DNA from: Pseudomonadota bacterium
GTDB lineage: Bacteria; Pseudomonadota; Alphaproteobacteria; Micavibrionales; UBA2020
Assembly (NCBI GenBank): GCA_021805245.1
Contig: JAJZFS010000063.1
Location: forward strand, 1-47,249
DNA length: 47,249 bases
Reading direction: 5' to 3'
Part shown: positions 1 to 47,249 of the stretch, in pieces
How the letters are laid out: each line of letters begins with the position of its first letter
Numbering within the stretch: the first letter of the stretch is position 1
Position numbers and translations under genes: made by a program
Notes under the pieces: model-generated
Seen by the model: only the letters and a program-made list of their open reading frames with translations
Databases searched by the model: none
Told to the model about the DNA's origin: nothing

Positions 1-104
1 ATCCGGCGTCGGGCATCGAGTTTGAAATCCTCGATGCCGACCCGCGCCGCGTCACCCGCGTGCGCATCCGCAACCTGCCTGAAAAGCAAACAGGAACCCA
101 ATGA
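1..104 (+). CDS. C-terminal end of a CorC/HlyC-type transporter-associated protein (partial)
   Basis: An open frame enters from the left edge (codons from base 3) and stops at TGA 102-104. The last 33 residues include FEILDADPRRVTRVRIR, which resembles the end of the CorC_HlyC (transporter-associated) domain found after the CBS domains in TlyC/CorC proteins. The stop overlaps the ATG of the next gene (ATGA), so the two are probably co-transcribed and translationally coupled. In many alphaproteobacteria a tlyC/corC gene follows ybeY and precedes lnt; here a crotonase gene follows instead. Only the tail is visible, so the family call rests on one motif. Confidence 0.6.
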   Translation, partial: PASGIEFEILDADPRRVTRVRIRNLPEKQTGTQ

Positions 105-892
105 CTGAACAATTTATCGACACGCAAAGCGAACACGGCGTCGCCACCATCACCATGAACAGGCCGGAGGTGCACAACGCCTTCAACGAAACGGTCATCA
201 GCCAGATGACGGCAGCCTTCGAAAAGGCGGGCGCTGATGCCGCCGTGCGCGCGGTGGTGCTGCGCGGCAACGGCAAAAGCTTCTCCGCAGGCGGCGACAT
301 GAACTGGATGAAACGCTCGGCGACCTATTCGTTTGCGCAAAACGTCGAGGACGCGATGGGCCTCGGCACACTTTTGAAAACCATCAACACGCTGCCCAAA
401 CCGACCATCGCGCTCGTGCAGGGCAACGCTTTCGGCGGCGGCGTGGGGCTGACGGCCTGCTGCGACATCGCGATTGCCGAAGAGGGCACGCGCTTTTGCC
501 TTTCGGAGGTGCGCATCGGCCTTATCCCCAGCATCATCGCGCCTTACGTGATCGCGGCGATCGGCGAGCGGCAGGCGCGGCGCTATTTCATGACGGCGGA
601 GCGGTTCGACGCAAGCGTCGCGGAGCGCCTCGGCCTCGTGCACGAAGTCTGCCCGCAGGGCGGCCTTGACGCCGCCAAAGACAAAATCCTCGCGGCATTA
701 GCTGACGGCGCGCCGTCGGCACAGGCGCGCGGCAAGAAAGTCATCCTCGAAATAGCGAAAAAGCCGATTGACGACGCGGTGATCAAATTCACCGCCGAGC
801 AGATCGCCGAAGCCCGCGCCTCCGACGAAGGCAAAGAGGGCCTCTCCGCATTCCTCAACAAATCCGAGCCGAACTGGAGAAAGAAAGCGTGA
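101..892 (+). CDS. liuC: Crotonase-family enzyme, probable methylglutaconyl-CoA hydratase
   Basis: 263 residues, normal for the enoyl-CoA hydratase/isomerase family. Probable role: hydration of 3-methylglutaconyl-CoA to HMG-CoA in leucine breakdown, in the cytoplasm. FSAGGDMNWMKR (61-72) and FGGGVGL (111-117) form the expected CoA/oxyanion region. SEVRIGL (135-141) carries the second catalytic acid, Glu136. The first classical acid position (the E of GGGxEL) is Gly116; a glycine there is, from memory, normal in bacterial LiuC/GnyH-type hydratases. The RRYFMTAERFD stretch also fits that subgroup. Neighbouring liuD and liuE genes support leucine catabolism over general fatty-acid oxidation. The start overlaps the upstream stop by ATGA and the stop overlaps the next GTG start. 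Confidence 0.82.
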   Translation: MTEQFIDTQSEHGVATITMNRPEVHNAFNETVISQMTAAFEKAGADAAVRAVVLRGNGKSFSAGGDMNWMKRSATYSFAQNVEDAMGLGTLLKTINTLPKPTIALVQGNAFGGGVGLTACCDIAIAEEGTRFCLSEVRIGLIPSIIAPYVIAAIGERQARRYFMTAERFDASVAERLGLVHEVCPQGGLDAAKDKILAALADGAPSAQARGKKVILEIAKKPIDDAVIKFTAEQIAEARASDEGKEGLSAFLNKSEPNWRKKA

Positions 893-1212
893 AAACCTTC
901 GCCGAATACCAGATGGAAGCGCGCAAGACATCCTCTTACGATCCCGACCTCAAAATCACCTACGCGACGATGGGGCTGGTCGGCGAGGCTGGCGAGCTGG
1001 CCAACAAGGTCAAAAAGCTCCTGCGCGGCGACGACAACCGCGACGAGCTGCTCGACGGCGTCAAGGCGGAAATGGGCGACGTGCTGTGGTATCTTTCCGC
1101 GCTGGCGGACGATATCGGCATTCCGCTCTCCGACGTTGCGGCGGAAAATATCGCCAAGATCCGCGACCGTCAGGCGCGCGGCAAGATCAAGGGCGGTGGG
1201 GATTACCGTTAA
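889..1212 (+). CDS. MazG-like nucleotide pyrophosphohydrolase (small, single-domain)
   Basis: 107 residues. The GEAGE (32-36) and EMGDVLWYL elements form the ExxE...ExxD metal-binding signature of the all-alpha NTP pyrophosphohydrolase (MazG/dUTPase-like) superfamily. The likely reaction is cleavage of a nucleoside triphosphate to the monophosphate plus pyrophosphate; the substrate cannot be told. The start is GTG 889-891, overlapping the liuC stop as GTGA, which implies translational coupling. It is half the length of the full MazG encoded at 34772-35590 and is not a duplicate of it. Its position inside the leucine operon looks like hitch-hiking on transcription rather than pathway function. 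Confidence 0.82.
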   Translation: MKTFAEYQMEARKTSSYDPDLKITYATMGLVGEAGELANKVKKLLRGDDNRDELLDGVKAEMGDVLWYLSALADDIGIPLSDVAAENIAKIRDRQARGKIKGGGDYR

Positions 1213-1236
1213 AGCGAATGATTATTCGGGCGCGAA

Positions 1237-2280
1237 TTATTCAGGCGCATTAGGGCCTTTCGGCGCGGCTTTGCGTCTCGGCTTCTTTTTCATCTGCGGA
1301 ATGTTGAACAGGATGTCCTCGCGGCCGTGTCTCTCCTCCGCTTTTTGGAGACGGTCGCGGATGTTGTCCCAGTAAGCGCCTTTGGTGCTGTAGGAACGCC
1401 CGTCCATGTCCGTCCGCCCGTCGAGATAACCGTCGAGAATCTTTTTGCAGATTGTGAAGGTGATGGCGTCGTTTTTCGGGTCGAGCGTAATCCGCGCCAG
1501 CTCTTTCAGCCATTTGTTCGAGTCCGGTTCGTCGTCGTAGATTTTTTGCACCGGCTTCATCTTGTTGAAAAAATTGTTCACGACGGACGACGGCGGCGTG
1601 TATTTCACGGCGAAGCGGCGGGCGAGTTCCGCCGTCTGCTGCGGGTCGAGGGCCTTGAAGTCGATCGTGTCCTTGCGCTTGATGATTTCTTCCAGCATCA
1701 GGGTCGAGAAATGGACGTCGTCGCCGTTGAGCGTCAGCGCGCCGGCGCGCGCCCACGGGTCGATGATGGCGCTTTTGTGCGTGCTGCCCGTGCCGTAGCG
1801 CTGATAGTGGCGGATCATCGCGTAAGCGTCGGCGATGGCTTCGCCGATCGCCTGCTTATACCGCTCGGTTTCGCCTTCCAGCGGCGGGTCTTTGATGACG
1901 AGGTGCGCGAGTTCGTGGTCGAGAATATAAAGGATTTCCTTCTCGGTTTTCTTCGGCAGCGCCTTGACGTGGTTTTCGTTCACCGGCTCGTCGTAAAGGA
2001 TGAAGAAAAGCTTGAGGCTTTTGCTGGTATCGGCGTAGGTCTGGCGGTCTTTGTCTTTCGCGCGCCTTTTGACGAAGGCATCGACGGCGGAGAGGGTCTT
2101 TGGGGATTTTTTATTCAGCTCGTCGCGGCCATAGGTCGCGCTTTCGTTCGTGTCGTGAATAATCAGCTTGCCCTTGGCGGCGGGAAATTGCCTGACGGAT
2201 TCCTTGGCGAATTCGTTGAAGACGTCACTCAGTGACCTTTTCGGTTCTTGTTCTTTGCGGCGTGCGGCGGCTGTGGCCAT
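1237..2280 (-). CDS. Putative zinc metalloprotease-like protein (HExxH), unknown function
   Basis: 347 residues, no signal peptide, so probably cytoplasmic. HELAH at 122-126 is an HExxH zinc motif, followed 21 residues later by EAIAD (147-151), a good candidate for the third ligand of a gluzincin-like site. The C-terminus is very basic (KKKPRRKAAPK). I do not recognise a named family, and active protease status is inferred from the motif only. AGGGGAG precedes the ATG at a usable distance. A weak promoter (ATGACA, 16-nt spacer, TATAAG; + strand 2297-2324) lies just upstream. The gene is convergent with the MazG-like gene and divergent from liuD, so it breaks the leucine cluster on the other strand. 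Confidence 0.72.
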   Translation of the reverse strand: MATAAARRKEQEPKRSLSDVFNEFAKESVRQFPAAKGKLIIHDTNESATYGRDELNKKSPKTLSAVDAFVKRRAKDKDRQTYADTSKSLKLFFILYDEPVNENHVKALPKKTEKEILYILDHELAHLVIKDPPLEGETERYKQAIGEAIADAYAMIRHYQRYGTGSTHKSAIIDPWARAGALTLNGDDVHFSTLMLEEIIKRKDTIDFKALDPQQTAELARRFAVKYTPPSSVVNNFFNKMKPVQKIYDDEPDSNKWLKELARITLDPKNDAITFTICKKILDGYLDGRTDMDGRSYSTKGAYWDNIRDRLQKAEERHGREDILFNIPQMKKKPRRKAAPKGPNAPE

Positions 2281-2399
2281 ATAAATAAAAGCTCCCCTTA
2301 TACACCTATTGCATTAACTGTCATCTATTTTATATATGCGGTCAATATCTTTCATTTTCCCGCGTGTTTTGCGTTCTGGAAATCTTCTGATTTCTTATG

Positions 2400-2428
2400 T
2401 TGTGGCGGTGTTGTTGAATATTTATAAT
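2400..2428 (+). promoter_or_regulatory. Predicted promoter of liuD, giving a leaderless mRNA
   Basis: TTGTGG (2400-2405), a 17-nt spacer, and a perfect TATAAT (2423-2428). The ATG of liuD is at 2435, only six bases after the -10, and no Shine-Dalgarno sequence precedes it. Transcription would start at or next to the A of ATG. The -35 is weak (three of six positions). Confidence 0.5.
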
Positions 2429-2434
2429 CAGTAC

Positions 2435-4423
2435 ATGGCACTGATTAAAAAAATCTTAATCGCCAACAGGGGCGAGATCGCATGTCGCGTCATGAAAACC
2501 TGCCAAAGGCTTGGCATCGCGACGGTTGCGGTTTATTCCGAGGCCGATGCCGGTGCGCTGCACGTCGAAATGGCGGATGAGGCGGTGCTGATCGGCCCTG
2601 CGCCGGCGCGGGAGAGTTACCTCGATACGGCCAAAATCCTTGCCGCGGCGCAGCAAACGGGCGCGGACGCCATTCATCCGGGTTACGGCTTTTTATCCGA
2701 GAACGCGGAATTTGCGGAAGCGGTGACCAAAGCCGGATTGATTTTTATCGGCCCTCCGGCAAGCGCGATCCGTGCGATGGGCGGCAAATCGGAATCAAAG
2801 GCGCTGATGGAAAAAGCCAAGGTGCCGCTGGTGCCGGGCTATCACGGCGCAAAGCAGGATGAAAAACTTCTCAAAGCCGAAGCGCAAAAGATCGGCTTTC
2901 CGGTTTTGATCAAGGCGTCTGCGGGCGGCGGCGGCAAAGGCATGCGCGTCGTCGAAAACGCGCAAGAATTTTCCGAAGCGCTCGCGGGCGCGCAACGCGA
3001 GGCAAAATCATCGTTCGGCAACGAAAAGGTTTTGATCGAGAAATATCTCGTCCATCCGCGCCACGTCGAAATCCAGGTCTTCGCCGATCAAAAGGGCAAC
3101 GCGGTTTATCTGTTCGAGCGCGATTGCTCCGTCCAGCGGCGGCACCAAAAGGTGCTCGAGGAAGCGCCGGCGCCGGGATTGTCGCAAGCCACGCGCGAGA
3201 AGATGGGCAAGGCGGCGGTCGCGGCGGCGCAGGCGATCGATTACGTCGGCGCGGGCACGGTGGAATTCTTGCTCGACGCGAAAGAAAACTTCTATTTCAT
3301 GGAAATGAACACGCGCCTGCAGGTCGAGCATCCGGTGACGGAGATGATCACGGGGCTGGATCTGGTCGAATGGCAGATCCGCGTCGCCGAAGGCAACAAA
3401 TTGCCGCTGGCGCAGAAAGACCTCAGGATCAACGGCCACGCCTTCGAGGCGCGGCTTTATGCCGAAGATCCGTCGAAGGATTTCCTCCCCGGCGCGGGAC
3501 AGATCCAGTTTTTGCGCTATCCGATGGAAAGCGACTGCGTGCGCGTTGACACCGGCGTGCGCGAGGCGCCGTTCGGCGAGGGCGATGTGATTTCCATTTA
3601 CTACGACCCGATGATCGCCAAGATTATCAGTTGGGGCAAAGACCGCGACACGGCATTGCGCAATATGCAAGACGCGCTCGACAAGACCTATATCGCGGGG
3701 CCGAAAACCAATATCAACTTCCTGCGCACCCTGACGAAGAACAAGGATTTCGCCGCCGGAAAAGTCAACACGCATTTCATCGCCGACCATCACGACGCCT
3801 TGTTGCCGGAAAAATCAGCGCCCGCGCCGGAAACGCTGGCGCTGGCGGCGCTCGGATTGCTGGCGGAGCGCGGCGAGCAGATGTCGGACGACCCGTGGGC
3901 CGATCTTTCCGCATGGCGCATCGGCGGAAACGACAGCGATACGTTTACTTTCCGGAGCGGCGAGAAGGACTATCCCGTCACGGTGTCCTATCAGGATTCA
4001 AAAGTGACTTTGCCGGACGGCACGGCCTTGCGCGTCGCTTATACGTTATCGTCGTTCGACATGGGCCTCGCGGTGCAGATCGGCGGCAAAAGATATGACG
4101 ACGCCGTCGTATGCAAACACGGCTTGCATCTGGATGTGATGTATGAAGGGCGCCATGAAGAGCTCACCTGGCTCGACCCGCTGCACGCGGGCGAGGGCAA
4201 CGAGGAAACGACGGGCAAGCTGACCGCGCCGATGCCGGGCAAGGTCGTCGCCGTGCGCGTCAAAACAGGGGCGAAAGTCACCAAGGGGCAGGCGCTCGTC
4301 ATCGTCGAGGCGATGAAGATGGAGCATACCATCACCGCGCCGGTGGACGGCATTGTCGAGGCCATCCATGCCATCGTCGGCGATCAGGTCAGCGAAAAAC
4401 ACGAACTCATCGCCCTGAAATGA
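2435..4423 (+). CDS. liuD: Biotin-dependent acyl-CoA carboxylase alpha subunit, probable methylcrotonyl-CoA carboxylase
   Basis: 662 residues from ATG 2435. Biotin carboxylase domain first: [15 protein letters not shown] near the N-terminus, the ATP-grasp glycine loop [12 protein letters not shown], and [14 protein letters not shown] in the active site. The biotinyl domain is at the end, with the acceptor lysine in VEAMKMEH (Lys628, 35th residue from the C-terminus, the usual place). It carboxylates biotin with ATP and bicarbonate for a partner carboxyltransferase (LiuB), which is not encoded here. The frame is open another 33 codons upstream to 2336, but that stretch is AT-rich and hydrophobic and the protein family starts at MALIKKIL. 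Neighbours liuC and liuE favour methylcrotonyl-CoA over propionyl-CoA as substrate. The stop overlaps liuE by ATGA. Confidence 0.88.
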
Positions 4424-5325
4424 CCGCCTATCCCAAATCCGTCCGTATCGTAGAGGTCGGCCCGCGCGACGGGTTGCAGAACGAGAAATCCACCGTCTCC
4501 GTTGAAACCCGGGTGAAGTTCATCGACATGCTGTCGGCAACCGGCTTGAAAACCATCGAGGCGGGCGCGTTCGTCTCGCCCAAATGGGTGCCGCAGATGG
4601 CGGATACGGACAAAGTCTATGCCGCGATCAATAAAAAATCCGGCGTTGCCTATCCCGTGCTGGTGCCGAACGAAAAAGGCATGGAAGCCGCCGTCGCCGC
4701 GGGAGTGAAAGAGATCGCCGTCTTCGCCGCCGCGTCGGAAAGTTTCAGCAAAAGGAACATCAACTGCTCGATTGAAGAAAGCCTTGAACGCTTCGCGCCC
4801 GTGATGAAAACGGCGCAGCAACACGGCATCAAGGTGCGCGGCTATGTGTCCTGCGTTCTGGGCTGTCCTTATGAGGGCGAGATCAGCCCCGCCGCGGCCG
4901 CCAAGGTCGCCAAAGACTTGCGCGACATGGGCTGTTACGAGATTTCGCTCGGCGACACCATCGGCACGGGCACGCCGCTCAAAACCCGCGCGATGCTGCA
5001 GGCCGTCAAAAAAGACATTCCCGCCGCCGCGCTCGCCGTGCATTTTCACGACACCTACGGGCAGGCATTGGCGAACATCCTCGTCGCGCTTGAGGAAGGC
5101 GTCGCCGTGGTGGACAGTGCGGCCAGCGGGCTTGGCGGCTGTCCTTACGCGAAAGGCGCATCCGGCAACGTCGCCACCGAAGACGTGCTTTACATGCTGG
5201 ACGGCATGGGCATCGCAACCGGCGTGGATATCGCGAAAGTCGTTGCCGCAGGGCGCTTTATCGCCGAAACGCTGGGGCGTGCGTCGGCCTCCAAAGCGGC
5301 GCAGGCGCTTGCCGCCAAGTCTTGA
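4420..5325 (+). CDS. liuE: Hydroxymethylglutaryl-CoA lyase
   Basis: 301 residues, full length for MvaB/LiuE. It cleaves HMG-CoA to acetyl-CoA and acetoacetate, the last step of leucine breakdown. The DRE-TIM signature [11 protein letters not shown] (12-22) carries the catalytic arginine Arg16; the metal-binding HFHD has His208 and His210; [14 protein letters not shown] carries the active-site loop cysteine Cys241. The start overlaps the liuD stop by four bases. Its stop codon (TGA 5323-5325) lies inside the -35 hexamer of the prfB promoter, so the two transcription units abut directly. Confidence 0.93.
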
Positions 5326-5348
5326 CAGAACTCCGCGCGCACTATAGT
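5322..5348 (+). promoter_or_regulatory. Predicted promoter of prfB
   Basis: TTGACA at 5322-5327 and TATAGT at 5343-5348. The spacer is 15 nt, shorter than the usual 16-18. The -35 overlaps the last codons of liuE. AAGGA upstream of the prfB ATG at 5380 supplies a ribosome binding site. Confidence 0.5.
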
Positions 5349-5379
5349 TTGTCCTCTCTGAAAAAAAGGATCTTTTAAG

Positions 5380-6532
5380 ATGAAAAACGAAATCCAGACA
5401 GCCGTGAGCGACATCAAGTCCTCGCTGGAGCTGTTGAGGAGGCATCTTTGACTGGGATCGCGCCCTCCACAGGCTTGACGAGCTGAACGCTCTCGCCGAA
5501 GACCCCAACCTCTGGAACGATCAGGACCGCGCCCAGAAAATCATGAAAGAGCGCACGCGGCTCGACACGCAGATTTCCTCCGTCAAAACCCTGCAATCGG
5601 AAATGGACGACAACCTCGGCCTGCTGGAACTGGGCGAGGCGGAAGGGGACGCGGGCGTCGTCGCCGACGCGGAAAAGAACCTGCTGACGCTGAAAGACGA
5701 AGTCGCCAAGCGCGGCCTCGCCAGCCTTTTATCCGGCGAGATGGACGGTAACGACGCCTATTTGCAAATCAACGCCGGCGCGGGCGGCACGGAAAGCTGC
5801 GACTGGGCGAGCATGCTGTTTCGCATGTACATGCGCTGGGCGGAGCAGCGCGGCTTCAAACTGTCGCTGATGGACAAGCAGGACGGCGAAGTCGCCGGCC
5901 TCAAAAGCGCCACTCTCGAAATTCAGGGCGAAAACGCCTATGGCTGGATGAAGTCGGAATCCGGCGTGCACCGGCTGGTGCGCATCTCGCCGTTTGACTC
6001 CAACGCGCGGCGGCACACGAGTTTCGTGTCCGTGTCCGTGACGCCGGTGATCGACGACAACATCGACATCAAAATCGAGGACAAAGACCTGCGCGTCGAT
6101 ACCTACCGCTCGCAGGGCGCGGGCGGCCAGCACGTCAACAAGACCGATTCCGCAGTGCGTTTGACGCACCTGCCCACCGGCATCGTCGTCGCCTGCCAGA
6201 ACCAGCGCTCCCAGCACCAGAACCGCGCCGCCGCAATGAACATGCTGAAAGCAAAACTTTACGACCGCGAGATGCAGTTGAAACAGGCGGAAAAAGACGC
6301 GGCCGAAGCGGCCAAGACGGACATCGCCTGGGGCCACCAGATCCGCTCATACGTTTTGCAGCCGTACCAGATGGTGAAGGACTTGCGCACCGGCTATGAA
6401 ACCTCGGACACGCAGGGCGTGCTCGACGGCGACCTCGACCCGTTCCTCGAAGCTTCGCTCGCGCAGAAGCTGACCGGAAATAAAGATAACGGTGGCGACG
6501 GCAAAAAAGTCGCGTATGAGGATATCGATTAA
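5380..6532 (+). CDS. prfB: Peptide chain release factor 2, expressed through a programmed +1 frameshift
   Basis: The gene starts at ATG 5380 (AAGGA upstream). The zero frame encodes 23 residues and meets TGA at 5449-5451. The frameshift signal is intact: AGGAGG (5437-5442), three bases, then CTT TGA C. Skipping T5449 continues as [15 protein letters not shown] to TAA 6530-6532, about 383 residues in total. RF2 recognises UAA and UGA stops; the anticodon-like SPF (about 203-205) and GGQ (about 248-250, within [12 protein letters not shown]) are both present. The TGA is read poorly when RF2 is scarce, so the shift is autoregulatory (established for the family). The C-terminus has a short Gly/Lys/Asp-rich extension. 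An annotation starting at 5543 would lose the first 54 residues. The stop overlaps the convergent neighbour's stop. Confidence 0.95.
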
Positions 6533-7173
6533 GAGGCTTTCGGCTCGCGCGGCTGATGGTGATGCTTGCGCAGGAACTTCAGGACGTGATCCGACGTCGT
6601 GACGGCGGCGCCTTTTTCATCCATCAGCTTCGACATGACCATTCTGAAGTTGAGGGCATAGTTGTCGTTCCCCGCCAGATCTTCCATCACGCAAACGTCG
6701 TAGCCGAGTTGCCGCGCCGACAAAACGGTTTCCTTCACGCAGGCGGCCTCATTGAACCCGCAAACCAGCAGCAGCCTGCGCTTTTCCTTTTCAAGTTCGG
6801 CCCTGAGCTTGCCGCTGTCAAAGGCGGAGTTCGTGCTTTTGGCGAAGAGTTTGTCTTCCGGCGCGGGGTGGAACTTAAAAAAGTCGATGTGATGCAGTGC
6901 TTTTTCCCCGCTGGTGGAATAATAAATCGCGTAGACAGGAACGCCCGCCCTGCGGAACTGGGGGATGATCGACTGGAGGCGCTCGGCCACTTCCACCGTT
7001 TCGGTGTTGCCGCGGCCGTACCACGGATCGGCGAATTCCTTTTGCGCGTCGACGACGAGCAGGACCGCTTCGCCTTCATATTTGATGATCAGTTTCTCGA
7101 GATTCTCCGGATCAAAAAACTTGTGCGTTTTTCTGTAGCGCTCGGGCAGAGGGGGTTCAAAAATATTGTCCAT
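6529..7173 (-). CDS. Isochorismatase-family cysteine hydrolase
   Basis: 214 residues, cytoplasmic. The catalytic triad is readable: Asp42 in [10 protein letters not shown], Lys112 in AKSTNSAF, and Cys145 in [13 protein letters not shown], each where this family has it. Members hydrolyse isochorismate, nicotinamide or other amides, and the substrate cannot be inferred here. A 34-residue N-terminal extension precedes the core fold. The C-terminus is His-rich (KHHHQ). The stop codon (complement of 6529-6531) overlaps the prfB stop on the other strand. It is monocistronic, with a possible promoter and embedded palindrome directly upstream. Confidence 0.85.
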
Positions 7174-7198
7174 GTCATAACCGTTGATTTATGATGGT

Positions 7199-7228
7199 AT
7201 TATGCACATTTATTATGTGAAAAATCAA
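7199..7228 (-). promoter_or_regulatory. Predicted promoter of the isochorismatase-family gene, with a palindrome in the spacer
   Basis: Reading the minus strand: TTGATT (complement of 7223-7228), an 18-nt spacer, then CATAAT (complement of 7199-7204), 25 bases before the ATG at 7173. The spacer contains the inverted repeat CACAT-N5-ATGTG (7205-7219), placed where a repressor would block polymerase. Confidence 0.4.
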
Positions 7229-7284
7229 TAAAGATCGTAAAATAACAAAATTCTATAATATTCCAGATGGTTAATGGAGAAACT

Positions 7285-8055
7285 TTATAGTTTGGTTCCA
7301 GTATGGATGGCCGCGATGCCTCCGGTTAGATTCACAACCTTAACAAGCTCGAAACCGGCTTTTTTCATCCTGTTTGCCAGTTCTTGTTGCGGCGGAAACT
7401 GGCGGATGCTTTCGACGAGGTATTGATAGCTCTCGCGGTCTTTCGCCACGGCTTCGCCGATCTTGGGGATAATGCGGAAAGAATATTCATCGTAAAGCTT
7501 GCGCAAGGCGGGGTTCAGCACACGGCTGAACTCGAGGCAGAAGAACCGCCCGCCGGGCTTGAGCACGCGGTAGGCTTCTTCGAGCGCATCGTCGATCTTC
7601 GGCACATTGCGCAGGCCGAAGGAGATTGTATAAAGGTCGAAACTGTTATCGTCGAAGGGCAGGGATTCCGCGTTGCCGACGACCCATTTGAAGCCCTTGA
7701 CGTAGCCGCGATCGAGCGCGCGGCTCTTGCCGACTTCAAGCATGTCCTTGTTGACGTCGCAAACGGTGATCTGCGCTTTGTCGCCTGCACGCTGACGGTA
7801 ACGGAAAGCGATATCGCCGGTGCCGCCCGCAACATCGAGCAGCGATTTGTTCGCCGAGGGGCGCAGCATCGAGGCAAATCTATTTTTCCATAGCCTGTGA
7901 ATCCCGCCCGACATCAGGTCGTTCATCAGGTCGTAGCGCGAGGCGACGGACGAAAAAACATCCTCCACCAGACGCGCTTTTTCCTCCGGCTTGACGGCCT
8001 TGTAACCAAACCATTGGGATTCTTTATTTTTGTCTCTTTTTGAACGTGCTATCAT
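7285..8055 (-). CDS. ubiE: Ubiquinone/menaquinone biosynthesis C-methyltransferase
   Basis: 256 residues, typical for UbiE/MenG. It uses S-adenosylmethionine to C-methylate the quinone ring (demethylmenaquinone or the ubiquinone intermediate). VEDVFSSVASRYDLMNDLMS (31-49) is the UbiE family signature, LLDVAGGTGDI (72-82) is SAM motif I, and FGLRNVPKIDDALEEAYRVL is the second UbiE signature. The C-terminus (NLTGGIAAIHTGTKL) is complete. It is divergent from murJ with 39 bases between the starts. No Shine-Dalgarno sequence is visible, and the -10 lies close to the ATG, so the mRNA may be leaderless. Confidence 0.94.
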   Translation of the reverse strand: MIARSKRDKNKESQWFGYKAVKPEEKARLVEDVFSSVASRYDLMNDLMSGGIHRLWKNRFASMLRPSANKSLLDVAGGTGDIAFRYRQRAGDKAQITVCDVNKDMLEVGKSRALDRGYVKGFKWVVGNAESLPFDDNSFDLYTISFGLRNVPKIDDALEEAYRVLKPGGRFFCLEFSRVLNPALRKLYDEYSFRIIPKIGEAVAKDRESYQYLVESIRQFPPQQELANRMKKAGFELVKVVNLTGGIAAIHTGTKL

Positions 8056-8064
8056 GATGCGGGG

Positions 8065-8092
8065 AGTATAGGCTTTTCATGTCATTTTACAA
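8065..8092 (-). promoter_or_regulatory. Predicted promoter of ubiE
   Basis: On the minus strand TTGTAA (complement of 8087-8092), a 16-nt spacer, TATACT (complement of 8065-8070), then nine bases to the ATG at 8055. A start site about seven bases after the -10 would give a leader of two or three bases. Confidence 0.45.
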
Positions 8093-8094
8093 AC

Positions 8095-9708
8095 ATGTCA
8101 TTTTATAGGGCGGTCACGACGGTCGGGGGATACACGCTGGGAAGCCGTATTCTGGGCTTTATCCGTGACATCCTGACGGCCAGTTTCCTTGGCGCGGGGC
8201 CGGTCGCGGACGCGTTTTTTATCGCACTAAAACTGCCCAATTTCTTCCGCCGCATCACTGCCGAGGGCGCATTCAGCGTCGCCTTTGTGCCGATGTTCTC
8301 CAAAATCGTGGTCGAAGAGGGCGAAGCGGAAGCGCGTACCTTCGCCGAAGAAGCGCAGGCGGTGATGCTCGCCACGCTGTTGCCGTTCACCGTGATTTGC
8401 ATGGTCGCCATGCCGTGGCTGCTCTATGTGATCGCGCCGGGCGTGCATTGTTCCGCCGCCGATCCGCATTGCAACCCGCTGCGTTTTCATCTGGCGGTAA
8501 CGTTCTCGCGTATTACCTTTCCTTACATTCTGATGATGTCTTTGACGGCGTTGCTCGGCGGGGTGCTGAACTCACTGAAACGCTTCGCCGCCTTTGCCGC
8601 CGCGCCGATGTTTTTCAACATTACGCTGATCAGCGCGCTGCTGTTTTTCGCGCATAAATTTCCGACCGCCGGACATGCGCTGGCCTGGGGCGTGGCGGCG
8701 GCGGGCGTCATCCAGTTTTTATGGATGTCGGTCAATTGCTGGAAGTACCGCATCGTGCCGCGCTTGCGTCGCCCGCAACTCACCCCGCGCATCCGCAAAC
8801 TTTTCCGTTTGATGCTGCCGGGAGCTATCGGCGCGGGGGCGACGCAGATCAATGTTTTCGTCGATATGATTTTGGCGTCGCTGCTGCCCGTCGGGTCAAT
8901 CTCGTATCTTTATTACGCCGACCGGCTTTACCAGTTTCCGCTCGGCGTGATCGGCGTCGCCATCGGCACGGCGTTGTTGCCGATGCTCTCGCAAGCGCTG
9001 AAATCCGGCAAAGACGGCGAGGCGGGGGGGCTGCTGACCCGCGCTTTTGAAACAGGATTGATGCTGACGCTGCCCGCGGCGCTCGGCCTGATCGTGCTCG
9101 CGCAGGAGATCATGTCCGTCCTGTTCCAGCGCGGCGCGTTCACCCCTGCGGCGAGCGTGCAATCCTCCCACGCGCTGATCGCCTATGCGGCGGGGTTGCC
9201 TGCCTTCGTGCTGATCAAGGTTTTCAGCACGGCCTATTTCGCCCGTGAGGATACCGGCACGCCAGTCAGGTTCGCCATCGCCTGCGCCATTCTCAATACG
9301 GTGCTGGCCATCGCCTTGATCGCGCCGCTCCGCCACGTCGGCATCGCGCTCGCCACGGCGATTGCCGCATGGGTTAACATGGCCCTGCTGGTCCACGGCT
9401 TGCACAAACGCGAACATCTCGGCCTTGCCCGTGGTTCTGTTAAAAGAGCGGCATTGATTCTTTTTGCCGCGCTGATTATGGCAGCGGCGGTCTGGACCCT
9501 GAACACGCATGTTTTTCACCTCATGGAAGGCCGGCTCTTGCATAAAGCGGTAGATCTGGCGGCCCTGATCGGCGCGGGCGGGGTGGTTTACTTCTCCTGC
9601 CTTTATATTTTCGGCATTTTAACCCTGCAATCGGTAAAAGCCCTATTCCCAAAACGGAAAAAACAAGACACAATTGAGACAGTCCAGAAGTTGGAGGGAC
9701 AGGAATAA
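8095..9708 (+). CDS. murJ: Lipid II flippase MurJ (MviN)
   Basis: 537 residues, inner-membrane protein of about 14 helices in the MOP superfamily. It moves lipid-linked peptidoglycan precursor to the outer leaflet. The N-terminus GGYTLGSRILGFIRDILTA, then GPVADAFFIALKLPNFFRR and EGAFSVAFVPMF, is the MurJ signature; PLGVIGVAIGTALLP lies mid-protein. The start shows no clear ribosome binding site; ATGTCATTTTA occurs at both 8079 and 8095, but only the second copy opens the long frame, the first stopping after nine codons. The stop overlaps the next ATG (TAATG), so the exported protein downstream is coupled to it. Confidence 0.94.
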   Translation: MSFYRAVTTVGGYTLGSRILGFIRDILTASFLGAGPVADAFFIALKLPNFFRRITAEGAFSVAFVPMFSKIVVEEGEAEARTFAEEAQAVMLATLLPFTVICMVAMPWLLYVIAPGVHCSAADPHCNPLRFHLAVTFSRITFPYILMMSLTALLGGVLNSLKRFAAFAAAPMFFNITLISALLFFAHKFPTAGHALAWGVAAAGVIQFLWMSVNCWKYRIVPRLRRPQLTPRIRKLFRLMLPGAIGAGATQINVFVDMILASLLPVGSISYLYYADRLYQFPLGVIGVAIGTALLPMLSQALKSGKDGEAGGLLTRAFETGLMLTLPAALGLIVLAQEIMSVLFQRGAFTPAASVQSSHALIAYAAGLPAFVLIKVFSTAYFAREDTGTPVRFAIACAILNTVLAIALIAPLRHVGIALATAIAAWVNMALLVHGLHKREHLGLARGSVKRAALILFAALIMAAAVWTLNTHVFHLMEGRLLHKAVDLAALIGAGGVVYFSCLYIFGILTLQSVKALFPKRKKQDTIETVQKLEGQE

Positions 9709-10409
9709 TGCGTAAAAAGATACTCGGCCTTACGATCATGACAGGCATTGCCGTCGCCACGCTGCTCAACGCGGTCACGGCGCGCGCCACATCGGATGCA
9801 TTCGTGTGGAAAGATGCGAAATACGGCTACACGTTTTCTTTCCCCGACAGCTGGGGCATCCAGACGAAAGAAACGCCCGATATGCGCATCCGCATCGCGG
9901 GGCCGATCAACGCCGACTGGGCGACCTGCAGCATTCAGGTCAAAAAAGACGGCCGCTTGCAGATTTATCCCAAACGCCTGATGACGCAGGCGGTGGATGA
10001 TACGCTGAACAAGACCTTCTGGACACGTCAGGTCGGCGAGCATGACAACGCCGTCATCCGCGATTACATCGCCCCCGCCAGTCTCGGCGGCCGCGGCGAC
10101 GCGACGGCGATCAAGGAAACTTTCGTGCAGGATACCGGCAACGGCAAGATCAACATGTACGGCGAGCAGATCGCCAGCATCTACGGCAACATGCGCTATG
10201 TCGCCAGCTGCTCGGCAAGGATCGACCAGTACAACAAGTACGCGCCGCTGTTCGCCTCGATCATGGGCTCCGTGCAGTTGGCGTCGCGCTATGCGCCGTT
10301 CGCAACCGGCTATTACCGCGACTTCCTGTCCGATGGACACCTTGCGTTGCCGCGCACCAAGCCGGGCACGATCTACATCAAGAATTCCTTTCCGGTTTTG
10401 CAGCAGTAA
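9708..10409 (+). CDS. Exported protein of unknown function, coupled to murJ
   Basis: 233 residues. A signal peptide is clear: MRKK, a hydrophobic stretch to about residue 23, and ARA-T as a plausible cleavage site near 26. The mature part begins with YGYTFSFPDSWG, reminiscent of small PsbP-like or DUF1795-like exported proteins, but I cannot assign a family. Two cysteines (in ATCSIQ and ASCSAR) could form a periplasmic disulfide. The ATG overlaps the murJ stop (TAATG) with AGGA just upstream, so it is probably made with MurJ; a cell-envelope role is an inference from that coupling. Confidence 0.72.
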   Translation: MRKKILGLTIMTGIAVATLLNAVTARATSDAFVWKDAKYGYTFSFPDSWGIQTKETPDMRIRIAGPINADWATCSIQVKKDGRLQIYPKRLMTQAVDDTLNKTFWTRQVGEHDNAVIRDYIAPASLGGRGDATAIKETFVQDTGNGKINMYGEQIASIYGNMRYVASCSARIDQYNKYAPLFASIMGSVQLASRYAPFATGYYRDFLSDGHLALPRTKPGTIYIKNSFPVLQQ

Positions 10410-10430
10410 TCCTTTCGGAATAGCGGGCTT

Positions 10431-11252
10431 TTACGGGTGCGGGCCGTTCTTTCCGGCCGGCTTGCCCTGCGGCGGCTCCTTGAGAATGACTCTCTTGTTA
10501 TCGTTATTTTCCGGCGGGCGGGAGAATTCGCGCCTGTCGGCGCAGATCTCCGCCAGCGTCAGGAACATGTCCGGCGCTTTTTTGCTGCCCTTCATCAGGC
10601 GGAAAACGGCGCCGGTGTCGATGTAATAGCAATTGCCGAGGCTGCGCGCGCCGCCTTCCTGCACCGTGTGGCCGGAGAAGACGCGCTCGATGCCTTCGAC
10701 GCCGGAGCCGTCGTTATGTTCGATGCGCTTGCGGCTCCACAGCGCGGAATCGACGGTGACTTCGTCGTTTTCCGCGATGTTTTTCTTGAAGGTTTTCCAG
10801 TCTTGCCCCGCCGGCACTTCCGCATGGATGAAGCCGATGGTGCCGCAGTCCGCCAGAATTTCAATGGCCAGCGGAAGTTCCCGAAAAGCTTTATGAATGG
10901 CGGCGAGCGTGTCCCGATCCTCTTTGAGAATCCAGCCCATGCCGTTGCCGTTCTTTGTATTCCGCCTGACCCTGTCTGCATCGTACGTGCCGTCGGGGTT
11001 GCAAACGGTGAGGAACATGTCTTCGTGATTGCCGCGCACGGCGAAAAACCACGGCTGCCCCAGATAATCGAGGCACTCCGGCGATTGCGGCCCGCGGTCA
11101 ACCAAATCGCCAACGGAAATAAGCCGGTCCTTCGCCGGATCAAAGCGCGCCTGCTGCAGCGCCTTTTTCAGGACGGAATAGGCGCCGTGAAGGTCCCCGA
11201 CCACAAAATCGCGGCCTTTGGTGTTTTTGGGCAGAACCAGGACTTTGGGCAT
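10431..11252 (-). CDS. PPP-family metallophosphatase (ApaH/PrpA-like)
   Basis: 273 residues, cytoplasmic. All metal-site motifs are present: GDLHG (19-23), GDLVDRG (48-54), GNHE (74-77), then FIHAEVP and FSGHTV for the later histidines. The family includes bacterial Ser/Thr phosphatases and Ap4A hydrolases; the motifs alone cannot separate these. The start ATG has AGGGA seven bases upstream and a separate promoter, so the gene is transcribed independently of uup despite having the same orientation. It is convergent with the murJ-coupled exported gene, with about 20 bases between stops. Confidence 0.86.
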   Translation of the reverse strand: MPKVLVLPKNTKGRDFVVGDLHGAYSVLKKALQQARFDPAKDRLISVGDLVDRGPQSPECLDYLGQPWFFAVRGNHEDMFLTVCNPDGTYDADRVRRNTKNGNGMGWILKEDRDTLAAIHKAFRELPLAIEILADCGTIGFIHAEVPAGQDWKTFKKNIAENDEVTVDSALWSRKRIEHNDGSGVEGIERVFSGHTVQEGGARSLGNCYYIDTGAVFRLMKGSKKAPDMFLTLAEICADRREFSRPPENNDNKRVILKEPPQGKPAGKNGPHP

Positions 11253-11282
11253 CGCATGTCCCTGTTGTGGCGTTGTGGATAT

Positions 11283-11312
11283 ATGCTAATGGCGGGAGAA
11301 GGGTGGTGTCAA
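11283..11312 (-). promoter_or_regulatory. Predicted promoter of the metallophosphatase gene
   Basis: On the minus strand a perfect TTGACA (complement of 11307-11312), an 18-nt spacer and TAGCAT (complement of 11283-11288), about 30 bases before the ATG. It starts only four bases after the uup stop codon. Confidence 0.5.
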
Positions 11313-11316
11313 TCGA

Positions 11317-13173
11317 TTATGAGCTTGCCGCCGCTTCCTGCATTTCCGTCAGCTTCAGCCAGCGGGTTTCGGCTTCCTCCAGTTCTTCGCGGGCATAGCC
11401 GAGGCGGTGCGAGGCATGGTGAAAGGCGTTTTTGTCCTTCGCGTAGAGATCGCTGTCATCAAGGATGGCTTCTAATTCGGCGATTTCTTTTTCCAGACGG
11501 GCGATGCGCTTGGGCAGATTGTCCAGTTCATATTGCAGTTTGTAGGTGAGTTTTGTTTTGGTTTTCGGCGCGGCGGGTTTTTCTTCTTTTGCAGGCGCGG
11601 ATTTTTGCCTGGATTTTTCAACTTTCGGCGCGTTCTTTTCTTTGCGCGCCGCGATGTAATCCGAATAGCCGCCGATGTAACCTTCGACGACGCCGTTGCC
11701 CTCGAAGGCGAGGATTTTGGTGACGGTCTGGTCGAGAAAGTCGCGGTCGTGCGAGACGACCAGCAGCGTTCCCGTGTACTGCGACAAAATCTCCTCCAGC
11801 ATGTCGAGCGTATCCATGTCGAGGTCGTTGGTCGGCTCGTCGAGGATGAGCAGGGACTTCGGGTCGGCCAGCACCTTCGCCAGCATCAGGCGGTTTTTCT
11901 GCCCGCCGGAAAGCGTGCCGACCTGCTGGTCGACGAGGGCGGGGTCGAATAAAAAGTCCTTGAGATACCCGCAAACGTGGCGTGTCTTGCCCATGACTTT
12001 AAGATAATCGCCGCCCTGCGGACAGAGTGCGTGTTTGACGGTGTCATCCGGCTTCAAATCCCGCCGCTTCTGGTCGAAGTAGGAAAACTGCAGGTCTTTC
12101 GCCAGCTTGACCTTGCCCATGTCCGGCAACAATTCATGAATCAGCAGGCGCAGATACGATGTTTTGCCCGAGCCGTTATGGCCGAGAATGCCGATGCGGT
12201 CGCCTTTCAGAATACGCATGGAAAACTTGTCGAGAATCATTCTCTCGCGGCCGGTTTCGTCGGTGAATTTTTTGTCCACCTTGATGAATTCGGCGACGAT
12301 TTTGGAGGCGCCCTGTACATCGTCTTCCATGTCCCCGACCTGTATGCGCGACATCATGCGGCGGAAGGCGCTTTTGTCGGCCTTCAGCTTTGCGCGCGCT
12401 TCTTTGACGAGCTCGAGACGGCGGACGTTGCGCTTGCGGCGCGCGCCGGGGCTGCGCTGCATCCATTCCACTTCCATGCCGACGATTTTTTCGCGGTTTT
12501 TGAGCTCGCGCGCTTCCTGTTCGAGCAACTGCCCCGACCATTCGTCGAAATGGGCGAAGCCTTGCGCGCAGGTTTTCAACCGTCCGCGGTCGAGCCAGAA
12601 AATTTTGTCGGAAATGTTCGCGAGGAACATTTTATCGTGGCTGACGCAGACCACCGCGCCGCGGTATTGCTTCAAATAGTTTTCCAGCCATTGGATAACG
12701 TCGAGATCGAGGTGGTTGGTCGGTTCGTCGAGAAGCAGGATGTCCGGCTCCTCGACCAGCGCGCGGGCGAGGCAGGCGCGGCGCAACTGCCCGCCGGAGA
12801 GCCTGTCCATGCGGTCTTCAGGGTCGAGTTCGAGCGGCTGGATGACCATCTCGACCTTGTATTTATGCAGGGCTTCTTCGCCTTCGGCCTTGATTTGCTC
12901 GAACACGAAATCATAGACGGTCTGGCCCGCCTTGGGCGTGACCTCCTGCCGCAAATAGCCGACTTTGATGCCCTGCAGCTGCCAGCGCTCGCCCGAATCA
13001 AGCTCTTTGTCGCCGGTGATGACGTTCATCAGCGTCGATTTGCCGCTGCCGTTGCGGCCGACAAGGCAGATTTTGTCATTCTCGTGGATGTGGAAGGTGA
13101 GGTCATTGAAAATGACCTTCTCGCCGAAAGCGATGCTGCCTTCCAGAACGCTCAAAATAAGGGATGAAGCCAT
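11317..13173 (-). CDS. uup: ABC-F family ATPase, Uup-like
   Basis: 618 residues with two ABC domains and no membrane segments. First domain: Walker A GRNGSGKST (39-47), signature LSGGQLRR, Walker B LLLDEPTNHLD. Second domain: GHNGSGKTS, LSGGQKNRLMLA, LLILDEPTNDLD. The tail, after a Lys/Ala/Pro-rich linker (about 515-545), is a coiled coil of Uup type (LDNLPKRIARLEKEIAELE). ABC-F proteins act on ribosomes; Uup is linked to ribosome or DNA-structure maintenance. The start is two bases from the cutA stop, in the run clpX, nudix, cutA, uup. Confidence 0.88.
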   Translation of the reverse strand: MASSLILSVLEGSIAFGEKVIFNDLTFHIHENDKICLVGRNGSGKSTLMNVITGDKELDSGERWQLQGIKVGYLRQEVTPKAGQTVYDFVFEQIKAEGEEALHKYKVEMVIQPLELDPEDRMDRLSGGQLRRACLARALVEEPDILLLDEPTNHLDLDVIQWLENYLKQYRGAVVCVSHDKMFLANISDKIFWLDRGRLKTCAQGFAHFDEWSGQLLEQEARELKNREKIVGMEVEWMQRSPGARRKRNVRRLELVKEARAKLKADKSAFRRMMSRIQVGDMEDDVQGASKIVAEFIKVDKKFTDETGRERMILDKFSMRILKGDRIGILGHNGSGKTSYLRLLIHELLPDMGKVKLAKDLQFSYFDQKRRDLKPDDTVKHALCPQGGDYLKVMGKTRHVCGYLKDFLFDPALVDQQVGTLSGGQKNRLMLAKVLADPKSLLILDEPTNDLDMDTLDMLEEILSQYTGTLLVVSHDRDFLDQTVTKILAFEGNGVVEGYIGGYSDYIAARKEKNAPKVEKSRQKSAPAKEEKPAAPKTKTKLTYKLQYELDNLPKRIARLEKEIAELEAILDDSDLYAKDKNAFHHASHRLGYAREELEEAETRWLKLTEMQEAAASS

Positions 13174-13174
13174 G

Positions 13175-13489
13175 TCAGGTGGTTTCCGTCTCGATCCATT
13201 GCAGATAGACGGCGCTGCCAGTTTCGATCGGCAGGGCGACGATGCAGGGCGTGTCGTCGGAATGCATCTCCTTGACAGCGATCTCGACCGCGGGGAAAAG
13301 CTGCGCCTGCGTCTTGAGAATCAGAACGGCTTCACTGCGCTGCTCGACCTTGCCCAGCCAGCGGTACATGGATTTCATGCCGGAAATGATGTTGGCGCAG
13401 GCGGCGAGGCGCTTGTCGACCAGCGCGTCGGCGATTTTTTCAGCCTCGGCGGCGGAAGGAACGGTGACGTAGATGAAGATTGCTGACAT
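13175..13489 (-). CDS. cutA: CutA-family divalent-cation tolerance protein
   Basis: 104 residues, full length. The family forms a small trimeric ferredoxin-like fold and has been tied to copper/divalent metal tolerance, though its molecular role remains unclear. Recognisable stretches are ACANIISGMKSMYRWLGKVE, KTQAQLFPAVEIAVKEMHSDDTPCIVALPI and the terminal YLQWIETET. It sits between the nudix gene (42 bases) and uup (1 base), same strand. Confidence 0.93.
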   Translation of the reverse strand: MSAIFIYVTVPSAAEAEKIADALVDKRLAACANIISGMKSMYRWLGKVEQRSEAVLILKTQAQLFPAVEIAVKEMHSDDTPCIVALPIETGSAVYLQWIETETT

Positions 13490-13531
13490 GGCGCAACACT
13501 AGCCGCAATGCGTCAATATGTCAACATTCCG

Positions 13532-14020
13532 TCAGTCAGGCGGCGTGAAATAAGGCGTTCCGTCATAAGCATATCCATGACGCACGAGCTCTTTTGTCAG
13601 AGCGGACATAGGCAACACCATCGCTTCTTTCTCAGTAAAAAAGCGCAAGGCGGCCGTTTCTCCACCATCCGGACGGAGATCTCCCTCCAGCAGGCGTGCT
13701 TTAAAAGCGGTTATGACGTACGACACGGCATCGCCGTTGGGATAGGTGACGCGGAAATCCGGCCCGCCGAAAACGCCTATGATGTCCGTAATGCCCGCGC
13801 GCAAGCCCGTTTCTTCCAGACATTCGCGCACCGCTGCGTTGGCGGGTGTTTCATCGGGTTCTACGGCGCCGCCGACGGTCATCCAGAGCGGCGACCCTTT
13901 GCCTTGCGCCAGAAGCAGACGGCATTGGTCGTCAAAAAGCAGGACCGCAACGGACTGCAGACACAGAAGGTCGTGACCAATCTTGTCGCGCATGGCACGG
14001 ACATAGGGAGAAATCGGCAT
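13532..14020 (-). CDS. NUDIX hydrolase
   Basis: 162 residues. The Nudix box is complete: Gly51, Glu57, Arg65-Glu66, Glu69-Glu70 and Gly72-Leu73 fit GX5EX7REUXEEXGU. It would hydrolyse a nucleoside diphosphate linked to another group; the substrate is unknown. It begins nine bases after the clpX stop with no strong ribosome binding site, suggesting co-transcription with and re-initiation after clpX. The C-terminus PYFTPPD is normal in appearance. Confidence 0.9.
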
Positions 14021-14029
14021 TATGCAGGC

Positions 14030-15367
14030 TCAGGATGCTGCAACCTGCTCGTCGTCTTTTTTCTTTTTGCCGTCCTTAACTTCTTTTTCCTTGGCTTCCT
14101 TGGCTTCTTTGTCCTTGGCTTTTTTCTTGTCGGAAAAGATGATCATCGGCGCCGTTGCGTTGACGATATTTTCTGCCTTGACGACGACTTCTTCCGCGCC
14201 TTCAAGGCCGGGGAGGTCGAACATCGTATCCAGAAGGACCGACTCGAGGATCGAGCGCAAGCCGCGCGCGCCTGTGTTGCGGACGATGGCCAGCTTGGCG
14301 ATTTCAATCAAGGCATCGTGCTGGAAGGTCAGCTTCACGCCTTCGATATCGAACAAACGGGCGTATTGTTTAACGAGGGCGTTTTTCGGCTCGGTCAGGA
14401 TTTGCACCAGCATTTCCTCGTCAAGGTCGTCCAGCGTGGCGATCACGGGCAGACGGCCGACGAACTCCGGAATCAATCCGAATTTCAGCAAGTCTTCCGG
14501 CTGCACTTCCTTGAGCAACTCGCCGGTGCCGCGTTCGTCCGGCCCCTTGGCCTCGGCGCCGAAGCCGATGCCGGTGTTGCGCGAACGGCGCGAGATGACT
14601 TTTTCCAGCCCCGCGAAAGCGCCGCCGCAGATAAAGAGGATGTTGGTCGTATCCACTTGCAGGAATTCCTGCTGCGGATGCTTGCGGCCGCCCTGCGGCG
14701 GAACGGAGGCCATCGTGCCTTCCATCAGCTTCAGCAGCGCCTGCTGCACGCCTTCGCCCGACACGTCGCGGGTGATGGAGGGATTGTCCGACTTGCGGCT
14801 GATTTTATCGACTTCATCGATGTAGACGATGCCGCGCTGCGCGCGTTCGATGTTGTAATCGCAGGCTTGCAGCAGCTTCAGAACGATGTTTTCGACGTCT
14901 TCACCGACGTAGCCGGCTTCGGTCAGCGTCGTCGCGTCGGTCATGGTGAAGGGCACGTCGAGAATCCGCGCCAGAGTCTGGGCGAGAAGCGTCTTGCCCG
15001 AACCGGTCGGGCCGAGCAGCAGAATGTTGGACTTGGACAGCTCGACATCGCTGCCTTTCATCAGGCCTTCGTCAATGCGCTTGTAGTGGTTGTGCACGGC
15101 GACGGCAAGAACGCGCTTGGCACGCACCTGACCGATGACGTAATCATCCAGAACCTTTTTGATATCCTTTGGCGTCGGGATGCCTTTGCCGGACTTGACG
15201 AGTTGCGTCTTGTCTTCTTCCTGAATGATGTCCATGCAAAGTTCGACGCATTCATTACAGATGAAGACGTTCGGACCCGCGATCAGTTTCCTGACCTCGT
15301 GCTGGCTCTTTCCGCAAAAAGAGCAGTAAAGTGTGTTTTTAGTATCCCCTGAAGTCGTTTTGCTCAT
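14030..15367 (-). CDS. clpX: ATP-dependent Clp protease ATP-binding subunit ClpX
   Basis: 445 residues from ATG at 15367 (AGGAAAG just upstream). The N-terminal zinc domain has Cys15, Cys18, Cys37 and Cys40; the AAA+ domain shows [15 protein letters not shown], the Walker B region [13 protein letters not shown] and [15 protein letters not shown]. It unfolds substrates for ClpP. The frame is open a further 37 codons upstream, but these are not ClpX-like and lack a ribosome binding site. The C-terminus carries an unusual Lys/Glu-rich tail of about 30 residues beyond the normal end, making it longer than the usual 420-425. clpP is not adjacent: upstream is the divergent sufE gene. Confidence 0.95.
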
Positions 15368-15548
15368 CCCGTTCTTTCCTTTTTGGTGGCAGCTCAATTC
15401 CCACGATTCCAGAATAGAACAGCCGGAAAAGATTGCCAACATTTCTTGAACGGAATATTTTCCCCGCATGCAACGCATGAGTGGATTTCCGCTGCAATTA
15501 CCCCTATTTTAGCACAGGATATGCTTAATATTGTATGAATGCAGGAAT

Positions 15549-15953
15549 ATGAATATAGACGAGATTGTTGATAACTTCAGCCTGTTCGACGACTGGGAGG
15601 ACAAATACGCCTACCTGATCGATCTCGGCCGCCACCTGCCGCCGATGGACGAAGCGCTGAAGACCGAAGAAACCCGCGTCAAAGGCTGCCTCAGCCGCGT
15701 CTGGATGGTGCTGGGGCGGGACGCGGAAGGGAAAATAGCGCTCTATGCCGACAGCGACGCGGACATCGTCAAAGGGCTGATCGCCGTGCTCTACGCCATG
15801 TATCAGGGCAAGACTGCAAAAGAAGCCGCCGCCGCAGACATCGATGGCGTTTTCGGAAAAATCGGGCTGGACAACCACCTTTTTATCAACCGCCGCAACG
15901 GCTTCTACGCGATGGTCGAGCGCATCCGCAGCTTTACGGCGGGCTGTAAGTGA
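15549..15953 (+). CDS. sufE: SufE-family cysteine-desulfurase activator
   Basis: 134 residues from ATG 15549, chosen because AGGA lies five bases upstream; the frame opens six codons earlier without one. SufE accepts sulfur from SufS and passes it to SufB for Fe-S cluster assembly. FSLFDDWEDKYAYLIDLGR is the family N-terminal motif and the sulfur-accepting cysteine is in VKGCLSRVW. There are no suf neighbours here, so it is a stand-alone copy. The last 20 bases overlap the end of the convergent exported-protein gene. Confidence 0.9.
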   Translation: MNIDEIVDNFSLFDDWEDKYAYLIDLGRHLPPMDEALKTEETRVKGCLSRVWMVLGRDAEGKIALYADSDADIVKGLIAVLYAMYQGKTAKEAAAADIDGVFGKIGLDNHLFINRRNGFYAMVERIRSFTAGCK

Positions 15954-16710
15954 TGCTGCCCACCATGTCGTTGTAATACCGGTTATACAGCGGATTGGTG
16001 ACGCTGAAGCTGACCCTGACCACGAAAATCGAGTGGGCTCCCGTCAGATAATGCGTGGCGGTGAAGAGCGGCTGGTGATTCTCGTCCACCGTAAAGCCGC
16101 TCAAAGTCCCCCATTTCAACGCCCCCGCGTTTTTGGAGGCGGAATAGTGGTACGTCGGGCTGATGAAAACCTTGTGCGCATAGCTCTTGCGAAGAATGGC
16201 CTCGATTGTGGCGCTGTTCAGGCTGGCAAGAAAACTGCCGGGCGCCTTCAAAAAGATGGTTTTGACTCTGTACGATTCCTCGGTGTCCATATCGGTGAGC
16301 GTGTAAAGGCCGACTTCACCGAGAAACGAGCTGCTCTTGGGAAGATTCCCGTCAAGATAAAGCTTCGTCTCGGGAGACGTCGCCCAGATCGTACTGACCG
16401 TGGGCGCTTGGGGCATTTTTATGCTGTATTCGGATTCGTCGTTCGCGTAGTTGTAATATTGTATCTCTGCCGGTTTCGCCGCCGCAGGCTCCTGTTGCGC
16501 GCCGGAGGCATCATCATCGGATGCTGGTGCGCCCTGTTGATCCGCGGGCGCCTGCTGCGTGGCGGCAGGGGCTTGCTGCATAGCAGGAGGGGCCTGTTCC
16601 GCTGCGGGCGCCTGCATCGGCGGCGGGCTGGTTTGCGCACCTGCCGGCGCGGCGACGGCAAAGCCCGTCAGGATCGTTGTGCAAAGCAAGACTGCGGGGA
16701 TACGTTTCAT
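15934..16710 (-). CDS. Exported protein of unknown function with a Pro/Gln/Ala-rich linker
   Basis: 258 residues from ATG at 16710, preceded by AGGAGA at six bases; a TTG five codons earlier is less likely. A signal peptide (MKRIPAVLLCTTILTGFAVA, then APAGAQ) directs export. Residues about 30-85 are low-complexity Pro/Gln/Ala, then comes a globular domain starting SEYSIKMPQAP with many aromatics. It resembles in outline the exported protein at 9708-10409 (signal peptide, then a YxxxFP/MP-type strand), but homology is not established. The ribosome binding site lies over the hisS stop region, so it is probably translated from the hisS mRNA. Confidence 0.65.
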   Translation of the reverse strand: MKRIPAVLLCTTILTGFAVAAPAGAQTSPPPMQAPAAEQAPPAMQQAPAATQQAPADQQGAPASDDDASGAQQEPAAAKPAEIQYYNYANDESEYSIKMPQAPTVSTIWATSPETKLYLDGNLPKSSSFLGEVGLYTLTDMDTEESYRVKTIFLKAPGSFLASLNSATIEAILRKSYAHKVFISPTYHYSASKNAGALKWGTLSGFTVDENHQPLFTATHYLTGAHSIFVVRVSFSVTNPLYNRYYNDMVGSITYSPP

Positions 16711-16721
16711 GACAAATCTCC

Positions 16722-18059
16722 TCAAATTTTCCAGACGGACGGATCGGCCTGAACCTGCTCGCCCGTCGCCATGTTTTTGACTTCATGCGGCTGCCCGTCC
16801 TCGAAAGGCGGGAACCAGACATAGGGAATGCCCTTTTTCTCGGCGTAAGACATCTGTTTTTTGACCTTGGTCGCGCTGTGATAAAGCTCCACGTTCACGC
16901 CGCGCAGACGCAGGCTGTGCGCGGTGGCGGCCGCTTCGGCGCGGCGCTCTTCCGCGGGCAGGACGACGAGGATCTGCGTCGGGCATTTCGCCACGGGCTT
17001 GATGTAGCCTTCGTCGAGCAGCATGGCGAAGAGGCGGGTAAGGCCGATGGAAACGCCGATGCCCGGCAGTTTTTGATTGATGAAGGCGCCCGCGAGATTG
17101 TCGTAGCGTCCACCGCCACCGATGGAGAGCGGCTTATCCTTGAACCGCACCTCGATCACCGTACCGGTGTAATAATCCAGCCCGCGGATGATGCCAAGGT
17201 CGGCGATGACGGAACCTTGCGGCAGGTGTTTCAGGTTGTCCATGACGAAAGAGAGTTCTTTCAGGCCTTCGTCCAGCAAATCATTCGCCACGCCGAGCGT
17301 GCGAACTTTTTCAACAAAGCCGTTGTCGGCGAACTGGATTTGCACAATGTCCAAACATTTTTGAGCTAAATCCAAACGCTCCCGAGACGATAGCTCTTGA
17401 GCTTCAAGTTCGAAGTGCATTGCTAATATAAGGCGCGTTTTGTCCACGCCAATCTTATCAATTTTATCCAGTTCGCGGGTGACGAATGGAATGTCTTTCA
17501 CGCCTAAGCCCTGCAAATAACCGATAATAATCTTCCTATTGCTGATGTGCATTTCCACCGGCGGAATATCGAGCGACTGATAGGCCTCGAACATCACCGC
17601 AGGCAGCTCGGCGTCGAAGTGCAGCGGCAGGCCGTCGACATTCACCACGTCGATGTCGCACTGGTAAAACTCGCGGAAGCGTCCTTTCTGCGGACGCTCG
17701 CCGCGCCAGGATTTCTGGATCTGGTAGCGCTTGAACGGAAAAACCAGATCGTTGCAATGCTGCGCCACATAGCGCGCCAGCGGCACGGTGAGGTCGAAGT
17801 GCAGGGCGAGGCGGGAGTCCTTGTCGTGGTCATCCGCATGGAGGCGGGTGAGCGTATAAATCTCCTTTTCCGTCTCGCCGCCTTTGGCAAGCAGGGCGTC
17901 GACTTCTTCCACGCTTGGCGTTTCGATGGAGCAAAAGCCGTAACGCTCGAACACGGCGCGGATCTTGTCCATCCATGCAAGTTCGACCGCGCGATATTCC
18001 GGCAGCCATTCGGGAAATCCGCTGATCTGTTTCGGTTTGTAAATTTTGTTTTCCGACAT
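16722..18059 (-). CDS. hisS: Histidyl-tRNA synthetase
   Basis: 445 residues from ATG at 18059 (MSENKIYKPK). Class II core: HFDLTVPLARYV, motif 2 region WRGERPQKGRFREFYQCDID, histidine-A motif RGLDYYTGTV and GGGGRYDNLAG; an anticodon-binding domain (QILVVLPAEERRAEAA) ends the protein. The REFYQCD motif 2 resembles eukaryote/actinobacterial-like HisRS more than the common RQFHQ or RQFMQ bacterial type. The frame stays open 56 codons upstream, but the family begins here. GGTGGGG is a weak ribosome binding site. The exported-protein gene follows, its TTG-AGGAGA overlapping the end of hisS. Confidence 0.93.
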   Translation of the reverse strand: MSENKIYKPKQISGFPEWLPEYRAVELAWMDKIRAVFERYGFCSIETPSVEEVDALLAKGGETEKEIYTLTRLHADDHDKDSRLALHFDLTVPLARYVAQHCNDLVFPFKRYQIQKSWRGERPQKGRFREFYQCDIDVVNVDGLPLHFDAELPAVMFEAYQSLDIPPVEMHISNRKIIIGYLQGLGVKDIPFVTRELDKIDKIGVDKTRLILAMHFELEAQELSSRERLDLAQKCLDIVQIQFADNGFVEKVRTLGVANDLLDEGLKELSFVMDNLKHLPQGSVIADLGIIRGLDYYTGTVIEVRFKDKPLSIGGGGRYDNLAGAFINQKLPGIGVSIGLTRLFAMLLDEGYIKPVAKCPTQILVVLPAEERRAEAAATAHSLRLRGVNVELYHSATKVKKQMSYAEKKGIPYVWFPPFEDGQPHEVKNMATGEQVQADPSVWKI

Positions 18060-18199
18060 TACCCCACCATTCCGGTTCATATTAACCCACGGGCGGACAT
18101 GAATAAACATCATTTTTTTACCGTTTTTGATTGTCATCAAATGACGACTCAGCCAAAGGGCATAGCGTTGTACACGAACAGAGCAAAAAGGAGGGAACC

Positions 18200-18385
18200 A
18201 TGATGAAAGGCATGCACCACACTGCAAAGACGGTATCGGAGATGTACCCGCCGTTCGCCGCCATGCTGGCCGGAAAGGACTTTGTCGACACGGCCTGGCT
18301 GGAGGAGGAGGACCCGGACATCGAATTCCGGCAGAAAATCGAAAACGAAGGCAAAATCGTTTACGAGATTGTCACCGAATGTTAA
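18200..18385 (+). CDS. Small conserved-looking acidic protein, unknown function
   Basis: 61 residues starting MMKGMHHTAK and ending VYEIVTEC. A perfect AGGAGG (18189-18194) five bases before ATG 18200 is one of the best ribosome binding sites in the window and argues for real translation; the frame is open upstream to 18131 but without a site. The sequence is soluble, with an acidic centre (LEEEDPD) and a C-terminal cysteine. No family recognised. A 25-base palindrome lies immediately after the stop. Confidence 0.55.
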   Translation: MMKGMHHTAKTVSEMYPPFAAMLAGKDFVDTAWLEEEDPDIEFRQKIENEGKIVYEIVTEC

Positions 18386-18388
18386 GCA

Positions 18389-18413
18389 TATTTTACTTTG
18401 CAGAAGTAAAATA
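18389..18413. repeat. Perfect AT-rich inverted repeat after the small gene
   Basis: TATTTTACTT and AAGTAAAATA flank a TGCAG loop: ten-base perfect arms, three bases after the stop codon at 18385. There is no T-run after it, so it is either a weak terminator or an RNA-stabilising hairpin, or an operator for the gene starting at 18533. Confidence 0.6.
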
Positions 18414-18532
18414 ATAGGTTGAATAATAACGTCTTTTTTTCACAATTGAGGACGCGCAGGGAGAATTTGACATGTTTGTCTTCGGGGCGCATCCTGAATG
18501 GAATTTGTCGAGTCCTTTAAGGGAGAAATTCC

Positions 18533-19204
18533 ATGCAGGCGAGCCAGAACATTGTGGAATCCGATACGCAACATTTAGACGAGTTCATGCCGATAGACGT
18601 CAGCGTCGTGCGCGCGGCACCGCTTGAAACCTCTCCTTACGAGCATATCGTCGTATCCGGTTTCATTACGCCGGAATGGCGCGACATTTTACTGAAAGAA
18701 TATCCTGTCGTGGAAAAAGGCGGCAGCTTTCCGCTCCAGACCGTGGAATACGGCACGCTGTTCAAGCGGCTGATCGACGCGATGAACGGCGACGACTTCC
18801 GCCACGCTATCGAGGAAAAATTCTCCGTCGATCTCAGCGACAAGCCGACGATGTTCACCGTGCGCGGCAAGTGCCGCGCCAAAGACGGCAAGATCCATAC
18901 CGATTCCGAAAGCAAAATCATCACCGTACTGCTTTATATGAACCCTTCGTGGGAAGACCAGGGCGGCAAGCTCAGGCTCCTGCGCAGCAACGACATGAAC
19001 GACGTCGCGCGCGAAGTGCCGCCGGAAATCGGCACGTTGCTGGTGTTCAAGCGCAGCGACAATTCATGGCACGGCCACCTGCCGTTCGAGGGCACGCGCC
19101 GCGTTATCCAGATGAACTGGGTGACCGACCAGAAATACGTCGACCACGAGCAAAAACGTCACGGCTGGTCGTCGTGGCTGAAGAGGCTCGGCGGCGGATA
19201 TTAA
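18533..19204 (+). CDS. 2-oxoglutarate/Fe(II)-dependent oxygenase-like protein
   Basis: 223 residues. The double-stranded beta-helix iron site is suggested by His122-x-Asp124 (KIHTDSESK), a distal His in SWHGHLPF (His180 or His182) and Arg189/Arg190 in GTRRVIQMNW for the 2-oxoglutarate carboxylate. NPSWEDQGGKLRLL between them is typical of prolyl-hydroxylase-like members. The substrate is unknown. GGGAG precedes the ATG. The gene stands alone between a small gene on the same strand and the opposite-strand chemoreceptor. Confidence 0.75.
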   Translation: MQASQNIVESDTQHLDEFMPIDVSVVRAAPLETSPYEHIVVSGFITPEWRDILLKEYPVVEKGGSFPLQTVEYGTLFKRLIDAMNGDDFRHAIEEKFSVDLSDKPTMFTVRGKCRAKDGKIHTDSESKIITVLLYMNPSWEDQGGKLRLLRSNDMNDVAREVPPEIGTLLVFKRSDNSWHGHLPFEGTRRVIQMNWVTDQKYVDHEQKRHGWSSWLKRLGGGY

Positions 19205-19221
19205 TTCGTTAATTCACCTTC

Positions 19222-20922
19222 TCAGGCCTCGCGCACCGCGCTAAGGAACGTATTGACCGCCTCGCGCAGGTGATCGCCGTTTCTGGCGAGTTCTCCGGCG
19301 GCGGCAAGGACCTGTTCCGCCGTGATGCCGGTGCGCCTTGCGGCGTCGTTGACGGCAGCGATATTTCCGGAGACTTCACGCGTCCCCGTCGCGGCTTCCG
19401 TGACGTTGCGCGCGATCTCCTGCGTCGCGGAGCCCTGTTCCTCGACGGCGGCGGAAATGGCGACGGCTGTCTCGCGCACCTTTTCAATACTGCCCGTAAT
19501 ATCCTGAATGGCCGCGGCAGAGGCGGTGCTGGCCTCCTGAATATCCCTGATCTGCTGCCCGATCTCTTCCGTCGCTTTGGCGGTCTGCCCCGCAAGCGCC
19601 TTCACTTCCGAGGCGACGACGGCGAAGCCTTTGCCCGCTTCGCCCGCGCGCGCCGCCTCGATGGTGGCGTTGAGCGCGAGCAGGTTGGTTTGCGCGGCAA
19701 TATCGTTGATGAGCGCGATGATCGCGCCGATCTTCCCCGACGCGGCGGAAAGGTCATGAACCTTGGCGTTCGTGGCGGTCGTCTGCTCCGCAGCGCGTGA
19801 AATCTGGCTGCCGGAATCCCTGACGCGCTGCTCGATCTCGCGGATGGAGGCGGAAAGCTCTTCGGTCGCGGAGGCGACGGTCTGGACGTTCGCCGAAGCC
19901 TGCTCGGACGCGGCGGCAACGGCGCTGGAACGGCCCGTGGTTTCTTCCGCGGCGGCGGTCATGGTTTTTGCCGTGGTTTCCATTTCGGATGCGGCCGCGC
20001 TGATGGTCTGGGCGATGGCGGCGATGGCATTTTCAAATTCCCCGACAAGGCGGTCGATGTTTTGCGCGCGCGCGAGCTGCTTTTGCTGCTCGGCGGCCTG
20101 TTCGGCGCGCAGGCGTTCGGCTTCCATGCCGTTGTTTTTGAAGACGGCGACGGCGCGCGCCATGATGCCGATTTCGTCCGCGCGGTCGGCAAACGGCACC
20201 TCCGCCTCGTAATCCTTATCGGCCAGACGCCCCATGACGTCCGTCATCTTGCCGAGCGGGCGGCTGACGACGCGGCTCATCAGCATGCGGATCGCCAGCA
20301 CGCCCGCAATGGCGGCCAGCAGACCGGAAACAGCCATGAGAACGAGGATCATCCTGAGCTTCGCGAAAGCCGTGCCGGTCTTCAGGCTGCTGGAAAAGAC
20401 GGCGATGACGTCGCCGTCCTTTTCGCCCATCGCCGTGTGGCAGGTGTGGCAGACAGGCTGATTGGCGCCCGGCGTCACGCCGAGGATGATCGGCAGGCTA
20501 TAGCGGTAGGCGCCCTTGACGAACCGCCCGACGGGTTTTTTGGTTTCAAGCACCTGCTTGTCGATCGCGTCGCGCACGGGGCGCGGCTTGACGTCGGGAT
20601 AGGCCTTGGCGGTAAAATCGAGCGTCTTCGGGCTCCAGGCGCTCCACAGCTTGCCCTTGTAGTCGTTGTTGCGCTGCTTGTACCAGCTGTAATAGACGTT
20701 GATGGCGGCGGGATCGTCGGTGCGGCGCTCCATCGTCGCGATCACAAGCGCGCGCATTGACTGCAATTCGTTGTGCGAGAGTTTTTCGAATTTGTCCTGC
20801 ATCTGCGTGTATTGCAGCCCCGCCACGGCCGCCAGCGTGGCGCAGACGATGGCAAGAATGCCCGCACCGGCAATCACCATAAACCGGCTTTGCAGTTGCA
20901 GATTTTTCCACCATTTTTTCAT
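19222..20922 (-). CDS. Methyl-accepting chemotaxis protein with a periplasmic haem-c-type sensor
   Basis: 566 residues. Membrane segment 1 about 15-36; periplasmic domain 37-190; membrane segment 2 about 190-213; HAMP about 210-262; then a long cytoplasmic signalling coiled coil with the conserved hairpin tip ([19 protein letters not shown]) and [20 protein letters not shown]. The periplasmic domain contains CHTCH (158-162), a CxxCH covalent haem-binding motif, in a context ([10 protein letters not shown] before, [15 protein letters not shown] after) like the DUF3365/Tll0287-type haem sensor. It probably senses redox state or a gas and controls motility through CheA/CheW. There are no che genes nearby. 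GGGGGA precedes the ATG. Confidence 0.88.
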
Positions 20923-21034
20923 GACTTAATTCCCCCTTGGTCTTGCATCCCTTGAACGAATGTTAGGAGCAATGCAGGGCGCATTCAATGGTAATCGGTG
21001 ACATAATAAGGGCTGGTTCGGTCCTGTTTGCGGA

Positions 21035-21319
21035 CTAGTAATAGCTGCAGGTTTTTGTGCAGAAGGCGGAACTCTGTCCGGAACTCAGGCAGGACTTCAG
21101 ACAACGGGGGTCAGCCGTATTGCCGCCGGCTTTTCTCTGTACTTCCGGATCGTACGAGCAGCGCGTCTGGCAATAGTCTTCTTCAAAACCCCGTTGCGTG
21201 CAATTGTTCAGGCACCAGCTGTCGGTACCCGCTCCTTTCGGCTTGTGCAGCACCAGCATGGCGACAAAGAACGCGGCAAGGATGCCGAAACCGATGATGG
21301 GAATGAGATCCTTCTTCAT
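21035..21319 (-). CDS. Small membrane-anchored protein with two CX3C-X9-CX3CSY modules
   Basis: 94 residues from ATG at 21319 (AGAGG six bases upstream; a TTG two codons earlier is possible). Residues 6-25 form one membrane helix with a positive N-terminus (MKKD), so the rest is probably periplasmic. The periplasmic part holds an internal duplication: Cys36/40/50/54 and Cys73/77/87/91, each spaced CX3C-X9-CX3C and followed by Ser-Tyr. Eight evenly placed cysteines suggest two disulfide-locked helical hairpins. I recognise no family. Neighbouring genes give no functional hint. Confidence 0.68.
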   Translation of the reverse strand: MKKDLIPIIGFGILAAFFVAMLVLHKPKGAGTDSWCLNNCTQRGFEEDYCQTRCSYDPEVQRKAGGNTADPRCLKSCLSSGQSSAFCTKTCSYY

Positions 21320-21400
21320 GCACAACCTCTGACGCGTTTTTGTGCGTCATAACTATTCTATAAGGGAATAAGAGGGCGTCAAAGGGAAAAATGCCGCGCG

Positions 21401-22396
21401 TCAGGCGGCAGCCTGCGCGAAACCGACCATTTTTTTGCGCTCATCGTCCCACAGCGCCAGCCGGAAGCAGGCGGGAATATCGCGCAGGGTTCTTTTGCGC
21501 ACGTCCTGTAGCACGGTGATCTGCGCGAAACACTGCCGCAGACGATAGAGCGGTATGTGTCCGTTGAGGTGGTGGATATGGTGCAGATTGATATTGCCGA
21601 CCAGCCAACTGACGGGACGGGAAAACTCGAAATAGGAACTGCCCAGAAGGCCGGCGTCGAAATAACTCCATGCGTCCTTCTTTCGCCAGTAGGCGTCTTC
21701 ATACTGGTGCTGGATATAGAACATCACGATACCGAGCGAACTGCCCAGCCAGACCACCGGCAGGTACACGAAGAAGAAGCCCTGCCAGCCGAAAAAATGC
21801 ACCAGCCCCGCGATGCCGAGCAAAATCGCGGCATTGGTCAGCATGACGTTCTTCCACATTTTCACCGAATGAAACTCGCAGTCGAGCGGCAGGCGGTGCT
21901 TGACGCCGAACAGCAGCACCGGCGCGACGAAAATCAGGAACAACGGCGCGCGGTAAATCCTGTACCACAGCTTTTTAAAGGGAGACGCCGCGCGGTATTC
22001 CTCCACGGTGAAGGTATCGACGTCGCCGACGCCGCGCTTGTCGAGATTGCCGGAAAAGGCGTGATGGACGCTGTGATTTTTCTTCCAGTAATAATAAGGC
22101 GTGAGCGTCAGCACCCCGAGCGCGCAGCCCACGGCATTGTTGACCTTTTGCGATGAAAAATAGGAACCGTGTCCGCAATCGTGCTGGATGGTGAAAAGGC
22201 GCGTGATCATCACGCCCGCGACCGGCAGCAGCGCGAACATCAGCCACAGCCCGTGCGCGAGGCCATAGAGCATCAGACCAAAGGCGGCCGCAAACAACCC
22301 GAACGTCACGCCCAGGTCGCGCAAAGCGGTCCTGTTGTCCGGCACGGCATATTCCTTGATATGCCCCAGCAATTCGCGCTCTTTTTCAATCTCCAT
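21401..22396 (-). CDS. Membrane fatty-acid desaturase
   Basis: 331 residues from ATG at 22396. The three histidine boxes of the di-iron membrane desaturases are present: HDCGH (72-76), HSVHH (108-112) and HHIHH (272-276). Hydrophobic segments around 30-65, 85-100, 150-165 and 185-225 fit the usual four-helix layout. It would insert a double bond into a membrane lipid acyl chain; the position is not readable. The frame is open 35 codons further upstream (hydrophobic, AT-rich); that start is not excluded. A TATAAT on the minus strand near 22475 could drive it. Confidence 0.85.
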   Translation of the reverse strand: MEIEKERELLGHIKEYAVPDNRTALRDLGVTFGLFAAAFGLMLYGLAHGLWLMFALLPVAGVMITRLFTIQHDCGHGSYFSSQKVNNAVGCALGVLTLTPYYYWKKNHSVHHAFSGNLDKRGVGDVDTFTVEEYRAASPFKKLWYRIYRAPLFLIFVAPVLLFGVKHRLPLDCEFHSVKMWKNVMLTNAAILLGIAGLVHFFGWQGFFFVYLPVVWLGSSLGIVMFYIQHQYEDAYWRKKDAWSYFDAGLLGSSYFEFSRPVSWLVGNINLHHIHHLNGHIPLYRLRQCFAQITVLQDVRKRTLRDIPACFRLALWDDERKKMVGFAQAAA

Positions 22397-22501
22397 ATTC
22401 AGGCAATACAACCCCGTTCCGGCAAGCCGGCTTTCTACAAGTGCTTTTTGGTAAATCCCCGAGTATGCTTTAATTATAACGGAAAAAATGACCGAAATCA
22501 A

Positions 22502-23059
22502 TTAAAGTCGATAATCTACTGAAATCACCTCGAGCATTTCCGTTCCGCCCGCGGTTTTGACCGTTACTTCGTCTCCGGCTTCGGCTTTGAGCAGCGCGCG
22601 GGCGACGGGCGAGAGCCAGCTGATTTTTTTCTGCGCGATGTCGGCTTCATCGGGGCCGACCAGCGTCACGGTATGCACCGTGCCGTCTTCGCGGACGTAC
22701 ACGACGGTCGCGCCGAAAAACACTTTTTTCAACCCCTGTTGCTTTTTCGGGTCGACGACTTCCGCGCTCTCCAGCCGCTTGGTCAGGTAGCGCAGGCGGC
22801 GGTCGATCTCGCGCAGGCGTTTTTTGCCGTAGAGATAATCTCCGTTCTCCGAGCGGTCGCCGTTGCCCGCCGCCCACGAGACGATCTCCACCACCTTGGG
22901 GCGTTCTTCGCGATAAAGATGGTTCAGCTCCGCCTGCAGCGCGGCAAAGCCCGCCGGCGTCATGTAGTTTTTAACGCCCGCGGGCAGCGTCTCTTCGGCC
23001 GCGCCGCCGTCCGCTTCTTCCTGCGACTGGCCATCTTCCGTGGTAAAAGCCTTGCTCAT
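22502..23059 (-). CDS. greB: Transcription elongation factor GreB-like
   Basis: 185 residues from ATG at 23059. NGDRSENGDYLYGKKRLREI, followed by DRRLRYLTKRLE, is the GreA/GreB coiled-coil hairpin that enters the RNA polymerase secondary channel, with the acidic tip (D, E) in place. The C-terminal FKBP-like half ends VKTAGGTEMLEVISVDY. KKRLREIDRRLRYL favours GreB over GreA. About 25 extra residues, acidic and low in complexity, precede the core. A perfect TTGACA (complement of 23090-23095) and a poor -10 (CAAGAT, complement of 23066-23071) end six bases before the ATG, so the mRNA may be leaderless. Confidence 0.86.
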   Translation of the reverse strand: MSKAFTTEDGQSQEEADGGAAEETLPAGVKNYMTPAGFAALQAELNHLYREERPKVVEIVSWAAGNGDRSENGDYLYGKKRLREIDRRLRYLTKRLESAEVVDPKKQQGLKKVFFGATVVYVREDGTVHTVTLVGPDEADIAQKKISWLSPVARALLKAEAGDEVTVKTAGGTEMLEVISVDYRL

Positions 23060-23167
23060 AATGGCATCTTGACGGCAGGGAGGCGGATATGTCAACACAT
23101 GAAGACTTGAATCTTTGCCGCAAAACGGGCTATCAATGCAATCCGCACAAAAAAAAGAAAAAGAAAA

Positions 23168-23623
23168 ATGTCAAAGAAGAAGATAAAACTCGACCGCAAG
23201 CCGGGATTGTACCTCAAGGACACCGGCCACAAGGGGCGCGGCGTGTTCTGCACGCAGGACATCCGCAAAGGCGAAATTCTCGAAGTCACGCCGACCATCA
23301 TCCTCAACAAGTCCGCAAGCGAAGCGATCGAGGACACGATCCTCGGCAACTACGTTTTCCAGATCGGCGCCATTTCAAAGGCGCACCGCAAGCAGCTCGG
23401 CATCACGGACATATCGAAGTGCTGCGGCGTGATTATGGGGATCATCTCCTACTTCAACCACGCCGAAAAGCCCAACGCCGGGGTGGAATGGGAAGAGCAC
23501 GACGGCACGCTCTACCATCAGGTGCGCGCGCTCAAAAACATCCCGAAAAACACAGAAATTTGCACGACCTACGGCGGCGGCTGGTTCAAAGACCGCAAGG
23601 ACACGATCAAGCATCACAAATAA
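23168..23623 (+). CDS. SET-domain protein (putative lysine methyltransferase)
   Basis: 151 residues made almost entirely of a SET domain. KGRGVFCTQDIRKGEIL (22-38) is the SAM-proximal start; YFNHAEKPNAGVEW matches the NHxxxPN pseudoknot motif; and EICTTYGGGW matches the final ELxxxYG element. SET proteins methylate lysines using SAM; bacterial substrates are largely unknown. There are no pre-SET or post-SET cysteine clusters. The ATG follows an extremely A-rich run (from about 23150) with no true Shine-Dalgarno sequence. It is divergent from greB and convergent with cobT (14 bases between stops). Confidence 0.85.
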   Translation: MSKKKIKLDRKPGLYLKDTGHKGRGVFCTQDIRKGEILEVTPTIILNKSASEAIEDTILGNYVFQIGAISKAHRKQLGITDISKCCGVIMGIISYFNHAEKPNAGVEWEEHDGTLYHQVRALKNIPKNTEICTTYGGGWFKDRKDTIKHHK

Positions 23624-23637
23624 TCAGCGCGGCCCCG

Positions 23638-25488
23638 TCAGTGCGACTTGCGCTTGCGCGGCTTCGCCGGCTTTTCGTCGAACAGCTCGGCCAGCTTCTC
23701 GGTGATCGCACCGCCCAGCTCCTCCGCGTCCGTCAGCGTGACGGCGCGGCGGTAATAGCGGGTGACGTCGTGGCCGATGCCGATGGCGATGAGCTGTATC
23801 TGCGCGCGCGTCTCGATCCAGTCGATCACGCGGCGCAGCTGTTCCTCCAGATAGTTGCCTTGATTGGCGGAGAGGGTGGAATCGTCCACCGGCGCGCCGT
23901 CGGAAATGACCATGAGGATTTTGCGCTGCTCCGGACGGCTCATCAGCCGGTTGTAGGCCCAGATCAGCGCCTCGCCGTCGATGTTCTCTTTCAGCAGGCC
24001 TTCGCGCAGCATCAGGCCGAGGCTCGGGCGCGCGTGCCGCCACGGGCTGTCGGCATCCTTATAAATGATATGGCGCAGGTCGTTGAGACGTCCGGGAAAG
24101 GCGGGCTTGCCGTCGGCGAGCCATTTCTCGCGCGACGAGCCGCCTTTCCACGCGCGGGTGGTGAAGCCGAGAATTTCCACGCGCACGCCGCAGCGCTCCA
24201 GCGTGCGGGCGAGAATATCGGTGCTCATCGCGGCGATGGTGATCGGCCGCCCGCGCATCGAGCCTGAATTGTCGATCAGCAGCGTCACCACCGTGTCGCG
24301 GAATTCGGCGTGCTTTTCCTGCTTGTAGGTGACGGGATAATGCGGATTGGCAACGATGCGGGAGAGGCGCGCGGAATCGAGGATGCCTTCGTCGAGATCG
24401 AACTCCCACGAGCGCGTCTGCTGCGCCATCAGTTTCCGTTGCAGCCGGTTGGCGAGGCGGGTGATGACGCTGTGCAGGTGGACGAGCTGTTTGTCGAGCG
24501 TTTTGCGCAGCTTTTGCAGCTCTTCCGGATCGCAAAGGTCGTTCGCCCTGACCACTTCGTCGAACGCGGAGGTGTAAATCTTGTAGTTGCCGAACGGCGT
24601 GTTCGTAGCGTTGCGCGGCGCGTTGCTGCGCGCGGTCTCGGCTTCGCCGCCGCCGTCCGAGCCGTCCTCCTCGCCAGTCTCGAAGCCGCCCTGCATCTCG
24701 GCGGATTGCTCCGTTTGCTCGCCGTCTTCCTCTTCGTGTCCGGTCTGCGACGTGGCGGTTTGCGCCGCCATTTCCTCGGCGGATTGCTCTTCGTCCTGAC
24801 CTTGCAGGTCTTCCTGCTCGGCGCCGGCATCGGAGGGCGGCGACGCGTCGGCCAGCGCGTCGGGCATGTCCATTTTCTTCAAAAGCCCGTGGGTGAGCGC
24901 GGCAAACGCCGCCTGATCGTGCCGCGCGTCCTTGAGCTTTTTGAGATCGTCCGCGTCGAGATGCGACTTGAACCACGGCTTCCAGACTTTCAGCAGCTTC
25001 TGTGCTTCGGCGGGCGCGGGGCGTCCGGTCAGGATTTCACGCGTGACGAAGCGCAAGGCCTCTTCCAGCGGCGCGTCGTCCATGCTCTTGACGAGATCGA
25101 GTTTTTTCTGCCGCAGGTCATGGCGCAAAACCGTTTCGACGTTGCCCGCCGCGCCCGGATAATCCGCCGTGCCGACAGCCTCGATGCGTGCATCCTCGAG
25201 CGCTTCATAAACAGCGCGCGCGGAGGCGTCCGCGGGCATCATCTTGCGGTGCAGCACGGCATCGTGATAGCGGATCCGGAGCGCCATGCCGTCGGCAAGG
25301 CCGCGTATGTAAGACACCAGCGCGTCGTCCAATAGCTTGGGCATGGCGGGCAGGTGGATCGTCTTGCCGCTCAAGTCCGCCTGATGCCCGCCGAACACCA
25401 CTTCGACGTCGTCATGTCCCGACAGCGCGCGCGCCGTGGACTCGGTCGCCTGCTTGAAGTTTTCGGTTGTGTCGTGTTCCTGCGTCAT
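23638..25488 (-). CDS. cobT: Cobaltochelatase-type subunit CobT
   Basis: 616 residues. The N-terminal helical domain (about 1-210) is followed by an acidic, low-complexity linker (about 212-290, many Glu/Asp/Gln) and a C-terminal VWA domain with the metal-ion site DNSGS (406-410) and later [10 protein letters not shown]. CobT pairs with the AAA+ protein CobS and with CobN to insert cobalt in aerobic cobalamin synthesis. No cobN is in this window. cobS lies 884 bases upstream in the same direction, with an opposite-strand gene between, so this copy is not simply operonic with cobS. Confidence 0.92.
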
Positions 25489-25682
25489 GGCGGATGCTCT
25501 TTATTCCTCTTCCCATTCGAGAGTAGAGAAAAACCGGCACAGATAACAACTGTGGCGCGATATTATTTCTCTGTGGATATTTGGGATGACTATGGGAACA
25601 GGGGCTTGCATAATATTCAGCAAGTTTTAGACTGAATTCCGTCTACAAAATTACAGAATGATTCGAAAGGAGCGATCTCACG

Positions 25683-26357
25683 ATGTCCAAGAAACAACGC
25701 GCGGCGGCCGAGAATAATCTGAAAAATGGTAGTGACGCACTCACGGAGTTGCAAAACACCTATTCCGCAGAAGCAGCAAGACAGTTTGTGGACGTGCAGG
25801 ACACGGCGGATCACGCCTCAAAAATCCTCAAACTGCGCGAGACGCGCAAATACATCGAACGCGCGATCAGGGACGTGAACGACAAAGTGGACGATCTCTC
25901 CAAAGAGCACGTCATCAAGCATAGAAGCGCATCGCGCAAATTCCGCGACGCGCTCGGTTCCGAGGTTTATATTTACTCGGCGCGGCACCGCGAAGACAAA
26001 GCGGTCGTTGCGAAACAACTGAAGGAGTTGTCCGGCACTGACACGTTCCTGAACGACATGAAGGAACTGAGTGACAACGTCGAAACCGCGCTGGCCGCGA
26101 CGGTCAGGAATTGCGACCTGAAGCAAATCTCGGGCTCGCCTTATTTCTCCGACGCCTACAAGCAGCATGAACCGCTGCGCGACCGTTTTCAGGCCGCAGC
26201 CGCAGCGCGCGCCGCGCTGGGCGACGGCACCCGTGCCGAGACCGGAGAAGAAAAGAAGGCGGACGCGGAAGCCACGCCCGAGACCAAGCGTCCCGAGACG
26301 AAAATCAACTCATACGATCACCTCAGAAAAATCAAGCCGCCCAAGAAAGACAGCTGA
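25683..26357 (+). CDS. Charged, mostly helical protein of unknown function between cobT and cobS
   Basis: 224 residues, no signal peptide or membrane segment. Long heptad-like stretches (for example 40-70, LKLRETRKYIERAIRDVNDK) predict coiled coils; the last 40 residues are a low-complexity Lys/Glu/Pro/Thr tail ending KIKPPKKDS. AAGGAG lies about ten bases before the ATG. Codon use looks like its neighbours. It is convergent with cobS (14 bases) and divergent from cobT, so it splits a gene pair that is usually adjacent. I recognise no family and do not assign a function. Confidence 0.6.
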   Translation: MSKKQRAAAENNLKNGSDALTELQNTYSAEAARQFVDVQDTADHASKILKLRETRKYIERAIRDVNDKVDDLSKEHVIKHRSASRKFRDALGSEVYIYSARHREDKAVVAKQLKELSGTDTFLNDMKELSDNVETALAATVRNCDLKQISGSPYFSDAYKQHEPLRDRFQAAAAARAALGDGTRAETGEEKKADAEATPETKRPETKINSYDHLRKIKPPKKDS

Positions 26358-26371
26358 AAAGCACTATCCGA

Positions 26372-27349
26372 TCAGTCGTTGGCCGACTTGACAGGCGGGC
26401 GGTCGAAGCAGCGTTGGTAATATTCGCCGACGATGGCCTTTTCCAGCTCGTCGCACTTGTTGAGGAACGTCAGCGTGAAGGCGAAATCCAGATCGCCCAT
26501 GATCTGCGCGTTTTCCGCCCAGTTGATGACCGTGCGCGGCGACATGACCGTGGAGAGATCCCCCGCCATAAAGCCTTTGCGCGTTAAATTGGCCATGCGC
26601 ACCATGCTGGCGACCGTCTTTTGCCCTTCGTCCGTCTTGTAGGCGGGCACGCGGGCAAGGACGATGTTCGCTTCTTCTTCCTCAGGCAGATAGTTGAGCG
26701 TGGCGACGATGTTCCAGCGGTCCATCTGGCCCTGATTGATCTGCTGCGTGCCGTGATAAAGGCCGGTGGTGTCGCCGAGGCCGACGGTGTTGGTCGTCGC
26801 GAAGATGCGGAAGGCCTGATGCGGACGGATGACCTCGTTCTGGTCGAGCAGGGTGAGGCGGCCTTCGGCTTCGAGCACGCGCTGGATGACGAACATCACG
26901 TCGGGGCGGCCGGCGTCGTATTCGTCGAACACAAGCGCGCAGGGATTGCGCAAGGCCCACGGCAGGATGCCTTCCTTGAATTCGGTCACCTGTTTGCCGT
27001 CGCGCAGCACGATGGCGTCCTTGCCCAGCAGATCGATGCGGCTGACATGGCTGTCGAGGTTGATGCGCACGCACGGCCAGTTGAGCCTTGCGGCGACCTG
27101 TTCAATGTGCGTCGACTTGCCCGTGCCGTGATAGCCCTGAATCATTACGCGCTTGTTGTGCGCGAAACCGGCGAGAATGGCGAGGGTGGTGTTTTTGTCA
27201 AAGCGGTAGACGTCGTCCACATCCGGCACGTTGTCCTGCTTCGCCGAAAAGGCGGGCACCTGCAAGTCGGAATCGATGCTGAAAAGCTGGCGGACGGATA
27301 CCATGATGTCCGGCAGGCGTTTATTGGTGGAGCTCGTCGTAATGGCCAT
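26372..27349 (-). CDS. cobS: Cobaltochelatase-type AAA+ ATPase CobS
   Basis: 325 residues, full length. Walker [10 protein letters not shown] (72-80), Walker [16 protein letters not shown], sensor region [16 protein letters not shown] and the insert [16 protein letters not shown] identify CobS. It forms a ring with CobT that powers metal insertion by CobN. Its ATG overlaps the stop of the J-domain gene (TAATG), so the two are translationally coupled. The linked J-domain protein is a frequent companion of cobS in alphaproteobacteria, to my knowledge. Confidence 0.94.
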
Positions 27350-27996
27350 TATGTTTCATCCAGTTTCGTGAAGTTTTGGTAGGAGATCTTGAGAATGGAA
27401 TAGGCAAGATTGATTTTCTTCAATTGTTCCTCGGATTCCTTGTCCGCATTGTTTGTATCCGGATGATACCGCTTGGCAAGCATTTTGTAACGCATCTTGA
27501 CCTCGTCCCAGACGACGGGCGGCTTCAGGTCCATAACGGCCAGCGCCTCGACGGCCGGATGCGGAATGGAGGTGAAATTGATATGGGCATCGTTGCCGCC
27601 CGATTCCCGTCCGTTTTGCGAAAAATCGTGGAAGACGTCCTCGGTCGAAAAACGCGCGTAGGCCGTCCTTCTGACTTCGTCCTCATCGAAAGCGGCCCGT
27701 TGCCGTCCGGCCTCGGTTGAACGCCAGGTGGGGCGGTCCCAAACGGCGGTCTTGCTCATGCTGCGCTCGATCTCGGCTTGAGACATTCCTTTAAAAAAGT
27801 CCCAGTTCTGATTGTATTCCTTGACATGTTTGAGGCAAAACCAGTAATAACTCTTCAGATCGTCGCGCGATTTGGGCGCCTTGAAATCGCCACGCTCCGC
27901 GCAACCGGAAATATCGCAATTTTTGGTCGTGACAAGACCCGTTTCCGGCGGATCTTCCAGCGTGCTCCAGTATGATCTGAATTTCGTGTACCACAT
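27349..27996 (-). CDS. J-domain protein with an N-terminal Cys/His cluster
   Basis: 215 residues from ATG at 27996. The J domain is C-terminal (about 150-213), with the HPD tripeptide at 178-180 in KRYHPDTNN; it would stimulate a DnaK/HscA-type Hsp70. The N-terminal half has Cys27, Cys32, Cys54 and His57 (CDISGC...WFCLKH), a possible zinc site. The start is supported by a promoter whose -10 ends six bases before it; the frame is open 42 codons further upstream, but that part is AT-rich and not protein-like. The gene is coupled to cobS, suggesting a chaperone role for the CobS/CobT machine. Confidence 0.85.
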
Positions 27997-28002
27997 TCTA
28001 AA

Positions 28003-28031
28003 ATTATCGCCCGCAACGCCTGCTAAAACAA
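28003..28031 (-). promoter_or_regulatory. Predicted promoter of the J-domain gene / cobS, giving a leaderless mRNA
   Basis: On the minus strand TTGTTT (complement of 28026-28031), exactly 17 nt, GATAAT (complement of 28003-28008), six bases, then ATG at 27996. No Shine-Dalgarno sequence is present. Confidence 0.5.
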
Positions 28032-28116
28032 GGATCGCCACAAAAATTTTATTAACGTAAATAAAACATTGACATAAAATTATAAAACGCACCCTTGTGT
28101 TGTTATTATTATCATT

Positions 28117-28135
28117 ATACAATCTATAATTGTAT
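28117..28135. promoter_or_regulatory. Palindrome covering the -10 of the RHH gene (possible operator)
   Basis: ATACAAT-CTATA-ATTGTAT, perfect seven-base arms. The + strand contains TATAAT (28125-28130) inside it, placed about 66 bases before the ATG of the ribbon-helix-helix gene. The upstream -35 (TTGTTA, 28100-28105) has a long 19-nt spacer. A T10 run follows at 28148-28157. Binding here by the RHH protein would be autorepression. Confidence 0.4.
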
Positions 28136-28196
28136 TAAAGACCAACCTTTTTTTTTTGCATACGCAAGACATTCATAGAACGAACCGGAGAACGCC

Positions 28197-28556
28197 ATGA
28201 TCGGCAAAGAAAGCAATCAAACGCAGAATGTTCCGCCGCAACCGGAAAAAGAAAACGCACCGGTGTCTGCATCGTCGAGTACTCTGCTCAGCAAGAATGT
28301 CCGCATCCACAACCACCGCACCAGCGTCCGGCTCGAGCCAGAGATGTGGAATGCCCTGAACGAGATCGCCGCGTTGGAAAAATGCACCATCCACGATCTC
28401 TGCGGCGCCGTGCATGACCTGAAGGCCTCGGACGTCTCATTCACCGCCGCCTTAAGGGTTTTCATGATGGAATATTACCGCGCCGCCGTACGCTCCAGCC
28501 TGAACGTCCAGCAGGTGAAAAAACTGGTGATGAAAGACCAGCCGGAATCCAGATAA
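28197..28556 (+). CDS. Ribbon-helix-helix DNA-binding domain protein
   Basis: 119 residues. RTSVRLEPEMWNALNEIAALE (about 41-61) is the strand-helix part of an RHH_4-type fold, followed by KCTIHDLCGAVHDL and a second helical segment FTAALRVFMMEYYRAA. The first 38 residues are Ser/Gln/Asn-rich and probably disordered. The protein likely dimerises and binds DNA as a small regulator. GGAG lies six bases before the ATG. A palindrome overlaps its predicted -10. It is followed on the same strand by a small membrane-protein gene, with a separate promoter between them. Confidence 0.8.
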   Translation: MIGKESNQTQNVPPQPEKENAPVSASSSTLLSKNVRIHNHRTSVRLEPEMWNALNEIAALEKCTIHDLCGAVHDLKASDVSFTAALRVFMMEYYRAAVRSSLNVQQVKKLVMKDQPESR

Positions 28557-28623
28557 AAGGTCTTCACTTTTTATAAATCCCGCGCAGGACGACCATGCGT
28601 ATGGCAGCCACGTGCCATTTCGT

Positions 28624-28652
28624 TTGACACAGTGCAGCATGTTGGCTACTTT
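28624..28652 (+). promoter_or_regulatory. Predicted promoter of the small membrane-protein gene
   Basis: Perfect TTGACA (28624-28629), 17-nt spacer, TACTTT (28647-28652). The ATG is 52 bases further on, preceded by a GA-rich ribosome binding site (GAGAGAGAGAGGA). Confidence 0.5.
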
Positions 28653-28703
28653 TGTTCCATAATTAAGTATTCGGAATTATTCAGAGAGAGAGAGGACATT
28701 CAC

Positions 28704-28907
28704 ATGGGCTTGTATAAACACAAAGGCAAACTGCAGGCGGCGTTTCTGGCGGCTTGCGCAACGGGCGCGGCGTCCGTGGTCGGTATTGGCATTGGTTTAA
28801 CAGTAGCGCCGGCGGCTCTTCCCGTCGCGGCAGCCGTCGCGGCAGGGTCCATGGTCGTCGGTGGTGCGACCGGCCTCTACCTCGCCATTCAAAACATACG
28901 CTGGTAA
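28704..28907 (+). CDS. Small glycine/alanine-rich membrane protein, unknown function
   Basis: 67 residues from ATG 28704 (AGAGGA about seven bases upstream). A basic N-terminus (KHKGK) precedes two hydrophobic segments, about 11-35 and 40-62, rich in Gly, Ala and Val with small-residue spacing (GIGIGL, GSMVVGGATG) like glycine zippers. A helical hairpin in the inner membrane is likely. It ends IQNIRW. No family recognised. It follows an RHH regulator on the same strand and has its own promoter. Alternative roles (pore-forming peptide, membrane scaffold) cannot be separated from sequence. Confidence 0.62.
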   Translation: MGLYKHKGKLQAAFLAACATGAASVVGIGIGLTVAPAALPVAAAVAAGSMVVGGATGLYLAIQNIRW

Positions 28908-28938
28908 TCTTCGCTTCCGTCAGGAAGAAGGCCGCTGC

Positions 28939-29886
28939 CTAAACGGCGTGTCCCATTTCGAGGAACTTCTGGCGGCGGCGGGTTTTGAGCACCGGGCCTT
29001 CCAGCACGGTCAGCTCGCCCAGCGCATTCTCGATAGCATCGCCGACCGCATCGATCGTCTGCTCCGGCTCGCGGTGCGCGCCGCCGATGGGCTCGGCAAT
29101 GATGCCGTCAATGACGCCCAGCTTCTTCAAGTCCTGCGCCGTCAGCTTCAGCGCGCGCGCGGCCTCGTTCGCATACGTGGCGCTGCGCCAGAGAATCGAG
29201 GCGCAGCCTTCCGGTGAAATCACGCTGTAGATCGAATGCTCGAGCATAAAGACGCGGTCCGCCGCGGCAATGGCGATTGCGCCGCCCGAACCGCCTTCGC
29301 CGATAATCACCGAAACAAGCGGCGTCTCCGCGCGCAGGCAGGATTCGATGGATTTTCCGATGGCTTCGGATTGTCCGCGCTCTTCGGCACCGATGCCCGG
29401 ATAAGCGCCGGCCGTATCGACCAGCGTGATGATGGGCAGGCCGAACTGGTGCGCCATGCGCATCAGACGTTGCGCCTTGCGGTAGCCCTCCGGACGCGGC
29501 ATACCGAAATTGTGATGGATGCGGGCAGGGGTGTCATGCCCCTTTTCCTGCCCTAGAACGACGCAGGATAGCCCCCTGAAACGCCCAAGGCCGCCGATGA
29601 GAGCCGCATCCTCGCCAAAAGTGCGGTCCCCCGCCAGCGGCGTGAAATCCTGTATCAGGCGCTTGGCGTAGTCGCCAAAGTGCGGACGGTCGGGGTGGCG
29701 CGCCACCTGAACCTTCTCGTCCGGCGTCAGCTTGGCGTAGGTCTGGGTCAGGATACGCTCCGCCTTTTCGCGGATGCGGGCGATTTCTTCGTCCATATCC
29801 ACGCCGCCCTTGTCGATGCTCTGCAGCTCCAGAATCTTGGCTTCCAGCTCGACTATTCTTTTTTCGAATTCCAAATGATAGGCCAT
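28939..29886 (-). CDS. accA: Acetyl-CoA carboxylase carboxyltransferase subunit alpha
   Basis: 315 residues from ATG at 29886, normal for AccA. It transfers carboxyl from biotin to acetyl-CoA to make malonyl-CoA, the first step of fatty-acid synthesis. Clear family stretches: FEKRIVELEAKILEL, ARHPDRPHFGDYAKRLIQDF, GMPRPEGYRKAQRLM, DTAGAYPGIGAEERGQSEAI and IGEGGSGGAIAIAAADRV. GAGAGG lies about ten bases upstream. It is monocistronic here; accD is not in view. Confidence 0.95.
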   Translation of the reverse strand: MAYHLEFEKRIVELEAKILELQSIDKGGVDMDEEIARIREKAERILTQTYAKLTPDEKVQVARHPDRPHFGDYAKRLIQDFTPLAGDRTFGEDAALIGGLGRFRGLSCVVLGQEKGHDTPARIHHNFGMPRPEGYRKAQRLMRMAHQFGLPIITLVDTAGAYPGIGAEERGQSEAIGKSIESCLRAETPLVSVIIGEGGSGGAIAIAAADRVFMLEHSIYSVISPEGCASILWRSATYANEAARALKLTAQDLKKLGVIDGIIAEPIGGAHREPEQTIDAVGDAIENALGELTVLEGPVLKTRRRQKFLEMGHAV

Positions 29887-29944
29887 GATCTTCATACCTC
29901 TCAATAACTTAGGACGCCACCCTAGCGCAAAACCGCACAAAGAA

Positions 29945-29974
29945 AAAGGGAGCTTTTTTGCAAAAGCTCCCTTT
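29945..29974 (-). terminator. Rho-independent terminator of xerD
   Basis: Perfect 13-base inverted repeat (AAAGGGAGCTTTT / AAAAGCTCCCTTT, four-base loop) 28 bases after the xerD stop. On the minus strand the stem runs into TTTTTCTTT, the expected U-tract; the + strand side has none. This is the clearest terminator in the window. Confidence 0.85.
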
Positions 29975-30002
29975 ATTCCAGATCGATGAGTTCAGATGGA
30001 AA

Positions 30003-30998
30003 TTAGATGTTTCCGCCGTTCGCTTCTTTGGCGAGCGGGTGATTCTCTTCCACCGTGGCTTTCGCCTGATCGCCGACCACTTGCGTGTAGATTTGGGTCG
30101 TGGCGATGTCGGCGTGGCCCAGCATCTTCTGCACCGAGCGCAGATCCGCGCCGTGCTTCAGAAGGTGGGTCGCGAAAGCGTGACGCAGGACATGCGGGCT
30201 GACGCGTTCCGGATCGATACCGGCATTGCGCGACAGTTCCTTCAGCAGCTGCGCGAAGCGCTGGCGGGTCAGGTGACCCGATTCAGACGTGCGCGACGGG
30301 AAGAGCCACTTGCCTTGCGATTCTGCGCGGTCGGACATGAGGAACTTGGCACGGATGTCCATGTAGCTCTTCATCGCCTTTTGCGCGGGTTCGGACAGGG
30401 GAGCCATGCGCTCGCGGCCGCCTTTGCCTTCAACCGTCAGATAACGGCTCTCGGGACCGATGGACGCCAGCGGCAGACCCACGAGTTCGGAAACGCGCAG
30501 ACCGGTCGCATAAAGGATTTCGAGAAGCGCGACGAGACGGATGCTTTCCGGACCGCCTTGCTTTTGCGCCGTGCCGATCAGAACGGAGACTTCGTCTTCG
30601 CTCAGGATTTTCGGCAGGGTACGGGTTTGTTTCGGGCTTTCGATGGTCGACGTCGGATCATCCGAGCGCGTGCCTTCGGAAACCAGGAAGCCAAAAAACT
30701 GGCGCAGCGCCGAAATACGACGGGCGATCGTGCGCACGGCCGTTTTTCCGCCGCCTTTGCTCTTCGCGTTTTCACGCGCGCCGAGCTCGGCCAGATAGGC
30801 TTTCAAATCAATAGTTGTTGCCGTGTTAATGTCTTTGCTTTGCTTCTTCAGAAAAGCGCAGACATCGGCAAGATCACGCTCGTAAGCGTGACGCGTGTTA
30901 AGAGCCGCACCGCGTTCCGCGATGAGCATATCAAGAAATGCCTCGACAGTACCCGGCAGAGGGGCTTTGGGCATTTTAGGACGACCTGGACGTGCCAT
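30003..30998 (-). CDS. xerD: Site-specific tyrosine recombinase XerD
   Basis: 331 residues. The N-terminal SAM-like core-binding domain (15-110) is followed by the catalytic domain. All active-site residues are visible: Arg168 (ATGLRVSEL), Lys192 (GKGGRERM), His269 and Arg272 (HVLRHAFATHLL), His295 (LGHADIATT), Tyr304 (IYT). XerD with XerC resolves chromosome dimers at dif. GQTV-type phage integrase features and mobile flanks are absent, and the xerD / small protein / aroK neighbourhood is the normal chromosomal one. AAGGAG precedes the ATG. Confidence 0.92.
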   Translation of the reverse strand: MARPGRPKMPKAPLPGTVEAFLDMLIAERGAALNTRHAYERDLADVCAFLKKQSKDINTATTIDLKAYLAELGARENAKSKGGGKTAVRTIARRISALRQFFGFLVSEGTRSDDPTSTIESPKQTRTLPKILSEDEVSVLIGTAQKQGGPESIRLVALLEILYATGLRVSELVGLPLASIGPESRYLTVEGKGGRERMAPLSEPAQKAMKSYMDIRAKFLMSDRAESQGKWLFPSRTSESGHLTRQRFAQLLKELSRNAGIDPERVSPHVLRHAFATHLLKHGADLRSVQKMLGHADIATTQIYTQVVGDQAKATVEENHPLAKEANGGNI

Positions 30999-31412
30999 AG
31001 TTTTTTCTCCTTTTTAAAATTACCTAATACGCTATTGGGCTGCTCACTAACTCTTTCACAAAGCGACCTAAAAGCGCATTACCTCCGTAACAGTGACATA
31101 AAACCGTATCCCGATAAGAAACGCAAGGGGGAAATATGTGAAAATTATTTTTTTATTATTTCACAATCTTAATGTAATAGTTCAAAAAATTACAAAACCT
31201 TGTGAATTTTACTACTTTTCTCATATTTCCAAGTAACGTTTTTATGTCCTCTCCAAAGTTATCTAAAAAATACTTCTTAAAGCATTTTCTAGTTTATTTT
31301 TATCGTTTTAGCCCTTTTCAGACACTCCCGGCACCGGTCTTCACCGTATTCGCCGATTCGGAGCGCCTCCAAGAGCCGCTTATGAAGCCGGTGCAATTCC
31401 AGTCTAATGTGT
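30999..31412. other. 414-base AT-rich gap between xerD and the 50-residue gene
   Basis: Starts with the xerD leader (AAGGAG and probable promoter). Bases about 31100-31315 are strongly AT-rich with no convincing gene. A GC-richer block at about 31318-31400 has an opposite-strand frame (31289-31444) that may or may not be coding. The + frame 31202-31516 has poor composition and no ribosome binding site. Confidence 0.5.
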
Positions 31413-31565
31413 TCACGATTTCTTATGCAAGAACTGTGAAACATCGACAGAATGCACGATCTGCTTCTTTTGTATGGGAACATTCCACACCGACAGGGCG
31501 ACAAACCCGCCTATGACGGCAAAAAATGCCAGCAACACAACAGAGGCAAGGAATTTTCTTAGCAT
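31413..31565 (-). CDS. 50-residue single-helix membrane protein
   Basis: Starts MLRKFLASVV and ends SQFLHKKS; AGGAAA lies upstream of ATG at 31565. One membrane helix (about 5-26, ending GGFVALSVW) follows a basic N-terminus, then a short tail beginning NVP. Small proteins of this plan (helix, then W-x-(I/V)-P and a short charged tail) sit between xerD and aroK in other alphaproteobacteria, as I recall; that position is what makes it believable. It is transcribed away from aroK. Function unknown. Confidence 0.6.
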   Translation of the reverse strand: MLRKFLASVVLLAFFAVIGGFVALSVWNVPIQKKQIVHSVDVSQFLHKKS

Positions 31566-31708
31566 ATCCCGTTATTTCCTTTCTATCCTGCGATGCCATT
31601 ATGGAACTTACCCATAGCAGCTAAGTTATTACATAATGTATGCAATAGTGTCAAGAGTTTTTTTCATAACCCATAAGACATTTATCTCATTGATTCTGAA
31701 TAATTTAT

Positions 31709-31735
31709 TTGTAATAACCCTGCAACCATTATAAT
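31709..31735 (+). promoter_or_regulatory. Predicted promoter of aroK, giving a near-leaderless mRNA
   Basis: Perfect TATAAT at 31730-31735; the best -35 is TTGTAA (31709-31714) with a short 15-nt spacer. The ATG is at 31744, eight bases after the -10, and no Shine-Dalgarno sequence exists in the intervening AGTTTGTC. Confidence 0.45.
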
Positions 31736-31743
31736 AGTTTGTC

Positions 31744-32295
31744 ATGCAGCTTCAAAATAAAATTGTTCTTCTCGTGGGAATCATGGGGGCCGGAAAGACC
31801 AGAATCGGCAAGCTCCTGGCGCGTCGTATGGGCTTGTCTTTTATAGATTCTGATCGGGAAGTAGTGCAGACCGCCAATCGTTCCATTCCCGAAATCTTCC
31901 AAAAATACGGCGAAGCGGAATTCCGCCGCCTGGAAAGGGAAGTGATGCTGCGGTTGCTGGATGGCGCGCCCTGCGTACTGGCGGCGGGCGGCGGCGGATT
32001 TGTCTCTGATGAAATCAGGAATGCCGCAAAAGAAAAAGCAATTTCAGTATGGTTAAAAGCAGATATTCATACTTTAGTTAAACGACTGTCGCGCGGCAAA
32101 GGCCGCCCGATGCTGGAAAATGCGGACATCGGAAAAAAACTCGAGCAGCTGCTGGAGGCGCGTACGCCCGCCTATGCCGAGGCTGATATAACCATTGTCA
32201 CGGACGGCCAAACACCGCAAAATACAGTGCGGCTTATCGAAATGGAACTCGAACGGTATGCAGACTGCCGCAGTAAAGGAAACGACCCTGCCTAA
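31744..32295 (+). CDS. aroK: Shikimate kinase
   Basis: 183 residues. It phosphorylates shikimate in the chorismate pathway. P-loop GIMGAGKT (12-19), FIDSD (33-37) for Mg/shikimate, FRRLEREV (the FRxxE shikimate-binding element), AAGGGG, and the lid RGKGRPML are all present. The C-terminus is slightly longer than minimal AroK and overlaps the aroB start by 38 bases. It forms an operon with aroB. Confidence 0.94.
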   Translation: MQLQNKIVLLVGIMGAGKTRIGKLLARRMGLSFIDSDREVVQTANRSIPEIFQKYGEAEFRRLEREVMLRLLDGAPCVLAAGGGGFVSDEIRNAAKEKAISVWLKADIHTLVKRLSRGKGRPMLENADIGKKLEQLLEARTPAYAEADITIVTDGQTPQNTVRLIEMELERYADCRSKGNDPA

Positions 32296-33442
32296 GCCTG
32301 AAAACAGTGCGCCTCAAAATACCGCCGATGACCGAAATATTGTTCGCGTTGGTTTCGGCACAGCGGAAAGCGCAAAATCTTACGACATCGTCATCGGTCA
32401 GGATATTCTCGCGCAAGCGGGCGAGCATCTCGCCGCCGTGCTGCCCTCGAAAAGAATCTGCATCGTGACCGATGAGACGGTTGCGGGGCTTTATCTGATG
32501 CCGTTGATGAAGACGCTGGACGCCGCCGGCTTCAAAGCCTGCCCGCCGATTATTCTTCCCGCAGGCGAGAGCACCAAGAACTTTGAACAACTGCAGTTCA
32601 TTATAGATAAATGCTTAAGCTATAAATTAGACAGGAACGCCACGCTGGCGGCGCTCGGCGGCGGCGTGGTCGGCGACATCACGGGCTTTGCCGCGGCCAT
32701 GCTGATGCGCGGCGCGGGATTCGCGCAAATCCCGACGACGCTGCTCGCGCAGGTCGACAGCTCCGTCGGCGGCAAGACGGGAATCAATACGAAGGCGGGC
32801 AAAAATCTGGTCGGCGCGTTCTACCAGCCGAAAATTGTTTTGATCGATACGGAAGTCCTCAAAACCCTGCCGCCGCGTGAACTGAAGGCCGGCTATGCCG
32901 AAATCCTCAAATACGCGCTGATCGACGATCCGGGCTTTTTCGACTGGCTGGAAGAAAACGGCGTGTCCTTATTGAATGGCGACGCGGACGCGCAAAAATA
33001 CGCCATCGACAAAAGCTGCCGTGCCAAGGCGGGCATCGTCGCCGCGGACGCGGACGAGAAAAAGGACATCCGCGCGCTTTTGAACCTCGGCCACAGCTTC
33101 GGCCACGCGCTGGAGGCGATTGGCGGCTACGACGGGCGGATTTTGCATGGCGAGGCGGTCGGCATCGGCTGCCTGCTGGCCTTTGAATACGCGCAGGAAC
33201 ACGGTTTGTGTCCGGCAAAAGACGTCGAACGCCTGCGCAAGCATCTGCACAAGACCGCCCTGATGACCGAGCCGCCTTTCACAGTCAAAGCGGAGGAGAT
33301 GTTCGCCCGCATGCAGTCCGACAAGAAGAACAGGGACGGGCACATCGCGCTCGTCCTCGCACGCGGCATCGGCGGAGCGTTCGTCGCCCGCGACGTCGAC
33401 GGCACGGACGTGCTGGCATTTTTAAAAAAGAAGTTCGGATAA
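32258..33442 (+). CDS. aroB: 3-dehydroquinate synthase
   Basis: 394 residues from ATG 32258, inside the end of aroK; the frame is open 21 codons earlier but in aroK-coding sequence. It makes 3-dehydroquinate from DAHP with NAD and zinc. Recognisable: VTDETVAGLY, PAGESTKNFEQ, ALGGGVVGDITGFAAA, PTTLLAQVDSSVGGKTGIN, LKYALIDD (catalytic region) and NLGHSFGHALE (zinc ligands). About 25 poorly conserved N-terminal residues precede the fold. The next gene follows after 16 bases with AAAGGAG. Confidence 0.93.
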   Translation: MQTAAVKETTLPKPENSAPQNTADDRNIVRVGFGTAESAKSYDIVIGQDILAQAGEHLAAVLPSKRICIVTDETVAGLYLMPLMKTLDAAGFKACPPIILPAGESTKNFEQLQFIIDKCLSYKLDRNATLAALGGGVVGDITGFAAAMLMRGAGFAQIPTTLLAQVDSSVGGKTGINTKAGKNLVGAFYQPKIVLIDTEVLKTLPPRELKAGYAEILKYALIDDPGFFDWLEENGVSLLNGDADAQKYAIDKSCRAKAGIVAADADEKKDIRALLNLGHSFGHALEAIGGYDGRILHGEAVGIGCLLAFEYAQEHGLCPAKDVERLRKHLHKTALMTEPPFTVKAEEMFARMQSDKKNRDGHIALVLARGIGGAFVARDVDGTDVLAFLKKKFG

Positions 33443-33458
33443 AGGAGCATAGAGATAA

Positions 33459-34775
33459 ATGCATCAACATGAAATCTGGGTGGATATCGGCGGGCTGTTT
33501 TTGCTGCTGCTCGGCGGGGCGTTTTTCTCGGCCTCGGAGACGGCGCTGACCGCGGCCTCGCGCGCGCGGATGCACGCGCTCGAGAACGACGGCAACGCCC
33601 GCGCCCGCCTGATCAACAAGCTCCGCATACATAAAGACCGGATGATCAGCACGCTGCTTTTCGGCAACACGATCATGAACATCCTGCTCAGCTCGCTCGC
33701 CACGGCGCTTTTGATACGCATGTTCGGCGAGAGGGGCATCCTCTATGCGACGATCGGCGTCACCGTCATGGTGCTGATCTTCGCCGAAGTTCTGCCCAAA
33801 ACCTATGCGCTGCTCAATTCCGAGCGCCTGTCGCTGTGTCTTGCACCGGCGGTCTCCGTTGCCGTCATATTGTTCAGACCGATCACCTATACCGTGAACA
33901 AGCTGGTCGAGGGCTGCTTCCGCGCCTTCGGCGTCAAACCGCATATCGACGGCGAGGACGAATACGAGGAGGAACTGCGCGGCGCCATCGAGCTTTTCAA
34001 GGAAACCATGAGCATCGAGGAAGATCAGGAGCGGGGCGCGATGCTGCGCTCGATCATGGACCTTGCCGAGGTCGAGGTCTCCGAGATCATGGTCCACCGC
34101 AAGAACGTGCGCATGATCAGCGCCGACCTGCCGCCCGCGCGCATCGTCGACGAGGTGCTGCACAGCTCCTTCACCCGCCTGCCGGTGTGGAAGGACAATC
34201 AGGACAACATCATCGGCGTCATCCACACCAAGCTGCTTTTGAACGAGATTATCAACTGCAAGGGCGACATCACGAAGGTGAACATCATGAACGCGATGAT
34301 GGAGCCGTGGTTCATCCCTGAATCGACGACGCTGTTCGACCAGCTGCAGGCCTTCCGCAAGCGGCGCGAGCATTTCTCGATGATGGTGGACGAATACGGC
34401 GCCCTGGTGGGCGTCGTGTCGCTGGAGGACATTCTGGAGGAAATCGTCGGCGAGATCAGCGACGAGCACGACGTCGCCGTCACCGGCGTGCGCCCGCAGA
34501 CCGACGGCAGCTATATCATCGACGGCAAGGTCACCATCCGCGACCTCAACCGCGAATTCGACTGGGGCCTGCCGGACGAGGAATACTCGACCCTCGCGGG
34601 GCTGATTCTCTTTGAAAGCCAGCGCATCCCCAACGTCGGGCAAACCTTCACGTTCTTCGGCTTCCGGTTCGAGATCATCAAAAAACAGAAAAACCAGATC
34701 AGCCTCCTGCGCGTCACGCCGGTGCTGGAAGACGACGAACCCGCCGAGACGGTGGCGGCGCACAGTATAAACTAG
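33459..34775 (+). CDS. CorC/HlyC-family membrane protein (DUF21-CBS-CorC)
   Basis: 438 residues. The DUF21/CNNM membrane domain occupies about 1-180, starting GGLFLLLLGGAFFSASETALTAAS and including FAEVLPKTYAL; two CBS motifs follow (EVSEIMVHRKNV region; DEYGALVGVVSLEDILEEIVG), then a CorC_HlyC domain (DGSYIIDGKVTIRDLN to ISLLRVTP). Relatives are implicated in Mg/Co efflux or in haemolysin-like activity, with the exact role unproven. It follows aroB by 16 bases in the same operon. Its stop overlaps the convergent mazG stop. This is a second member of the family besides the tail at 1-104. Confidence 0.88.
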   Translation: MHQHEIWVDIGGLFLLLLGGAFFSASETALTAASRARMHALENDGNARARLINKLRIHKDRMISTLLFGNTIMNILLSSLATALLIRMFGERGILYATIGVTVMVLIFAEVLPKTYALLNSERLSLCLAPAVSVAVILFRPITYTVNKLVEGCFRAFGVKPHIDGEDEYEEELRGAIELFKETMSIEEDQERGAMLRSIMDLAEVEVSEIMVHRKNVRMISADLPPARIVDEVLHSSFTRLPVWKDNQDNIIGVIHTKLLLNEIINCKGDITKVNIMNAMMEPWFIPESTTLFDQLQAFRKRREHFSMMVDEYGALVGVVSLEDILEEIVGEISDEHDVAVTGVRPQTDGSYIIDGKVTIRDLNREFDWGLPDEEYSTLAGLILFESQRIPNVGQTFTFFGFRFEIIKKQKNQISLLRVTPVLEDDEPAETVAAHSIN

Positions 34776-35590
34776 GAAGCGCGCTTCTCCGCCTGTTTCG
34801 CTTCGTTCCAGAGGGCGCGGCGTTCCTCGATCGTGGAGCTTTTGATGTCCTTGCCCTGTTTTTTAAGCGCCTGCTCCATGTGGCGGAAGCGGCCCTCGAT
34901 GCGGTTGTTGGTGGTGCGCAGGGCGTCTTCGGCGTCGATGCCGTGCCAGCGCGCGCAATCGACCAGCATGAACATCAGGTCGCCGAGTTCATGGGCGATT
35001 TTCTCCCGATCCGGCTTTGCGGCCTCGACTTCGACGCGCAGTTCGCCCAGTTCTTCCTCGATCTTGTCCAACTGCATGCCGACATCCGGCCACTCCCAGC
35101 CCGCCTTGGCGGCGCGGCCCTTGAGCTTCGAGGCGCGGATCAGGGCAGGGAGCCCGTGCGAAACTTCGTCGAGAATGCTGGCATTCGGCCCGTCGAGGCC
35201 TTTGGCTTTGCGCTCCTCGGCTTTGACTTCTTCCCAGCGGCGGTCGATTTCCTCCGGCGTTTTGAGCGTGTTTTCTTCCGGCCCGAGAATGGTCGGATAG
35301 CGCCGCTCCAGCTTGTCGGCGATGGACTTCGCCACATCGTCAAACGTGAAGGCGCCGCGCTCCGCCGCGATCTCGGCATGAAAAGCGATTTGCAGCAGAA
35401 GATCGCCCAGCTCGTCGCGCAGTTCGACGTCGGTTTTGCCCTGATCGATCGTTTCGACCGTTTCGTAAGCCTCTTCGACCAGATACGGCGTCAGCGATTT
35501 GTGCGTCTGCGCCTTCGTCCACGCGCAGCCGTCCGGACTGGTGCGCAGAAAGGTCATGATCTCGAGGAGCCTGTCGATATGTTTTTGCAT
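34772..35590 (-). CDS. mazG: Nucleoside triphosphate pyrophosphohydrolase MazG
   Basis: 272 residues, two tandem MazG domains. First: CAWTKAQTHKSLTPYLVEEAYE and DELGDLLLQIAFHA give the ExxE and ExxD metal ligands; the second starts near KLKGRAAKAGWEWPD, with ELGDLMFMLVDCARW. It degrades NTPs or ppGpp-related nucleotides (established for E. coli MazG). The ATG at 35590 is used; a TTG three codons earlier is possible, and neither has a strong ribosome binding site. No toxin-antitoxin mazEF is adjacent. Confidence 0.92.
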   Translation of the reverse strand: MQKHIDRLLEIMTFLRTSPDGCAWTKAQTHKSLTPYLVEEAYETVETIDQGKTDVELRDELGDLLLQIAFHAEIAAERGAFTFDDVAKSIADKLERRYPTILGPEENTLKTPEEIDRRWEEVKAEERKAKGLDGPNASILDEVSHGLPALIRASKLKGRAAKAGWEWPDVGMQLDKIEEELGELRVEVEAAKPDREKIAHELGDLMFMLVDCARWHGIDAEDALRTTNNRIEGRFRHMEQALKKQGKDIKSSTIEERRALWNEAKQAEKRAS

Positions 35591-36071
35591 GAGGGACAAT
35601 ATGCAGATTTAGGGGCGCGATGTAAGCCGTAAATTCCGGTATTTTGCCCTTTTCCGGCTTTTTTCTTGTAACAGGCGGTAATTTTCCCCAAAATCAGTAA
35701 ATGGCTCATATTATACCTAATACGGCTTCAAAAGACGCCGCCCTACACGGTAGCATCAACTCAAACTTGACTTTGAAACGCCGCGCACGCGCGAAAACTG
35801 GGCACGCCTGATGCGAAAGGCGGGCGTCAAGGATCCTCCACCGTCGCCGAGCGCGACACCCCAAGCAACCGGACGAAATCATCGAGGTTGCGGCAGTGTC
35901 TTTTATTGTCATAAGATAATAAAGACGCCTGCGGTCATTTTTTTAATTTTTCTCTGAATAATCTTTAAAAAGGCGTATCATGCGCACTATCCGCCGGTGT
36001 CGGCAGCAAATGTGAGTCTGTCCGGAGCTACCCGGATACCGTTTTGTGCCAACAGATCCGCCCGACAGACC
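35591..36071. other. 481-base gap between mazG and the CLC gene
   Basis: The first 110 bases are AT-rich leader of mazG and include a + strand hairpin-like AGCCG...CGGCT followed by T6 (about 35625-35665). A GC-rich island at about 35730-35900 has protein-like but start-less and stop-interrupted frames on both strands. From 35910 it is AT-rich again, then an AAAAAGG plus ATG at 35980 opening an 11-codon frame, and a foldable segment (36016-36070) just before the CLC reading frame. No tRNA or known RNA recognised. Confidence 0.5.
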
Positions 36072-37511
36072 ATGTTCCATGTAAGACTTCAGAAGGATTT
36101 TAAAAATTCTATTCCTGTTCTCTGGCGGGTGCGGAAGATGGTCATGCGGGCTTTTTCGCCGCTGTTATGGCGGCAACGGCTGCTGGTCTGGACCTGCGGT
36201 ATCCTGATCGGCCTGCTGGCGGCGGCTTTCAGCGAAATCGCGGATAAATCGCAGGACATCTTCACCCATATCGTGCATATCAACCGCTTCATTCCGCTGA
36301 TCATGACGCCCGTCATCTTCGCGTTTGCCGCGGGGGCGACCGTCCGCTGGTTTCCGAGCATTCCCGGCAGCGGCATCCCGCAGGCCATCGCGGCGCGGGA
36401 ACTGCACGACAAGGACGCGCGCCAGTGGCTGCTCGGCGCGCGCAGCATTTTCGGCAAGATCTTCCTGACGGCACTGTGCCTGATGTCCGGCGCGTCGATC
36501 GGCCGCGAGGGGCCGACGGTGCAGGTGGGGGCGGCGCTGCTGATGATGTGCGCGGCCTTCAAAGTGCTGAACACCGACCGCAGCCTCATTCTCGCAGGCG
36601 CGGCCAGCGGCATCGCCGCCGCCTTCAACACGCCCATCGCGGGGATCGTCTTCGCCATCGAGGAAATGGCACGCGGTTTTCACCGCCGCAACAGCACGCT
36701 GATTTTGATGTCGGTCGTGCTGTCCGGCGCGGCCTCGATGACCATTCTCGGCAACTACAACTATTTCGGCGTGACAACGGAGAACTTCGTGCCCGCGACG
36801 GACTGGCTTCCGATGCTGGTCATCGGCGTCTTCGGCGGACTCGGCGGAGCGCTGTTCTCTTGGATGCTGACGCACGGCCTCCAGCTGCTGAAACGCTTTA
36901 CCGGCAAGACCATGCTGAAAAATCCGGTGCTGTTCGCCGCCGCCTGCGGCTTGCTTGTCGCGGTTCTCGGACTGATGACCCAAGGCCAAACCTACGGCAC
37001 GGGATACGGCCTCGTCAATAATCTGCTGCACGGCAAAGATCTGGTTTCGTGGGGCTGCGCCATAGCCAAGCTGCTGGCCACGGCGCTGTCGTCCATATGC
37101 AACATTCCGGGCGGCATTTTCTCGCCCAGCCTTTCGGTCGGCGCGGCCATGGGCACGTCGCTGCTGCCCCTGTTCAAGCATACGACGGAGCAGGTGGTCG
37201 TCATGATGGCGATGGTCGCCTACCTTTCCGGCGTGACGCAGGCGCCCATCACCTCCGCCATCATCGTGATCGAGATTACCGGCAACAACTTCATGCCCGC
37301 GCCGCTGATCGCGATCGCAGTTCTGGCGTCGGCGGTGTCGCAGGTGTTCTGTCCGGTCTCGCTCTATCACATGCTGGCGCACGAATATGCCGGCCGCGCC
37401 CTGCAGGCGACAAAAGAACGGCACGCGCATAAGCCGCCGGAACCGGAGGCGACGCCCGAAACTTCCGCGGAAGAACCGGCTTTGCCGCATGCGGTTGCGT
37501 CTGCCGAATAA
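36072..37511 (+). CDS. CLC-family chloride/proton antiporter
   Basis: About 479 residues from ATG 36072; alternatives are ATG 36138 or 36144 (455 residues), the latter with GGAAG six bases upstream. The three selectivity motifs are present: GSGIPQ, GREGPTVQVGA (external gating Glu) and GGIFSPSLSVGA. The internal proton glutamate is in FAIEEM and the inner-gate tyrosine in SLYHML, so it should be an exchanger rather than a channel. No CBS domains; the C-terminus is a Pro/Glu/Ala-rich tail. Fluoride-specific CLCs differ at the GREGP motif, so fluoride export is unlikely. It is a single gene with an unusual leader. Confidence 0.87.
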   Translation: MFHVRLQKDFKNSIPVLWRVRKMVMRAFSPLLWRQRLLVWTCGILIGLLAAAFSEIADKSQDIFTHIVHINRFIPLIMTPVIFAFAAGATVRWFPSIPGSGIPQAIAARELHDKDARQWLLGARSIFGKIFLTALCLMSGASIGREGPTVQVGAALLMMCAAFKVLNTDRSLILAGAASGIAAAFNTPIAGIVFAIEEMARGFHRRNSTLILMSVVLSGAASMTILGNYNYFGVTTENFVPATDWLPMLVIGVFGGLGGALFSWMLTHGLQLLKRFTGKTMLKNPVLFAAACGLLVAVLGLMTQGQTYGTGYGLVNNLLHGKDLVSWGCAIAKLLATALSSICNIPGGIFSPSLSVGAAMGTSLLPLFKHTTEQVVVMMAMVAYLSGVTQAPITSAIIVIEITGNNFMPAPLIAIAVLASAVSQVFCPVSLYHMLAHEYAGRALQATKERHAHKPPEPEATPETSAEEPALPHAVASAE

Positions 37512-37665
37512 GCGCATCTGCCTGAAATTGCAGGCGCGGAAGCTGCGCTATATGTATAATGAATAAATTCGCCCGATATTAGCCTTAAAAATCTGTTTTC
37601 CCTTGTCATTTCAAGCATATTCAGCAATATAGAGCATCACCATTCCTGAAACGGAGAAAATCACT

Positions 37666-38004
37666 ATGTTTATCACGCCTGCTTATGCAGCCACGTCCCA
37701 AGCCGCCACAACGGCAACGGCGCATGCGCCGGACGGTCTCTCCGCGATGCTCCAGACGCCGATCGTGCCGCTCATTCTGGTCTTTATGATTTTTTACCTT
37801 ATGGTCATCCGTCCCCAGAACCAGCGTGCCGCCCACCACCGCAGGATGGTCTCCGATCTGCAAAAAGGCGACAAGGTCGTGACCGGCGGCGGCATCATCG
37901 GAACGGTCAAGAAAGTCGTCAGCGATGAAGAAGTGATGGTGGAGATCGCGGACAACGTGCAAGTGCGCGTCGCCCGCTCGACGATCATGGGAAAGAAAAA
38001 TTAA
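37666..38004 (+). CDS. yajC: Preprotein translocase subunit YajC
   Basis: 112 residues. A short periplasmic-like N-terminus (PAYAATSQAA) is followed by one membrane helix (about 32-48, VPLILVFMIFYLMVIRP) and the conserved cytoplasmic part RPQNQRAAHHRRMVSDLQ and GDKVVTGGGIIG. YajC associates with SecDF. ACGGAG precedes the ATG. It is the first gene of yajC-secD-secF (18 and 15 bases between genes). Confidence 0.94.
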   Translation: MFITPAYAATSQAATTATAHAPDGLSAMLQTPIVPLILVFMIFYLMVIRPQNQRAAHHRRMVSDLQKGDKVVTGGGIIGTVKKVVSDEEVMVEIADNVQVRVARSTIMGKKN

Positions 38005-38022
38005 CCGGGAAAGATTGAGCGC

Positions 38023-39585
38023 ATGCTGCAGTTTGAAAGATGGAAAGTCATCCTTGTTCTGTTTCTGACGGTGATGGGCGTTCTTTACGCCGCACCTGAC
38101 GTCGCCCCGCCCAAGGCGCAGGCATGGCTCGCGAAAAACGTGCCGAGCTGGCTGCCTTCGAGCACCATCAACCTCGGCCTCGGGCTGCAGGGCGGATCGT
38201 ACCTGCTGCTGCAAGCCGATATCGACAGCGTCGTCAAAGACCGCGTGTCTTCCATGGAAGACATGGCGCGGCGCAAGCTGATCAAGGAACACATCGGTTA
38301 TGTGCATCTTACGTCCACGAAGAACGGCATCAGCTTCTCGCTGCGCCGTCCCAAGCTGGATCATGACGCAGCTTATAAAATAGCCAACAACCTTGAAGAC
38401 AAGACGGACGTCAACATCAGCGACGCCGGCATCGTGACCGTGACGCTGGGCAAGGAGGCCATCAAGGGCATCAACAAGCAGGTCCTCTCCAAGTCCATCG
38501 CGATCGTCCGCCGCCGCATCGACGAAACCGGCACCAAGGAGCCGGTCATCGAACAGCAGGGCGAAAACCGCATCGTCGTCGAGCTGCCCGGCGTCGCCGA
38601 CCCCGACCACATCAAGAAACTGCTCGGCAAGACGGCGAAAATGTCGTTCCACCTCGTTGACATGAACGCGACGGACGGACGGCCGATGCCCGGCGACATC
38701 AAACTGCCGATGCAGGATGCCCCCGGCCAGTTCATCGTCATCAAGGAACACGCGGTGCTGCGCGGCGACATGCTGGTGGACTCGCAGCCGACGTTTCAGG
38801 ATGGGGCTCCGGTCGTTTCCTTCCGCTTCAATTCCATCGGCGCCCAGCGCTTCTGCGACGTGACCCGCAACAACATCGGCAAACCCTTCGCCATCGTGCT
38901 GGATCAAAAAGTCATCAGCGCGCCGCGCATCGACGGGGAAATCTGCGGCGGCAGCGGCATCATCACCGGCGGCTTCACCGTGAAGCAAGCGCAGGATCTG
39001 GCCCTGCTGCTGCGCTCCGGCGCCCTCCCTGCGCCGTTGCACGTGATGGAAGAACGCAGCGTCGGCCCGTCGCTCGGCTCCGACTCCGTCGCGGCTGGGA
39101 AGGTGGCGGCGGGGGTCGCGATGGTGGCCATCCTGTTCCTGATGGCCGCGTCATACGGCCTGTTCGGCATCTTTGCCGACATCGCTCTGGTTCTGAACAT
39201 GATCTTCATCTTCGCGCTGCTCTCCATGCTGCAGGCGACGCTGACGCTGCCCGGCATCGCCGGCATCATCCTCACCATCGGCATTGCCGTCGACGCCAAC
39301 GTGCTGGTCTACGAGCGTATTCGTGAAGAGCTGCGCGCCGGACGCTCCATCCTCGCGGCGGTCGACGCGGGCTACGTTCACGCCAAGGCAACGATCATCG
39401 ACTCCAACATCACGACCCTGACGGTCGCGGTGATCCTCTTCTCCTTCGGCACGGGCCCCGTCAAAGGCTTCGCCGTGTCCATGAGCATCGGCATTCTCAC
39501 GTCGCTGTTCGCGGCACTGCAGCTCACGCGCCTGATGGTCATCACATGGCTGCGCAAAACGCGGCCGACGAAACTAGAGATTTAA
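38023..39585 (+). CDS. secD: Protein translocase subunit SecD
   Basis: 520 residues. The first membrane helix is at 8-24; a large periplasmic region (P1) includes LGLGLQGGSYLLLQ near the start; the C-terminal five helices hold LGSDSVAAGKVAAGVAMVAI and the family motif GIAVDANVLVYERIREELR with the proton-path aspartate. With SecF it uses the proton gradient to pull exported proteins through SecYEG. It sits between yajC and secF. Confidence 0.95.
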   Translation: MLQFERWKVILVLFLTVMGVLYAAPDVAPPKAQAWLAKNVPSWLPSSTINLGLGLQGGSYLLLQADIDSVVKDRVSSMEDMARRKLIKEHIGYVHLTSTKNGISFSLRRPKLDHDAAYKIANNLEDKTDVNISDAGIVTVTLGKEAIKGINKQVLSKSIAIVRRRIDETGTKEPVIEQQGENRIVVELPGVADPDHIKKLLGKTAKMSFHLVDMNATDGRPMPGDIKLPMQDAPGQFIVIKEHAVLRGDMLVDSQPTFQDGAPVVSFRFNSIGAQRFCDVTRNNIGKPFAIVLDQKVISAPRIDGEICGGSGIITGGFTVKQAQDLALLLRSGALPAPLHVMEERSVGPSLGSDSVAAGKVAAGVAMVAILFLMAASYGLFGIFADIALVLNMIFIFALLSMLQATLTLPGIAGIILTIGIAVDANVLVYERIREELRAGRSILAAVDAGYVHAKATIIDSNITTLTVAVILFSFGTGPVKGFAVSMSIGILTSLFAALQLTRLMVITWLRKTRPTKLEI

Positions 39586-39600
39586 CAAAGGGTATTACAG

Positions 39601-40533
39601 ATGCTCCGTTTCAGAATTGTCAAAGACGAGACCGACGTCAAATTCATGAGCGTGCACAAGCTCGCGCTCTTCCTCTCGGGCACGATGATGGTGATATCCA
39701 TCGTGATGCTGTTCACCCGCGGACTCAACCTCGGGATCGACTTCACCGGCGGCACGCTGGTGGAGATCAAGACGCCGCTCGCCGTCCATATCGGCGACGT
39801 GCGCACGGCGCTCTCCAAACTCAGCACCGGCGCGCCGACCGTTCAGGAATTCGGCGACGGCGAGGTGATGGTCAAAATCCCCGGCAAAGAAGCCGCGCAC
39901 GTGTCGCGCAAAGAACTCTATGCCGAAATGCGCACGCTTTTGCACGACAAGGTCGAGTTCCGCCGCGCGGAATATGTCGGCCCGCAAGTGGGGCACGAAC
40001 TGATCATGAAAGGCGTTCATGCCTTCATTTATTCGATGATCGGCATTTTGCTCTATATCTGGATACGGTTCGAATGGCAGTTCGGCGTCACGGGCTGTAT
40101 CGCGCTGGCCCACGACGTTTGCGCGACGCTGCTCTTCTTCACGATCACCGGATACGGCTTTGACCTTTCGACCGTCGCCGCCGTGCTGCTTGTCGCGGGT
40201 TATTCGATCAACGATACCGTCGTCGTATTCGACCGTATCCGCGAGAACTTGCGCAAATACCGCAAAATGCCGCTCGACGAGCTCTTCAACCTGTCGGTCA
40301 ACCAGACGCTCTCGCGCACCATGATGACCAGTATGATGACCTTCCTCGCCATGCTGGCGCTGTTGCTCTTCGGCCCGCAGGTCATCCGCGGCTTCACCTA
40401 CGCGATGCTGGTGGGGATTATCGTCGGGACGTATTCCTCGGTCTTCGTCGCGGCGCCGATTCTGCTCTACATGAATCTGCGTCGTGCGCCCGTACCCGCA
40501 AAAAATGACACGGAACTGGCAAACCAGCACTAA
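39601..40533 (+). CDS. secF: Protein translocase subunit SecF
   Basis: 310 residues. The first helix is about 18-38, then GLNLGIDFTGGTLVEI opens the periplasmic part; the C-terminal helices include GYSINDTVVVFDRIRENLR, the SecF equivalent of the SecD motif, and NQTLSRTMMTSMMTFLAM. It forms a complex with SecD. AAGGG lies nine bases upstream. An inverted repeat CTAAAAAG...CTTTTTAG (40530-40571) spans the stop and may act as a weak end signal. Confidence 0.95.
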   Translation: MLRFRIVKDETDVKFMSVHKLALFLSGTMMVISIVMLFTRGLNLGIDFTGGTLVEIKTPLAVHIGDVRTALSKLSTGAPTVQEFGDGEVMVKIPGKEAAHVSRKELYAEMRTLLHDKVEFRRAEYVGPQVGHELIMKGVHAFIYSMIGILLYIWIRFEWQFGVTGCIALAHDVCATLLFFTITGYGFDLSTVAAVLLVAGYSINDTVVVFDRIRENLRKYRKMPLDELFNLSVNQTLSRTMMTSMMTFLAMLALLLFGPQVIRGFTYAMLVGIIVGTYSSVFVAAPILLYMNLRRAPVPAKNDTELANQH

Positions 40534-40632
40534 AAAGGCTTATTGCAGAACGGTGTAGGGTCTCTTTTTAGTCTTTGACTCGCTTTTTTGTATATGGTAA
40601 ACATTCTTTTCATTTACAGAAAGGGATGCACC

Positions 40633-41700
40633 ATGTCTGCCAATTCAAAATCCGCCAAGTTGAGCCAGGACGCGAACAAAAACTTTTCCCCCGATGCGTT
40701 CAAGATCACCGACGAAGTCATCAAGAATGTCCTCGCGGACGGAGAATCCCCCGGCATGCCGCAGGATCAGGCAGACAAGCTCTTGGCGAGCCTCTATTGC
40801 TTCGCCCTCAACAACGAGGATGGCCATCTCACCGCCATGATCACGCCGATCAGCTATTTCGAGAGCCACGGCTGCTGCAGCGACCAAAGCGGGCCGATCG
40901 GACGCATACTCGATAAATGCGGGGAAGCCATGGAATCCACATGGGAATTTTATGATGACGCCATCAAGACGCCCGCCGACGCGGCCAATTACCTGATGGA
41001 AAAAGGCATCGTCTGGAACAAGGATTTTCAGGACTTTATCGACTCCACGCTCACGAAGGAACTTTCGGTCTGGCACGAAAATCATCAGGCCGTGGCGAAA
41101 AAGGCCAAAGAAGCCGCGCAGTCCATCAAAAAGAAGACAGACTTTAAACTCATGCTGGAAAGCCGCGTGGACAAACCCTATATCTTCATCGACATTGATG
41201 GCGTTCTGGGCGATTTCAACCTTCATGCGCGCAACCACGGCAAATATGACGACAACGGCAAGGTCAAATGGGACGAGCTCGATGAACAATGGTGGAAGAC
41301 CATGCCGCCCTGCGACGGTGCGAAAGACTTTTACGACGAAATCAAGGACATGGACGCGGGCATCGTCAAGTTCCTGTCGGCGCCGGTTCCGCGCGCGGAT
41401 TCATTCGCCGGTAAAGTCGAATGGATACAGTCGTTTTTGCCCGAGCGCGGCACGTTCGCGCTTCTGGATCTCATCCTCTGCCCGAAACGGGACAAACACT
41501 GTCTCGCCGCAGCCAACCGCATCCTGATCGATGACAGCGAGAAAAACATCAAGGAATGGGAAGAAGCGGGCGGCATCGGCATTCATCACAAGGGTGATTT
41601 TGCCGAAACGCTGGAAGAGCTGCGCAAAGCCATTGCAAATATTCCTGCAACGTCGCAGAAGCCGCGCACGGGAAAAGGCAAGAACGATCCGCGCCCCTGA
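40633..41700 (+). CDS. Two-part protein with a C-terminal HAD-like hydrolase domain
   Basis: 355 residues from ATG 40633 (AAAGGGATG upstream). The N-terminal 170 residues form an unrecognised helical region with a CC pair (HGCCSDQSG). The C-terminal half (about 178-335) is HAD-like: IFIDIDGVLGDFN gives the DxDG nucleophile motif and ILIDDSEKNIKEWEEAGG gives the acidic motif IV, in a form typical of 5-prime nucleotidase C-like HAD proteins. KFLSAPVPR may be the motif II region. It probably is a phosphatase on a small phosphorylated compound. The gene is single, after secF and convergent with smc. Confidence 0.68.
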   Translation: MSANSKSAKLSQDANKNFSPDAFKITDEVIKNVLADGESPGMPQDQADKLLASLYCFALNNEDGHLTAMITPISYFESHGCCSDQSGPIGRILDKCGEAMESTWEFYDDAIKTPADAANYLMEKGIVWNKDFQDFIDSTLTKELSVWHENHQAVAKKAKEAAQSIKKKTDFKLMLESRVDKPYIFIDIDGVLGDFNLHARNHGKYDDNGKVKWDELDEQWWKTMPPCDGAKDFYDEIKDMDAGIVKFLSAPVPRADSFAGKVEWIQSFLPERGTFALLDLILCPKRDKHCLAAANRILIDDSEKNIKEWEEAGGIGIHHKGDFAETLEELRKAIANIPATSQKPRTGKGKNDPRP

Positions 41701-41728
41701 AAATATTTAAACTGACTGAATTTAAAGC

Positions 41729-44700
41729 TTAGGCGGCTTGGTCTTCGAGATCCAGCGCGTGCTGCTTGAGGTCGACCGAGACCAGCTGCGAGACGCCCTT
41801 TTCGCTCATCGTCACGCCGTAGAGGCGGTCCATGCGCGCCATCGTCATGCGGTGGTGGGTGATGACGAGGAAGCGCGTGTCACATTCCTCCGACAGTTTT
41901 TCGAGCAGCATGCAATAACGGTCGACGTTGCTTTCATCCAGCGGCGCGTCCACTTCGTCCAGCACGCAGATGGGCGCGGGATTGGTGAGGAACATTGCGA
42001 AGATGAGGGCGATCGACGTTAGTGTTTGTTCACCGCCCGAAAGCAGCGACAGGACGGCAGGCTTCTTGCCCGGCGGCTGCGCGAAAATCTCAAGACCCGA
42101 TTGCAGCGGGTCGTCCGCCTCGATCAGTTTGAGATAAGCCGAACCGCCGTTGAACAGGCGGGTGAAGAGCGACTGGAAGTGCGTATTGACGGTATCAAAC
42201 GCATTGAGCAGACGATCGCGCGCTTCCTTGTTGAGCTTGTTGATGCCCTCGCGCAGTTTGTCGATGGCGGCGACGAGGTCGTCGCGCTCGGTCTGCATGC
42301 CGGTCATCTGGTCGGTGATTTCCTGACTTTCGACTTCGGCGCGCAGGTTGACCGGCCCCATGTTGTCGCGTTCGCGGACCAGGCGCTCGAGCTTGTTGTG
42401 CAGATCGTCGATGGCGGGAAGATCTTCAACAACGAGTTCAAGCTTCCTGACCATTTCTTCCGGCACGCAGGCGAATTTTTCCTGTATCTGGGCTTCGATG
42501 CCGTTTTGCGTATGCTGCGAGGTATTGACGCCCGCCTGCGCCATCGCCCGAGCTTCGCGCGCATCGGAAAGGGCGCCGTCCGCGGTGCGGAGCTCGCGTT
42601 GCAATTCGTTGGATATGTTTTCGGCGGAAACGAGCGCGTCGGCCGCTTCCTGACGTTTTTCTTCCGCCGTCGTGATGTGCGTCATCAGCGCCTGTTTTTC
42701 CTGCTCGATCTGCGCCGGACGTTCGGCAAGACGGCTCAGGGTTTCTTCCGCCGTCTGAATGCGCTCGGCGAGTTCCGCAAGGCGTCCGGCGATGCGCTCC
42801 ACGCGCGCGTTCCAGTCGGCCATGTCACTGTTGACCTGCTCCATGCGGCGGGCGCGGACTTCACCTTCGCGGCGGATCTCCGCATAAGCCGTCTGGCGCC
42901 CGACGAGCGTCTGGCGCTGCGCGTTCAAATCCGTTTTCATCGCGGCGATTTTTTCGCGGTTTTCCGCCGTGTCGGGCAGGGCGGCGAAAGCTTCACGCGC
43001 TTCCGTCGTTTGCGTCGCCAGCACCTCGATTTCCTGCGTGGCGTTCTCGATGGACGTGGTCAGGCTGGCAAGGCGCGCCGTGACTTCTGCCAGCTGGTTG
43101 GTCAGTTGCACATGCCGGCGGCGCAGCGTGCTCAAACGCTCGCCCGCATCGCGCGCGGACTGACGCGCCGCATTGACGCGGTTGGTGACGTTGACACGTT
43201 CTTCCTTGATGCCGTCGAGCGCAAAGCGGGCAGTCTCAAGCTGCTCCTGCGCCGTGGTGATTTCGGTTTCCAGCTCCGCAAGGCGGTTTTTCTGCTGCAG
43301 GCGGATCGCCGCGGCATTCTCGGCATTCGGCGAAACGACAAGACCGTCCCAGCGCCATGCGCCGCCGTCGGTGGTGACGAGGCACTGGCCGGGCTGCAGC
43401 TCCGCCATCAATTGTTCGGCGACTTCCCGGCTTTCAACGATGCCGATTTGCGACAACGTGCGGCCCAGCGCGCTTGGACCGGTGACGCATTCGGACAACG
43501 GCTTCGCGGCGGCGGGCAGGGAGGCCGCAGAGGTAAACGCGGGCAGCTCGCGCCAGTAAATCGGCGCACTGCCATCAAGCGCGGCTTGCAGGTCGTCACC
43601 GAGGGCGACGGCAAGGGCGCGTTCCAGACCGGGAGAGACGGTCAGTTGGTCCAGCACGGGCTGGTAATCCGTTTGCGCGGTGCGCAGAACGCGGCACAGC
43701 GCCTCGGCTTCCGCCTTCAACTGGCTGGAGGTTTTCTGGCTTTCCTGAAACTTTTCGGTCGCTTCCTGCAGCACCGATTCAACGATGCTGCGCGCGCTTT
43801 CCGCGCTGTCGATCTCCGCGGCGGCCTTTTGGGTTTCTTCTTCCGCGAAGCCGAGCGCAGCGGTGATTTCGTCCAGCTCCGTCTTGGCGGGCGTGGCAGC
43901 GATCAGCTCCGCATGTTCCGTCTCGAAACCGCTCTTGCGCTGTTCCAGTTGCGCGTGGCGGCGGACGAGATCTTCAATCCGGCGTTCAGCGCTCGCGCGC
44001 TCCGCTTCCTGCGCGGCGGTTTCTTCGGTCAGCTCCGTCAGGGCGAATTCCAGTTTTTCCACGGACTGCTGTTGTTCTTGAGCCAGCACGCGCGCTTCTT
44101 CTTCGCTGTCCGTCTGCTGCAGGGCGGCGGCGGTCAGTTCGGCGTTTTCAAGCGCGAGGCGCTCGATGGCTTGCCCGGCCTCAATCTTTTGCGCCGTCTC
44201 GTGCGCGACGTCGGCATTATATTGCGCGATCATCTGCTTGGATTTGGCGGTTTCCTCGGCCACCTGACGCTCTTCGCCTTCCAGCGCGCCATAGGCGATC
44301 TTCAGGCGTTGCAGGCCGGCGGCGGCTTCCGCTTCGCTCTGCCGCAGTTCCGGCAGTCGCGCCGCGGCTTCCGTCTGTTGCGTGGTCAGCTGGGTGACGG
44401 TGAGGGTCTTTTCACGCACCGTATCCTCGGCCTCTTCAAACGCGGCGAGCGCGGCGGCGACGGCGGTGGAGCTTTCGATCCAGCGGAGATAGAGCAAGCC
44501 GCCTTCGGCTGTTTGTATGTGTCCGCTAAGGTTGCGGTAGCGCGACGCCTGACGCGCCTGCTTCTTTAAGGATTCAAGTTGCACGTTCATCGAGCCGATG
44601 ACGTCCTCGACGCGGGTGAGGTTCGTCTCCGCGGCGCGGAGTTTCAACTCCGCCTCATGACGGCGGGCGTGCAGGCCGGAAATGCCGGCCGCCTCTTCCA

Positions 44701-45193
44701 GCACCATGCGGCGCTGGGTCGGCTTGGCGTTGATCATGTCGGAGACGCGGCCCTGGCTCACCAGTGCGGGCGAGTGCGCGCCGACCGACGAATCCGCGAA
44801 CAGAAGCTGCACGTCGCGCATGCGGACGTTTTTACCGTTCACTTTATATGTAGAGCCAATGTCACGCTCGATCTTGCGTGAGATTTCAAGCTCGTCGGCA
44901 TCATTCAGTTCGGCAGGCGCGGTGCGGTCGGAATTGTCCAGCAGCAGTGTGACTTCAGCCGTATTGCGGGCGGGACGACGCTCCGTGCCGTTGAAGATCA
45001 CATCGTTCATCTCGCTCGAACGCATGCGCTTGGGCGAATTTTCGCCCATCGCCCAGCGGATCGCTTCGACGATGTTTGACTTGCCGCAGCCGTTCGGGCC
45101 GATGATTCCGGTGAGGCCTTTGCCGATTTCAAGTTCCGTATGTTCGACGAACGACTTGAAACCGGTGAGCCTGAGCCTGTTAAACTGAACCAT
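41729..45193 (-). CDS. smc: Chromosome segregation protein SMC
   Basis: 1154 residues. The N-terminal ATPase half starts MVQFNRLRLTGFKSF, with Walker A GPNGCGKSN; two long coiled-coil arms (about 170-500 and 650-1000) flank a hinge (about 515-640, with YQPVLDQLTV and the glycine-poor hinge fold); the C-terminal half has LLSGGEQTLTSIAL and CVLDEVDAPLDESN. SMC with ScpAB organises and segregates the chromosome and is loaded at parS by ParB. It follows the DsbA-like gene by six bases, so both are probably in one mRNA. Confidence 0.95.
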   Translation of the reverse strand: MVQFNRLRLTGFKSFVEHTELEIGKGLTGIIGPNGCGKSNIVEAIRWAMGENSPKRMRSSEMNDVIFNGTERRPARNTAEVTLLLDNSDRTAPAELNDADELEISRKIERDIGSTYKVNGKNVRMRDVQLLFADSSVGAHSPALVSQGRVSDMINAKPTQRRMVLEEAAGISGLHARRHEAELKLRAAETNLTRVEDVIGSMNVQLESLKKQARQASRYRNLSGHIQTAEGGLLYLRWIESSTAVAAALAAFEEAEDTVREKTLTVTQLTTQQTEAAARLPELRQSEAEAAAGLQRLKIAYGALEGEERQVAEETAKSKQMIAQYNADVAHETAQKIEAGQAIERLALENAELTAAALQQTDSEEEARVLAQEQQQSVEKLEFALTELTEETAAQEAERASAERRIEDLVRRHAQLEQRKSGFETEHAELIAATPAKTELDEITAALGFAEEETQKAAAEIDSAESARSIVESVLQEATEKFQESQKTSSQLKAEAEALCRVLRTAQTDYQPVLDQLTVSPGLERALAVALGDDLQAALDGSAPIYWRELPAFTSAASLPAAAKPLSECVTGPSALGRTLSQIGIVESREVAEQLMAELQPGQCLVTTDGGAWRWDGLVVSPNAENAAAIRLQQKNRLAELETEITTAQEQLETARFALDGIKEERVNVTNRVNAARQSARDAGERLSTLRRRHVQLTNQLAEVTARLASLTTSIENATQEIEVLATQTTEAREAFAALPDTAENREKIAAMKTDLNAQRQTLVGRQTAYAEIRREGEVRARRMEQVNSDMADWNARVERIAGRLAELAERIQTAEETLSRLAERPAQIEQEKQALMTHITTAEEKRQEAADALVSAENISNELQRELRTADGALSDAREARAMAQAGVNTSQHTQNGIEAQIQEKFACVPEEMVRKLELVVEDLPAIDDLHNKLERLVRERDNMGPVNLRAEVESQEITDQMTGMQTERDDLVAAIDKLREGINKLNKEARDRLLNAFDTVNTHFQSLFTRLFNGGSAYLKLIEADDPLQSGLEIFAQPPGKKPAVLSLLSGGEQTLTSIALIFAMFLTNPAPICVLDEVDAPLDESNVDRYCMLLEKLSEECDTRFLVITHHRMTMARMDRLYGVTMSEKGVSQLVSVDLKQHALDLEDQAA

Positions 45194-45199
45194 GGATGC

Positions 45200-45976
45200 T
45201 TATTTTCCCTCTTGCTTGCCCGTTTTCGCGAGGCCGGCGACGACCTCTTCGAACTTCGTCACGGGCCAGCCGCCGCGCAACTTGGCAGCGCCGTCATTAA
45301 AGATAAAGGTCGGCGTGGCGTCGATCTTGTACTTGTCTTGGGCTTTTTTCATGTTCGTGATGATGGCCGTTTCCAGATCCTTGTTTTCCGTGCAGGCCTT
45401 GAACTGGCTGGCATCCATGCCCGCAAGGCTGCCGAGCTGCTGCAACGCGGCCATCGGGTCCTTGGCGGCGAGCCAGCGTTTCTGGTTGGCGAAAAGCACG
45501 TCCAGCATATCGAAGTACTTCAGCGGAGACACGCAACGCGCCATCATCGCCGCTTTGAGGGCGGCCCCGTCCAGCGGAAAGTCGCGGAAGACCAGCTTGG
45601 CCTTGCCGGTGTCGAGCAACTGATTTTTGACCTGTGGCAGGACCACCATATCGAACTCCGCGCAGTGCGGGCAGGTGAGCGAGGCATATTCGGTGATGGT
45701 GACCGGCGCATTCGGGTTGCCGAGGACGCGGTCTTTCATGACAGTGGCCACGTCGATCTGCAGGCTTTTCGGCGCGGCGAGGAGATTGCCGTTCGCGGGG
45801 GCCGTTGTTTCAGCTTTCGCCGGAGTCGGAGCCGGAGCGGTCGCTGCCTTTGCGGCTGGCGGAGCGGGCGGCGTTACGGCCTGCGCACCGGCGGAGTTTG
45901 ACAGAAAGAGTGAAAGTGCGCACAGAACAAGAAGTGCGTTCGCAAAAATAGCCAGACGTTTGCCGATGTTCAACAT
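45200..45976 (-). CDS. Exported DsbA-like thiol oxidoreductase
   Basis: 258 residues. The signal peptide is about 1-31 (LLVLCALSLFLSNSAGA); a Pro/Ala-rich linker runs to about 62; then comes a thioredoxin fold with CPHC (102-105) and the cis-proline loop DATPTFIF. It would act on disulfides in the periplasm; the CPHC pair is the oxidase-like DsbA active site. GAAGGA precedes the ATG. It lies directly upstream of smc, an arrangement I recall from other alphaproteobacteria. Confidence 0.9.
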   Translation of the reverse strand: MLNIGKRLAIFANALLVLCALSLFLSNSAGAQAVTPPAPPAAKAATAPAPTPAKAETTAPANGNLLAAPKSLQIDVATVMKDRVLGNPNAPVTITEYASLTCPHCAEFDMVVLPQVKNQLLDTGKAKLVFRDFPLDGAALKAAMMARCVSPLKYFDMLDVLFANQKRWLAAKDPMAALQQLGSLAGMDASQFKACTENKDLETAIITNMKKAQDKYKIDATPTFIFNDGAAKLRGGWPVTKFEEVVAGLAKTGKQEGK

Positions 45977-46055
45977 GACGGTTGTTCCTTCGCTTGTGAC
46001 TTTATTTTGTTTAGAATCTGAGGCGAGTATAGACTTCCAAAAGGAGTAAAATCAA

Positions 46056-46074
46056 CATAAGTTAATGACTTATG
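46056..46074. repeat. Inverted repeat in the dsbA-like/dapF intergenic region
   Basis: CATAAGT-TAATG-ACTTATG, perfect seven-base arms with a five-base loop, in the 188-base divergent promoter region. Possible operator; no T-run on either side. Confidence 0.45.
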
Positions 46075-46096
46075 GGCATATTTTTAGACTCACAGT

Positions 46097-46118
46097 AAAT
46101 GTTTCATGTGAAACATTT
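46097..46118. promoter_or_regulatory. parS-like palindrome (candidate ParB binding site)
   Basis: Bases 46100-46115 read TGTTTCATGTGAAACA, one base away from the consensus parS TGTTTCACGTGAAACA (central CG is TG). The perfect arms extend to ten bases (AAATGTTTCA / TGAAACATTT). It is intergenic and 0.9 kb from smc, whose product is loaded at parS. A gene-specific operator is the alternative. Confidence 0.55.
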
Positions 46119-46129
46119 TGCTTAAGAGA

Positions 46130-46158
46130 TTGTATAAACTAAGAAATGAGATTATAAA
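46130..46158 (+). promoter_or_regulatory. Predicted promoter of dapF, giving a leaderless mRNA
   Basis: TTGTAT (46130-46135), exactly 17 nt, TATAAA (46153-46158), then six bases to ATG 46165. No Shine-Dalgarno sequence. A second TATAAA at 46133 would give a 20-base leader but has no matching -35. Confidence 0.48.
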
Positions 46159-46164
46159 CTTCCT

Positions 46165-46983
46165 ATGACAAAAGCGTTCATAAAAATGCATGGATTGGGC
46201 AACGATTTTGCCATTTTCGACGCACGGCGGGAAAATCTGCATATCGGACCGGAACAGATTCGGGCGCTGGCCCATCGGCGGACGGGCATCGGTTTTGACC
46301 AAATGGTGATTATAGACCCGCCAAAATCGCCGGAAACTGACGCTTTTTTAAGGATTTACAATGCCGACGGCGGCGAAGTGGGCGCTTGCGGCAACGCCAC
46401 GCGCTGCATCGGCAGGCTGCTGATTGCGGAGCTTGGAAAGCCAGAAATCGTTCTGGAGACAATAGCCGCGAAACTGACCGCGAAAATGGCCGGCGACAAG
46501 GTCTGCGTCGACATGAATGCAGCTAAAGTGAAATGGCAGGAAATTCCTATAACTAACGAAGAAAAAACAGAATTTCTGCCAATTATTGAAGATATCCTGC
46601 AGCAGCCCGTGGCCGTGAACATGGGCAACCCGCACGCGGTGTTTTTTGTCGAAAACGTAGGCGATGTGCCGCTGGAAACGCTGGGGCCGAAAATCGAGCA
46701 CCACCCTTTATTTCCAGAACGTACAAACGTCGAGGTTGCGCAGGTGATTTCCCCAACCGAAATCCGCATGCGCGTTTGGGAGCGCGGCGCGGGCATCACG
46801 CAGGCCTGCGGCACGGGCGCCTGCGCCACGGCGGTAGCGGGTGTGCGGCGCGGGCTGACGGAGCGGAAAGTGACGATCATCCTCGACGGCGGTACGCTGG
46901 AGATCGAATGGCGCGAGAGCGACGGGCATGTGCTGATGACCGGCGACGCGGTGGAAGTGTATCGGGGAACGATCGATGTCTGA
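46165..46983 (+). CDS. dapF: Diaminopimelate epimerase
   Basis: 272 residues. It interconverts LL- and meso-diaminopimelate for lysine and peptidoglycan. The two catalytic cysteines are Cys75 (EVGACGNATRC) and Cys215 (GITQACGTGACA), the usual thiolate pair. The N-terminus FIKMHGLGNDF is diagnostic. The stop (46981-46983) overlaps the mtaB start (46976) by eight bases, so the two are co-transcribed. Confidence 0.96.
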   Translation: MTKAFIKMHGLGNDFAIFDARRENLHIGPEQIRALAHRRTGIGFDQMVIIDPPKSPETDAFLRIYNADGGEVGACGNATRCIGRLLIAELGKPEIVLETIAAKLTAKMAGDKVCVDMNAAKVKWQEIPITNEEKTEFLPIIEDILQQPVAVNMGNPHAVFFVENVGDVPLETLGPKIEHHPLFPERTNVEVAQVISPTEIRMRVWERGAGITQACGTGACATAVAGVRRGLTERKVTIILDGGTLEIEWRESDGHVLMTGDAVEVYRGTIDV

Positions 46984-47249
46984 TAATCCTGAAGATGTCC
47001 TGCCCCCGCGCGAGGAAGCCGAAAACGGCCTGAAGGTCATCACTTTCGGTTGCCGCCTCAACACCTATGAATCCGAAGTGATGAAAACCCACGCCAAAAA
47101 CGCGGGGCTGGAGAACGCCGTGATCGTCAACACCTGCGCGGTGACGGGCGAGGCGGAGCGGCAGGCGCGGCAGGCGATCCGCAGGGCGCGACGCGAAAAT
47201 CCGGATGCCAAGATCATCGTCACCGGCTGCGCGGCGCAGGTGCATACGG
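46976..47249 (+). CDS. mtaB: tRNA threonylcarbamoyladenosine methylthiotransferase MtaB (partial)
   Basis: 91 residues to the right edge. VITFGCRLNTYESEVM carries the first conserved cysteine of the MTTase N-terminal domain, VIVNTCAVTGEAERQARQAIRRARR carries the second, and IIVTGCAAQ the third; together they bind a [4Fe-4S] cluster. The CxxN-type start and TCAVT(G/A)EA pattern fit MtaB (2-methylthio-t6A37 synthesis) better than MiaB. The radical-SAM domain lies beyond the window. Confidence 0.88.
   Translation, partial: MSDNPEDVLPPREEAENGLKVITFGCRLNTYESEVMKTHAKNAGLENAVIVNTCAVTGEAERQARQAIRRARRENPDAKIIVTGCAAQVHT

What the first reader, a model, noticed from the sequence alone, without database searches (positions are those of the whole stretch)
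21035..21319. Anchored protein with a duplicated CX3C-X9-CX3CSY module
Two copies of the same eight-cysteine-forming spacing follow one membrane helix. The geometry recalls twin-CX3C/CX9C helical hairpins of mitochondrial small Tim and CHCH proteins, but in a probably periplasmic bacterial protein. I know no bacterial family like it.
Basis: partly seen in the sequence, partly recalled or inferred. Interest (0 to 1): 0.58.

Follow-up and report, generated by a model that had tools for sequence, protein, structure and literature searches.

The report
Membrane-anchored tandem disulphide-hairpin protein
The window holds a small membrane-anchored protein with two probably disulphide-locked helical hairpins, and the same unnamed hairpin module turns up in other bacteria and in phages, where it sometimes sits right behind the lysogeny repressor gene.

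Summary
In detail: a 94-aa ORF on the minus strand (21319 to 21035) has an N-terminal membrane helix followed by two CX3C-X9-CX3C-SY modules. It is a real gene. All eight cysteines are invariant in four complete relatives. Relatives occur in 5 of 8 genomes of its genus, and the gene has its own conserved promoter.

It is not isolated. The module occurs in four more proteobacterial genomes (2 to 3 copies per protein) and in 21 distinct small, mostly signal-peptide-bearing proteins on IMG/VR viral contigs. In 4 of these 21 the gene sits directly behind, or one small gene behind, an HTH/S24 repressor gene.

AlphaFold predicts two helix-loop-helix hairpins. The cysteine motif matches the alpha-hairpinin definition, not small Tim spacing (11-16) or twin CX9C. 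No Pfam or NCBIfam model reaches its cut-off, and no PHROG matches convincingly.

Best reading: a DsbA-oxidised periplasmic binding scaffold of alpha-hairpinin-like units. Prophage copies plausibly act in superinfection exclusion; chromosomal copies may have related envelope roles. The fold class is moderately supported; the function is inference.

The parts
21035..21319 (-). 94-aa membrane-anchored protein with two CX3C-X9-CX3C modules (stop codon included)
   Evidence: relatives; all eight Cys invariant in A1
21248..21307 (-). hydrophobic helix, residues 5-24, probable uncleaved signal anchor
   Evidence: 20-residue uncharged run, best mean Kyte-Doolittle 2.69, no Ala-X-Ala after it; model helix 7-23
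21158..21214 (-). module 1, C36-C54, CX3C-X9-CX3C
   Evidence: profile A3 E 4.6e-12 (the module is itself a row of A3); helices 34-42 and 47-53
21047..21103 (-). module 2, C73-C91, CX3C-X9-CX3C, three residues from the C-terminus
   Evidence: profile A3 E 4.3e-9 (also a row of A3); helices 71-79 and 84-90
21355..21382 (-). own promoter: TTGACG, 16 nt, TAGAAT, with TTATTCC in the spacer
   Evidence: near-identical in G005, G004, G002 although the upstream gene differs; weaker version upstream of both G007 copies
21392..21410 (-). terminator-like hairpin after the desaturase gene, separating it from this gene
   Evidence: consensus match only

Best explanation
The gene encodes a small inner-membrane-anchored periplasmic protein. 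Its exposed part is two helix-loop-helix hairpins, each locked by two disulphides between facing CX3C pairs (an alpha-hairpinin-like unit). The unit is a transferable envelope module present in 1 to 3 copies, secreted or anchored. It is oxidised by the host DsbA/DsbB system and presents a rigid, fast-changing surface that binds a partner in the envelope. In temperate phages the gene can sit behind the lysogeny repressor, the position of lambda rexAB (recalled) and near that of the Streptococcus superinfection-exclusion lipoprotein Ltp. The most likely job of those copies is to protect the lysogen's envelope against incoming phage. The chromosomal copy of this genus is most likely a related envelope-protection or binding protein. 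SHOWN: gene, conservation, promoter, family. PREDICTED: fold, anchor. INFERRED: disulphides, periplasmic side, binding function, anti-phage role.
For: Eight invariant cysteines and a conserved CX3C-X3-G-X5-C-X3-C core. All 48 regex-found modules in 31 proteins have X9 (the phage ones were partly selected by that spacing). Pattern enrichment in viral contigs: 26 stretches against 1 for the reversed control, 12 of the 26 being plausible small secreted proteins. AlphaFold hairpins for the window protein (block pLDDT 71-90 over modules and linker) and for a phage relative (weaker). Weak profile hits to helical hairpins of known structure: Ole e 6, Tk-hefu-11, kappa-hefutoxin. Repressor-adjacent phage genes L051, L053, L067, L069. 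DsbA and DsbB in the genome. Own promoter. Faster protein change than neighbours: dN 0.20 / dS 0.35, against dN 0.026-0.055 / dS 0.18-0.32 for four flanking genes.
Against: Foldseek and VIA-align found no match. PDB profile hits are E 0.06 or worse with A1, and the second profile (A3) hits defensin and scorpion alpha-toxins instead. Only 4 of 21 phage proteins are next to a repressor, and three of those (L053, L067, L069) come from related phages; others lie in replication, terminase or unannotated regions. In G356 and G164 the gene abuts an exosortase-associated ATPase gene, and in G818 a CHASE2 cyclase gene, which points to non-phage roles. The chromosomal gene's neighbours are ordinary chromosomal genes, not phage genes.
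Confidence: 0.4

Rival explanations
1. An envelope accessory or sensor co-factor, not a defence protein: the module binds a ligand, polysaccharide or partner and helps signalling or exopolysaccharide export.
For: In G356 and G164 the gene overlaps or directly abuts a gene matching the XrtA/PEP-CTERM ATPase model TIGR03015 (272 and 271 bits, below its cut-off of 324.5), with an exosortase XrtD and an export protein nearby in G164. In G818 it overlaps a CHASE2 adenylate/guanylate-cyclase gene. In G901 it is next to a gene with a weak dCache match. In the window and in G005 the next gene is an MCP.
Against: Neighbours differ between lineages. In G004 and G002 the MCP and/or desaturase are absent beside the gene, and it keeps its own promoter. 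The phage copies examined have no such neighbours.
Confidence: 0.3
2. A secreted antimicrobial or toxin-like peptide of alpha-hairpinin or defensin type, acting on other cells.
For: Cysteine motif matches alpha-hairpinins (PMC11591084); weak Pfam hits to Ole_e_6 and defensin models.
Against: The window protein looks anchored, not released. I saw no candidate immunity gene. All Pfam hits are below cut-off.
Confidence: 0.1
3. A metal- or thiol-binding periplasmic protein, with cysteines reduced or ligating metal rather than disulphide-bonded.
For: Eight cysteines in CX3C pairs; one very weak Vanabin-2 match in G901 (E 0.59).
Against: Oxidising compartment with DsbA and DsbB present; the CX3C-X9-CX3C hairpin geometry fits disulphides; no conserved His in the module alignment.
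Confidence: 0.1
4. A bacterial relative of small Tim or CHCH proteins, tied to the mitochondrial ancestor.
For: Helix-loop-helix with CX3C pairs; one weak zf-Tim10_DDP match in phage protein L042 (E 0.013, 15.4 bits against cut-off 22.3).
Against: Spacing of 9 against 11-16; no hit for the window protein; no Tim chain in PDB profile searches; narrow, scattered alphaproteobacterial distribution.
Confidence: 0.03

Closest known systems
Alpha-hairpinins (plant antimicrobial peptides; motif C1-X3-C2-Xn-C3-X3-C4)
   Same: Same cysteine motif (n of 4-20 accepted in PMC11591084 Table 1; 9 here), predicted helix-loop-helix, secreted. Modular multi-unit precursors are recalled.
   Different: Bacterial and phage proteins, membrane-anchored in this genus, conserved G and CSY signature; no significant sequence match shown.
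Kappa-KTx scorpion toxins (kappa-hefutoxin 1, PDB 1hp9; 6ats)
   Same: CX3C-X9-CX3C visible in the printed alignment for 6ats; helical hairpin fold (recalled).
   Different: E 0.9 to 2 only; ion-channel toxin function.
Ole e 6 pollen allergen (PF09253, PDB 1ss3)
   Same: Best Pfam match of the window protein (E 6.9e-5, 23.2 bits).
   Different: Below the curated cut-off of 27.7; six-cysteine plant protein (cysteine count recalled).
Small Tim proteins (twin CX3C)
   Same: Disulphide-stabilised helix-loop-helix with CX3C pairs (PMC5584982 passages).
   Different: 11-16 residues between pairs; mitochondrial; chaperone complexes; no profile match to the window protein.
Superinfection-exclusion lipoprotein Ltp (S. 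thermophilus phage TP-J34)
   Same: Small membrane-anchored protein with a repeat domain; gene in the lysogeny region beside the CI repressor genes (PMC3952083 passages).
   Different: Lipid anchor; no homology shown; function proven for Ltp and unknown here.

Membership tests
Alpha-hairpinins | CX3C-X4-20-CX3C cysteine motif | tested here: met
   X9 in both modules and in 48 of 48 regex-found modules; definition from PMC11591084
Alpha-hairpinins | two antiparallel helices joined by a loop | tested here: inconclusive
   Predicted helix pairs in both models, but no Foldseek or VIA match and no coordinates to measure
Alpha-hairpinins | C1-C4 and C2-C3 disulphides (recalled) | not testable with these tools
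   needs mass spectrometry or a structure
Alpha-hairpinins | significant sequence similarity to known members | tested here: not met
   PDB profile E 0.62 for Tk-hefu-11; PMC11591084 says the family can be heterogeneous with only the cysteines conserved
Small Tim (PF02953) | twin CX3C separated by 11-16 residues | tested here: not met
   9 residues here; range from PMC5584982, which also reports trypanosomal members beyond 16
Small Tim (PF02953) | match to the Tim10/DDP model | tested here: not met
   no hit at E up to 10 for the window protein; L042 below cut-off
Twin CX9C / CHCH | two CX9C motifs, one per helix (recalled) | tested here: not met
   X9 spans the loop between CX3C pairs; no CHCH model hit
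Ole e 6 (PF09253) | score over curated cut-off | tested here: not met
   23.2 against 27.7 bits
Prophage superinfection-exclusion proteins | gene expressed from the prophage, in the repressor region | tested here: inconclusive
   4 of 21 phage proteins behind an HTH/S24 repressor gene; the window gene is chromosomal
Prophage superinfection-exclusion proteins | blocks infection by other phages | not testable with these tools
   needs a plaque assay

The most novel reading that the evidence does not exclude
A phage-spread, so far unnamed family of tandem disulphide-locked helical hairpins works in the bacterial envelope as superinfection-exclusion proteins of temperate phages, and bacteria such as this genus carry fast-evolving, domesticated versions as chromosomal anti-phage defence.
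Probability: 0.2. Interest if true: 0.75.

Novelty: new variant of a known kind. Interest (0 to 1): 0.5.

Why it matters
Cysteine-locked helical hairpins are known from plants, animal venoms and mitochondria. A family of them in bacteria and phages, absent above cut-off from Pfam and NCBIfam and without a convincing PHROG for the members scanned, would extend the class. It would also give a small testable candidate for envelope-level phage exclusion, and a tiny Dsb substrate in Gram-negative bacteria.

Tried and rejected
Small Tim and CHCH kinship: rejected on spacing and model searches.

Operon with the desaturase or MCP: rejected as general. The gene keeps its own promoter, and those neighbours are missing beside it in G004 and/or G002.

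Weak class and order hits G029, G307, G144, G137, G108, G095 and G407, and G032 and G513, and the weak hits G054, G036, G052, G037, G029: dropped, because the match is partial, cut by stop codons or in a frame without the module.

Pattern hits dropped as chance or wrong frame: 14 of 26, 6 of 21, 1 of 15, 57 of 73 (one of these, L164, is a 25-aa piece that may be real) and 34 of 43.

tblastn in the phage and plasmid collections gave no match in eight searches. Fold searches were uninformative. The desaturase dN/dS value is a frame error and is not used. The 'G at C2+4' count is an indexing error; the statement on G rests. Literature searches for bacterial or phage relatives of this motif showed none in their listings.

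Full report
WHAT IS THERE. The finding's coordinates hold a 94-aa ORF on the minus strand (21319 to 21035). It has a 20-residue hydrophobic run and two CX3C-X9-CX3C-SY modules that use all eight cysteines. In 200,000 shuffles of the mature part two such units arose 8 times. The spacing as a bare DNA pattern is common in the genome (52 hits, 22 in the reversed control), so the case rests on conservation.

IT IS A REAL GENE. Relatives were found in 5 of the 8 genomes of the genus that were searched, counting the window's own; one genome has two copies, and one copy (G002) is cut by a contig end. No strong match was found in the rest of the 142 genomes of the order. At 33-67% identity all eight cysteines are invariant in four complete relatives. 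The locus is conserved: in G005 the order desaturase, this gene, MCP is kept; in G004 and G002 the gene lies in the same neighbourhood with some of these genes missing. A promoter (TTGACG, 16 nt, TAGAAT, with TTATTCC in the spacer) is nearly identical in four genomes although the upstream gene differs, and a weaker version precedes both G007 copies. Against G005 the gene has dN 0.20 and dS 0.35, while four neighbours have dN 0.026-0.055 and dS 0.18-0.32. It therefore changes faster than its surroundings but keeps its cysteines. Named relatives in genome contigs are metagenome-assembled genomes titled Proteobacteria or Rhodospirillales bacterium.

IT BELONGS TO A WIDER FAMILY. Profiles of the module found four more genomes: G356 and G164 (same class as the window's genome, two modules each), G818 (two modules, the second with CX4C) and G901 (three modules). 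With profile A3 the hits were 5 of 398 genomes of the phylum sample, all accepted. In IMG/VR a strict DNA pattern gave 26 stretches against 1 for the reversed control; 12 of the 26 encode small secreted-looking proteins with the module. Together with four more pattern scans there are 21 distinct proteins (17, plus L163, L169, L182, L193). They carry one or two modules, usually at the very C-terminus, and most have an N-terminal signal-peptide-like stretch with an Ala-X-Ala-like end. The genus proteins instead have a longer hydrophobic run without such an end, so they look anchored. IMG/VR contigs are predicted viruses; hosts are unknown.

FOLD. AlphaFold gives two helix pairs for the window protein (mean pLDDT 75.7; blocks of 71-90 over modules and linker) and for phage protein L062 (65.8). 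Both used shallow alignments (17 and 18 rows). Foldseek and VIA-align found nothing. Profile A1 against PDB sequences gave only weak hits, mostly to helical hairpins (Ole e 6, Tk-hefu-11, kappa-KTx) plus a defensin mutant; profile A3 gave weak hits to a plant defensin and scorpion alpha-toxins. The cysteine motif fits the alpha-hairpinin definition (PMC11591084, Introduction section and Table 1 passage) and not the usual small Tim spacing of 11-16 (PMC5584982, passages). For the family members scanned, no Pfam or NCBIfam family reached its curated cut-off and no PHROG had an E-value below 2.

CONTEXT. In phage contigs L053, L067 and L069 the gene is the next gene after an HTH or HTH/S24 repressor; in L051 one small lipoprotein-like gene lies between. 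L053, L067 and L069 share downstream genes, so these are about two independent cases. Others lie near DnaB, helicase, exonuclease or terminase genes. This position recalls the Ltp superinfection-exclusion gene beside the CI repressor genes (PMC3952083, passages) and lambda rexAB (recalled). In bacteria the neighbours differ: a TIGR03015-like ATPase in G356 and G164, a CHASE2 cyclase in G818. DsbA-like and DsbB-like genes exist in the window's genome, so oxidation is plausible.

READING. Shown: a conserved gene with its own promoter-like element, a recurring module, invariant cysteines. Predicted: anchor and hairpins. Inferred: four disulphides, periplasmic side, binding role, anti-phage role of the repressor-linked copies. 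The function of the chromosomal gene remains the weakest step; an envelope sensing or export role is a serious rival.

NOVELTY. The structural kind is known in eukaryotes. A bacterial and phage family of tandem units appears undescribed in the listings of the searches made, which cover open-licence papers only.

Noticed in passing
window 19225-20922 (-): Methyl-accepting chemotaxis protein (HAMP and MCP signal domains) whose sensor part holds PVCHTCH, a CXXCH c-type haem motif (motif recalled).
   Followed up: no
window 21330-21349 (-): Inverted repeat TGACGC...GCGTCA in the leader of the gene, extended by matching changes in G005 but absent in G004 and G002.
   Followed up: partly
window 45512-45700 (-): DsbA-like match in the same window, 24 kb from the gene; two more in other contigs.
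   Followed up: partly
window 23168-23620 (+): Stand-alone SET-domain protein in a bacterium, kept near the gene in G002, G004 and G005.
   Followed up: no
L093 6015-7305; L094 6795-8079: Two-module protein overlapping or abutting a TIGR03015-like ATPase gene in two families, next to exosortase and export genes in L094.
   Followed up: partly
L163 2539-2688; L182 1252-1422: Phage versions with a fifth and sixth cysteine flanking the module, perhaps a third disulphide.
   Followed up: no
L080 4346-4636 (-): CsrA-like small protein (by eye) directly upstream of a phage single-module gene.
   Followed up: no
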